Part shown: positions 1 to 64,000 of the stretch, in pieces
Layout: every line of letters starts with the position of its first letter
Position numbering within the stretch: position 1 is the stretch's first letter
Source of the DNA: Pocillopora verrucosa
Taxonomy: Eukaryota; Cnidaria; Anthozoa; Scleractinia; Pocilloporidae
Length of the DNA stretch: 64,000 nucleotides
Assembly (NCBI RefSeq): GCF_036669915.1
Contig: NC_089325.1
Span: forward strand, 2,949,347 to 3,013,346
Direction: 5' to 3'
The notes under the pieces: generated by a model
Databases searched by the model: none
Told to the model about the DNA's origin: nothing
The model's input: only the letters and a program-made list of their open reading frames with translations
Position numbers and translations under genes: made by a program

Positions 1-689
1 AATTTTGCCGCTTGAATTGAAAGTAAAGTTCATTTGAATTGCTTTCGTATGTATTTCTGACGGTTTTAAATCTACCTGCTTGATTTATATCGGTTACGCT
101 TCATGTTGACAAGTCCCTCAAAATGGCGGCCAAACTTGGAGATTGCCGAAAATTAGGTAGGTTCACGGAGTTATAAAGTTCTCGTATAGGTCGGGCCGCA
201 AAGTTTTTTTCTGTAGTTACCTTTTCTATGGCACCTACTTCCTAGCTATGTTAGTTGGATCAGTTAAGAACACCTCACTTTTTCAAAAATTTACCTTGAA
301 TTTGATCGGTTTTGGCGTGTGTGATTTAGGCGAACCGATAAGGTGTTGTTCAAGTCTTCCTGTTTCCTTGATTGACACGTGATGGTTACGAAAGTCGCCT
401 CGATGGATAAGTTAGAGTTAATATACATGGCTGTGGTATTTGTTTTTTGCTGAGTTCCGTAGTTTTTTGTAAATTGTCCTCCAAAGTTGTATGAAATTAA
501 AGTCTTGAAAAGTGTCACGACAAGCCTTCGCTCGAGTGAAATTTAATTTCCGTAAAACTCTGAAAAATAAAGAGATCCGATCAAACTGATTGTGGTTTTA
601 GTATAGGTACATGAATGTCTTACAACACACGAGAAACGAGCGAAATCCGTGTCTCAAGCAAAATCGACCGGACCGCTCTTACAGAGACA
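1..689. other. left flank, no gene recognised
   Basis: No open frame here resembles a known protein. The stretch is AT-rich and non-repetitive within the window. It ends where the sequence found again near 12.1 and 19.7 kb begins, so it marks the left edge of the duplicated array. Confidence 0.5.
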
Positions 690-1203
690 CTCCCTTAAGT
701 GTTACTAACGCTGTTTTGAAAACACTGTGCTTTTCAAATTACCAGTGTCTGGTTAGGTTTAAACGAAATGCGAATTTGCAGTTAGAGTTTGGGTTGGCAG
801 TTAGAGTACACGGGCCTTAAAGCGAGCACTCAGTAGTTTCAGAGTCGGAGTTCTACCGTATCACGAGTCAGGTTCGCACCTTGGTCGGGTTAGGCGTTAA
901 GATAACGGCGTAATTCGTGATTTCATTCGTCTATACACACGAACTTTCATGTTTTTGGATATTACCGGTATATATTATAACCAACCATAATAAAACTACT
1001 AACACATCGACAAGATGTCTACCTTTGCGTTCGTACAGTAGTCTCACATTGCCAGTAACGCAATTGTAAGAATGATCAACTGGCTATCTCTGGGTCTATA
1101 TAATGGGAAATTGCCATAGAGCAAGTAGCGCAATGACTTAACGGCTACCTTTGCGTTAGTATTAAAGGGGAATCTTATCTAACCAGTAAAGTAATGACTT
1201 CAC
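690..1203 (+). repeat. segmental duplication, upstream flank of unit 1
   Basis: This block recurs almost unchanged at about 12095-12600 and 19724-20230. It is the 5' flank of each dioxygenase unit. It contains degenerate copies of a roughly 61-bp repeat whose core reads GACTTAACGGCTAC. It ends in the GACTTCAC target-site copy at the left end of the inserted element. Confidence 0.85.
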
Positions 1204-1214
1204 GGGGGTGTCAC

Positions 1215-1310
1215 GATAGCTAAGACCTAAGACCTAAGACCTAAGACCCCTCAAAAAATTAAGACCCCTCGATCACTAAGACCTCTCGAAAACTAAGACC
1301 CCTCGAAAGA
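1215..1310 (+). repeat. CTAAGACC-rich subterminal repeat
   Basis: Short direct repeats of CTAAGACC and AAGACCCCTCGA begin next to the left terminus. They recur at the same place in the other two copies (about 12615-12710 and 20245-20335). An inverted version (GAGGGGTCTTAG) occurs at about 1755-1785. Confidence 0.7.
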
Positions 1311-1785
1311 CTGGTGCAGGATTCAGGTTTTCGCACTTGAAAAAAAAATACAAAACTAAGACCCCTATTTTAATTCATGGCTCATTACAGCGCAACACTT
1401 GACTACAGTTCGAGTCACGACTTTTGAGAAACGTGACACATCGAGAGCATTCTTTGCTGCGCTGACGTAAGAAACTATGAATTACGCGCTCCTAATTCAG
1501 GCCACGTCCACTCTAATGTGTGGTGAATTTTATTCATTAAGAAAAGAGAAACAGAAAGCTCACTTTTTCATTCTGAATTAAATATAGTGTAAATTCAGCA
1601 GTGAAAAGTTTACTTATCTATATTCTACGTTTAATTTTGCAGCTCAATAGCCTGAATGTATACACCTCAAGTAAAATTCACAATCTCTCCGGGTTGAATA
1701 GATCACCTTGGCTTCTTCTTTCTTTTAAAATATTCCGAACCCAAAAGTTTTTCGAGGGGTCTTAGTTTTCGAGGGGTCTTAGGTC

Positions 1786-2270
1786 TCACAGCATGAAATC
1801 GCAAATTTACGCATCTTTAACTCTTGCATAAAGAAACGTAAATATAAAGCCTCTTCTTTAGGGACAAGTTCCACGTTCCGTAAAGATGCGTAATTGCAAA
1901 GAAAGCGTAAAGACTGCGTAAAGGATATTAAATGTTCGTAAAGGATAAGGTAAAGTTTCCGCACAGCCCCATACTATTGTAAAACAAATCTGTTTTCCCA
2001 ACGGAAATGTATTGTTTTTGTCATTGTTTTCTATGTTCAAGAACTGAATGCATAATGTAGGATGGGGCTGTGCGGAAATTTTACCCTCATCCATCTTCAG
2101 TAGAATTACCGAGGTATTTTGACCAGTTTCGCTTTTAACACTTTACGCGTCTTTAATATTCTTTACGCATCTTTACTCACTGTTCTTTACGAACCTTTAA
2201 GATTCTTTAACATTCTTTACGCACAATCAATCTTTACGCGCCGTTAATTCTCTTTACGAATCTTGATTAT
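1786..2270. repeat. cluster of CGTAAA motifs in both orientations
   Basis: About twelve copies of CGTAAA or TTTACG, usually extended to CGTAAAG, are packed into this stretch. The first half favours CGTAAAG and the second half CTTTACG. Comparable clusters lie just inside the right end of all three insertions. They look like subterminal binding repeats of a DNA transposon. The MITE at 1949-2085 splits the cluster. Confidence 0.65.
1949..2085. mobile_element. small MITE with about 22-bp inverted termini
   Basis: The ends are inverted copies of GGTAAARTTTCCGCACAGCC around an AT-rich core of about 90 bp with no coding potential. It sits inside the CGTAAA cluster. A target duplication is not clear. 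Confidence 0.65.
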
Positions 2271-3243
2271 CAATATTTTGCCTTCACTACACAACCGAAC
2301 ACACTCAAAGGTTGAGGCATGGGCGCGTTGGTCAGCTAGGCCCAAGATATATTTTAATTGTGACAATGAGTTTACAACAAAGTGGATAAGAGATACATCA
2401 AGTAACGTCCTACAGGCGCCAAAGCCGGACACGTAAACCCCAAAAACCTCTTGTTAGGAAAATAGGGACCGTGTACCCCCGACCAACTGCAGTGGCGCCA
2501 CCTTTGGGGTTTTAAGGTTGATCTATAAACAATGAAGAGAATGAAGAAAACAAATCATATCAGGCTAATTACACAATAAAAATAAACCTTATGGGAAAGT
2601 GCTAGTGGCAAGGCTGACCGTAGAATGCCACAAGTTTCTCAACGGTCTCTTCTTACAAACATACTACCCATGAGCCTTCGCGTACTACACTCGCACCCAG
2701 TTCTCTGTTCCGTGTCGGCAAAATATTAATTTGTGTCAATACCGATTATCACAAATTACATGGTTCTAGCATTGTTTTAGTCCTCCGGACGTTTGATGAA
2801 GAGTCCCTGGGGACGAAAATACATAGAAACGAGGCTGCCGCAGATCGGCAGGAGAGTATAAGAGGTAATTGCCCCCGCAGGGTTTTTGGCCCCAGAGGGC
2901 CAAAAACCCGAGGAGGCACCTTAGGACTCCCCGCGTAATATAGAGGAAGACTGGAGAAGAGAAAATGTAGGTATTTTCGGTAGATCGTAACCAGAAAAAA
3001 TCTCGATTTGATCGCTTGCACGGCCGCAAGGTATCAACGTTTTTCCCGCAAATGGTCATGGGCGGCCAGCAAAAACGCGCGCGAGTACTATTGGGATCGG
3101 CGTCTTTGATACAAGCTTTGTCCTTGTCGAGATTTCGAGTTAAGCGTCCCTGAAAAGCGTCGAGAAGCGTTTCCAAGTCCAACGGTAAGTGTGTATAGCA
3201 TCTTTCTAACAATCTACGTTTCAACGCAGACAAATGCGAATCT
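2271..3243. other. no gene recognised
   Basis: Open frames here (for example on the minus strand between 2766 and 3254) have no recognisable domain and no repeat partner in the window. The stretch lies inside the composite insertion, between the CGTAAA cluster and the LINE tail. Confidence 0.4.
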
Positions 3244-4085
3244 ATGCGAATCACGCATTTACGCGATAAGTCGGTAACTAATTATTTCTTAGAAAAGCCC
3301 CTGAAAGACGTGACTAATTTTAAAGATCTCGGTGTCACACTAACTAGAGATCTTTCATGGGGCCATCACATAAGTATCACTGTCAATAAAGCGAACAAAG
3401 TTTTAGGTTCCATTAAACGCTCAGTAGGCACCGCTAACACAAATGTTTTTTCTATGCTGTACATGTCTCTGGTACGGCCAATCTTGGAATATGCGGTACC
3501 TGTTTGGTGTCCTTACCTTGTTAAGGACATCCATGCCCTTGAAAATGTACAGCGAAGAGCCTCAAGACTCGCTTTAAATCAACGCAAAGGAGAAATGTCC
3601 TATGAAGACCGATGCAAACTGTTAAAATGGCCCACTCTCTCTGACCGTAGAACTTACTTATCTTTAGTCGAATGTTATAAGATAGTTTTTGGTTTTTATC
3701 ATTTAAATTTTGAAGACTTCTTTGATATTGCCACGATTCGGTCTACGAGAGCAAATCATCAATACAAACTCTATATTAAACCAGCTAGACTTAATTGTTA
3801 CAAAAATTCTTTTTTTATTAGGATTGTCAAATTATGGAACGAGTTACCGGGTGATATAGTGGAAGCTGACAGCTTTCAGCATTTTAAATCTAAACTTAAA
3901 TCGTACTTAAATATTTGATTGTAATGATTTTGATTTATATTTTGTCTTTTCTTTTAAGGGAGTTTTTACACAGGGATAACCTCTTAACTTCCTTTTCTAG
4001 AAGTATTTTCTTTTTAGTTTTATTTGTATATAATAGTTATCATCTGCTTCTGGAATAAATAAAGTATGTATGTATGTATGTATGT
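3244..4085 (+). mobile_element. 5'-truncated LINE, C-terminal reverse transcriptase end
   Basis: An open frame at 3244-3918 encodes 224 residues that match the C-terminal part of CR1/Jockey-type non-LTR reverse transcriptases. It has a FKDLGVTLTRDLSW segment, then SLVRPILEYAVPVWCPY, then ENVQRRASRLAL, and ends with FFIRIVKLWNELP. The catalytic FADD-type palm motif lies upstream of the truncation and is absent. The 3' end has AATAAATAAA followed by (GTAT)n, a normal LINE tail. It is a dead-on-arrival insertion nested in the composite element. The first codons may belong to host sequence rather than the LINE. Confidence 0.85.
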
Positions 4086-4874
4086 AACAATTAAAGGTAG
4101 TTTTGAGTTTAAAAGGTGATCAAAATCCGTCAAAAGAGAAACAGTTGTGTGAAGTCTCGATCGAAGGCGGCGGAGGGTCCACAGCTCAGTCAGCTAACGT
4201 GAGAACTTAAAGCAAAGAACTTGCAGCATAATTAAAGTATAACCAGATATCAAATACATGAAAAAGTTGAGCTTCTAACTCGTTTGCTTTGATGTTGGAT
4301 TATTCTCAGAGTTATAGAGTTTCATTTGTGTTATACAGAAGTTAATACAGAAATAATTTCACCGATGCTCAGAAGACGGTGTAAGTTTAGCATTTTGACC
4401 GAAAGACTCGGTTAACTCCGATTTGTCAGCCGCAAATCAAGCTTATTGCACAAAGCCGAAAGACTCGGCAATTTCTGGATTTGTCAGAGGCAAGTCTGCC
4501 ACCTATAACATTCCAATGTCAAAACTCACCCAAGTCCCTACATTCTGCTTCTTCTTGATCGTGAAGAACAAACAAATCCTAAGTTGAACCACACAGCAAA
4601 AAAAAAAACATCCCAAGCACTTCCCAAAACTACATTTTGTACACTTGTAGTATTTTGAGATCCAAAATTATTAAAACCAAAGTACTGAGCGCAATTCCGT
4701 AACAACATAACAGAAAAATTACACAACTGTAATCAACAAGCCCAACTCAAAAAAAAAACAATAGAAAATGGTACTGTAGGGCGGGGGCAGCTCTAGTGAG
4801 AACTATGACTAGTTTAGTTCGTGTAGTGTGATCGTCCGGATGAGTGTAGTCCTGAAAAGAACTGTTGTTGGTTT
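4086..4874. other. no gene recognised
   Basis: AT-rich sequence with A-runs near 4600 and 4750. CCGAAAGACTCGG-type motifs occur twice between about 4395 and 4475. Nothing coding is supported. Confidence 0.4.
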
Positions 4875-5047
4875 AGTGTTAACAACTGAGTTGAAAACGT
4901 AAATTAGCCACCGTAAAGAGTTAAAAGGCTGACGTTTCGAGCGTTAGCCCTTCGTTAATCGCTCTGATGAAGGGCTAACGCTCGAAACGTCAGCCTTTTA
5001 ACTCTTTACGGTGGCTAATTTACGTTTTCAACTCAGTTGTTAACACT
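4875..5047. repeat. perfect 79-bp-arm inverted repeat with hammerhead-like core
   Basis: The arms at 4875-4953 and 4969-5047 are perfect reverse complements around a 15-bp spacer. On the plus strand the junction carries CTGATGA (4964-4970), then a potential GGGC/GCTC stem, then GAAAC (4984-4988). That is the order of the hammerhead ribozyme core known from Penelope-like elements. Stem I is not evident, so catalysis is doubtful. Confidence 0.75.
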
Positions 5048-5199
5048 TAATTACGTCTTTAATTCGGACGAATCTTCCGACAAGTTCGGTACTGTTTGAT
5101 AAAGGATCGTGTTCACGAGACTGCAATGAGCCTATCAGAAGGTGAGACATATATTTGTATTCATGACGCGAATAGTAGCGTCCTTTTGGCGTCGTTTGC

Positions 5200-5425
5200 G
5201 ATTACTCCTGGCTTTACTTTTAACGTGTGAAGTCATCTGTGGACTATTTTTCTTTCAAAATGTCATGAATTTCCGACCTTTACTCCTGGCCTTACTTTTG
5301 GCGTGTGAAGTGATCTGTGGACTCTTTTTCTTTCAAAATGTCAAGGACTTCCGGCCTTTATTCCTGGTTTTGGCGTGTGAAGTGATCTGTGAACTCTTTT
5401 TCTTTCAAAATGTCAAGAATTTCCG
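5200..5425 (+). repeat. tandem repeat, 78/78/72 bp, covering a start-codon region
   Basis: Three head-to-tail units each contain GCGTGTGAAGTGATCTGTG (or a near variant), a T-rich run and CAAAATGTCA. The last unit runs into the open frame starting at 5410, so the repeat triplicates the upstream and start region of that frame. The same three units recur at about 13015-13220. They are missing from the unit 3 insertion. Read through in one frame the repeat gives a hydrophobic peptide, probably by chance. Confidence 0.75.
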
Positions 5426-5607
5426 ACCACATCAGCGTGAGCGACAGTTTTACTGTGCTACTGGACGATTCTTTGAAAGAAAGCCAATCATTAAGAGAAC
5501 AATTGAGGCAGCAAAATGCCTTAAAGTTCGAAGAGCTTTCAAACAAAGTGGACTCTTTGTGCAAACTTGTCGCCGAGAAAAACTCGGGCAGCAAGGAAAC
5601 GAAATAA
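5410..5607 (+). CDS. captured or relic coding fragment, 65 residues
   Basis: The frame starts with MSRISDHISVSDSF and continues through a charged, probably coiled-coil stretch (SLKESQSLREQLRQ, then LKFEELSNKVDSLCKLVAE) to a stop after GSKETK. A second copy lies at 23032-23211 in the unit 3 insertion. That copy keeps two extra residues (RG) after LRQ and has an earlier stop. After the stop in this copy, another frame still reads KVHVPTSCAKPMRHFVYLC, which suggests that a longer reading frame was broken here. I do not recognise the family. It may be the N-terminal end of a transposon-encoded or captured host protein. No function is assigned. Confidence 0.45.
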   Translation: MSRISDHISVSDSFTVLLDDSLKESQSLREQLRQQNALKFEELSNKVDSLCKLVAEKNSGSKETK

Positions 5608-5894
5608 AAGAAAGGTAACAAAGGTTCATGTGCCTACAAGCTGTGCGAAACCAATGAGACATTTTGTATATCTATGTAAAAATATTTATATTTATGATAT
5701 TTGTATTTTTCAGTTCTTATCCTGTGTATATAAACCTCTTGCTACGTTACTGTGAAAATTACAAAATCAAGTTAAAGAGTTATGACAATAAAATAAATTG
5801 CAATGTGTAAAACACGAGTTGTTATATATGGATCAGTCCTTGAAAGGCATGTACAGCATCGTTTTACAGAAGCGTAAAATATCGCAAACGTTCG

Positions 5895-7174
5895 GCATAG
5901 GGTAAAATATGGACTGGACTATTTTTTGGACCATTTTTTGGACCATTTTTTGGACTATTTTTTTTGGACCATTTTGAAGGGGGGAAGCACACCATTAGTA
6001 CTGAGGGAGGGTAGGATGAAGTCTATCAGTACTAAGAGAGGGGTGGGAGGTGGAGTGTTATTACTCAGGGAGGGGTGTGAGACGGACAATTACTACGCAG
6101 GGAGGGGTGAGAGGTGGTTGTAATGGTGAACACTACTGGTTAATGGAGCTTTAACTCGATCACACAAACAATTTTGATTGGTTTTTCGTCTGAGTTTTTG
6201 TATGTTAAAATTTTAGCGCTTGGCCGCTGCGTTTCTTCATTTTTTTGTCATGCGAAAGCGAAACTGCCACGAAACACTGGACTTCTACGTTTTGCCGACG
6301 GAAATTATCAGTAAGCAACAGTAGCCACCATAGTTCCACTTCGCAGGCTTCATAGGTTTTAACGCAAGAACTGATCGACAGCCGATTGGGCAAATTGGAA
6401 AACAAACCTAGGGGAGTCGCGAGGAATACCTGGTCGCGATTTCCGGTGTCGGTGATTATCTCCTTTGTTTGCGAAACAGATGAAATCGAAATTTGCGCTT
6501 TCCCATTTTGAGAGAACAGCAGTGTTTTTGGTCGATTCGAGAACATGGATTCCTCTTCGAAATCGTTCGCTGATGATTTTATATAAACTTTAAAATTGCG
6601 ATAGCGCTTGTGAATTCTAAATGCTGCTAAGTTAAGACCGGAAATTCCGTGATCTCGTTTGATAAGATCTATGACAAAAGGAAGATAGTTAAGGTAGTAA
6701 TTACATACTGTATACACAAAGGGAAATTTGAAGCAACTGATGGTGCACAAGTTGACTCAAAAGGCGCACGCATAACTCAACAGTGGAGGATCGTAAACGC
6801 GATATTTTCAATACAAATTAAAGTCCAGTGTTTACGTGGCAGTTTTGCTTTCGCATGACAAAAAAAAATGAAGAAACGCCGCGGCCCGGCGCTAAAATTT
6901 TGACATACAAAAACTCAGTCGAAAAACCAATTAAAATTGTTTGTACGATCGATTTAAAGCTCCATTAGCTAGCAGTGTTTCCTATTACAACCACCTCCCA
7001 CCCCTCTCTGCGTAGTAATAGTCCGTCTCACACCCCTCCCTAAGTAATAACACTCCACCTCCCACCCCTCTCTTGGTACTGATAGACTTCATCCTACCCC
7101 TCCCTCAGTACTAATGGTGTGCTCCCCCTTCAAAATGGTCCAAAAAATAGTCCAGTCCATATTTTACCCTATGC
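5895..7174. mobile_element. foldback element with 350-390 bp inverted termini
   Basis: The left arm (5895-6283) and right arm (6821-7174) are inverted copies, about 90 percent alike by eye. Both begin GCATAGGGTAAAATATGG. The arms carry a 16-bp tandem repeat of GGACCATTTTTT type, longer in the left arm, and several GGGAGGGGTG-type G-runs. The core of about 540 bp has one 181-codon minus-strand frame (6205-6750) with no recognisable domain. It is absent from the unit 2 and unit 3 insertions, so it arrived in unit 1 alone. Confidence 0.75.
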
Positions 7175-7179
7175 CCATT

Positions 7180-7440
7180 TACGATAGTTTAATAACGCGT
7201 AAAGATCGCCTTTCTGATCGCTTTACAGTCGCCGTAAAATATCGTAAATATTCTCTATGCGACTTTTTTCAAGGCACGTAAAGATAACGTTTTTAGTCTC
7301 TCTCCGTGATCTTTACGTACTATCGTTTTCAATGCGTAAAGACATTCTTTACGAGAGTATAAAGAAGTTCGTAAAGACGCGTAAAGAGGATCTTAAAGCT
7401 TTCTTCACGGCATCTTAACGGATTCGTAAATTTATCAGTT
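7180..7440. repeat. right-end CGTAAA motif cluster, copy 1
   Basis: About ten CGTAAA/TTTACG motifs occur in 260 bp, several extended to GCGTAAAGA or TCTTTACG. The cluster lies just inside the right terminus of the composite insertion. It is conserved at about 13500-13760 and 23690-23940. Confidence 0.7.
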
Positions 7441-7484
7441 CATGCTGTGTCTTAGGTCTTAGCTTTCGTGACCCCCGACTTAAC

Positions 7485-7588
7485 GGCAACATTTACGTAC
7501 GCATAATAGGAGATTCTAAGATAGCCAATAACGCAACGACTTAACGGCTACTTTTGAACCAATAAATATCATTTTCATCAAACAGGTT
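7485..7588 (+). promoter_or_regulatory. 5' flank of dioxygenase copy 1
   Basis: Only about 105 bp separate the end of the insertion from the ATG. The stretch holds two degenerate copies of the roughly 61-bp repeat (GACTTAACGGC core) and a run reading CCAATAAATATCATTTTC. It is the only upstream sequence shared by all four paralogues. A TATA box or initiator cannot be assigned with confidence. Confidence 0.4.
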
Positions 7589-9392
7589 ATGTTAACGTTC
7601 GTCTCTACGTTGGCCTGGAGGCAGTCATCTCGGTTCTGTCATATCAGGCCGATCAAACATGCCACTTCTAATGTCTTGTCTACAAAAACAAGTTCAGTAA
7701 CAGGCAGAATTTTTGAGCGAATTCCTAAAGAGGAGCTGGCACCGACAACCAGACCACGGGTGCGAAACAGGGAGTTTCTCCCAGGCTCGACGGGTGACGG
7801 ATTCCCAGAGTACTTGGCAGAGCCAAGTGACTCTTTCCCGCACGGAGTGCGCGTCAAAACTAGAGATCAGTCCTCACTCTCAGAAATGGGTGCAAATTGC
7901 ATGGAGTACATAAAGAAGAACCTTACCGATAGGCAGGCGATATTGTTCCGCGGAATTCCAGCTGATACAGCAGAGGACTTCTTGGCCTTAACCCAAGGAA
8001 TGCGAGGCAAGCCTCTGAGCTACGAGGGTGGTGCTGTACCCAGACCCAAGGAATTGAAAAATTCTGACATCTACTTTTCCAGTGCTGAACCTGGAGCGTA
8101 CACCATCGAGTTACACAATGAAATGCCATATCTCAAGACTTTCCCCAGGAAGGTATTTTTAGACTAAAACACAGACTAATAATGCTGAGACACCAGGGTA
8201 TTTTGAGGGCGCTCCTCACCACCCCACTCAGTCACCAGGTTTATGATGCGCTATCACTAATTCAGTAGTTCTTTCGCTCATCCATACATTCCTTCATTCG
8301 TGGATAAGTTAACTCGTACTTTGGTTTATTTGCTCCCTTAATCAGTTCGTTCTCCCATCTGTTCAATCGTTTACCCATTTATTCGATTATTCGTTGTCTT
8401 GTTCACTTATTTACATGTTCTCTTGTTCATCCGTTCATTTGCTAATCCTCTCATTTACCCTTTCGATTATTGCTTCATTAGTCAATTGGTTCTTTGCTTC
8501 ATTGCTTCACAGGTTCATTTGGTTTGTTCGCTAATACGATTATTTTTTTTTATCCACTCGTCGATTCTTCCATTCCTTTATCCGTCCATTAACTTTTCTC
8601 ATGCATTAATTGGTCTTCTTTAGATTTTCTTTTTCTGCCTAAAAGAGCCTGGCGAGAGTTGTGGTGGCGAGACTCCTTTGGCTAAATGCAGCGACATTGT
8701 ATCCAAACTTGATCCCGAAGTCGTAAAAAAGTTCGAGGCAAAAGGAGTCATGTATGTACGACATCTGCCGGATAAATCACGGTCAGACTACATGCCCTGG
8801 CAGCATCAGTTTTACACTGAAGACAGAAAGGTAATACAACTTGGTTCACATCAGGAATCCAGTGTCAGAATTGATTGTCCTTTAAAGACAAAAAAAAATT
8901 TTGGAGATTTCAAAAGAAAATGACGATTTTCAGTCTCGAAGCCGGTTATTGAATTTACATTGATGACCTTATTTACTCTTTTAGGCAGCAGAAATAAGAG
9001 CACAGCAGCGAGGTAACACTGTAAGATGGGACGATAACGGTGATATGTACCTGACTTACACCGCGCCGGCCTTTCTTTCTCATCCAGTAACAGGAGAAAA
9101 AATCTGGTTCAACCAAGTAACAAGTTCCCACTGTACTTACTCGAAAGCACTGCCACAGTACAAAGATTCTCATCTCCCGGATGAGAAATATCCCCATAAC
9201 ACCTATTATGGAGACGGAAGTGACATCGAACCGGAAGTGTTGCAACACCTCAGAGCAGTTTCATGGTCATGCGCAGTTGGGTTCCGATGGAAGAAGGGTG
9301 ATTTAATAGCGCTTGATAATCTGAACGTTCAGCATGGACGAATGGCCTTCACGGGAGAGAGAAAATTACTGGTGCATATGACGGCAGATTAA
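7589..9392 (+). CDS. TauD/TfdA-like Fe(II)/2-oxoglutarate dioxygenase, copy 1
   Basis: Three exons join in phase 0: 7589-8152, 8624-8830 and 8985-9392, giving 392 residues. The family couples 2-oxoglutarate and O2 to substrate oxidation. The substrate cannot be read from sequence. Metal ligands are an HxE pair (His176-Asn-Glu178) at the end of exon 1 and a distal His374. Arg383, nine residues on, should bind 2-oxoglutarate. A FRGIP segment marks the jelly-roll start, and IFFFCLKEPGE with GGETPL spans the exon 1-2 join, as in plant clavaminate synthase-like proteins. The first 39 residues are basic, Ser/Thr-rich and almost free of acids, so a mitochondrial presequence is possible (inference). 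Splice sites are GT/AG. It is the first of four tandem copies. Confidence 0.85.
8153..8623 (+). other. intron 1 of copy 1, unexpanded satellite precursor
   Basis: T-rich intron with degenerate TTCATTCG/TTCACTTA-type octamers. It lacks the long octamer array present at this position in units 2 and 3, and resembles intron 1 of pseudogene unit 4. Confidence 0.6.
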
Positions 9393-12094
9393 ACCTGAAC
9401 CTGAATTTGTATTCTAAAGCTAAGAAAAGTAATTTTCGCATATTATTATGTAACATTTTTGTTATGATGTACTCAGCTTATCTTGACGTCCTAGAATCTA
9501 GAGGGAAAGTTTGATAGCCACGAAATTTTTTTCCCTCTGAAATTTTTCGCAGAAAACAGCTTTATTTTGCTTTGCTAGATGAGCACAATAATTATAAAGA
9601 TCCGCCCAGGGTAAACTTTGCAACCACATTGTGTCTTTTTGACTTGCAAATGTTTCTTAGCTGTCAAACTCAAGTGTTCTGAAACAGGTTATATATTAAT
9701 GAGGCGCCCAGCCGTCTGAAGACACGTACAGTGGTCTGCTTTTCTGCTTTTATTTTAAACAGAGTAGTTACATCAAGGTACTACTAGAAATTCCAGTTTT
9801 CCTTAAAACTTTCTCACCTTCAGAAGTCATTTATAGGTAATATCACTACACAAAAAGTAATAAGGATAGAGTAAATTGCCAGCTAGTGTGTTTTGGTTGA
9901 TAAAACACAGAATTCTTTCTATGTTTAATCATTTTTTTTTTTGCTACTATTTTTCGCTCTGTGTCAAAGATTGTTTTAACTTTGATCACGAAAATGTTAA
10001 ATAATGGATCTTAATCATTCGATTTGCATTTGTGGACAAAAAGTTTTGCCATGAATATCATTTGATTAATATAACATTTGCATCGGATGTAACTAAAAGC
10101 AAAAATGAGGAATGGAAAATGGTGAATGCGAAAATAAAATGGGAAATTGAAAGTGGGAAATTACTTTTTTGGAGATTTAATGTTTGAAATGCAGAATAGA
10201 TATTTATCGATGTTGATAATCGATATCGAAGCTTTCTTTCAAAAACGTTCAGGCAAAATTTAAGGGACGGAATAATTAATGATAACGAAAGAAATGATAC
10301 GAGACAGCTAAAGAATGTTTTAAAACCAAATTTCATTTGTTTCAGCAACAAGTTATGTGTCAAATTTAATCTGTTGAGAAGAATGAAAGAGCCATCTTAA
10401 TGTTTATCTGACAAGTAATAAATTGGAACTTTCGAAGAGGTTAGCCATTGAGGGCTTGAATTTTTCAGATTCCAAATACAAGTAACATCAAGCGACATAA
10501 GGAACCCACAGTTGAATATCCATTTTAAAATAGTGATCGTTTTATTTTTCGGAAGTAATAGATGTATGCTTCACAGAGAAATTCCGATAAGCAAAAGCAC
10601 TTGCCTCACTTTCCAAATTAGCGGCTGCAGCAAAACTGAAACCATCTCAAAGAACAATTTTGCTTTCACGACTATAGGACGCGCCAAGTAGACAATGAAT
10701 CTTACAGGTTTCAAACAGTAATTTGCATGAATATTGGTGGCAAGCGTGAGGCCAACTCCTAAACTTCCGGGGGTTTCCCGCAGACACGAGTAATTTCGTC
10801 CTTGAAATGTTCTTGTGATTTTAGTTTGGAGAATTTGGTATTGGATCAACTAGAAATCCCCTAATTAATGTTTTTCTTTATTCTCATGACTTGTCTGCTT
10901 GATAATGTATTAATATTGTAAGGAGAAATTCTGTCTTGGTCATTCTTGGGAGTTAAAGGGTAAAATGACGGATCTTAATCCTTCAATTTGCATTTGTAGA
11001 CAAAAAGTTTTGCCGTGAGTATCAGTTAATTACTATAACATTTGTATCGGATGTAACTGAAAGCAAAAATGAGGAATGAGGAATGGGGAATGGTGAATGG
11101 GAAAATAAAATGGGAAATTAAAAATGGGAAATTAAAAATGGGAAATTAATTTTTTTGGAGATTTAATGTTTATAATGCGGGAATAGATATTTATTAGCGT
11201 TGATAATCGATATTCAAGCTTTCTTTCAAAAACGTCCAGAGGCAAAATTTAAGGGACGGAATAATTAGTGATAACGAAAGAAATGATACGTGACAGTTAA
11301 AGAATGTTACAAAACCAAATTTCATTTTTTTCGGTAACAAGTGATAGGTCAAATTAAATCTGTTGAAAATAATGAAAGACCTATTTTGATGTTTCTCTGA
11401 AAATTAAAAAATTTTAAACGAAGACTTATCGTAATGGACGTAGAGCTTGAAAATCAGGGAATTTCACTTGAGGTATATCCTCGTGCATGCCCCTGTTTCA
11501 GGAGGATAGTTGGTCACATGATGCGTTTAGACCAATCACGCGCGACGAAAAATATTTGATGAATCATAACCAAAATTATTCCCCTCTCAAAAACAGTAAA
11601 TCTACGAGGAAAAAATGAATTTACCATAATCAGTTCCCATTTTATTTTCCCATTCCTCATTCTCCATTCCCTATTCCATATTTCTTATTCCATAAGTTCC
11701 ATTCTACATTTGCCATTCGCTTTTAGTAACATCTCATTTGCATCGCACCTGAGAACCAGCCTTAAGCGGCAGTTGGATCCTTTTGTTCCTAATGTCACGC
11801 AATATCCATAGGTGTTATGCTGGAAAATTAGATGCATATTTAAAACGGATTTGGAGTGGATAACAGTCTTGCCTGTGTCCGAGGACAGATAAAAGGAGAG
11901 CCGTTATTCAGCCGGTTGGTTTAAGTTAATCATTTTTGTTTTCATGAGTTTCTTTTGATATGTAAACCAAAAAGTGATTTTGTAATCTGGGTGGAGGGTG
12001 GATGCGATACGAGTGAACAATTTCCCTTCGGAAGGACATAGTTTTGTAACTGAAGCCATTTTACAGGAATCGGCTTGTTCTCTCATATCTTTTA
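9393..12094 (+). repeat. 3' flank of unit 1, non-coding, shared with other units
   Basis: No gene. The flank recurs downstream of units 2 and 3, and partly of unit 4. It holds two direct copies of a block of about 450 bp (about 9985-10430 and 10965-11420), each with GAGGAATGGGGAATGG-type strings. An inverted version of that string lies at about 11636-11750. Between the direct copies lies an interspersed repeat that ends in TTGGGAGTTAAAGGGTAA. Relative to unit 2, about 500 bp is missing near 9777. Confidence 0.7.
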
Positions 12095-12600
12095 AGTGTT
12101 ACTAACGCTGTTTTGAAAACACTGTGCTTTTAAAATTACCAGTGTCTGGTTAGGTTTAAACGAAATGCGAATTTGCAGTTAGAGTTTGGGTTGGCAGTTA
12201 GAGTACACGGGCCTTAAAGCGAGCACTCAGTAGTTTCAGAGTCGGAGTTCTACCGTATCACGAGTCAGGTTCGCACCTTGGTCGGGTTCGGCGTTAAGAT
12301 AACGGCGTAATTCGTGATTTCATTCGTCTATACACACGAACTTTCATGTTTTTGGATATTACCGGTATATATTATAACCAACCATAATAAAGCCACTAAC
12401 ACATCGACAAGATGTCTACCTTTGCGTTCGTACAGTAGTCTCACATTGCCAGTAACGCAATTGTAAGAATGATCAACTGGCTATCTCTGGGTCTATATAA
12501 TGGGAAATTGCCATAGAGCAAGTAGCGCAATGACTTAACGGCTACCTTTGCGTTAGTATTAAAGGGGAATCTTATCTAACCAGTAAAGTAATGACTTCAC
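12095..12600 (+). repeat. segmental duplication, upstream flank of unit 2
   Basis: Near-identical to 690-1203 and 19724-20230. Marks the start of the second unit and ends in the GACTTCAC target-site copy (12593-12600). Confidence 0.85.
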
Positions 12601-13802
12601 GGGGGTGTCACGATAGCTAAGACCTAAGACCTAAGACCTAAGACCCCTCAAAAAATTAAGACCCCTCGATCACTAAGACCTCTCGAAAACTAAGACCCCT
12701 CGAAAGACTGGTGCAGGATTCAGGTTTTCGCACTTGAAAAAAAATACAAAACTAAGACCCCTATTTGAATTCATGGCTCATTACAGCGCAACACTTGACT
12801 ACAGTTCGAGTCACGACTTTTGAGAAACGTGACACATCGAGAGCATTCTTTGCTGCGCTGACGTAAGAAACTGTTAATTACGCGCTCTTAAGTTCGACAA
12901 GTGCTGTTTGATAAAGGATCGTGTTCACGAGACTGCAATGAGCCCATCAGAAGGTGAGACATATATTCATGACGCGAATAGTAGCGTCCTTTTGGCGTCG
13001 TTTGCGATTACTCCTGGCTTTACTTTTCACGTGTGAAGTCATCTGTGGACTCTTTTTCTTTCAAAATGTCATGAATTTCCGACCTTTACTCCTGGCTTTA
13101 CTTTTGGCGTGTGAAGTGATCTGTGGACTCTTTTTCTTTCAAAATGTCAAGGACTTCCGGCCTTTATTCCTGGTTTTGGCGTGTGAAGTGATCTGTGAAC
13201 TCTTTTTCTTTCAAAATGTCAAAATTAAGTTAAAGAGTTATGACAATAAAATAAATTGCAATGTGTAAAACACGAGTTGTTATATATGCATCAGTTCTTG
13301 AAAGGCATGCACGGCATCGTTTTACAGAAGCGTAAAATATCGCAAACGTTCTCAAAACGACTTTTGGCAATACGCGCTAGGATAGCGCATCACGTTGATG
13401 TTGTCACGAGCTCGCATTCGTTATAGTCTGATTAGCAAAAGGGAATGTTGCCAAAAAATTCAGACAGCTGGAAAATGGCAAATGGGCATGTAAATATTGC
13501 CCAGTTACGATAGTTTAGCAACGCGTGAAGATCGCCTTTCTGACCGCTTTACAGTCGCCGTAAAATATCGTAAATATTCACTATACGACTTTTTACAAGG
13601 CACGTAAAGATAACGTTTTTAGTCTCTCTCCGTGGTCTTTACGTACTATCGTTTTCAATGCGTAAAGACATTCTTTACGATAGTGTAAAGAAGTTCGTAA
13701 AGACGCGTAAAGAGGATCTTAACGCTTTCTTTACGGCATTTTTACGGATTCGTAAATTTATAATTTCATACTGTATCTTAGGTCTTAGCTTTCGTGACCC
13801 CC
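12601..13802 (+). mobile_element. composite insertion, copy 2 (1.2 kb)
   Basis: It has the same termini as copy 1 (GGGGGTGTCACG at the left, CGTGACCCCC at the right) but only 1.2 kb between them. It lacks the LINE, the MITE and the foldback element. It keeps the 78-bp tandem repeat (about 13015-13220), but the coding fragment that follows it in copy 1 is deleted, because CAAAATGTC runs straight into AAAATTAAGTTAAAG. The right flank is AACTTAAC, one base different from copy 1. Confidence 0.75.
13500..13760. repeat. right-end CGTAAA motif cluster, copy 2
   Basis: About eleven CGTAAA/TTTACG motifs occur in 260 bp next to the right end of the insertion. Nearly identical to the unit 3 cluster, with more differences from unit 1. 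Confidence 0.7.
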
Positions 13803-13914
13803 AACTTAACGGCAACATTTGCGTACGTATAATAGGAGATTCTAAGATAGCCAATAACGCAACGACTTAACGGCTACTTTTGAACCAATAAATATCATTT
13901 TCATCAAACAGGTT

Positions 13915-16567
13915 ATGTCAACGTTTGTCTTTACGTTGGCCTGGAGGCAGTCATCTCGGTTCTGTCATATCAGGCCGATCAAACATGCCACTTCTAATGT
14001 CTTGTCTACAAAAACAAGTTCAGTAACAGGCAGCATTTTTGAGCAAATTCCTAAAGAGGAGCTGGCACCGAAAACCAGACCACGGCTGCGAGACAGGGAG
14101 TTTCTCCCAGGCTCAACGGGTGACGGATTCCCAGAGTTCTTGGCAGAGCCAAGTGACTCTTTCCCGGTCGGTATGCGAGTCAATACTGGAGACAAATCCT
14201 CTCTCTTAGAACTGGGTGCAAATTGCATGGAATACATAAAGAAGAACCTTGCTAATAGCCAGGCGATATTGTTCCGCGGACTTCCAGCTGAAACAGCAGA
14301 GGACTTCTTGGCCTTAACCCAAGGAATGCGAGGTAAGCCTCTGAACTACGAGGGTGGTGCTACACCCAGACCCAAGGAGTTGAAAAATTCTGACATCTAC
14401 ATGGCCACAACTGAGCCCGGAGCGTACACCATCGAGTTGCACAATGAAATGGCGTATCTCAAGACTTTCCCCAGGAAGGTATGTCTAGAATGAAATAAAG
14501 GCGAGTGATGCTGAGGTGCCAAGGTATTTTGTGGGCGCCCCACACCACCCCAATCTGTCACCAGGTTTATAATGCGCTATCACTAATTCAGTAGTTCTTT
14601 CGCTAATCAATACATTCGTTCATTGTGGATAAGTTTACTTGAACTTTGGTTTATTTGTTTCCTCGTTTTCTTGTTCTTTCGTTCATTCACTTGTTCACTT
14701 GTTCACTTGTTCACTTGTTCACTTGTTCACTTGATCACTTGATCACTTGTTTACTTGTTCCCTTGTTCAATTATTCAATTGATCACTTATTTAATTGTTC
14801 ACTTGATCACTTGATCACTTGTTCACTTGTCCACTTGTTCACTTGTTCACTTGTTCACTTGTTCACTTGATCACTTGTTCACTTGATCACTTGTTCTCTT
14901 GTTCACTTTTTCACTTGATCACTTGATCACTTGATCACTTGATCACTTGATCACTTGTTCACTTGCTCACTTGCTCACTTGCTCACTTGCTCACTTGCTC
15001 ACTTGTTCACTTGTTCACTTGTTCACTTGTTCACTTGTTCACTTGTTCACTTGTTCACTTGTTCAATTGTTCACTTCACTTGTTCACTTGTTCACTTGGG
15101 CACTCGATCACTTGATCACTTGTTCACTTGTTCACTTGATCACTTGATCACTTGATCACTTGATCACTTGATCACTTGATCACTTGATCACTTGATCACT
15201 TGATCACTTGATCACTTGATCACTTGATCACTTGATCACTTGTTCATTTGATCACTTGATCACTTGTTCACCTGATCACTTGATCACTTGTTCACTTGAT
15301 CACTTGATCACTTGTTCACTTGATCACTTGATCACTTGTTCACTTGTTCACTTGTTCACTTGAGCACTTGAACACTTGTTCACTTGTTCACTCGAGCACT
15401 CGAGCACTTGAGCACTTGAACACTTGTTCACTTGTTCACTTGTTCACTTGTTCACTTGTTCACTTGTTCACTTGTTCATTTGTTCACTTGTTCACTTGTT
15501 CACTTGTTCACTTGTTCACTTGTTCACTTGAGCACTTGAGCACTTGAGCACTTGAGCACTTGAACACTTGTTCACTTGTTCACTTGTTCACTTGAGCACT
15601 TGTTCATCCGTTCATTTGCTAATCCTCTCACTTACCCATTCGATCATTGCTTCATTAGTCCATTAGTTCACTGCCTCATTGCTTCACAGGTTCATCGGTT
15701 TATTCGCTGACACGATTATTTTTTCATTCGTCCACTCGTTGATTCTTCCATTCTTTTATCCGCCTATTAATTTTTCTAATGCATTAATTGATCTTCTTCA
15801 GGTTTTATTTTTCTGCCAAAAAGAGCCTGGCGAGAGTTGTGGTGGCGAGACTCCTTTGGCTAAATGCAGCGACATTGTATCCAAACTTGATCCCGAAGTC
15901 GTGAAGAAGTTCGACGTAAAAGGAGTCATGTATGTACGATATCTGCCGGACAAATCACGGTCAGACTACATGCCCTGGCAGCATCAGTTTTACACTGACG
16001 ACAGAAAGGTAATACAACTTGGTTCACATCAGGAATCCCATGTAAGAATTGATTGTCCTTTGAAGACAAAAATATTGTGGAGATTTCAAAAGAAAATGAC
16101 GATTTTCAATCTCGAACCCGGTATAGAATTTACAGTGATGACCTTATTCACTCTTTTAGGCAGCAGAAAGAGGAGCACAGCAGCAAGGTTACACTGTAAA
16201 ATGGGACGATAACGGTGATATGTACCTGTCTTACAGCGCACCGGCCTTTCTTTCTCATCCAGTAACAGGAGAAAAAATCTGGTTCAACCAAATAACAACT
16301 CACCACTGCACTTACTCGAAAGCACTGCCACAGTACAAAGGTTCTGATCTCCCGGATGAGAAATATCCCCATCACACCTATTATGGAGACGGAAGTGACA
16401 TCGAGCCGGAAGTGTTACAACACATCAGAGCAGTTTCATGGTCATGCGCAACTGGATTTCGGTGGAAGAAGGGTGATTTAATAGCGCTTAATAATCTGAA
16501 CGTTCAGCATGGACGAATGGCCTTCACGGGAGAGAGAAAAATACTGGTGCATATGACGACAGACTAA
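13915..16567 (+). CDS. TauD/TfdA-like Fe(II)/2-oxoglutarate dioxygenase, copy 2
   Basis: Exons 13915-14478, 15802-16008 and 16160-16567 encode 392 residues with the same exon lengths (564/207/408) and phases as copy 1. The HxE pair (His176, Glu178), distal His374 and Arg383 are all present. Substitutions relative to copy 1 cluster in the region before the jelly roll (PVGMRVNTGDKSSLLELG versus PHGVRVKTRDQSSLSEMG) and in exon 3. The copy looks fully functional. Intron 1 is 1.3 kb long because of a roughly 920-bp octamer satellite. Copy 3 seems to differ by one residue (SDIYMATTE here, SDIYIATTE there), which points to a very recent duplication or gene conversion. Confidence 0.85.
14685..15605 (+). 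repeat. 8-bp satellite array in intron 1 of copy 2
   Basis: About 115 tandem octamers of TTCACTTG type, with variant blocks ATCACTTG, CTCACTTG, AGCACTTG and AACACTTG. Variants are clustered: ATCACTTG runs dominate about 15105-15330 and AGCACTTG/AACACTTG the distal end. Nearly every unit contains CACTTG, a CANNTG E-box core. The array is flanked by degenerate TTCATTCG-like seeds that are also seen in the unexpanded introns. Confidence 0.95.
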
Positions 16568-19500
16568 ACCCGAACCTGAATTTGTATTTTAAAGCTAAGA
16601 AAAGTAATTTTCGCATATTATTATGTAACATTTTTGTTATGATGTAGTTAGATTATCTTGACATCCTAGAATCTAGAGGGAAAGTTTGATAGCCACGAAA
16701 TTTCTTCCTTCTGAAATTTGTCGCAGAAAACAGTTTTATTGTGTCTTTGCTTTGGGCGCAATAATTATAAAGATCCGCCCAGCGTAAACTTTGCAAACAC
16801 ATTGTGTCTTTTTGACTTGCAAATGTTTCTCAGCTATTAACCTCAAGTGCTCTGAAACAGGTTATATATTAATAAGGCGCCCAGCCGTCTGAAGACACGT
16901 ACAGTGGTCTGCTTTGCTGCTTTTATTTCAAACAGAGCAGTTACATCAAGGTACTTGTTTTGACGTGGAAGCGGAAGAACTTTATTTTCATCAGTAACAA
17001 ATTCTCAGTCATGCAATGCAGCGGAAATAAGTGGTGCGAGATATATAATAGCGTGCTTTTCCATACTATTCTTCCGATGTAATTGTCGGAGACTGCGTGA
17101 TTACTTGCGTGAAGTTAATTTTGTCAACAACATTATCATGGAGTTTCTAATTTGTACATGATTGACGTAACCTCGAATAACCTTTTTCATAGTGCTTAGC
17201 AACGATCAATCACAATGTAAAGAATGTAGTATAAGAATTAGGATCTCGTTTCAAGTTGCCTGAGTAGCTCTTTACACGCCTGCTGTAACCGAGTGAATAC
17301 GCGAGAACGATTAAACAGTTAAACTCAGTCGAGTCTGTTAATTGAGTCCTGTAAGTTAGAAGACCGGTTATCCCTAGTAAACGGGGCAAGGTTTACGAAA
17401 TAATCAACGATCGCCACTGTCTGCCTTGCTATAACTGAATAGAACTAAAATATCTTTAACTACTAGAAATTCCAGTTTTCCTTAAAACGTTCTCACCGTC
17501 AGAGGTCATTTATAGGTAATATCACTACACAAAAAGTTAAAAGGATAGAGTAAATTGCCAGCTTGGCTCAAGTCATTTTTTTTGCTACTATTTGTCGCTC
17601 TGTGTCAAAGATTGTTTTAACTTTGATCACGAAAATGTTACATAATGGATCTTAATCATTCAATTTGCATTTGTGGACAAAACGTTTTGCCATGAATATC
17701 AGTTGATTAATATAACATTTGCATCGGATGTAACTAAAAGCAAAAATGAGGAATTGGGAATGGGGAAATAAAATTGGAAATTGAAAGTGGGAAATTACTT
17801 TTTTGGAGATTTAATGTTTGAAATGCAGAATAGATATCTGTCAGCGTTGATAATCGATAAACAAGCTTTCTTTCAAAAACGTTCAGAGGCAAAATTTAAG
17901 GGACGGAATAATTAATGATAACGAAAGAAATGATACGAGACAGCTAAAGAATGTTTTAAAACTAAATTTCATTTGTTTCAGTAATAAGTGATGTGTCAAA
18001 TTAAATCTATTGAGAAGAATGAAAGAGCTATTTTAATGTTTATATGACAAGTAATAAATTGGAACTTTCAAAGAGGTTAGCCATTGAGGGCTTGAATTTT
18101 TCAGATTCCAAATGCAAGTAACTTCTCAACACCAAGCGACATAAGGAACCCACAGTTGAATATCCATTTTAAAATAGTGATCGTTTTATTTTTCGGAAGT
18201 AATAGATGTATGCTTCACAGAGAAATTCCGATAAGCAAAAGCACTTGCCTCACTTTCCAAATTAGCGGCTGCAGCAAAACTGAAACCATCTCAAAGAACA
18301 ATTTTACTTTCACGACTATAGGACGCGCCAAGTAGATAATGAATCTTACAGGTTTCAAACAGTAATTTGCATGAATATTGGTGGCAAGCGTGAGGCCAAC
18401 TCCTAAACTTCCGGGGGTTTCCCGCAGACACGAGTAATTTCGTCCTTGAAATGTTCTTGTGATTTTAGTTTGGAGAATTTGGTATTGGATCAACTAGTAA
18501 TCCCCTAATTAATGTTTTTCTTTATTCTCATGACTTGTCTGCTTGATAATGTATTAATATTGTAAGGAGAAATTCTGTCTTGGTCATTCTTGGGAGTTAA
18601 AGGGTAAAATGACGGATCTTAATCCTTCAATTTGCATTTGTAGACAAAAAGTTTTGCCGTGAGTATCAGTTAATTACTATAACATTTGTATCGGATGTAA
18701 CTGAAAGCAAAAATGAGGAATGAGGAATGGGGAATGGTGAATGGGAAAATAAAATGGGAAATTAAAAATGGGAAATTAATTTTTTTGGAGATTTAATGTT
18801 TATAATGCGGGAATAGATATTTATTAGCGTTGATAATCGATATTCAAGCTTTCTTTCAAAAACGTCCAGAGGCAAAATTTAAGGGACGGAATAATTAATG
18901 ATAACGAAAGAAATGATACGTGACAGTTAAAGAATGTTACAAAACCAAATTTCATTTTTTTCGGTAACAAGTGATAGGTCAAATTAAATCTGTTGAAAAT
19001 AATGAAAGACCTATTTTGATGTTTCTCTGAAAATTAAAAAATTTTAAGCGAAGACTTATCGTAATGGACGTAGAGCTTGAAAATCAGGGAATTTCACTTG
19101 AGGTATATCCTCGTGCATGCCCCTGTTTCAGGAGGATAGTTGGTCACATGATGCGTTTAGACCAATCACGCGCGACGAAAAATATTTGATGAATCATAAC
19201 CAAAATTATTCCCCTCTCAAAAACAGTAAATCTACGAGGAAAAAATGAATTTACCATAATCAGTTCCCATTTTATTTTCCCATTCCTCATTCTCCATTCC
19301 CTATTCCATATTTCTTATTCCATAAGTTCCATTCTACATTTGCCATTCGCTTTTAGTAACATCTCATTTGCATCGCACCTGAGAACCAGCCTTAAGCGGC
19401 AGTTGGATCCTTTTGTTCCTAATGTCACGCAATATCCATAGGTGTTATGCTGGAAAATTAGATGCATATTTAAAACGGATTTGGAGTGGATAACAGTCTT

Positions 19501-19723
19501 GCCTGTGTCCGAGGACAGATAAAAGGAGAGCCGTTATTCAGCCGGTTGGTTTAAGTTAATTATTTTTGTTTTCATGAGTTTCTTTTGATATGTAAACCAA
19601 AAAGTGATTTTGTAATCTGGGTGGAGGGTGGATGCGATACGAGTGAACAATTTCCCTTCGGAAGGACATAGTTTTGTAACTGAAGCCATTTTACAGGAAT
19701 CGGCTTGTTCTCTCACATCTTTT
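16568..19723 (+). repeat. 3' flank of unit 2, non-coding
   Basis: No gene. It matches the unit 1 flank, with about 500 bp extra (about 16952-17460) that is also present in unit 3 and partly in unit 4. It contains the same direct repeats with GAGGAATGGGGAATGG strings (about 17740 and 18715) and their inverted form at about 19265-19375. Nearly identical to 26587-28470 until unit 3 departs. Confidence 0.7.
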
Positions 19724-20230
19724 AAGTGTTACTAACGCTGTTTTGAAAACACTGTGCTTTTAAAATTACCAGTGTCTGGTTAGGTTTAAACGAAATGCGA
19801 ATTTGCAGTTAGAGTTTGGGTTGGCAGTTAGAGTACACGGGCCTTAAAGCGAGCACTCAGTAGTTTCAGAGTCGGAGTTCTACCGTATCACGAGTCAGGT
19901 TCGCACCTTGGTCGGGTTCGGCGTTAAGATAACGGCGTAATTCGTGATTTCATTCGTCTATACACACGAACTTTCATGTTTTTGGATATTACCGGTATAT
20001 ATTATAACCAACCATAATAAAGCCACTAACACATCGACAAGATGTCTACCTTTGCGTTCGTACAGTAGTCTCACATTGCCAGTAACGCAATTGTAAGAAT
20101 GATCAACTGGCTATCTCTGGGTCTATATAATGGGAAATTGCCATAGAGCAAGTAGCGCAATGACTTAACGGCTACCTTTGCGTTAGTATTAAAGGGGAAT
20201 CTTATCTAACCAGTAAAGTAATGACTTCAC
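19724..20230 (+). repeat. segmental duplication, upstream flank of unit 3
   Basis: Third copy of the unit 5' flank, near-identical to 12095-12600 and again ending at GACTTCAC. Confidence 0.85.
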
Positions 20231-21100
20231 GGGGGTGTCACGATAGCTAAGACCTAAGACCTAAGACCTAAGACCCCTCAAAAAATTAAGACCCTCGATC
20301 ACTAAGACCTCTCGAAAACTAAGACCCCTCGAAAGACTGGTGCAGGATTCAGGTTTTCGCACTTGAAAAAAAATACAAAACTAAGACCCCTATTTGAATT
20401 CATGGCTCATTACAGCGCAACACTTGACTACAGTTCGAGTCACGACTTTTGAGAAACGTGACACATCGAGAGCATTCTTTGCTGCGGAAAGCGCACTCCG
20501 ACATCCGTCAGAAGGAGGTCATCTCGGGTAGATTTCCGATTACGAAATCCGAGCTCGCCCGATGTTGTCTTCGTGATGAAGGCCCTATTTAGCATATTAG
20601 ACCCGCAAAACAGAGTAGAAACGAACACGTGCTTCGCTCATGACTTCGTATTAGCCTTAAGATATTTGCATTTTTTTCCGTTGCTTACCTATATTACAGA
20701 CTCCAACAAATTTTTGCGATGCCTCCTTTTCACGGATGGCCGATTACAACTACAACATAGTAACACCTCCACGAAATCTGTCAAAAGGAGGATGTTACAA
20801 TACCAGAGGTCATCTCGGGTAGATTTCTGATGACGAAATCCGAGCTCGCCCGATGTTTTCATGAAGGCCCTATTTCGCATTTTAGAGCCGCAAAATAGAG
20901 TAGAAAGGAACACTTACTTCGTTTTCGCTCATGACTTTGTATTAGCGTTAAGATATTTGCATTTTTTTCCGTTGCTAACCTATATGACAGATTCCACAAA
21001 ATACATTTGACGCCTCCTTTTCACGGATGGCCGATCACAACTACAACGTAATGACATCTTCACGAAATCTGTCAAAAGGAGGATTTTAAAACACCGGAAA

Positions 21101-21589
21101 TCTTCTGGATTTCTGATGAAATAAATTTAACGCAGTTACGTTCAGAGTTTAAGCGATATATTGTTATTTCTAATATGGTAATTGATAAAAAAATTGTACA
21201 TTACCTCGATTGGACGGAGATTAAGTTTGAATATAATGTAGCAGGCGATATTACTTTTGTCGACAAGGATAATCCGTGACTTGTCTCACCTATTATACTT
21301 TCTCTATCTGCGTTGTGCCATGATCATCATTGAAAATATTCTATGATAATATTTTTAGATGAGGATTTTCAATTCTAAACGCAAGAGCGTACTTAGGGAA
21401 AGATCTATAAGAAACAGTTTCTCATGAATACATTTTAAAAATTCTTTTAGCTGACTTCTACATAGATAAAAAATTACTACACATATATATTTCACTTCGA
21501 CGATTATCTTAATAAACAATTAATGGGAAGTTCTGAGAATCAGTTTTTAATACTACTTTTCTCTTCCTGCTTAAGGGCTCTTTCGCAGT
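21101..21589. other. AT-rich interior of the MULE-like element, no gene
   Basis: No frame of note. This DNA separates the tandem left inverted repeat from the endonuclease palindrome and has no counterpart on the right side. Confidence 0.5.
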
Positions 21590-21604
21590 CCTTTTATATG
21601 ATCA

Positions 21605-21985
21605 CTAATTAGCGGCCTTTTTTCTGACGAGGTGTAAATAGGCGTCAGGAAGCAGACCGCCATCGTCACGATTTAAAGGAGCGTGGGCGGAGTTAATGTG
21701 CCAAGCCTCCAAACAAAGGCGCTGGTGGTAACGCCGATTAGTAGTGATAATTTTAGAATTATCCCACCCAATTGTATGGTTGGTTAGGCAAGTATGCTCC
21801 GATAAAGCTGAATTTTCCTTTTTGCAAAGAAAAACCGCTTTTTGGTGCTCTTTTAACCGTGTACCAAACTGGCGTTTGGTCTGTCCGATGTATTCGTTAT
21901 CACAGTCATTGCAAGGAATAGAATAAATGGCGTCGGTTCGTTGTTCTTTCGTGACAGGATCCTTAGGGGGCATATTTGGGGGCAT
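21605..21985 (-). CDS. Penelope-like GIY-YIG endonuclease domain, left arm
   Basis: 126 codons on the minus strand. The shared segment begins KDPVTKEQRTDAIYSIPC and contains the GIY-YIG signature as IYSIPCNDCDNEYIG, followed by the catalytic Arg in TRLKEH and a probable catalytic Glu in CLEAWHI. A CxxC pair (CNDC) and later Cys/His residues resemble the Zn-binding form of Penelope-like endonucleases. The reverse transcriptase that normally precedes this domain is absent, so it is a fragment. The first few residues (MPPNMPP) come from the palindrome centre and are unlikely to be native. Product activity is unknown. Confidence 0.75.
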   Translation of the reverse strand: MPPNMPPKDPVTKEQRTDAIYSIPCNDCDNEYIGQTKRQFGTRLKEHQKAVFLCKKENSALSEHTCLTNHTIGWDNSKIITTNRRYHQRLCLEAWHINSAHAPLNRDDGGLLPDAYLHLVRKKAAN

Positions 21986-22371
21986 ATTTGGGGCATATTT
22001 TCGCCAAACCTAAGGATCCTGTCACGAAAGAACAACGAACCGACGCCATTTATTCTATTCCTTGCAATGACTGTGATAACGAATACATCGGACAGACCAA
22101 ACGCCAGTTTGGTACACGGTTAAAAGAGCACCAAAAAGCGGTTTTTCTTTGCAAAAAGGAAAATTCAGCTTTATCGGAGCATACTTGCCTAACCAACCAT
22201 ACAATTGGGTGGGATAATTCTAAAATTATCACTACTAATCGGCGTTACCACCAGCGCCTTTGTTTGGAGGCTTGGCACATTAACTCCGCCCACGCTCCTT
22301 TAAATCGTGACGATGGCGGTCTGCTTCCTGACGCCTATTTACACCTCGTCAGAAAAAAGGCCGCTAATTAG
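21976..22371 (+). CDS. Penelope-like GIY-YIG endonuclease domain, right arm
   Basis: 131 codons on the plus strand, identical from KDPVTKEQ to the C-terminal RKKAAN with the left-arm frame and pointing away from it. The different N-terminal residues are read from the palindrome centre. Downstream lies a Penelope-type 3' flank with the hammerhead-like core. The two frames overlap head to head by about 10 bp at their starts. As in the left arm, no reverse transcriptase is joined to it. Confidence 0.75.
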   Translation: MGAYLGHIFAKPKDPVTKEQRTDAIYSIPCNDCDNEYIGQTKRQFGTRLKEHQKAVFLCKKENSALSEHTCLTNHTIGWDNSKIITTNRRYHQRLCLEAWHINSAHAPLNRDDGGLLPDAYLHLVRKKAAN

Positions 22372-22404
22372 TGATCATATAAAAGGACCTCTTGTTGCAG
22401 CGTT

Positions 22405-22460
22405 TAGATCACCCCTGATGAAGGCACTAGACAGGAGTGTCGAAACGTTGGGTCTATGAA
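22405..22460 (+). ncRNA. hammerhead-ribozyme-like core of Penelope type
   Basis: CTGATGA (22415-22421), one A, a six-base-pair GGCACT/AGTGTC stem with a seven-base loop, then GAAAC (22442-22446). Next comes GTTGG and then GTC, which would give a short stem III and a GUC cleavage triplet. Penelope-like elements are known to carry hammerhead motifs in this position. Complementary stem I arms are not visible, so it may be a relic. Confidence 0.5.
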
Positions 22461-23031
22461 TTGTAACTTCTTCGGTTACATTCATTAAATCTGCAAACCA
22501 GTGTAGCTTCAAACCATGTCAGATACTTTGATATCTCGCACGATAACAAATTTCCCGCCTTTGCTAGTTTGGACCATTCAATTGTCTGGGAGTTTCCTCT
22601 CCATTTCCGGTGTTTTAAAATCCTCCTTTTGACAGATTTCGTGGAGGTGTTACTATGTTGTAGTTGTAATCGGCCATCCGTGAAAAGGAGGCATCGCAAA
22701 AATTTTGTGGAGTCTGTAATAAAGGTAAGCAACGGAAAAAAAAAAGCAATATCTTACGCCTAATACGAAGTCATGAGCGAAAACGAAGCACGTGTTCGTT
22801 TCTACTCTGTTTTGCGGGTCTAATATGCTAAATAGGGCCTTCATCACGAAGACAACATCGGGCGAGCTCGGATTTCGTAATCGGAAATCTACCCGAGATG
22901 ACCTCCTTCTGACGGATGTCGGAGTGTGCTTTCCCTTTGCTGCGCTGACGTAAGAAACTGTTAATTACGCGCTCTTAAGTTCGACAAGTGCGGTTTGATC
23001 GAGAGCATTCTTTGCTGCGCTGACTTTCAAA

Positions 23032-23211
23032 ATGTCAAGAATTTCCGACCACATCAGCGTGAGCGACAGTTTTACTGTGCTACTGGACGATTCTTTGAAA
23101 GAATGCCAATCTTACAGAGAAAAATTGAGGCAGCGCGGTGAACAAAATGCCTTAAAGTTCGAAGAGCTTTCAAACAAAGTGGACTCTTCGTGTAAACTTG
23201 TCGCCGAGTAA
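23032..23211 (+). pseudogene. second copy of the MSRISD coding fragment
   Basis: 59 codons from MSRISDHISVSDSF to KLVAE, then an in-frame TAA where the 5410-5607 copy reads Lys. Downstream codons still read similar sequence in frame (SRSKETK, then HVPTSCAKPMRHFVYLC in another frame), so the longer ancestral frame has decayed. It lies in the unit 3 insertion without the preceding tandem repeat. Not recognised as a known family. Confidence 0.45.
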
Positions 23212-23689
23212 AAATCCCGCAGCAAGGAAACGAAATCAAAGAAAGGTAACTCAAAGGTTCATGTGCCTACAAGCTGTGCGAAACCAATGAGACATTTTGT
23301 ATATCTATGTAAAAATATTTATATTTATGATATTTGTATTTTTAGGTTCTTATCCTGTGTATATCAACCTCTTGCTACGTTACTGTGAAAATTACAAAAT
23401 TAAGTTAAAGAGTTATGACAATAAAATAAATTGCAATGTGTAAAACACGAGTTGTTATATATGGATCAGTTCTTGAAAGGCATGCACGGCATCGTTTTAC
23501 AGAAGCGTAAAATATCGCAAACGTTCTCAAAACGACTTTTGGCAATACGCGCTAGGATAGCGCATTACGTTGATGTTGTCACGAGCTCGCATTCGTTATA
23601 GTCTGATTAGCAAAAGGGAATGTTGCCAAAAAATTCAGACAGCTGGAAAATGGCAAATGGGCATGTAAATATTGCCCAGTTACGATAGT

Positions 23690-23940
23690 TTAGCAACGCG
23701 TGAAGATCGCCTTTCTGACCGCTTTACAGTCGCCGTAAAATATCGTAAATATTCACTATACGACTTTTTACAAGGCACGTAAAGATAACGTTTTTAGTCT
23801 CTCTCCGTGGTCTTTACGTACTATCGTTTTCAATGCGTAAAGACATTCTTTACGATAGTGTAAAGAAGTTCGTAAAGACGCGTAAAGAGGATCTTAACGC
23901 TTTCTTTACGGCATTTTTACGGATTCGTAAATTTATAATT
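23690..23940. repeat. right-end CGTAAA motif cluster, copy 3
   Basis: Essentially identical to the cluster in unit 2, with motifs in both orientations just inside the right terminus. Confidence 0.7.
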
Positions 23941-24081
23941 TCATACTGTATCTTAGCTTTCGTGATCCCCAACTTAACGGCAACATTTGCGTACGTATAA
24001 TAGGAGATTCTAAGATAGCCAATAACGCAACGACTTAACGGCTACTTTGAACCAATAAATATCATTTTCATCAAACAGGTT

Positions 24082-26586
24082 ATGTCAACGTTTGTCTTTA
24101 CGTTGGCCTGGAGGCAGTCATCTCGGTTCTGTCATATCAGGCCGATCAAACATGCCACTTCTAATGTCTTGTCTACAAAAACAAGTTCAGTAACAGGCAG
24201 CATTTTTGAGCAAATTCCTAAAGAGGAGCTGGCACCGAAAACCAGACCACGGCTGCGAGACAGGGAGTTTCTCCCAGGCTCAACGGGTGACGGATTCCCA
24301 GAGTTCTTGGCAGAGCCAAGTGACTCTTTCCCGGTCGGTATGCGAGTCAATACTGGAGACAAATCCTCTCTCTTAGAACTGGGTGCAAATTGCATGGAAT
24401 ACATAAAGAAGAACCTTGCTAATAGCCAGGCGATATTGTTCCGCGGACTTCCAGCTGAAACAGCAGAGGACTTCTTGGCCTTAACCCAAGGAATGCGAGG
24501 TAAGCCTCTGAACTACGAGGGTGGTGCTACACCCAGACCCAAGGAGTTGAAAAATTCTGACATCTACATCGCCACAACTGAGCCCGGAGCGTACACCATC
24601 GAGTTGCACAATGAAATGGCGTATCTCAAGACTTTCCCCAGGAAGGTATGTCTAGAATGAAATAAAGGCGAGTGATGCTGAGGTGCCGAGGTATTTTGTG
24701 GGCGCCCCACACCACCCCAATCTGTCACCAGGTTTATGATGCGCTATCACTAATTCAGTAGTTCTTTCGCTAATCCATACATTCGTTCATTGTGGATAAG
24801 TTTACTTGAACTTTGGTTTATTTGTTTCCTCGTTTTCTTGTTCTTTCGTTCATTCACTTGTTCACTTGTTCACTTGTTCACTTGATCACTTGATCACTTG
24901 TTTACTTGTTCCCTTGTTCAATTATTCAATTGATCACTTGTTTAATTGTTCACTTGATCACTTGATCACTTGTTCACTTGTTCACTTGTCCACTTGTTCA
25001 CTTGTTCACTTGTTCACTTGTTCACTTGTTCACTTGTTCACTTGTTCACTTGATCACTTGTTCACTTGATCACTTGTTCACTTTTTCACTTGATCACTTG
25101 ATCACTTGATCACTTGATCACTTGTTCACTTGCTCACTTGCTCACTTGCTCACTTGTTCACTTGTTCACTTGGGCACTTGATCACTTGATCACTTGTTCA
25201 CTTGTTCACTTGATCACTTGATCACTTGATCACTTGATCACTTGATCACTTGATCACTTGTTCACCTGATCACTTGATCACTTGTTCACTTGATCACTTG
25301 TTCACTTGTTCACTTGAGCACTTGAACACTTGTTTACTTGTTCACTCGAGCACTTGAGCACTTGAACACTTGTTCACTTGTTCACTTGTTCACTTGTTCA
25401 CTTGTTCATTTGTTCACTTGTTCACTTGTTCACTTGTTCACTTGTTCACTTGTTCACTTGTTCACTTGTTCACTTGTTCACTTGTTCACTTGTTCACTTG
25501 TTCACTTGTTCACTTGTTCACTTGTTCACTTGTTCACTTGTTCACTTGTTCACTTGAGCACTTGAGCACTTGAGCACTTGAACACTTGTTCACTTGTTCA
25601 CTTGTTCACTTGAGCACTTGTTCATCCGTTCATTTGCTAATCCTCTCACTTACCCATTCGATCATTGCTTCATTAGTCCATTAGTTCACTGCCTCATTGC
25701 TTCACAGGTTCATCGGTTTATTCGCTAACACGATTATTTTTTCATTCGTCCACTCGTTGATTCTTCCATTCTTTTATCCGCCTATTAATTTTTCTAATGC
25801 ATTAATTGATCTTCTTCAGGTTTTATTTTTCTGCCAAAAAGAGCCTGGCGAGAGTTGTGGTGGCGAGACTCCTTTGGCTAAATGCAGCGACATTGTATCC
25901 AAACTTGATCCCGAAGTCGTGAAGAAGTTCGACGTAAAAGGAGTCATGTATGTACGATATCTGCCGGACAAATCACGGTCAGACTACATGCCCTGGCAGC
26001 ATCAGTTTTACACTGACGACAGAAAGGTAATACAACTTGGTTCACATCAGGAATCCCATGTAAGAATTGATTGTCCTTTGAAGACAAAAAATATTGTGGA
26101 GATTTCAAAAGAAAATGACGATTTTCAATCTCGAACCCGGTATAGAATTTACAGTGATGACCTTATTCACTCTTTTAGGCAGCAGAAAGAGGAGCACAGC
26201 AGCAAGGTTACACTGTAAAATGGGACGATAACGGTGATATGTACCTGTCTTACAGCGCACCGGCCTTTCTTTCTCATCCAGTAACAGGAGAAAAAATCTG
26301 GTTCAACCAAATAACAACTCACCACTGCACTTACTCGAAAGCACTGCCACAATACAAAGGTTCTGATCTCCCGGATGAGAAATATCCCCATCACACCTAT
26401 TATGGAGACGGAAGTGACATCGAGCCGGAAGTGTTACAACACATCAGAGCAGTTTCATGGTCATGCGCAACTGGATTTCGGTGGAAGAAGGGTGATTTAA
26501 TAGCGCTTAATAATCTGAACGTTCAGCATGGACGAATGGCCTTCACGGGAGAGAGAAAAATACTGGTGCATATGACGACAGACTAA
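24082..26586 (+). CDS. TauD/TfdA-like Fe(II)/2-oxoglutarate dioxygenase, copy 3
   Basis: Exons 24082-24645, 25820-26026 and 26179-26586 (564/207/408 nt, phase 0) encode 392 residues. His176, Glu178, His374 and Arg383 are all kept. By eye the protein differs from copy 2 only at the residue after SDIY (Ile for Met). Intron 1 holds the octamer satellite, about 150 bp shorter than in copy 2. No stop or frameshift is seen. The start is the ATG equivalent to the other copies, preceded by the same AACAGGTT context. Confidence 0.85.
24853..25620 (+). repeat. 8-bp satellite array in intron 1 of copy 3
   Basis: About 96 octamers of TTCACTTG type and the same four variants as in unit 2, in a similar order. 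The contraction relative to unit 2 removes much of the ATCACTTG block and adds to the TTCACTTG run, as expected of unequal exchange or slippage. Confidence 0.95.
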
Positions 26587-28904
26587 ACCCGAACCTGAAT
26601 TTGTATTTTAAAGCTAAGAAAAGTAATTTTCGCATATTATTATGTAACATTTTTGTTATGATGTAGTTAGATTATCTTGACATCCTAGAATCTAGAGGGA
26701 AAGTTTGATAGCCACGAAATTTCTTCCTTCTGAAATTTGTCGCAGAAAACAGTTTTATTTTGTCTTGGCTTTGGGCGCAATAATTATAAAGATCCGCCCA
26801 GCGTAAACTTTGCAAACACATTGTGTCTTTTTGACTTGCAAATGTTTCTCAGCTATTAACCTCAAGTGCTCCGAAACAGGTTATATATTAATAAGGCGCC
26901 CAGCCGTCTGAAGACACGTACAGTGGTCTGCTTTGCTGCTTTTATTTCAAACAGAGCAGTTACATCAAGGTACTTGTTTTGACGTGGAAGCGGAAGAACT
27001 TTATTTTCATCAGTAACAAATTCTCAGTCATGCAATGCAGCGGAAATAAGTGGTGCGAGATATATAATAGCGTGCTTTTCCATACTATTCTTCCGATGTA
27101 ATTGTCGGAGACTGCGTGATTACTTGCGTGAAGTTAATTTTGTCAACAACATTATCATGGAGTTTCTAATTTGTACATGATTGACGTAACCTCGAATAAC
27201 CTTTTTCATAGTGCTTAGCAACGATCAATCACAATGTAAAGAATGTAGTATAAGAATTAGGATCTCGTTTCAAGTTGCCAGAGTAGCTCTTTACACGCCT
27301 GCTGTAACCGAGTGAATACGCGAGAACGATTAAACAGTTAAACTCAGTCGAGTCTGTTAATTGAGTCCTGTACGTTAGAAGACCGGTTATCCCTAGTAAA
27401 CGGGGCAAGGTTTACGAAATAATCAACGATCGCCACTGTCTGCCTTGCTATAACTGAATAGAACTAAAATATCTTTAACTACTAGAAATTCCAGTTTTCC
27501 TTAAAACGTTCTCACCGTCAGAGGTCATTTATAGGTAATATCACTACACAAAAAGTTAAAAGGATAGAGTAAATTGCCAGCTTGGCTCAAGTCATTTTTT
27601 TTGCTACTATTTGTCGCTCTGTGTCAAAGATTGTTTTAACTTTGATCACGAAAATGTTACATAATGGATCTTAATCATTCAATTTGCATTTGTGGACAAA
27701 AAGTTTTTGAATATCAGTTGATTAATATAACATTTGCATCGGATGTAACTAAAAGCAAAAATGAGGAATTGGGAATGGGGAAATAAAATTGGAAATTGAA
27801 AGTGGGAAATTACTTTTTTGGAGATTTAATGTTTGAAATGCAGAATAGATATCTATCAGCGTTGATAATCGATAAACAAGCTTTCTTTCAAAAACGTTCA
27901 GAGGCAAAATTTAAGGGACGGAATAATTAATGATAACGAAAGAAATGATACGAGACAGCTAAAGAATGTTTTAAAACTAAATTTCATTTGTTTCAGTAAT
28001 AAGTGATGTGTCAAATTAAATCTATTAAGAAGAATGAAAGAGCTATTTTAATGTTTATATGACAAGTAATAAATTGGAACTTTCAAAGAGGTTAGCCATT
28101 GAGGGCTTGAATTTTTCAGATTCCAAATGCAAGTAACTTCTCAACACCAAGCGACATAAGGAACCCACAGTTGAATATCCATTTTAAAATAGTGATCGTT
28201 TTATTTTTCGGAAGTAATAGATGTATGCTTCAAAGAGAAATTCCGATAAGCAAAAGCACTTGCCTCACTTTCCAAATTAGCGGCTGCAGCAAAACTGAAA
28301 CCATCTCAAAGAACAATTTTGCTTTCACGACTATAGGACGCGCCAAGTAGATAATGAATCTTACAGGTTTCAAACAGTAATTTGCATGAATATTGGTGGC
28401 AAGCGTGAGGCCAACTCCTGAACTTCCGGGGGTTTCCCGCAGACACGAGTAATTTCGTCCTTGAAATGTGATCAACAGGTATATTTTCGTGCCAAATAGA
28501 GGCTACTGTGTTTATTATCCTACAAATATATTTTTAACTTACGGGGAAAAAAGTGTTTACGAACTATTGGCAACCACAAAGTTATCTTAAATTTAAACTC
28601 AAGTTTTAAACGAAGACTTATCGTAATAGACGAAGAGCTTGAAAGTTAGGGAATATTACTTGAGGTATATCCTCGTGCACGCCCCAGTTTCAGGTGGAGG
28701 ATAGTTGGTCAAATGAAGCGTTTAGACCAATCACACGCGACGAAAAATATTTGATGAATTATAACCAAAATTATTCCCTTCTCATAAACAGTAAATCTAC
28801 CAAAAAAGTGAATTTACCGTTTTCAAGAGGGGGGGGGAGGGGTCGGGGGAAGGAGGGTGCGGCTTCACGTAGGCTACAACCTGTGCGATTGTGAGAGAGC
28901 TGGT
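26587..28904 (+). repeat. 3' flank of unit 3, non-coding
   Basis: Follows the unit 2 flank to about 28468 (CCTTGAAATG). It then jumps to a short unique piece and resumes with the block equivalent to 11410-11625. No gene. A G-rich run lies at about 28830-28855. Confidence 0.65.
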
Positions 28905-29146
28905 CACGCAATGACATCATGACCACCTCTGGGTCTGTATAATAGGAGAGTCCCAGAGAGACAGTAATGCAATGACTTAACGGCTACCTTTGCGCTGTTT
29001 TAATAGGAGAATCTCACACAATCAGTAAAGTAATGACTTAACGGCTACATTTGCGTCGCCATAATAGAAGATTCTGAGATAGCCAAGAACACAACGACTT
29101 AACGGCTACTTTTGAACCAATAAATATCATTTTCATCGAACAAATC
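28905..29146 (+). repeat. 61-bp tandem repeat and empty target site, unit 4
   Basis: Three to four degenerate repeats of about 61 bp, with a GACTTAACGGCTAC core near 28975, 29035 and 29096. The middle copy (GACTTAAC, 29035-29042) is the uninterrupted form of the sequence split by the insertion in units 1-3. The 5' flank otherwise matches the other units up to the gene. Confidence 0.75.
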
Positions 29147-30946
29147 ATGTCAACGTTTGTCTTAACATCGGCTGGAGGCAGTCAACTCGTCTCAGCCATC
29201 TCAGTCCGATAAAACTGGCCACTTCCTATTTCTTGTCTACTAAAACAAGTTCAGTAACAGGCAGAATTTTTGAGCGAATTCCTAAAGCGGAGCTGGCACC
29301 GAAAACCAGACCACGGCTGCGAGACAGGGAGTTTCTCCCAGGCTGAACGGGTGAAGGATTCCCAGAGTTCTTGGCGGAGCCAAGTGACTCTTTCCCGCAC
29401 GGAGTGCGCGTCAAAACTAGAGACCAGTCCTCTCTCTCAGGTGCAAATTGCATGGAGTACATAAAGAAGAATCTTACTAATAGGCGGGCGATATTGTTCC
29501 GCGGAATTCCAGCTGAAACAGCACAGGACTTCTTGGGCTTAACCCAAGGAATGCGAGGCAAGCCTCTGAACTACGAGGGTGGTGCAGGATCCAGACTCAA
29601 GGAACTGAAAAATTCTGACATCTACTTTGCCAGTGCTGAACCTGGAGCGTACACCATCGAGTTGCACAATGAAATGGCGTATCTCAAGGCTTTCCCCAAG
29701 AAGGTATTTTTAGACTAAAACACAGACTAATAATGCTGAGACACCAGGGTATTTCTGGGCGCTACTACCCCACTCAGTCACCAGGTTTATGATGCGCTAT
29801 CACTAATTCAGTAGTTCTTTCGCTCATCCATATATTCATTCATTCGTGGATAAGTTTACTCGTACTTTGGTTTATTTGCTCCCTTAATCAGTTCGTTCTC
29901 CCATCTGTTCAATCATTTACCCATTCATTCGTTTGTTCGTTCTCTTTTTCATTTATTTACATGTTCTCTTGTTCACCCGTTCATTTGCTAATCCTCTCAT
30001 TTACCCTTTCGATTATTACTTCATTAATCAATTGGTTCTTTGCTTCATTGCTTCACAGGTTCATTGGTCATTCGTGGTTTGTTCATTAATACGATTATTT
30101 TTTTTATTTGTCCACTCGTTGATTCGTCCATTCTTTTATCCGTCTATTAATTTTTCCCATGGATTCATTCATCCTCCACAGATTTTCTTTTTTTGCCCAA
30201 AAGAGCCTGGCGAGAGTTGTGGTGGCGAGACTCCTTTGGCTAGATGCAGCGACATTGTATCCAAACTTGATTCCGAAGTCGTAAAAAAGTTCGAGGTAAA
30301 GGAGTCATGTATGTACGACATCTGCCGGACAAATCACGATCAGACTACATGCCCTGGCAGCATCAGTTTTACACTGACGACAGAAAGGTAATACAACTTG
30401 GTTCACATCAGGAATCCCATGTAAGAATTGATTGTACTTTAAAGGCCAAAAACAAAATTGTGGAGATTTTAAAAAAGAATGACGATTTTCAGTCTCCAGT
30501 TATTGAATTTACACTAATGACCTTATTTACTCTTTTAGGCAGCAGAAATAAGAGCACATCAGCGAGGTAACACTGTAAGATGGGACGATAACGGTGATAT
30601 GTACTTGACTTACACCGCGCCGGCCTTTCTTTCTCACCCAGTAACAGGAGAAAAAATCTGGTTCAACCAAGCAACAAGTTACCACTGTACTTACTTGAAA
30701 GCACTGCCACGGTACAAAGGTTCTGATCTTCCGGATGAGAAATATCCCCATCACACCTATTATGGAGACGGAAGTGACATCGAACCGGAAGTGTTACAAC
30801 ACATCAGAGCAGTTTCATGGTCATGCGCAACTGGGTTTCGGTGGAAGAAGGGTGATTTAATAGTGCTTGATAATCTTAACGTTCAGCATGGACGAATGGC
30901 CTTCACGGGAGAGAGAAAATTACTGGTACATATGACGGCAGACTGA
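29147..30946 (+). pseudogene. TauD/TfdA-like dioxygenase, copy 4 (broken)
   Basis: The equivalent exons are 29147-29703, 30182-30387 and 30539-30946. A one-base deletion soon after the ATG shifts the frame to a stop. A TGA replaces the Ser codon in the PGSTGDG segment. Two residues (Glu-Met) are deleted in frame before GANCMEY. Exon 2 is one base short (206 nt), which shifts the frame after KKFEV. Exon 3 is intact with the distal His and Arg. HNEM with the metal-binding His and Glu is still readable in exon 1. A full-length product is not possible without correction. A short product starting at an internal Met in exon 1 would still break in exon 2. Confidence 0.85.
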
Positions 30947-32680
30947 ACCTACCCTTCACCTTGAGTTTTAGTTTGAAGAGGGATTATAATTAATGATCAA
31001 GTAAAAGTTGTCAGTTTTTTAGTTTTTCGACTAAGTTAGCGTACAGGAAACCCAAGTTCATGACACTGAACGAACCCGAACGTGACACATAGCGGCAATG
31101 GGGGAATGATTTTTACGGCTAACGGTTAGGATTTTGGCCATTTTACAGCTAACGGTTAACCCAAATGACACATTGTAGAAAGAGAAAATTTTTACAGTTA
31201 TTTTTTTTTTACGACTTACGATCAAAATTTGTCAATTTTTACGCCTTACGATTAAATTTTTTAGCTGTTTTACGGCTAACAGTTAAACCATTGAGACCAT
31301 CTTAGCGCTCTAGCGCATAATAATTTTACTTAGCTTATTTTTGATCGATCAGTTATGCCGATAAAACAAAAGACTTCGGTGAGTTTTGCGTTTTAAAACA
31401 AATTTACATACCAGATTGTGTCCATAGCGTTTCCCACAGTCAATGACTTGTAGCGAGTTGATATACATTCAGAGGCGGAAATAGAAGAATGGCAGAAATA
31501 GCTCGAAAGTCAGTTTTCTTCGCACCTATTAGTCATAAATTATTATAAATAATAATGACATGATCAACAACTTAAGAAGCTCTTGATTGTTAAACAAATT
31601 CTCCTTTTTATAACCTTAAGAATTGTATAGAAAAAGTATGGAGCATATGCATACTGATGTTAGGGTGTAAAGGCTAAAGCTGAATTATAAACGCATTTTG
31701 ATTGGTTCTTACTTATGATCTATATGAGGACCGACAAATAGATGACGTCACCATTCATAATTTTTTGCTTTTTTATTACATAAAAGAAATAGATTCCATG
31801 TTTCTATTGGTCCGTTTAATAATAGATCACAGATGACGTCAAAATGTGGTGAGAAAATCAGTGACATTTTTTGGTCTTAGCACATTTTGACGTCATCCGT
31901 CATCTATTCCTGAACAGAATCAAAGGAATGGTATTCCATCATGGATGTCACGCGGAAAACGTTACGTGACATGCTAAAGAACGACTGCAAAGGAGAACCT
32001 CTGTGAAACACGCAACGTCTGAAAATCAGTTCATGTTTGAAAAACCTCTTAGTTTATCCAAATGATCATATCTCGTTTTAACCTCGTGATTTATCAATCA
32101 TAAAAGTTAACACTGCTCGTGACCACGCGCACGTATATTCAGGTAGAATCAAACATGTGACGTCAGTTGACTTATTTTACCGGCGTCTTTCACAAACGAT
32201 AAGAGAGCTTTTCAACATAAGCTTGAAATTTTACGGGTCAAAACCCACGTTGAAACGTTTTTCAAGGAGAAACTAAAGGGGAGTAAACATTACATAAACG
32301 CTACTTTAACCCAATCGTGAGCGCTATCACGTTTATCCACGATTTTTTTTCTCGTACACGTGATTTCAGTGGACATGCTGGACACTTCTTCAGAAAGCTC
32401 GTAACAGAAGCAGCTTCAAAGTTCACGGGAAACACACCTTAAAACTTCTGTCAAAGGAGAGTTTAAAGACGACCGGCATTAATTTTCTGGTAGGTAAGCC
32501 GTGTCTATACTTTCAGCTCATTCGCAATGGAACAAGTTTCACTTTCGACTCAGCTTATCATGGAGGTCTTCAAAAAGCTGTTTTCATCTGTTTACTCAAT
32601 TGCGCTCCGACTAAAATTCTTTAGCTGCTTATGAACAACAAGACAAAAAACTTACGCCTTGATTTGATGAAAATTTTGTA
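30947..32680. repeat. 1.7-kb insertion in the unit 4 3' flank
   Basis: In the other units the stop codon is followed within about 20 bp by TTTGTATTYTAAAGCTAA. In unit 4 that sequence appears only at about 32675. The intervening DNA has repeats of TTTTACGGCTAACGGTTA (about 31110-31290), a fragment of an interspersed repeat (about 31590-31670) and an AT-rich repeat with TGACGTCA-like motifs (about 31680-31920). No gene is recognised. Confidence 0.65.
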
Positions 32681-33330
32681 TTTTAAAGCTAACAAAAGTA
32701 ATTTTCGCATATTATTATGTAACATTTTTGTTATGATGTACTTAGCTTCTCTTGAATCCAGACATCAAAGAATCTAGGGGGAAAATTTGAAAGCGACGTT
32801 CTTTTTTCTCTCTGAAATTTGTCGCAGAAAACAGCTTTATTTTGTTTTGCTAGATGGACACAATAATTATAAAGATCCGCCTAGGGTAAACTTTGCAAAC
32901 ACATTGTGTCTATTTGACTTGCAAATGTTTCTCAGCTGTCAAACTCAATGCAAGTGTTCTGAAACAGGTTGTATATTTATGAGACGCCCAGTCGTCTGAA
33001 GACATGTACGGTGGCCTGCTTTTCTGCTTCTATTTCAAACAGAGCAGTTGCATTCAGGTACTTGTATTGACGTGGAAACGGAAGAACTTAATTTCATTCG
33101 ATCACTTTAAACACCTAATCAGTAACAAATTTTCAGTCACGCAATGCAACGGAAATAAGTGGTGCGAGAAATATAATAGCTTGCTTTTCCACAATATTCT
33201 TTCGATGTAATTAACGATCGCCATTGTCTGACTTGCTCTAACAGAATAGAACTAAAATATCTTTAACTACTAGAAATTCCAGTTTTCTTTAAAATTTTCT
33301 CACCTTCAGAAGTAATTTATAGGTTATATC
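32681..33330 (+). repeat. 3' flank of unit 4
   Basis: Matches 9400-9840 and 16590-17540, with moderate divergence. This is the last piece of the duplicated array. No gene. Confidence 0.7.
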
Positions 33331-34659
33331 ACCACACAAAAAGTTATAAGGAATAACTAGAGTAAATTGCCAGCTAGTGCTTTTGTTGATAAAACACAGA
33401 ATTATCTGGGCAAAGTTATAGAGCAGCTGGTAGGAATTTTTAAAGGGATGTAGGACTCTGCTGTTCATCTCTCTGGGATATTCCTGATTGTTTTCTAACA
33501 GCACAATATTGTTTGAATGTGGTGTGTTGTTGATTGGGACAGAGTGAGGTGGTGACTTCTTTGAGATTTTCCTTCCCTCTTCTGTTTTGACTTTTTATAG
33601 TCTAAAATCAGTATGCATATTCTCCATACTGTTCTCTTCACATTTCCTCAGGTATTTAACATCAAGAGATTTGGTGATCATTTCCTTTATTCTTGTGACC
33701 TTCTGTTGTTTGCTTCAGGGGTGATATTGTGAGGAGAAATTAGGTGCTGGTCACTCTAAGGGCTTAAGAGGTTAATTATCTGTACCTGCATTACTCCTCT
33801 TTGGAATAAATGCATTGGCAGGGTGGAATTTTCATGAAAAAAGTTTCTTCTGGCTTCATCTCTGAGAGTTAAGTGTCTCAGACCTCACACTTTGCCTCTC
33901 TCCAGCTGGGAGTATAAAACGGTGTCAGAAAACTTTTAAGCAAACTACAAACCCCATCACAATTGTTGAAAAATTTTCCCCTTCCCTTCTTGTTAACCTT
34001 GGTAACAGGAAAGAGGAAGTGATGTGTCAGTAAAACACAATGAAGGTTTGGGAGAATTGCAGGGAAATCTGTGGTGACATGCATCAGCATCCTGTCTGAA
34101 ATTGCAGAGCTAAGCTCCAGTAATAAGGGAGTAATTTTCCTCACAAAAACAATCCTATTTTATGTATATTTTACGTCAATTTTAATGCTATCACATCTAT
34201 TTTTATACTATTTTATTCTCTCAGACTTACATTTTATTCCTATTTTACCTGATAGGGAAAATAGAGCCATGTGGTCTTAAAATACTGAACCTTTTACTAC
34301 TGCTATGAAGAATCCCTCTCTCAAATCTTATTTAGGATGAAATAAGTTCCTTCACAGGAAGTGTTATTAACCTTTTGAGTTGCTTAAGTACTCAGTACTT
34401 CTCCTTAGATTACTGCTGTATTGTTTAGCAGACAGATGACAGGTTAGAGGCAATGGGGTGTTTTAGTGAAATAAATTGATATAACAGGAAATATTTAGAG
34501 GCTGGGATGATTCTGAGGATGGAAAGGTTTGCTAAATGAATATAATCTTTGAAATATCATTGTTATGCTGTCACATCTCAGCCAGGCCTGAGATGTGATC
34601 ACCCCTTTTTTCTTTCAACAGCCAAGGACTATCAGAGGTGATTCTAACTTGTGATTGCC
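33331..34659. other. intergenic, upstream of LDH
   Basis: No gene. Contains an interspersed repeat copy at about 33610-33775 (GTATGCATATTCTCCATACT motif, shared with 31600, 39720, 40910 and 56700). No core promoter for LDH could be assigned. Confidence 0.45.
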
Positions 34660-38327
<3,668 letters not shown>

Positions 38328-38827
38328 GTACATATAGTGGTGTCGCTGTAAAAGCCCAGCTGTAAGCTATCTTAAAAAGATTATCTGTTTGTAAGTTACT
38401 TATTTTCTAGCTATGGTATGGAATCATTGGGCATCTCGTACTGTCTGTCGATCCAGACTATCCATCAGTCACCTCCTTTTCTGAGTCCTTCGCGCGTGTT
38501 AAAAAATTCAGTGAAGAAAACCGTGATGTGAGAGCGCCGCGCGGACGTCTGTTCGTGGCGCCTCATTCCTGAAGTTCCAATTTTCTTTTTTCACTGATTG
38601 TTTTTTTCGGGACTCCCGCGGCAGACTTTGCCTGAAAAGCAGGGACTGCTCCACTAGTAGTTTACTCTTGACCCGTTTAACGTTGCCGGTTGTTTTTTCG
38701 CTTCTCCCATGGTGGACCAGTGAGACAAAGGAATTGCTCACAATGTAACCCTTGAATTCATGGAAAACATTTGCTTGATATGCTCAGATGCGCCGACTGT
38801 AGACAAATTAATGTAACTAAAAATTTG

Positions 38828-38833
38828 AATAAA
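38828..38833 (+). terminator. candidate LDH poly(A) signal
   Basis: AATAAA about 500 bp after the LDH stop, the first good candidate on the plus strand. It would give a 3' UTR of roughly 0.5 kb. Confidence 0.55.
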
Positions 38834-38868
38834 GCAGCTTAAACCTTACAACGAAACAAACTCTTTTT

Positions 38869-38874
38869 TTTATT
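38869..38874 (-). terminator. candidate dachshund poly(A) signal
   Basis: AATAAA on the minus strand about 560 bp after the dachshund stop, 36 bp from the LDH signal on the other strand. Confidence 0.5.
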
Positions 38875-39435
38875 TAGAGAAATATATATACAACAAACTA
38901 CGCTGAGTAATATAAACAACCGCTCCTGTCGCATACAAAATACATAAGCATCAAATCTCAAATGAATGCCACGAACGACTTACTGTCTTTCAAAGTTACA
39001 AAAGTAGCAAATAATGCAGCTGTAGTTCCGAACATATCAAATTCGATAACTACCCTTGCATAGCAGTTAGCGATTTGTTTTGCAACACAGAAAGAACAAC
39101 TTTAAACTGTTTGTATTTTCTGAAATAATTATCTCCAACCAAGAATTCATCGAAGGGAATCGCGCGTTTCCTTTTGCCAATCGTTCCAAGGATTTCCACG
39201 TTTAACTTATTTCGTTTAAGATGGCAAACTGATTTTTTGAACAACGTCGGCAATTTCAACTAGAACAGACGAACTTCATAACAAAAACGACAGCTATTCT
39301 CTTCTTATATTTCTGCTGTCGGCTCTTGCGTTCCTCATGGTTCAGATAATTTCCGTTTCACTATCGCTCGCTACCTTTGTCTTTCGTTCAAACCGCCCTC
39401 TTCAGCAGGTGACAAAGTGCAAACGCATTGCAGAC

Positions 39436-42400
39436 CTATGTTGTGACAATATGTTCGTCCTTCACCACTTCGACCCCGTTTAGCTCATCCGGCTCCATTT
39501 CTGATCGGTGGTGCCCAGGCCCTTCTTGACTCGGATTTTCAAGAAAGTTATGAACAAAGTTCTGGATCTCCCCTCTAGCTTCTGTCATGGGAAAAAGATC
39601 ACGGAGTTAAATGCACCAATCACAAGCGCTGTACATACAAATACAAGAAGACATGTTCGCTGTAAACATTGGTGATAAAACTTTTCCAAAGACAATTGTT
39701 AACCCATCACACCCTAACATCAGTATGCATATTCTCCATACTGTTCTCTTTACATTTCCTATGGTACTGACAAGGAATTTTTTCAACATCCGCAGATTCT
39801 TCGGTTTTCTATAATTCTGTAATGTTTGATTTATGAGAAGAAATCCACAGAAAACTAGATGCTTATCACTCTCAGAGGTCAGAATTAAGAACAAAACCTA
39901 CTAAAAGATTTAATTCCCCGAGCCACAAACGATTTCCTCGACAAGGGTTCTTTATGCCATCTACAACAGAAAATTTAAACTTGCACGAGTCATTACTTTA
40001 CGTGATTAATGTTTTCACGTTAATAACCTGGCATGGGAGCTTTTGAACTTATCATCTTGCTTCATCTAAGTTAAATCTTTTTGAAAGGAAACCTTTCTGA
40101 TGATATCAAATGAAGAGAAATACAAACGCTCCACTAAAAAAAAAAAAAATAAAAAAAATAATAGCCCGTATCAAGCACCTATCTTACATTTAAGCTTCCT
40201 CTCAGCTTCAATCTTGGCGCAGCGTTCTTTTTCCAGCTCTTGGAGTAACTCATCTACAAAAGGCGACAAGAAGGAAAGCATAAATCACTCAAAGAAAACT
40301 GCAGAAGTCAACCAGATATGTTAATTTCAAGAAATGGGTGTTGAAGGGTCGTTGAAACAGAGTCTTAAAGCCTCCTTGGTAATTCACTCCACCCCAATCC
40401 CCCTCTTCTCCTCATACATGGGACACGACCCCATGAACACCTACCCCTGTCAGCACGAAAAAGGTTTTTTCATTTCGCCGGCACTTTAATATATCAGGAT
40501 ATACCAATACAGGTATGTGATCATCTTTCTTAATCAATAGCCCCCCTTCCTTCCCCCTCCCCTCCCTCTCCTTCTTCTCTTCTTCCCCCCCCCCCCTTCT
40601 ATCTCCCTCCTCCCTCCCCCTCTCCTAACTCAAGGAATTCCACATTGTAACTCGCATGTATTGTTAGTTAAATCACGTTGGTGGTATTTTCCTTCTTTAA
40701 ACATTCTACTAGGCAGTTAGGTGAACTTCTTTCATAAACTGTCTATACATAGCTTGCTCACCGTTTCGCTGTTTAAGAGCATCTTGGGTCGTTTGTCTCA
40801 GCTGTTCTTCAAGCAGCTCACATCGTTGTTGTTCCTCTGACGAATTCGAAAGAAAAGAATCAAACTCAACGTTCTACCAGTACTCTGCTACACTTAACAC
40901 CCTAAACATCGGTTTGCAAAATCTCCATTCTGTTCTCTATACTTTTCCCAGGGTACTTACAGGGAGAATCAGCTTCTTTAGTGATCTCATGATCATTTCT
41001 TTTATTCTCATGACCTTAAGGTTTGATTTAGGAGTGATAGTGTTGGGAGAAATAAGATGCATATCAATCTTAAGGTTTAAGAGATGTGAGATAATATGGC
41101 TACTATTTGATTTCTAGTCGAAAATTATACTCTTCCATAGAGGAAGACGAAGACTGAACAAGGAATATTAACTTTTCCTGTCACACTACAAAGTTCTTTC
41201 GCTATTAAGCAAACTACCCAGGGCTTAACAATCCGCACCAATTCAAAAGAGAAAGTGAACGTCTAATTTCCAGTGGCTTACTACTGAAGATACTTAGAAC
41301 TTCTACGACTATATTGCAGGAAATAATTGATCGCTTAAAATAGTCGCTGATATGAAGAATTTGAAAGGACTGCCCAGAACTTACCAAGGAGTTGTTCAGC
41401 CAGCTTACGCCGCGCTCTCTTTTCTTTCTTGAGTTTCTTTTGAAGAAAAGCTGAAGAAAAAAACCGAAAAAATATGAGTGGTAAAGCTATAATCAGCAAC
41501 ACAAGTCTTAAGCAATTCAGTAGTCTACTTCATTAATTCACGCTTTTCTTTTCGTGCTTATTTTCAAACTGAAACGCAGACATACTAGCTGTGCCTAACA
41601 GACCGAGTTTCAAAACAGCCGGTGGCAATGACATGCTTACAGAAGGGAAACTATCCGCGTTTACGCTGCTTCGTCACGGTTCAAGCGAAAAAAAAAACCG
41701 AAACGCGTACACTTGTAGGAGCAGAATCGCAAGAATTGCATGCATACTTAAAGTTCCCAAAAGAGTTCATATCCTAGTAAATAGCTCCTGTGACGTCGAG
41801 TTTAAATAATGAAACATATATAATAATAAAGCCCGATAGAGCTTGCCACGTATTAATTAAACTGACTAAGTCACGGGATGCGAGAGCATAAGACTTCCTT
41901 TTTTACCGTGATCGAGCGTGCGACTCCTGGCGCTGAATTTCGCATAACGGCATGGTTAGCCTGAACTTGAAGCAAACTATAACCAGTTTAGATTAAGCGG
42001 ATTTTCGTCAATTTTCGTTTGTGAATACAATTTTTCGTGTTTGATTAAAACAACCCGAATTTCACTTAAATCAATCCGTCCCGTCTTTTGAAGTAATCAC
42101 ATCTGCCTTCTTGCAAATCGATACACCTCACCACGACAGTTTTCTTGCCGCCACCAGTTTTCCTTGATATAATACTTAACTCTAAGAACTGATACACGAA
42201 AACTGTGAGGCAGTCAGGAAATGAAAATAAACATTGACATCTTGGCAGTAGGAAGAGTCGAAGATAACGAATGAAGGCCCGAAGGGAGAATTATGTTTAC
42301 CTTTTCCTCTCTGCAGAGCAGCGGATTGTCTTTCGGCTTTCTCTCGAACCTCACGCTCGCGATGAATGTATCGGCGAAGTTCATCTAAGAAGAAAGGCAT

Positions 42401-45400
42401 AAAATAGATAAATTAGTTTAACCCTTAATTCCCGAGATCTGATTGTAAATTCTCCTCTCTAGCTGCTACATATTTCCTTGTAAATTAGTTACGAGAATTT
42501 GGTGTTAGATCGAGATATTAACTTCTACGTATTTCTCGATGACGTTACTTACTTCTTTCGTAAACAGCTTGTCTCTCGTTCTGTCTCGTATTTTCTGCAG
42601 CCACCTTCAGAAGACCCTGTATGTTCAACAGAAGACTTTCTGCAAAAGGAAGAAGGCAGTGATAATTTGAGTACTGTGCGAAAGATAAATCTTGTAGTGA
42701 AAGATTCATTTGTAGCTCTGTTAAAGTTACATCCTGAAAATCACAGCTAAAACTAACCCGTGGATCCAGGCTCCCTGAATTCAGGCTGAAGAGGAAAATT
42801 AAATCAGATTAGTGATAGAATCTAGTTAATTGTAAAATGTATAAAAATAAGTTATAGTCTCAGTAACAAACCTCTCGAGATAACACGTGTGGCGAAGAGG
42901 CTGACATTTCAGAACCCGTATCATTAACAGCGGCATTCCTGAACTCCACATGCTCAGATGTGCCAGTGCTACTGACATGAGGTACCGAGGCTTCCACGTT
43001 CATTGCCTCTCCCACACTAGGAGACCTCCCTGGGCTGTGATTGGCCACCGCTGACGCACCGTTGCTAAGTGGACCGCCATTCGTTGCTGGACTCAACACA
43101 TTTCCTTGCGGACTCAAAGACGCCTGAGGACGAGGTGGAAAGTTGAACGCGCATGACTGAGAGTTTGGCGGCACGGCAACGCCATTGGGCGGGCTTATGA
43201 TACGTGATGGCGGAGCGTTCGTTGGAGAATGAATTACGTGTGTGGTAGAATATCGCGGGCTCCCGTGAAGACATGGTGGCGTGAGATTGGACGGTGTCAT
43301 GTTCAGAGTGCGCTCAGGCGGTCGGGAAATTGGCGTTCTGAACTGTGGGTCTTTCCTTTCAGCCCCAGTTGAATTGTTGTTGGCATCACGTGACCCTTCA
43401 ATCGTCAAAGTTACACCAGCATTAGGCGACGAATCGCCCGAAATGGACTTGTTCGTATCGTCTGTCTTCATTGGTTCTCCGTTCGATATGTTGACAGGTC
43501 TTTCAGCGTGATGATCGACTTTGAAATGCTTGAACGGATTGTTTAGCAGCTCGGGAGGAATGTCGGGATTCTTTTTACGTCGCCCTGGGCCCCTGAGGCA
43601 AAAAGTAAAATAGGATAAGAAACATAACGTCACGTCCCAGTTACCCTCCCCCCCCCTCTCCGACTGAGATACCCTTCCCTTCCCTCCCCCCAAAAAAAAG
43701 GATACTCCTCCCACGGCGACCGCCCGCTTCTATGACATGTTTACCTATAGGGTTTCCACCCGTATGACAGTCAGACCGAGGAGAAAAAATGGAGAATGTC
43801 TCTTTGCTGTCTCATTGAATACTATGGAAACTATTAAGCCTGGATTACCTTTTTTCAAGTGGAAACTAATTGACGGATCATAATTTTTTGCGTTTAGGTT
43901 ATGGATAGGGTAAGAGTTATTTTTATAGGGGTGAGTTGTCGCCTTATTAGGTGTTAGGAATCGTCATGCATCCGATCAGTGGCTCCAAAACCCAAGTCAG
44001 ACAGAACTGAAAGAGAAGAGTTATTTTCAGGAACAACTGTGCAGTAGTCTGAGCTCAAAAACAAGGTTAAACGTCAATTTCTTCTCTTTTTTTGCAGAGA
44101 ATTCACACTCCGTCTGAGGAGAAATTCTAACTTTTCTTTACTATAAAACTGTTTTCAAACCTCGATAATAGAGCAAAGGATGGCGTAAGGTTTGAAAATG
44201 TCCTTGGGTAACACCTTACATTGAAACTTTCACCTGCGAAAGATTTGTTTTGAGTAAAAGTTTCAAAATTGTCTTTTTGAATAGTTCACATGTTGTCCAA
44301 ATATTCCAGCAGCGTTCACCTTTCCAATTGCTTATCGATTCACGACTGTCATCATGAGAAGCAATATCAATGCACACTTGTACAAATATTATTTTTCGTC
44401 TTACTTGACTGCTTGGAATCATCTTCTTTCGTCCCTGATTAAACAAATATGTTCACCGCCTTAATTTGGGTAAAAATGCCAACATCTTACAGAATATTTA
44501 CAATTCAACCGTTGGACGCGACATTTTACAGAGAAGTTTTTAAAGATCGGAAATGCAAAAACAAACTACAAAACCTCCATTAAGATCACCTATGTTCAAG
44601 CTGCAATATTTGCATTACATTCCTAATGTTTAAAGCTCATATTTCGGCCTCTTTGAAAAATTCCATGTAGAGTATTTTAGCATTAAAGCGTTTTGGAGAT
44701 ATAGGTTTTTTAAGTTGTTATTCACAAGTACCGATTCCGTTGCTAACCAGATCACAAATAAGTATCTGAAATATTTCCCTCCTGTCTTGTTCAATATTTT
44801 TGGCACATTTTCCTTCTTACTACGTAGAATCAAAAACATTTTCTCTCTAAGTAACAAATATAATGCAAGGGGAAAGCACCCGGGTAATCATCATGTTTAA
44901 GTCCCTTTTAAATGACATGTTCATTCTTATTGCCTGAATTTTTTTATCTATCTTCTGCATGTATTTCTGGGCGAACTTCAATTAGCTTGCACCAGTATTT
45001 GAATAACGGTAAGAATCACTTCACCGGCTTCCAACCTCTTTTTTAACTCTCAGTCCAACCACACTAAAAAGTGCTAGCCACAAGGAAGCTGCAGTGAAAG
45101 ATATCATAAAATTACATATTGTACTTTATTCATGACATGCGATTGTTTCTTTAGCCGAATTTCTTTTTATCCTGTGGCGAACACACACGCCGAATCACAC
45201 GACTGGACAGAAGATAAGCATTGAAAAGTCTGTTATTGTTAAATCAAGCTTTCCGGAGCAAATTCGTTTTAGGTTTAATAAAGAAAAAACAATTGTACTT
45301 TCAAATGAGAATCTAAGGAGCCCAATATCACACGAAAAAGAAAAAAAAAAGAATGTACTCGTACGACCAAAGCGCATAAAGTGCTCGAACACTTTCATAG

Positions 45401-48343
45401 TCAAGGCGCACAAATTTACACCTTGAGATTCTAAATAAAGTCAAAACTACACTGAATTCACTTCCGTGAGGTTTGTATCATTTCGTACTAGATTTGCGAG
45501 TAATTAACTCTTCACATTATTTAAAAGTGTTCAACTCCATTTCCTTTTTCTCATCACTGGAAATTTCACGCTGAAGCTATCTACTTTAATCTTCTCGTTT
45601 TAAATAGAGCTTGAGATGTCATTAAACTGATCTGTTTTATCAGCGGGCAAGTACAAAGTGGATTTGCACATCAGCATTTCCGTCTTTCGTATCGAAATCA
45701 AATTAATCCACAATTTGTACCTAAACTTCACGCAAAATCCTTCAAAAAGAAAGAAATTTAGAAATTAGAAAGCGATATTCTGGAGGGGAAAAATGGAGTC
45801 TTGCAAATGCCATTTGCGATCTCCATTTCTGAGCATGTTCTTAAAGAAACACCACAAGTAATCCATCTCGTGGGCAAATTTGCGTGATTCTATTTTCGGA
45901 TCAATTCGTTTGCTTTCACTCATCTCTCTACTACTCAAAAGATTTGAATTCGATAGCATTGTGGAACAAACTAATGAGCCGATGGAATTTATATATTTTG
46001 ATCTACAGCTGATTGGAATTTTCGGACACAATATTATCACGCAAGGGATTAATTTAATGAAAAGCTGTGTTCTTAGTTTGGCAATATTGCCCGCTCCGGA
46101 TAACTCTCGAAAAGTTCCAGTTTGCATTTTTAGAGATTAAACAAAATGTCAAACACTTGAAGGCTGTATTAATTCGGCAAATGGCACGCATCTGCTAAAC
46201 CACAACATTTATATAGCATCGCGCTTCAAATAACATATATTTATCTTCATCACGACACGTTTGGCGTGTGGCTTCGTGGCTAAGCATAATTTATCATTTA
46301 CACTAAGAACAGTGCCATTTCGCAGTGAGACCATTTTAGTGAAAAATCAACGAAAACATTTCAACGAAAGCCCTAACTTACATCTGAATAAATTTTGGTC
46401 CCTGAGCCACGTTATCAACGTACAAATTCTCTATAGTGCCTCATACTTAATCCATTCAACATTACTGTGGAGAAATTGCAATCCATTCCTTGAAAACCAC
46501 AAATTTGCAGTCTTCGTTTCAATAATTGTTTTCACCTGCAAAACTTGTAAAACCTTGTATCATCTTTGGAATTTAAAAAAAGGGAAAAGAAGAAAATGGA
46601 AGTTGGTTTACCTCATAATGATATGGTGCGATGGAGAAACCTAAGAAAATAATAGAAATTAATTGTCCTTTATTTTTCTACTTAGAATTGAAAGAGAAGA
46701 AAGCTTTAGGAAGTAATTTCAAGCTCACCACGTTGCAACTGCTAATCGATTTTACAATTTGCGCGGTAAATAGACCATTTCAGTTCGAATTTTTGAGAAC
46801 ACTCCCTAGAATGACTGCTGACGTTTAAAGAATCGACAGCGAATGAACCTTATTGGTCAACGAAGAGTTACACAAATGTCTAATATTCAAGAAATATCTT
46901 TCAATTCAAGGCGAAACTTCAACCTGTTTTTTTTTCTCTCTTTATCTTTTTTCCTGTCAGTTTTTTACGTTTTTTTCATATCACTGTTTAATTAGGTAAA
47001 ATTCCCTCAGGAGGTGCGGCACCATGGTACTCTGAAAGAGACGGGGCTCCAAAACGCAATTTCATGGAAGAGACACCAAATGGATGAGATCATTCCTCTG
47101 TTTGATTTTTTTTTTTTTTTTCCATCGTGTCCAAAACTACCTTTTGTTTAAGGGAGTCAAAAAATTATTGTTGGGTGAGATGCAGAACTGATGACAAAAA
47201 GATGGTTAAGAATTGAGATAATTTTAAAAACGAAATATCGAAGGTTAAACGTGAAAATTTCAACCTACATCTTAAAAGTAGTACAGAGTGTGACTAAGTT
47301 CAGTTCAAGATCCCTAAAGTGTTCGAAAACCGAAAATCCATATTACTTCATTCTTATTTTAGTTAGACGCGTCACATGGATTTTGAATTACTAACACTTT
47401 TTGAAATTTAAATTAGGCCTCGCAAATGAATAGGATGGAAAAATTTAATGAACATTCTTGGTAAACATAATGCTAATTCAAAGCTACCTGTTTAACGCCA
47501 AACGATCCATTAAAAACTTCGAGTCAATTAACATAAACACTTTGTTTTCGACTGGAGTTTTCCTATTGCGAAAAGTAAACAAACTGCCTTCGCACCTACT
47601 GAAAACAAAATTTACCTTTTCCCACTGTGAGATAAAAATGTTTGTCCAGGGCAGTTACAAAATCTAAAGTATGTTATAATTTACGCCGCAAAATGTGTTG
47701 TACCCTCCCTGAACACAATAGGAAATAAGTAATTTAATGTCCAACAATGGCTTATTCAAAAAGTGTAATTACACATTGTGGGGGTTTCCGAACGAGTATG
47801 CACATTTACGCTTATGAAGTGGTTCATTACGACAAACTCTTCCCGAAAATTCGAGATTTCGTTTCAGAATTCTAACTTAATTTAAATAGAATTGTAAAAT
47901 CTGAAGCTAAATGTCTTTGAATAATTGTAACGAGCGATGTTATTGTACCTGATAATTTCTTACCTGTAAAGCAAACAATCTTCGTAGAGTCTGTTGAAAT
48001 CTTCGCGCGAGATCAACTTGCAGCGATTTACGACTTGACCTATGGCTCCAACACTTCGCATCATGCGAACTTGCTCCACGTTGCAGTTCTTTCCTTGAAT
48101 GTTCATCCGTTTGAGTTTTGTGTACACAGTGTGCATTCCAGACACAAGATCCTTCAGAAAATACTCATACACTTGCGGAAAGCAAAGCAAATCTTCCCCC
48201 TCGACGTTGAAGGCGGCGATTTCTTCCCCGTTCAAATTTACCATTTTCAATTTGTAATCGCTCCCGTACGGTAATGTAGGAGTTTCCACTTCAATCGACT
48301 CGTAATGGTTTGGCGTTTGAGGAGAATACACTGGCGGCTCCAT
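39436..48343 (-). CDS. DACH1: Dachshund homologue (DACH, Ski/Sno/Dac family)
   Basis: Nuclear transcription cofactor acting in retinal-determination-type networks. Nine exons on the minus strand: 48343-47964, 43592-42872, 42785-42758, 42639-42553, 42384-42301, 41450-41385, 40836-40762, 40253-40179 and 39581-39436, giving 553 residues. Exon 1 holds the Dach-box N/Ski-Sno-Dac domain (about 27-126), with HTVYTKLKRMNI, CNVEQVRMMRSVGAI and NRCKLISREDF almost as in vertebrates. GPGRRKK at the exon 2 start is a likely nuclear signal. Exon 2 (about 128-367) is low-complexity Ser/Pro/Asn. Exons 4-8 form Dach-box C, a coiled coil (LLNIQGLLKVAAENTRQ, then REREVREKAER, then LQKKLKKEKRARRKL). Exon 3 is a 28-nt microexon. 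The exon 8 donor is ambiguous. Intron 1 is 4.4 kb. Confidence 0.9.
39700..39885. repeat. interspersed repeat in dachshund intron 8 region
   Basis: Contains CAGTATGCATATTCTCCATA and AGAAATCC...CAGAAAACTAG-like strings shared with 33610, 40890 and 56700. It lies upstream of exon 9 on the transcribed strand. Confidence 0.5.
40540..40625. repeat. pyrimidine-rich low-complexity tract
   Basis: A C/T-rich stretch of about 85 bp in the intron between dachshund exons 7 and 8, purine-rich on the transcribed strand. Confidence 0.7.
40890..41095. repeat. interspersed repeat in dachshund intron 6
   Basis: Shares ATCTCCATTCTGTTCTCTAT and TTTATTCTCATGACC strings with the other copies of this family in the window. 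Confidence 0.5.
42420..42520. repeat. interspersed repeat fragment in dachshund intron 4
   Basis: Begins AACCCTTAATTCCCGAGATC and includes CGAGAATTTGGTGTTAGATC, the same family as 60595-60805 and 63565-63785. Confidence 0.5.
43593..47963 (-). other. dachshund intron 1 (4.4 kb), no gene inside
   Basis: AT-rich. Open frames on both strands (for example 45765-46140) overlap each other and have no recognisable domain. Pieces of long first introns in DACH genes are known to carry enhancers in other animals, but no specific element can be named here. A T-run lies near 47108. Confidence 0.5.
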
Positions 48344-51300
48344 GTTTTTTTATGCCGGAGTTGCTGATCGCCGCAATGCGCAATTGTGTAACCGGCTCAG
48401 CGCATGCAAAAGTACTAATAGTAAACTCCAAGAATCAACAACTGTTAAATTTTGACAATGTCTAACCACGTGGGTAAACTTAAAAATCCCGCAATGCTCA
48501 TGCGTTAGAAGGTAGCCACGCCCAAAAATCACAGGCCGCTGATAGGCGATTGGTAGAAATTAGCGAGACTGTCATCAATCAGTCTGAAGTTAGATTTGTG
48601 ATGTTTTCTTCTGCTGGGAAGAAGAGTTTTTTCTTACACCAACAATCGCACCCGGGAATCAATTTTCAGATTTGATATTTGCCAGTGTGGCGTGGGTAGC
48701 TCTTGGTTTGCGTGGAGCGAATCATAAAGCTTTCGTGTGTTTGGCATATTTTTATGGACATTCCAAGACAAAATTGAATTGACTTAGATAATTACACATC
48801 AGGAAAATGGGTCATTTAGTAAATAGCTCGCTCCCGGAAACGCCAAGATCTGTAACAGTGTATTGTTTTCATGATAATCTGAGCTTGCATTTGCCAAATG
48901 GAATATGAATGATTTTGACAGATTTGCAGACTTGGGCACAGGCATTTTTAACGCGTTGATCGAAATGTGTGCTTCTGTAGGCGATATTTGATCAATATCA
49001 TAGATTTATGGTTAAAAATAGAATGTTTTGGTTGTGAACTTGATTTGTTAAGTCAATTCTGTGTATTATTTGTGAATTCCTTTCTCACGGCGTATGATTT
49101 TGTTGATAACAGAATTCAGCGACATTGAACAGGAATACGTCAAAATCAAATCTGATTGATCCTTTTTCTACCAACAGTAACTCAACTCATTTTCGCCTTG
49201 CAGATCACGTCTCAAAACCCCAAATATCCTTCTATTTGAAAGAAACACGGCCTAATTTTGTGGATTCATTGGGTTTCTTTGTGTGGTGGCAAAAAGCATT
49301 GCATAAATACACCCTTGAACCGTGCTTAGCTTTGTAAAACCACATTAAACAATAAGAGACTGAGGTGTCAGAATTTCAATTAACGTGAAATAACTCAGTC
49401 GCCGTTTTCAATAAATCAGAAACATTCTGAGGAATGAAACTTGAGGAGAAAAGCCTCAATTATTTCGAAAGCTGGGCACGAAAGCCACAGATTCTTCCAA
49501 AACGTTCTAGCTCTTGCAGTTTCCAAATTTTTAAGCGGCAAACTTTACTCGACATTAATTGTTTTCTGTTCAAACATTTAGCTAAGTAAATTCTAAGAAT
49601 CCTGTTGGTCGAAATGTGATATTTTGACAATACATATTCACTCAGCGCCAGTGTTATTATTGTTTTGTATTCTGTGATTTTCAGCATGATAACACAATTG
49701 CCGGCTTCCCTTTTGTCACGGTAATTTCAATGCATGGCTTATTTGCTGATTTGAACAAAAGCCTGCTCTGAACTCAAAACCCCACAGGCGAACGCGTCTC
49801 TGGAAAACAAACAAAAAACCCGAAGTTTTAATAAAGCCATGATCTTAACTTAAACATGATGATGCTTCTTGGCATACATATTGAAGTCATTACCTTTGTT
49901 GTCAAGCCAATATCATTTAATTGCCTAAGTTTCATTCAAAAAGCGCCCGTTGCATTCCATTTCAAAATGCTCACGTTATCTGTTGAGAAATACAGAAGCT
50001 CTGGATCTTAAAACGTATATTTTATGCAACAAGAAAGACGAACAGACTAACAGTGTTAGCTAAGTTTGCATCCTACAGCACGACAATTGCTGACAGTCAT
50101 TGTTGCATCGCATAAAATGAAGTGTACCATTAAACTGTTTCAACTAGGGTCAGCTGAATGACCAGTCATATTCCCCATTCAAGCTGTCTATAAGCAACGT
50201 CGAACAGCAAGTAAATTGTACCTATTTTCAGTAGGCCGAGGCTTTTATTAGTCCATAATCTTCCGAGTCCACTCCTTTCTCCATACGCGGGTTGATAAAA
50301 ACACAGTTTCCGGAAATATGTAGATCTTAAGTACCGGAAATGACAGATTTTTCCCTGAGTTTCCAAAAGCAAAACGTCATATAACGAGGTAAAATATATT
50401 TGGGAAAGAACAGAAGTAGATCCAAACTAAGACCCACTACATGGTAACTGGGGCGCCTAAAATCTCGCTTCGACGGGCCATGATCCTGTTGGTTTGAAGA
50501 AAACCATGCCAAACGGCTTCTCCAAAGTTGCGCTAATTTCACCCGTATTATGGGTAAAAGCGCGCCTTCCTCTAGGTTATGACGTAGCCCCAAAACGTGG
50601 ATACAATAGGCAATCGATTTTTCAGTAAAAATATCTTAGTTTCGTGGTAGCTGCCTCCAGATTATTCGTTATGGGATTCTTAAAAGCAGCGGGAGAATCA
50701 TTGTACCATTAAGATTAAGAAGGATTGCCCTACAAGCGGAAAACCAGCAATGGATGAAAGAGAACTTCTTATTTTTTTCCTTTTTTTTTGTAACGAACAC
50801 ATTTTTATCTGAAAACTTAAAAACAGGAATATGCTTAGTGCAATGGTGAGAAACTCGATTGACGTGTCGGTAACGAAGACAATTAAGAGAACTGACAAAT
50901 TTTTTTAGTTTAATTAATTGTGACAAATGATATCTTCTCAAGAGCCTTTTATTAACGGAGCCAAAACACAAGTCTGACCGTAAAAACAAAGTTATGTTCC
51001 AAGGCGACTTCCACGAAAAGTTTATCACAGCACGAGTTGAACCGACAATTACACTGAGAGGAAGTATCACAGATGTTTCCATGGCATAAACAAACATAAT
51101 AGGAATTTAAGCAGGAATTTCGAAAAACTGTGAGAAAAGGCATTGTCTGACAACAAGAAAATAATAATGATCTCAAGCCGACAAGGAGAAATCAGTTTTC
51201 GAGATGCAAAACATTTCGTGACACTGATAATAGCCACTAACGTCATGGTAAGTTTGAGCTATGAAAGAGACTAGTATCGGTCTGCTTTAAGTTCAACTGG

Positions 51301-51660
51301 AGTTAGCCCTTTCCCTCGGGCCTTTTAATTTCGTTATCCTTAAAATTCAAGAATTAATTAATAAGCAACTTTATCAAACCATTGTAGTTCTGTTACCAGC
51401 TACAAATGAAGTGAATAGCCAAAACTTTACAGCTTTAACGTGTTGTTTTCATGTAAATCCAAATTCCCTTAAGTAAAGTACCAGAAAATGTGTTTCAGCT
51501 AGAGGGGAAAATTACTAATCAGATACTGGATTCAACGGGTTCATTGTGTTGGTTGGCGATTAAATTCCGTCATTCGTCCGGCATGGGATATGCACAAGTT
51601 ACTTCAAAATCTGTAACCAAGGCCACGACAGTTATACCCTGCGTGGCAAGCTCTGGACGA
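48344..51660. other. intergenic, upstream of dachshund, no gene
   Basis: This includes the presumed dachshund promoter and 5' UTR next to 48344. No TATA or initiator is assignable. No coding frame is supported. Confidence 0.5.
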
Positions 51661-51689
51661 GAATACTGAGTACAAGCCGGTAAGAGAGC

Positions 51690-52060
51690 AGATGATACGT
51701 AGATGGACCCTCACTCGCGTGTCTTCGTAGCAACCACTTGGGCGACAATGCGAAGTAAAGAAACGCACAAGAGCCGATGCAGAGTAGATGAAATCTCACT
51801 TGCGCGCCTAGGAGACAGGCTGTCGGCAAAAATACAAAATAACACGCGCCGAGTAGAAAAGATTATGAGCAGATGAAATCTCACTCGCGCGTCTTTGCGC
51901 CAAGCGCTCTGCGAAAAACACAAAATAACACGCGTGTAAGAGAGCTGATGAAATCCCACTCGCGCGCCTGGGTGACAGGCTGTCGGCAGAAATGTAAAAT
52001 AGTACGCGCGCAAGTGAAAAGATGATGAGCAGATGAAATCTCACTCACACGCCTGCCAGG
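51690..52060. repeat. tandem repeat, unit about 72-87 bp
   Basis: Five degenerate units start with GATGAAATCTCACTCGCGCG-like strings near 51702, 51786, 51872, 51944 and 52031. Units contain GACAGGCTGTCGGC and AAAATAACACGCG and are CpG-rich against an AT-rich background. Short open frames across it come from the repeat. Confidence 0.8.
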
Positions 52061-53479
52061 CAAGCTCAGCAAGCCTCTGATAAACAGCTTCTTCTAGGTT
52101 TCCAAAAAGCCGCCTTCTGAGTCTCTCAGCATGCACAATTCAGGAGTAATACAGAAAGGAGCGACCTCAGTATTTGTGCCGTAAGATTCAGAGTAAGAGG
52201 GTGTGGTTCAAGTTTAGATCTCGCTCATGTTTCATCAAATTCCTGACTCTTCCACGTACGACTTAATTTAGTAAGAAAGAGGATGAAAAAGAAAATAAAA
52301 TTATCACACTGACCAAGTAACCTAATAAAACAAGACAAAAATAGTTGATGAAGAACCGGAAAAACAAACCAAACGAAGGCTAAAATCTTTCCGTGAGCGT
52401 CGGAACATATTAATATCCTTTAAAACACGAATCAATGGTGTTAAGAAACACAGCGAACTGAAGTATGCAATTCTACTCTTATCTAAACATGGGAAATTCC
52501 TCAGAGCTGTATGAGTGAGGTTCTTCCGCTAAATAGTCCTCGAGCAAACATTGTTCTATGTAGAGTAGTTTCGTGAAATTTCATTCCGTCACGTAAAGGC
52601 AAAGCAAAGAAAATGAAGTCGTGAGGACATTTAGCTAAACTAGTTCAAGAAACTCCAAAGCAAAAGTATCCTTCGAAATACAGAGAAAAATGCACTACAT
52701 GTAATTATGATATTATACAGAAAAGGTAGAAACTTCGGTGTCCCTCCATCATTTAATATTTTGTCATGAGGAGAGCTGCACGCATCCGTCGCCCACATCT
52801 GATTTCCCTACAGTTTTCAGCAGTAATAGACTTTTACGGTGACACCCACGTCATTAACCAAGTCCGGCCTATTAGGATGCATTAAAGTAGCCGGGCTGAA
52901 AGTCCTTTCGTGGCAAAAAAGTTTCAAAGGAAACATGGAATTTCGTATCGCACCACCCCTGCACCACACTCAGGCTTTTTAATGAAAACTGATAGTTTTA
53001 ATCCTTAGCTAATTTTCATCATTTATTACATCTTTTCTTTAAGTTCTTTTAACACGAGGGGATTATAAGATTTACAAAGTCTCTACACGAAAGGTCAATA
53101 GCATCGCTTAGTTGAAACACCAAATAATCGCGGTATTCTTACGTCCTCAGGTAGTGCTTGGCTGAAGGATTTCAGTGAATTCCTGGTTATTCACTTTTCT
53201 TTGCGTAAATATTCAACTCTTTTTGTAATTTGAGCATGCAATTCAAAATGTACTTAAGATGGTATAAATGAGACTTGGCGTTTTTAACGTGATTTACGCA
53301 TTAAAGAAGAGATAAACTTAAAGAGAATTATCAAAAAAATTCGCAACGTGATAATTTGAGGGGGAACATAACGAACGCAAATCAGGTAGTTTATATGAGC
53401 GGAAGAAGCCCACGTTTTATATTTGGTGAAACAAGACAACGCGTGGCATTGTCACAGACAATACGTGGCAGCGCAATTC
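52061..53479. other. intergenic, no gene recognised
   Basis: AT-rich sequence without a supported coding frame or an obvious repeat partner in the window. Confidence 0.4.
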
Positions 53480-53830
53480 GGTCTATAATTCTTCAAGAAT
53501 TAGACACCACCCAATTTTAGGCGCTTCTTGACTTTACGTGCTATCCAGTTAGAGGCGCCCTGAGCGCCGGACAATCGTCAGTGATACCCCACCCAATTTT
53601 TAAAGCAATCAGATTTTTGGCGATTTCCCATTAAAAGGCGTCACCCAATTCTGGGTTCAGTTCTATTGTAGAAACCAATTAGTTTTAGACGCCGACCAGT
53701 TGATGGCGCCATTTGATTTTAAGCTTTATCCCACCTTTGAAAAGCCTAATTAAAATCGCAGGCAAACAGAGGGCGACACTCAATTTCTGGCGCTTGTGAA
53801 ATGAGGCTTCGAGCAATTCCAGGGATCATC
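53480..53830. repeat. degenerate GGCGCC-type dispersed repeat
   Basis: Irregular copies of ACCCAATTTTAGGCGC-like strings spaced 30-70 bp apart. Non-coding. Confidence 0.45.
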
Positions 53831-54128
53831 ATCCAATTTAGTGATATATGGCTTATGGCCAAAATCGTGTTTTTTAACATGAAGGCGGTTTAAAAAACAA
53901 ACAATTCAACAAACTCCTGCTGGTTACATTAGGAATTCAAACGATTAAATTCACCGTTGTAAGCGTGGCCGTCCTTAACGAGATTTCATATTTCGGAGAT
54001 GCAATCAAGCAAAACAAATGTTTAGATTACTAGTCTTGCTAGATTGGTAATTTTTTGATAAGGAAATCAATAAATTCTGAGAAAGAGGTTTTTCCCTCGT
54101 GGTCGACATCCGAACGGGAAGATTGAGA

Positions 54129-54269
54129 TGTATATGTTGTGGTTCAATTTTATCCTTGGTTCAAATTTTATTTTCCTTTGTTTCAAATTCGTTATAATAT
54201 ATTACAATACCCAAAAACAAAAGAAAAGAAAATTTGAACCAAGGATAAAATTGAACCACAACATATACA
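54129..54269. mobile_element. MITE forming a near-complete hairpin
   Basis: The arms share TGTATATGTTGTGGTTCAAT and its complement and pair for about 60 bp with few mismatches. The ends, TATATG and CATATA, suggest a TA or TATA target. No coding potential. Confidence 0.75.
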
Positions 54270-54689
54270 GCAACAATGCGACCAGGCCTTCATTATTGGC
54301 GCTTCAGCAGGAGTATTCCTTCGCCTTTGGGGTAGTATGAGGTCTTGAACAATGCGAGCTGGCAAGAGGTCTGCAAGGGGTCTAGTACTGTCTCATTATT
54401 TGTGCCAGACCCGAAGCAAACCTCTTCTCAAATCTTCCTGCGGGTGGAAACGCGCGTTCAGCAGGGGCTACAACATAGCAGACAAAAAAGACTGAGATAC
54501 AGCTTTATACAGCAAAAAATATTCCTCCATCCTTCTTAATGAAGGATTAAGAGGCGCTTGCCAATTTTAGGTTTCTAAATCATCTGGTAAAAATTTCTAA
54601 TTGTGATGTACACTTCATACATGCATAGTTTGTCTCTATTACGCACTCTTTGGAGAGGACAACATTTCCTTGCCAATTCAGAGGTGATT

Positions 54690-54900
54690 AAGATGTAACT
54701 TCTCCCTTCAATATCCATACATTATCCAGCAAACAGGTAATGAGAATGCTCAAAGTTATCAGATAAAAGTTGTTATAGAGTTTCAGTCGGTGTCGGGTGA
54801 GAATAGACTGACCTTCAGCTGGGGATACTCTCTGTATACAACACCACATTCTCTTCACCAATTTACCTGAAAGAGTATAGCAGCTAACCGGGATAATTTC
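54690..54900. repeat. interspersed repeat copy
   Basis: TATCCATACATTATCCAGCA, GGTAATGAGAATGCTC and related strings place it with the 42420/34895 family. It lies just beyond the 3' end of the CCDC138-like gene. Confidence 0.5.
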
Positions 54901-55023
54901 TACCTTTGTATTAAGATTTCGAGAGTCTATAGCCAATGACTCGACTCCATGCCGTCGTCGTTCGTTAATACAAGCTCAGTGACATTCAACTTGTCCAGTA
55001 GTGTTGTAGTTTTGGAGCCACAT

Positions 55024-58000
55024 TTACACCTTTCCTTTACCAAGGTTGAAGATAATAGATCGCAGGTTCAGAGCCAAAAAGGCATTCTGTGGATCGCAAG
55101 TTCGTAACATTTCTTGCACTACGGCGGATATCTGGAAGGCTTCGAAGTATCGGCGATTAGACCTGCAAAAAATCGAGCTACTGAGAGGACAGCCCGAAAG
55201 TGTGAAGTGGAATACATTAAAGATAGTTTTACTTACTTGATTTTAGAGAGTCTTTGTAGGACAATGCTCAATTTTTCTAGTATTTTAGGATCCATTCCCT
55301 TGTGTTGCAGCAAATTCACGGCTGTCCTGAACCAGAGTTCGTTTGAACAGCTATCCAGAAACACCGCGGTAAATGCTGAGAGTGTATAACCAAGGGGGGG
55401 TTAGTGTCTCTTCGGATAACATTCTTCGCCGCCTCAATTACATGCATAATGCAGAACGTTATTCGGATGCCTGGCTAAAAGCCATACTTTAAATCTATAT
55501 CTCTAGAGGCATACTAAAAGGAATGGGTCTTGGCTCAAAAACCAGTCCATTGGTTCGCTTCCAGATCTCTTCCGCGATTGAAATTAAAAACGTTAATATC
55601 ACGATCTCGAAAGTTAACACGTCATATTAAAAAAGAGAAGAAGAAAATATATTAAAAAAGAAAACATTAAAAGCTTTTTGTAAAGCAACTGCTAAGGGAG
55701 CGCATGTTATAGCTATAAAGTACCGCAATAGTTCGTAGACCCACAATGTTTGATCTTGGTTATAGTGGACATGAATGGGTTGAGAATTACCACAACCCTG
55801 CTCTCGTTCTTAAAGTCGCAAACTTCCAAGGAACAGCTGCTATTTTCTGTTTCTTACTCTCAATTTCGTGCCATTCCTTTGATATCCCACCACTCCTTAA
55901 TTTCAATAAGCACACAGGCGCTAATTCGAGCTTAAATGAGCAACAAAACCCCTTCTATAGAACGAGCGAATAAATAAGTAAATAGGACTTCTGAAAATGA
56001 TTCGTTGTAAAAGGTAAGAGTGTAAATCTTTGACTCTATACATGGCATGGCATGAACCGCATCAGTTTATCACGAGCTCAAACTTACGTGAATCGACAGA
56101 CATCAGTAGCATTACATCGACAGCACTTCCGAGGAGAGCCTGGTAAGGAGAAAAATGCAGAACTTTCAGCTGAACAAAACCAACTTTTTAAAAATGCTCT
56201 GGATCCAATTATCCTATCCAGTAATTTTCCTGTAGATTAGTGCAATGATTTATCTAAAAGACCATGTCCTGTTCTCTCAATATGCTCTCCCTCTAACGAC
56301 CTCCGTCTGAAAAAGAGTTCAAAACCTCCCCTCAAGGAGTGATCAAAAGTAATAATCAAAAATCTCTTCAATGAGAATTAACTTCCCTACAATCACTGAA
56401 TTCTGACCCCCCCCCCCCCCCTCACCTTATGCACAAGCTTCATGTATGATAACACCACGTATACTCCCTCGTAAGTAAGAAAAATCTGCTTGCCCTGTCA
56501 CGGAAAAGAAAATGCAAATCATCTATAACAAACTAGAAATTACAGATTATATCAAACTGTGTTGGAATGATAATTATTAGAGAGAGATAAGCATCTAATT
56601 TATCTTTACAACATCACCCTCGAATCAGACATTAAGGTCACTTCAACAACTTAAGATTAAAGCTCTTGATTGTTAAACAAATTCTCCTTGTCAGCACCTT
56701 AGAAATTGTAATGAGAATACGTATTGTATGGAGAATATGCAGCCGTTTTTCATGCTGTCATGCAATGCTCTCCCGGAAGCGTTGCAAACAGCGACTTGTA
56801 TTCATCTCCTTCACCGTCACCGTTATTGTCACTGTCGTCATCGTCGTTATCATTTCAAATTATTATTGGATTTTCTCCAGCCCTTAAAAACCTTCCAGCT
56901 GGTCGTTGCATCTTAGTTCTATTCACACCCAAGTATTAAAACGCTTGTTTCGAAGGCCAACTCACCAAATCGTCTTTCAAGTCAGTTTTTAAGACATCAA
57001 AGACATGTGCCAAATAATCGACTACAAGAGAACAACAGGATAAAAAAACATTGGTTAAAATATTTGCCTTTCAAAATCAATTTCAATTTGTACTCACATC
57101 ATTCACGTAAATTTGAAGGTAGCTCTTTGGCGCAGTTTCATTTACAATTGATTCAAGAATTCACTGAAGTCAAAGACCGTGGTCTGATGTGTAACAAACT
57201 GATACTAAACTGCAATGAGTGAAAAAATTGACACGAACAAGCAGACAAAAATAGCTGAAATTGAAGCAGTTGTCTCACCTCTAGCGAGTGTTTTGAGGAT
57301 AATAAGAGACGAAAGAATCCTGACAGCAACTGTGGGGCTATGAAAGTAGATGTCAACTTTCTGCTTGTCACTTTTCAGACAAACTCCTTCCTCTGAAATT
57401 TTTGACACCTGAAAAATAGCCAGTGTTTTAAAAGGAATCTCTGTATGAACAGTTCACTCCATTGCATAAATTTCCGTCAAACTTTGTCCGGACTGACCTG
57501 TTCAAAACAAGACTCTGACGCAACCGTCTAAAATTAGACGAAACCGTCCGGAAAGAGACGGAACTGTCCGAAATGAGACGGAACTGTCCGAAATGAGACG
57601 GAACTGTCCGAAATTAGACGGAACTGTCCGAAGTTAGACGTAACCCTCCAAACTTAATAGAAGCGGCAGGGACGAGACGAAGCCTTCCGAAATAGGACGC
57701 AACCAAATTAAAACCAAAGTTATGCTTGTTAAATTAGATATTTATTTATTCATTGATAATTTCTCCAACCCACGCAATAAATCAAAAAGAGACTATTTAA
57801 AAGAGGAGTTTTTTTACCTGAGGTTTGTACAGTTCTTCACCAATATGTCGCAATGTGGACGCCAAAGCAGTTCTCTGCAAAAATGACAACAAAAAAGCAA
57901 TTGAGAGGGAAAAAATGGAAACGCATTTAAGACACAGGGTCGTTAGTCCAATAACAGATCTATGTTGAAAAATGCCATTGTGTTTGGTGCGTTTAGGTAC

Positions 58001-61000
58001 CTGCGATCCTTGCACTGTCTGTTCCATGTAAACAATACTCCAGTAGGTGAACTGTAAGCAGGGCTGTTGTAGGCGAGGATTAACACTTGGTAGAATACTA
58101 AGTATGTCTGACATGCCGGGTAAAATCTGCATAGCAAAAAGGAAAAAAAAATAACAGTAATAACTAATTCATCTTCTGACGTTTCTCGAGAAAGACGTCT
58201 GGTTGAAGAAACAATCTTTTGGAATTTTTCTACCAAGGAACCAAAACTATGCTATATAGTGTCGAACACACGCGTTGTGTTCACTTTTTTGTTCTGCCCC
58301 GCAAAAATCTGTCAACTTCCCTTCTTCTCCTCATAGGATCCACCCAGTTCAGTTCAGTTTTCATTGAACATCAATCAAGCTGACTTACTTTCAAACATTT
58401 TTCATGTACCAGCGACGAGGGAATGTCTAATTGCTGTTCTTGTAGCCTTCCTTGTGGCGAGTCCTGAAAAGTTGGCATCTTCTGAAGATGAACTTCTGAA
58501 GTCCAATCCAGCAATACAGCCAACACTTCAAATAGACCAGAAAAATTCACCTGGAAATAAAAAAAAACCCTTTTATCTCTCAAGATATGATTTGCTTATT
58601 CATTTCAAAGGATTCTAAAACAAGATGATTGTTAAAAAAAACAAAAAAACAAAAAAACGAGGCATTGTGGCAATACAAGGGAAAACAATGACATTACTAT
58701 TTACAATTAACATAAAAACTTTTTACCTTGTTTTGAGAGAAAGACACTGACTTGGCCACTGTCTCTGAAATAAATGAATACAGATCATTGATTTAAACTA
58801 TTTCTGAGAAGAAAAAAAGGGACACAACAGACTTCATACACTAAGTTAGTGTGCTGGACTCCAAGTCAAGGGGTCTGGGTTCAAGACCTGACCATTCTTG
58901 GACAAAATCTCTTATTCTCACAGTGCATGTCTCCTCCCAGGAATGAAAATGGGCCAGCAAATTGTCAGGGAAGCCTGATGAAATGCCTCATACCCCTAGT
59001 AGCTTTATGCAAAGGAAATTGGGACAGTCTCACTGGGTAGACCACTTGCCTTGAGTACAGACCTTTTTTACACAAAAATGCTAATATTTCATGAACGTTG
59101 TATCTGCAGGAAAAAATACTGGGTACTAGAAAGTGAGAATCATATCAAATCACTTTTTCATGAAATCCCATTTAAGGACTCCTAAATATATTTCATAAAG
59201 TTGAGAAATCAAAAAAAGTACTCCGGCACTGGCAGTGGGGAATGCAATCACTAGAGAAAAGGGAGTACTTATTTTAATTTCTTATTCCTGAATTCTCTTT
59301 AGAGGGCAGTTTGTTATTAGGAAATATTGGAAACAATCTGATCTAAACAACACATCTTGAACAAGAATATTGTAGGAAAGTACCACTTTTGCCATGCGAA
59401 GTAAGCTTGTTATTTCTTTCTTTTTCAATCTCTCTATCCTCTGGCTTGGAATTCCTCTGCAAAAATTCATTCTTTCTCTGAATGGTAAGATTAAATAAAA
59501 AAAGTTAATCAAATAAACATTTATATTGACCATAGGTGAAAAGAACCTCATAAAATTGTCTCAGCTCAGATTTTCCCAAAAGGAACCAAATGATGTAAAC
59601 AGAATTTCTATTTACCTGCAGGTTAGCCAGTCTGTGTTGAACACTCAGAGCTTGAGTCTCAAGCTTTTTGTTTTGAATTTCAAGGTCAGAGATCTAAGTT
59701 GATTCAATAACAGGAAACAAAAGACAGTTCCATGAGGATTCTTCCATAGAAATTGAGTGACAGGAAAAAACTCCATTAAAGGAACAAATGTTATTAGTAT
59801 AGGTAACAACAAGATTTTGAGTGTAATTTGGTGTTAGTAAGCACAAGTAAATTTTTCAAAGACAAAAAAATTGCACAAGCCTGTCAGGCAAGTACAATTG
59901 TAGTCTTTGAAAACTTTACAAGTGCTTACTAACAACAAATTACACAATAAATCATAATGTTACTTGTTAATTATTTACATAAAAAATGCATAACAGAAAG
60001 TCAAGATGAAAAAAATTTTAGCAGTGCACTTGCTATTTATAATTTGCACCTGTGTTACAACATTGCACTTGTTTCCCAATTACTCTAACGGCTTTTCATA
60101 TTACAAAGGCACTTATTAATGATCCCTTTAAAATGTTTGAGTAAAGTGAATTCTCTCTATTACCTGTTTCTTTAGCGAGTCATTCGCAGTTTTTATAGTA
60201 TCAAATGACTCTTTAATCCTCTTGAGTTCCTTTGTTTTCTTATGGATGATTTCTTCAAGCTCACCAAGCTTTTGTTCATATTCCTACAGATTGTTGTAAC
60301 AAAATTTTTTTCTTCTCAATGACAAACATCAATATGAACTACTCTTTCTTGATTAAGCTCCTAAAGCTTTTCAATTACAAATCAAATAGATTTCAAGTTG
60401 CCGTGCATCTGTTCAGTAGTAGATCACAGCTGATGACATTAAAATATGGTAAGAACAAAAAAGTGACACAAGGTGCCACTCAAGAGTGTATCACTGATGT
60501 TCTTAGCACAGTGTTATGTCTTTTTTGATCAATTACTGAACAGACCCACAGCATGGAATCTATTTGTTTTATATGATTAAAAAGGAAAAGGTCTTTTAAC
60601 CCTTTAACTCCCAAGATCTCATTAGTAATTCTCCTCACTGTCTGCCATACAGTTTTTGCAAAGTTAGTTTTGAGAATTTGGTATTGGATCAACTAATAAT
60701 CCTCTTACTGATATTTTTCTTTATTCTCATCACTTGTTTGCTTGATATTGTATTGATATCATAAAGAGAAATTCTGTCTTGGTCACTTATCAGAGTTAAA
60801 GGGTTAATGGTAATGTCATCTATCCATCTGATCATAAGTATGAACCAATCAAATTGCTTGTGCAACTCAGCTTATCATAAAATCAAAGATGGTACTCAAA
60901 CCAGCCATTGACATTGACATGTAGTCAGGAAAAAAACTTCACCTCAGTTACAGCTTGGCAGCGATTCTCAACCTCTTGAGTCACCACTTTGTCAATAATA

Positions 61001-63272
61001 ATGTCAGTTGTGTGGCTGAGCTTTTCTGCATCTCGTAATGCCCTCTCCCTCTCACGTAACTGAACTTCACGTTTATGAAGAGCTTCACTTTCTTTCTGTT
61101 CACACACACACACACATAAAAAGAACAAATTCATTATGGAACCCCGCACAACATTTTTGCTTGGTACATAATAATTACCTCAGTCAACAAAATTAAGCCA
61201 ATAAACATAAAGCAATGAGTGGAAAAGACAAAACATTTATACTGAAGCATCATGTTTCAATAATTGGCCCCACACACAGTAAACCCCTGACACAATATCA
61301 GAGCTTCTCTCCATGTAGGATTGCTAGGGAAACCTGGCAAAATGCTGACAGACCAGCTTGACCTACTTATCCAATCAATGGGGAGTAGCCAAGAATAACA
61401 GACATGATCTCCAACTAAAAAACCTCATGATTATTTCCACAAATTCTTCTTGACATATGTATACAGAACAGTATAGAAAACACACATACTCCATGAGTGT
61501 TTGAAGCATGCAACTTAATGAAAACCATGATAGGTTAACTTTGGCAATGCAATGTGTCAAAAACTATGTGCACACATTTTTGCCAAGCATGCTCTTTGGC
61601 AGGAAAGCTGCTTGATGGCATGATGATTGTTGCCATTTTTAAGCTCATTTCTTTTTCACTTTACATTAAAATGGCTCCCTGTAAATGTTACGCTAACTTT
61701 GTAAAACTAGGTCATCTTCCCACTGTGTGAAGGATTAATAACCCATTAATCCTTCACACCCAAAAATGAGTAAGCTAACCAGGAAATGCAAAGGCAATTT
61801 CAGCCACCAGGCATTATGTGCAGACTCAAGGTGAGTCATGGTAATTTTATATCTGTAAAAAAACTGCTTAGCACCAACCTGCAGCATCATGCTAATCTTG
61901 TTCAGTTCTTTGTGTACCTTTCTCACATTTTTTGCCTCCAAATGATGCTGTACCTTCAGTAAAAGAATTGCAATAAGTAACCACCTACAGCAATAAAATG
62001 TCTTGCCTCTGAGGTCCTATACATCAGAGATATATTTATTTTTTAAACAGTACAGATTTTTTTAATCAATGGCAACATTCTGGTATTTAATTCCTTTGAA
62101 TGTTTCATGTTACTTTTTGTTACAATATCAAATCCAGCAGAAAAGTCACAAGAACTCACAAACTTATCAAATACAGTACAGCTGAGGGTGTTTTCCTGAT
62201 AAAAAACCAAGTTAGCCAATTGATTACACCTAGAAAGGTAGCACAGCTGGAAGAGAAAACTATTTATCAGATAATAAGCAATTATTGGATGAGGTTGAGC
62301 ATGACATCTTACAAAATTGTTTTATTATACAGGTTAAACCAATCTGCAAATTAAGAACAAGACACTTCTCTCTGAGTTTGCGAGAGCTTGAGAACACTAC
62401 ACAAATGAGAGGCTTGGAAACTAGGCAGACCTTGAACTTGACATGAAGACCCAACAGCTTCTGTAGATATTGGGTTATCACGTCAACTTAGCACGCTGTT
62501 ATGTATTGACTGCATGCTCTTGACCAATCTGAGTTTTCATTGCAAATGTGTAATCATAAATGATAACTGACTACTCAAGGAGCTGACATAGACCACATTT
62601 TTAACACTAGGCCATTTAGCCAAATGTCATAAGTCCCTGAATTTGTGCATCCTTTCAAAGAAGCTCCCACTTCAAATAAGCACCCCTTCTGTTGAACAAA
62701 ATTTTTCAACGAGCACTTTCCCTGCCATCCTTTTCCCTGATTGTTTGAGCATTTTCGCATGATATTTTCACCACCCAGAGTGACCTACAAAGACATTGTT
62801 GCACAGCAGAAAGGTGATAATAGAAATAACGTCAACCAGGGGAAATACTGGGGTGAAAAACAAAATTCCCTAAGCTAAAATTATAAGAAATGTATGGCAG
62901 TCAGTGCAGAGTACTGATATTTTCATCTTGGATGTGAAAGGGATAAAAGAGTGATCAGTTCACCAGATTACCAAATTAAATGTTTGGTTTGAGTACAATT
63001 GAAGTTTGAAAAATAACAACAAGTACCAGGCAAATATGAGATAAATTTGGATTGATGCTACGTATAATGAATAGAAAATTCTTAACATGATTCTCCTGTG
63101 CCCTTTTTTTTTTAAAGCATTTGGAGTCACTGGTTGCATAATGAAATACAAAATCAACTGGATTTTCTGCCAAACACACAACTTACATCTTTATCATATG
63201 ATTTTGTTGCTTGTCTTTGTCTTGCATGAGAACTTAGAGACTTCATGTGAGCTGAGGAATAGTCTTCATTAT
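55024..63272 (-). CDS. CCDC138: CCDC138-like coiled-coil protein (5' end outside window)
   Basis: Sixteen minus-strand exons: 63272-63187, 61953-61879, 61095-60943, 60283-60164, 59693-59616, 59456-59384, 58764-58727, 58550-58389, 58126-58001, 57874-57818, 57408-57279, 57021-56966, 56485-56426, 56139-56088, 55375-55237 and 55162-55024. All phases agree, giving 513 residues plus stop. The first part is coiled coil (KRIKESFDTIKTANDSLKKQ, REVQLRERERALRDAEKL). The second is a helical domain with FEVLAVLLDWTSE, NPRLQQPCLQFTYWSI, RTALASTLRHIGEELY, SLIILKTLARVDYLAHVFDVL and DPKILEKLSIVLQRLSKIK, the order I recall for vertebrate CCDC138. A centrosome or cilium role is suggested for that family but not shown here. 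Human CCDC138 is about 665 residues, so the N-terminus should lie beyond 64000. The name is from memory of the family and was not searched. Confidence 0.75.
56655..56740. repeat. interspersed repeat fragment
   Basis: GCTCTTGATTGTTAAACAAA and TGGAGAATATGCA are shared with 31595-31650. It lies in an intron of the CCDC138-like gene. Confidence 0.55.
57515..57690. repeat. 20-bp minisatellite in a CCDC138-like intron
   Basis: About eight copies of AGACGGAACTGTCCGAAATG, the central ones nearly perfect, decaying outward. Confidence 0.85.
58840..59045 (+). mobile_element. tRNA-derived SINE
   Basis: The A-box-like TTAGTGTGCTGGACTCC and B-box-like GGTTCAAGACC are spaced as in a tRNA. A body follows with CAGTGCATGTCTCCTCCCAG and GGGAAGCCTGATGAAATGCC. 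It sits in an intron of the CCDC138-like gene on the strand opposite to it. Confidence 0.7.
60400..60560. repeat. interspersed repeat with GATCACAGCTGATGA motif
   Basis: Same family as 31680-31920, 35700-35890 and 63790-63960. Intronic. Confidence 0.5.
60595..60805. repeat. interspersed repeat, near-complete copy
   Basis: Starts TTAACCCTTTAACTCCCAAG and ends AGAGTTAAAGGGTTAA, so its ends form a short inverted repeat. The inner string GGTATTGGATCAACTA also occurs in the 3' flanks of the dioxygenase units (about 10840 and 18480). Confidence 0.7.
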
Positions 63273-63329
63273 CTAATGTTTCAAAAATCAAAGGCAGTGT
63301 AATGTTATTAAGTTGATATCTACTGTGAA

Positions 63330-63500
63330 TAGAACAAGAGAGATGGTAAGTTTTGAGCTTGGTAACAAAATAGAGAAAGATGTTTTTTTTTTGTCTTGTC
63401 AGCAGCATAGGGCAGAGAAAAAATTCTGAGTCCACATGAGGAATTGAATCTCAGACCTATGCATTATGCACTGCAATGCTCTACCACTGAGCTTCAGAGA
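63330..63500 (-). mobile_element. tRNA-derived SINE, second family
   Basis: On the minus strand AGCTCAGTGGTAGAGCATTG (A-box side) is followed by GGTCTGAGATTCAATTCC (B-box side). A tail runs into a T-rich stretch. It is too degenerate to be a working tRNA gene. Confidence 0.65.
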
Positions 63501-63564
63501 CTTTATGGTGAATAAAGACTATTACAAAGTTCATTTATCACATGCGTCCTGCATACTGTTAGGA

Positions 63565-63785
63565 TAAGCAAAGTCTTTAACCCTTTAACTCCTATGAGTG
63601 ACCAAGACAGAATTTCTCCTTACAATATCAATTCAATATCAACCAGATGAGTGATGAGAATGAAGAAAAATATCAATTTGGGGATAATCAGTTGATCCAA
63701 TACTAAATTATCTGAACTAACATTATATGAATTGTATCATTGACAGTAAGGAGAATGATAAATTTGATCTGGGAGTCAAAGAATT
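63565..63785. repeat. interspersed repeat, copy in opposite orientation
   Basis: TTAACCCTTTAACTCCTATG at the start and GGGAGTCAAAGAATTAA at the end. The inner part is the reverse complement of the 60595-60805 family. Confidence 0.65.
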
Positions 63786-63990
63786 AACGCCACATTTTGA
63801 TATCTTCTGTGATCTATACAGACCCTCTGCAACATGGTGTTAACTTGTTTTATAAGATAGAAAAGCAAATTGTTGTGGACGGTGACATCATCCATGCATC
63901 TGTCTTCCAATATATTATAAGAAAGAACCACTGAAAATGTGTTTATCATTCAGCTTGTCACAAAAGCTAATCATAGTTTTTGCATGAGTC
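63786..63990. repeat. interspersed repeat with GTGATCTATA and TGACATCATC motifs
   Basis: Resembles 31680-31920 in inverse orientation. No exon of the CCDC138-like gene was found between 63273 and the window end. Confidence 0.45.
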
Positions 63991-64000
63991 AGTTAACATT

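Follow-up and report, generated by a model that had tools for sequence, protein, structure and literature searches.

The window analyzed here, a 64,000-nucleotide stretch of Pocillopora verrucosa DNA, carries a 2449-bp element at 20486–22934, which opens with GGAAAGCGCACTCC (20486), closes with the complement of GGAAAGCACACTCC (22934) and is bordered by the 9-bp sequence CTTTGCTGC on the left (20477–20485) as well as on the right (22935–22943). Two paralogues of the insertion site, at 12848–12856 and 1452–1460, lie in the same window, and both lack the element, have a near-identical left flank and contain the 9-mer once. Comparison with these two unoccupied sites indicated that the 9-bp repeat is a true target duplication, and the coordinates and the duplication reported in an earlier note on this DNA hold. 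The left flank matched the paralogue at 12092–12856 in 764 positions with 0 mismatches and 1 gap column; summed over 18210–20485, 7 mismatches were counted in 2276 bp (15 gap positions excluded from the count), and three stretches further left (17460–18209) were just 82–92% identical. Judged by the 7 mismatches in this 2276-bp flank, the landing of the element is recent, and gene conversion could lend it a falsely young look.

Around the element, a local duplication spans 7172–30950, with units containing TauD-type dioxygenase fragments and an identity of up to 97.5%. One unit holds another inverted-repeat insertion (5894–7171, ends GGCATAGGGTAAAATATGGACTGGAC), at the position of which the other two units have ~146 bp of different sequence. 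At 22998–23024, 64 bp off the element, a 27-bp sequence that duplicates the unoccupied target (ATCGAGAGCATTCTTTGCTGCGCTGAC) sits at a rearrangement junction and looks like templated filler copied off an empty site. A frame at 47963–48349 (minus strand) with a SKI/SNO/DAC Dachshund homology domain (Pfam, 112 bits) is an animal gene.

The element is framed by long inverted repeats. The outer unit of the left repeat, defined by arm alignment and as the end tag of the family described below, lies at 20486–20805 (plus strand), and alignment of the outer arms (20486–20807 versus 22606–22934) gave 310 matches, 11 mismatches and 9 gap columns, with 99% complementarity over the outermost 151 nt, in agreement with the roughly 310-bp inverted repeats noticed earlier. 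A second tandem unit, which the earlier note had not reported, follows at 20806–21106 (plus strand) according to arm alignment and tandem-repeat analysis, the latter of which placed two tandem copies of a 291-bp unit at 20515–21095, and the right end holds one unit (22606–22934, minus strand; arm alignment). Two tandem arrays were found in 20400–23100, this 2 × 291 bp array and a 3 × 12 bp array in the center of the Penelope segment. Between repeats and Penelope segment lie inner transposon sequences at 21107–21587 (minus strand), identified by tblastn matches to the predicted proteins P0124, P0144, P0145, and P0157 and ending on its right in a short coding relic related to P0207, and at 22520–22605 (minus strand), common to P0206–P0211, P0166, and P0171, with a Penelope border ambiguous by a few bases. 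The frame at 21055–21276 had no match in a Pfam search; weak matches between the later portion of this frame and designed TIM barrels (E values of 0.002 to 0.03) were taken as chance. No DDE transposase was seen among the frames of this copy.

To find relatives, the translated left repeat (20462–20827) was searched against predicted proteins at an E value of 0.01, which yielded 85 matches among 93 candidates. These end proteins are fortuitous reading frames that cross the repeat, and they were used as tags. A sequence pattern located the terminus in 62 of the 85, preceded by 47 distinct upstream peptides (at most six residues each), and the remaining 23 did not display it; the independent sites are somewhat fewer than 47, since some flanks are near-duplicates (HEWVSA, HEWISA, and HEWASA) and one consists of the start residue only. 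Thus, the suggestion that the inverted repeat occurs elsewhere was borne out by 85 predicted proteins, and the long repeat, as far as these translated matches tell, comes from a dispersed family. The viral and genome contigs searched contained no relatives of the repeat, and the relatives of the element are predicted proteins only, nearly all of them lacking DNA context. By pattern, the left inner sequence was common to 4 and the right inner sequence to 11 of the 85 end proteins, and 9 of the 85 passed from the repeat straight into the internal sequence of the element. tblastn against the whole window backed this run for P0145 (E value of 3e-4), P0157 (0.003), and P0144 (0.004) and was weak for P0135 (0.10) and P0175 (0.96); P0149, P0152, and P0174 gained no separate tblastn support in the window, and P0179 is a pattern-only case. 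The inner left sequence adjoins the repeat in other copies as well (P0124, P0144, P0145, and P0157, by tblastn), and tandem repeat units were recognized by pattern in P0121, P0122, P0123, P0126, and P0130.

Penelope-like elements encode a GIY-YIG endonuclease and a telomerase-like reverse transcriptase in the same frame and carry a hammerhead motif in a pseudo-LTR. The interior of the element holds two pieces of this type in a palindrome, of which the arms (21588–21967 and 22009–22388, 41 nt apart) are 380 nt long and 100% complementary, with 0 differences in 380 positions. As defined by arm comparison and frames, the left arm (21588–21967, minus strand) is an inverted partial copy of the endonuclease region that starts at PKDPV and has no Penelope 3′ end. 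The right copy (22009–22523, plus strand), delimited with the help of relatives, contains the end of the Penelope frame, since the window reads GHIFAKPKDPV after the center versus, for example, VAQKPFQTLGHIFAKPKDPV in relatives, and continues from the end of the arm at 22388 into a 3′ region common to Penelope relatives. We infer that the Penelope 3′ end lies near 22519–22523, since P0017, P0027, and P0032 diverge from there on, a placement that relies on protein translations. The center (21968–22008) is marked by three 12-bp units of GGGGGCATATTT at 21966–22000, which is what slippage or template switching would leave. The two head-to-head frames, described earlier as identical in protein, are so from PKDPV on, and the N-terminal residues read from the center differ.

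The endonuclease frames scored 17.7 bits with the Pfam GIY-YIG model (cut-off, 22.6) and matched 1,006 of 1,030 candidates at an E value of 0.001. Among the 120 matches listed, all screened by script and 18 viewed in full, P0004 and P0099 are named GIY-YIG by their source, the five named by organism are all from Pocillopora meandrina (94–99% identity), and just two weak matches to transposon parts (23% and 36% identity) were detected beside Penelope sequence. No endonuclease relatives were found in the viral contigs searched. The reverse transcriptase is absent, as the frame is truncated upstream of the endonuclease, where relatives extend further, and because of this truncation the Penelope family of the fragment is one that we infer. 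No hammerhead match was obtained with Rfam up to an E value of 1 in 20400–23100 or up to 10 in 22360–22620; a MIR2630 match was rejected as the palindrome scoring as a hairpin, and the fold of the palindrome merely restates the inverted repeat. The analysis supports the earlier observation that Penelope-type GIY-YIG frames lie inside a DNA transposon that has long inverted repeats and is flanked by a 9-bp duplication. That the palindrome is an assembly or read artefact, namely a fold-back read, would agree with exactly complementary 380-nt arms; it is highly improbable, as the arms continue into different known sequences (transposon on the left, the Penelope 3′ region on the right) and comparable junctions occur in other data.

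What this copy lacks can be read from relatives of the inner right sequence (minus strand, ending in SKYL at 22520), which, searched alone against predicted proteins, gave 6 matches among 6 candidates (P0206–P0211). Five of the six (P0207–P0211) continue from the inner right end into FAHSI or FTHSI, P0206 continues elsewhere, and none of the six continues into Penelope. P0207 runs on to a PHD finger (PHD_4, 27.3 bits, under the curated cut-off of 30.6; best E value of 4e-5 for PDB sequence matches to PHD fingers), shows no DDE part and terminates in NCERALKQEEKNNH. This end matched the window at 21590–21552 (minus strand), which is the left border of the palindrome, over 13 residues (E value of 0.011 in whole-window tblastn), and on 141 bp round the border it scored 25.8 bits versus at most 20.8 bits in 5,000 shuffles (0 of 5,000 as good). 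With the end of P0207 at the left border and the inner right sequence on the other side, the Penelope block therefore sits between two transposon pieces of which the middle is gone, a reading that, like the PHD frame, draws on one relative, P0207, itself probably an internally shortened copy. The earlier statement that there is no transposase applies to this copy, although the final codons of a P0207-related frame remain at 21590–21552.

Neither border of the Penelope block showed a target duplication belonging to Penelope itself. The hexamer TACTTT (21554 and 22524) was considered and rejected, because P0207-related transposon sequence reaches the palindrome border at 21588 and the left TACTTT is consequently off the border. 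One explanation for such borders is a repair patch, in which the resident transposon excised or broke and abortive gap repair deleted the middle and filled in the Penelope palindrome, as one event in place. Penelope occupying the place where the middle is missing, the lack of a detected Penelope target duplication, the 12-bp stutter at the center and the 0 of 380 differences between the arms all agree with it. The right copy, however, ends at a 3′ end common to other Penelope copies, as in an ordinary insertion, the deletion may be older given that P0207 is an internally shortened family copy, and the relatives are known from protein alone, which cannot display short junction overlaps. We regard this patch as unlikely; the structure seen here is equally compatible with an ordinary insertion in which target sequence was lost.

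Palindromes of this kind were also found away from the transposon. Among the 120 endonuclease proteins listed, 13 had antisense matches at an E value of 0.1; in a control with 2,400 fully shuffled proteins, 0 matches were obtained at 0.01, the level that this control covers rather than the range of 0.01 to 0.1. Antisense sequence directly before sense sequence, that is, a head-to-head junction, was convincing in P0089 (3e-7) and P0086 (2e-6), likely in P0021, P0026, and P0083 (0.005–0.006), P0007 (0.021), and P0076 (3e-4, 52% identity), and doubtful in P0075 and P0078. P0021, P0026, P0083, and P0007 may represent one event, because they have one junction in common. In P0005, P0067, P0070, and P0107, the antisense match was weak (25–35% identity) and away from the protein start. 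These data indicated that Penelope copies adopt the palindromic form on their own. In rotifers, the available part of PMC3846280 describes inverted-repeat structures with junction palindromes as abundant in Penelope, mostly head-to-head, and reads them as self-priming.

Nine weak matches tied end proteins to the Penelope region, and a codon-compatibility test was run on P0126, P0127, P0132, and P0158, with P0130, P0171, P0196, and P0205 left at the level of a weak match. P0126 ends in 11 residues that fit the Penelope 3′ end at 22520–22488 in antisense, with 30 of 33 bases compatible (0.909), compared with a maximum of 0.788 in 150 shuffled sequences scanned over the whole element; P0127, P0132, and P0158 showed no stand-out compatibility with the Penelope region. 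A search for shared 5-residue words missed P0126 and is thus the less sensitive test. The Penelope end in P0126 has the same orientation as here and another junction, and the sequence before that junction was compatible with the element at best at 0.573, a background level, and resembles P0158, which holds a P0126-like inner sequence and continues without Penelope. As the preceding inner sequence is unlike that of this element, P0126 is not the same composite. A second Penelope 3′ end within the family argues against a one-off event and points to repeated insertion or a favored site, without showing amplification of this composite.

These observations bear on the proposal of a new chimeric element class, in which the transposon captured a Penelope cassette and amplifies it. 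The clean 9-bp duplication on the composite means that both ends work, the young insertion (7 mismatches in 2276 bp) together with the identical arms means that Penelope may have been aboard, and P0126 is a second family member with a Penelope 3′ end. Yet none of the six relatives sharing this inner right end enters Penelope, so the same cargo in other copies, for which the earlier note had proposed a search, is not supported, with P0126 representing a second, different insertion; the palindrome form, moreover, recurs as head-to-head junctions in other Penelope copies. We consider the chimeric class very unlikely.

The best explanation, to which we assign a probability of about 0.8, is a non-autonomous Mutator/Rehavkus-type DNA transposon holding a nested, truncated head-to-head Penelope insertion, in a coral. 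One element landed inside another is a better fit than a new element class, both parts being of known kinds, and the available text of PMC3903597 describes retrotransposons nested in Mutator-like elements as common in maize and rice. Under this explanation, a member of the dispersed family with ~300-bp inverted repeats inserted here and created the 9-bp target duplication, as the empty sites show. Fuller members, to go by P0207, may have a frame on the minus strand that ends in a PHD finger and possibly represents the transposase, and this copy or its parent would have lost most of that stretch. The vacated place is occupied by a 5′-truncated Penelope, which retains its own 3′ end, and by an inverted partial copy head-to-head with it, an arrangement that reverse transcription would plausibly leave if it switched templates or primed itself at a break. 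The composite may then have arrived in one jump, or Penelope may have entered after the transposon had landed. In a further scenario, which strikes us as quite unlikely, the family would acquire Penelope sequence near its inner ends again and again, as here and in P0126, both with the Penelope 3′ end facing the near terminus; in this copy, a Penelope palindrome would have taken over the transposase region, and the whole composite would have jumped together.

Transcripts of the composite, if there are any, would form a perfect 380-bp hairpin directed at a retroelement family, which would be a mobile analogue of the Mu killer locus of maize (described in the available part of PMC3440606), and movement of the composite in one piece, if it took place, would illustrate how a hairpin built from a retroelement can be spread by a DNA transposon. 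The head-to-head Penelope copies are also relevant to the self-priming model that was put forward on the basis of rotifers. In addition, the data point to a coral Mutator-type family with a PHD-bearing relative, P0207, a possible lead to the autonomous partner of the family, while the accessible sections of PMC6446971 record Rehavkus from arthropods and annelids. A Penelope-with-Mutator composite in corals was not described in the titles and abstracts from partly listed literature searches. With the nested insertion resolved to a few bases and two empty sites in the window, the order and age of the events are testable.

Mutator-like elements (MULEs) have target duplications of 8–11 bp, long terminal inverted repeats in many families (not all) and a DDE transposase in the autonomous member. 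The present element resembles them in its 9-bp duplication, which is within 8–11 bp, and in its terminal inverted repeats of ~320 bp, and since no transposase was seen, the superfamily assignment rests on these two lengths. Rehavkus, an outgroup or sister of the MULEs in the available part of PMC6446971, shares the 9-bp duplication, and the repeats here are within the 26–400 bp recorded there. Its transposase has a PHD finger, with which the PHD_4 match in P0207 (below the cut-off, as given above) can be compared, the window holding a short relic only. The element differs from Rehavkus in that no transposase was seen, in that the minisatellite before the 3′ repeat was not found in this internally deleted copy (20400–23100), and in its host, given the arthropods and annelids noted there. 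Multiple-TIR MULEs, from the portion of PMC3310237 available, are alike in a tandem repeat unit at the end, 9–11-bp duplications and a non-autonomous nature, but are from plants, and the form with an extra unit at one end only, as here, is rarely multiplied there. The head-to-head Penelope-like elements of PMC3846280 share the GIY-YIG endonuclease, the head-to-head inverted repeat and the truncation; in that source's available text the inverted pieces are mostly pseudo-LTRs, whereas here the endonuclease end is inverted, inside a DNA transposon. Finally, Tm1 of root-knot nematodes (available text of PMC3169594) has composite inverted repeats, mostly 9-bp duplications, an empty paralogue as proof and nested inverted-repeat insertions, and it raises the alternative that the element belongs to another transposon group with similar duplications, such as the Foldback type, instead of Mutator/Rehavkus. 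We hold this to be unlikely, as the authors of PMC3169594 class Tm1 as Mutator/Foldback, and as its repeats, in a text whose available part mentions no Penelope, are built of short tandem units of 13–15 bp versus the 291-bp unit found here.
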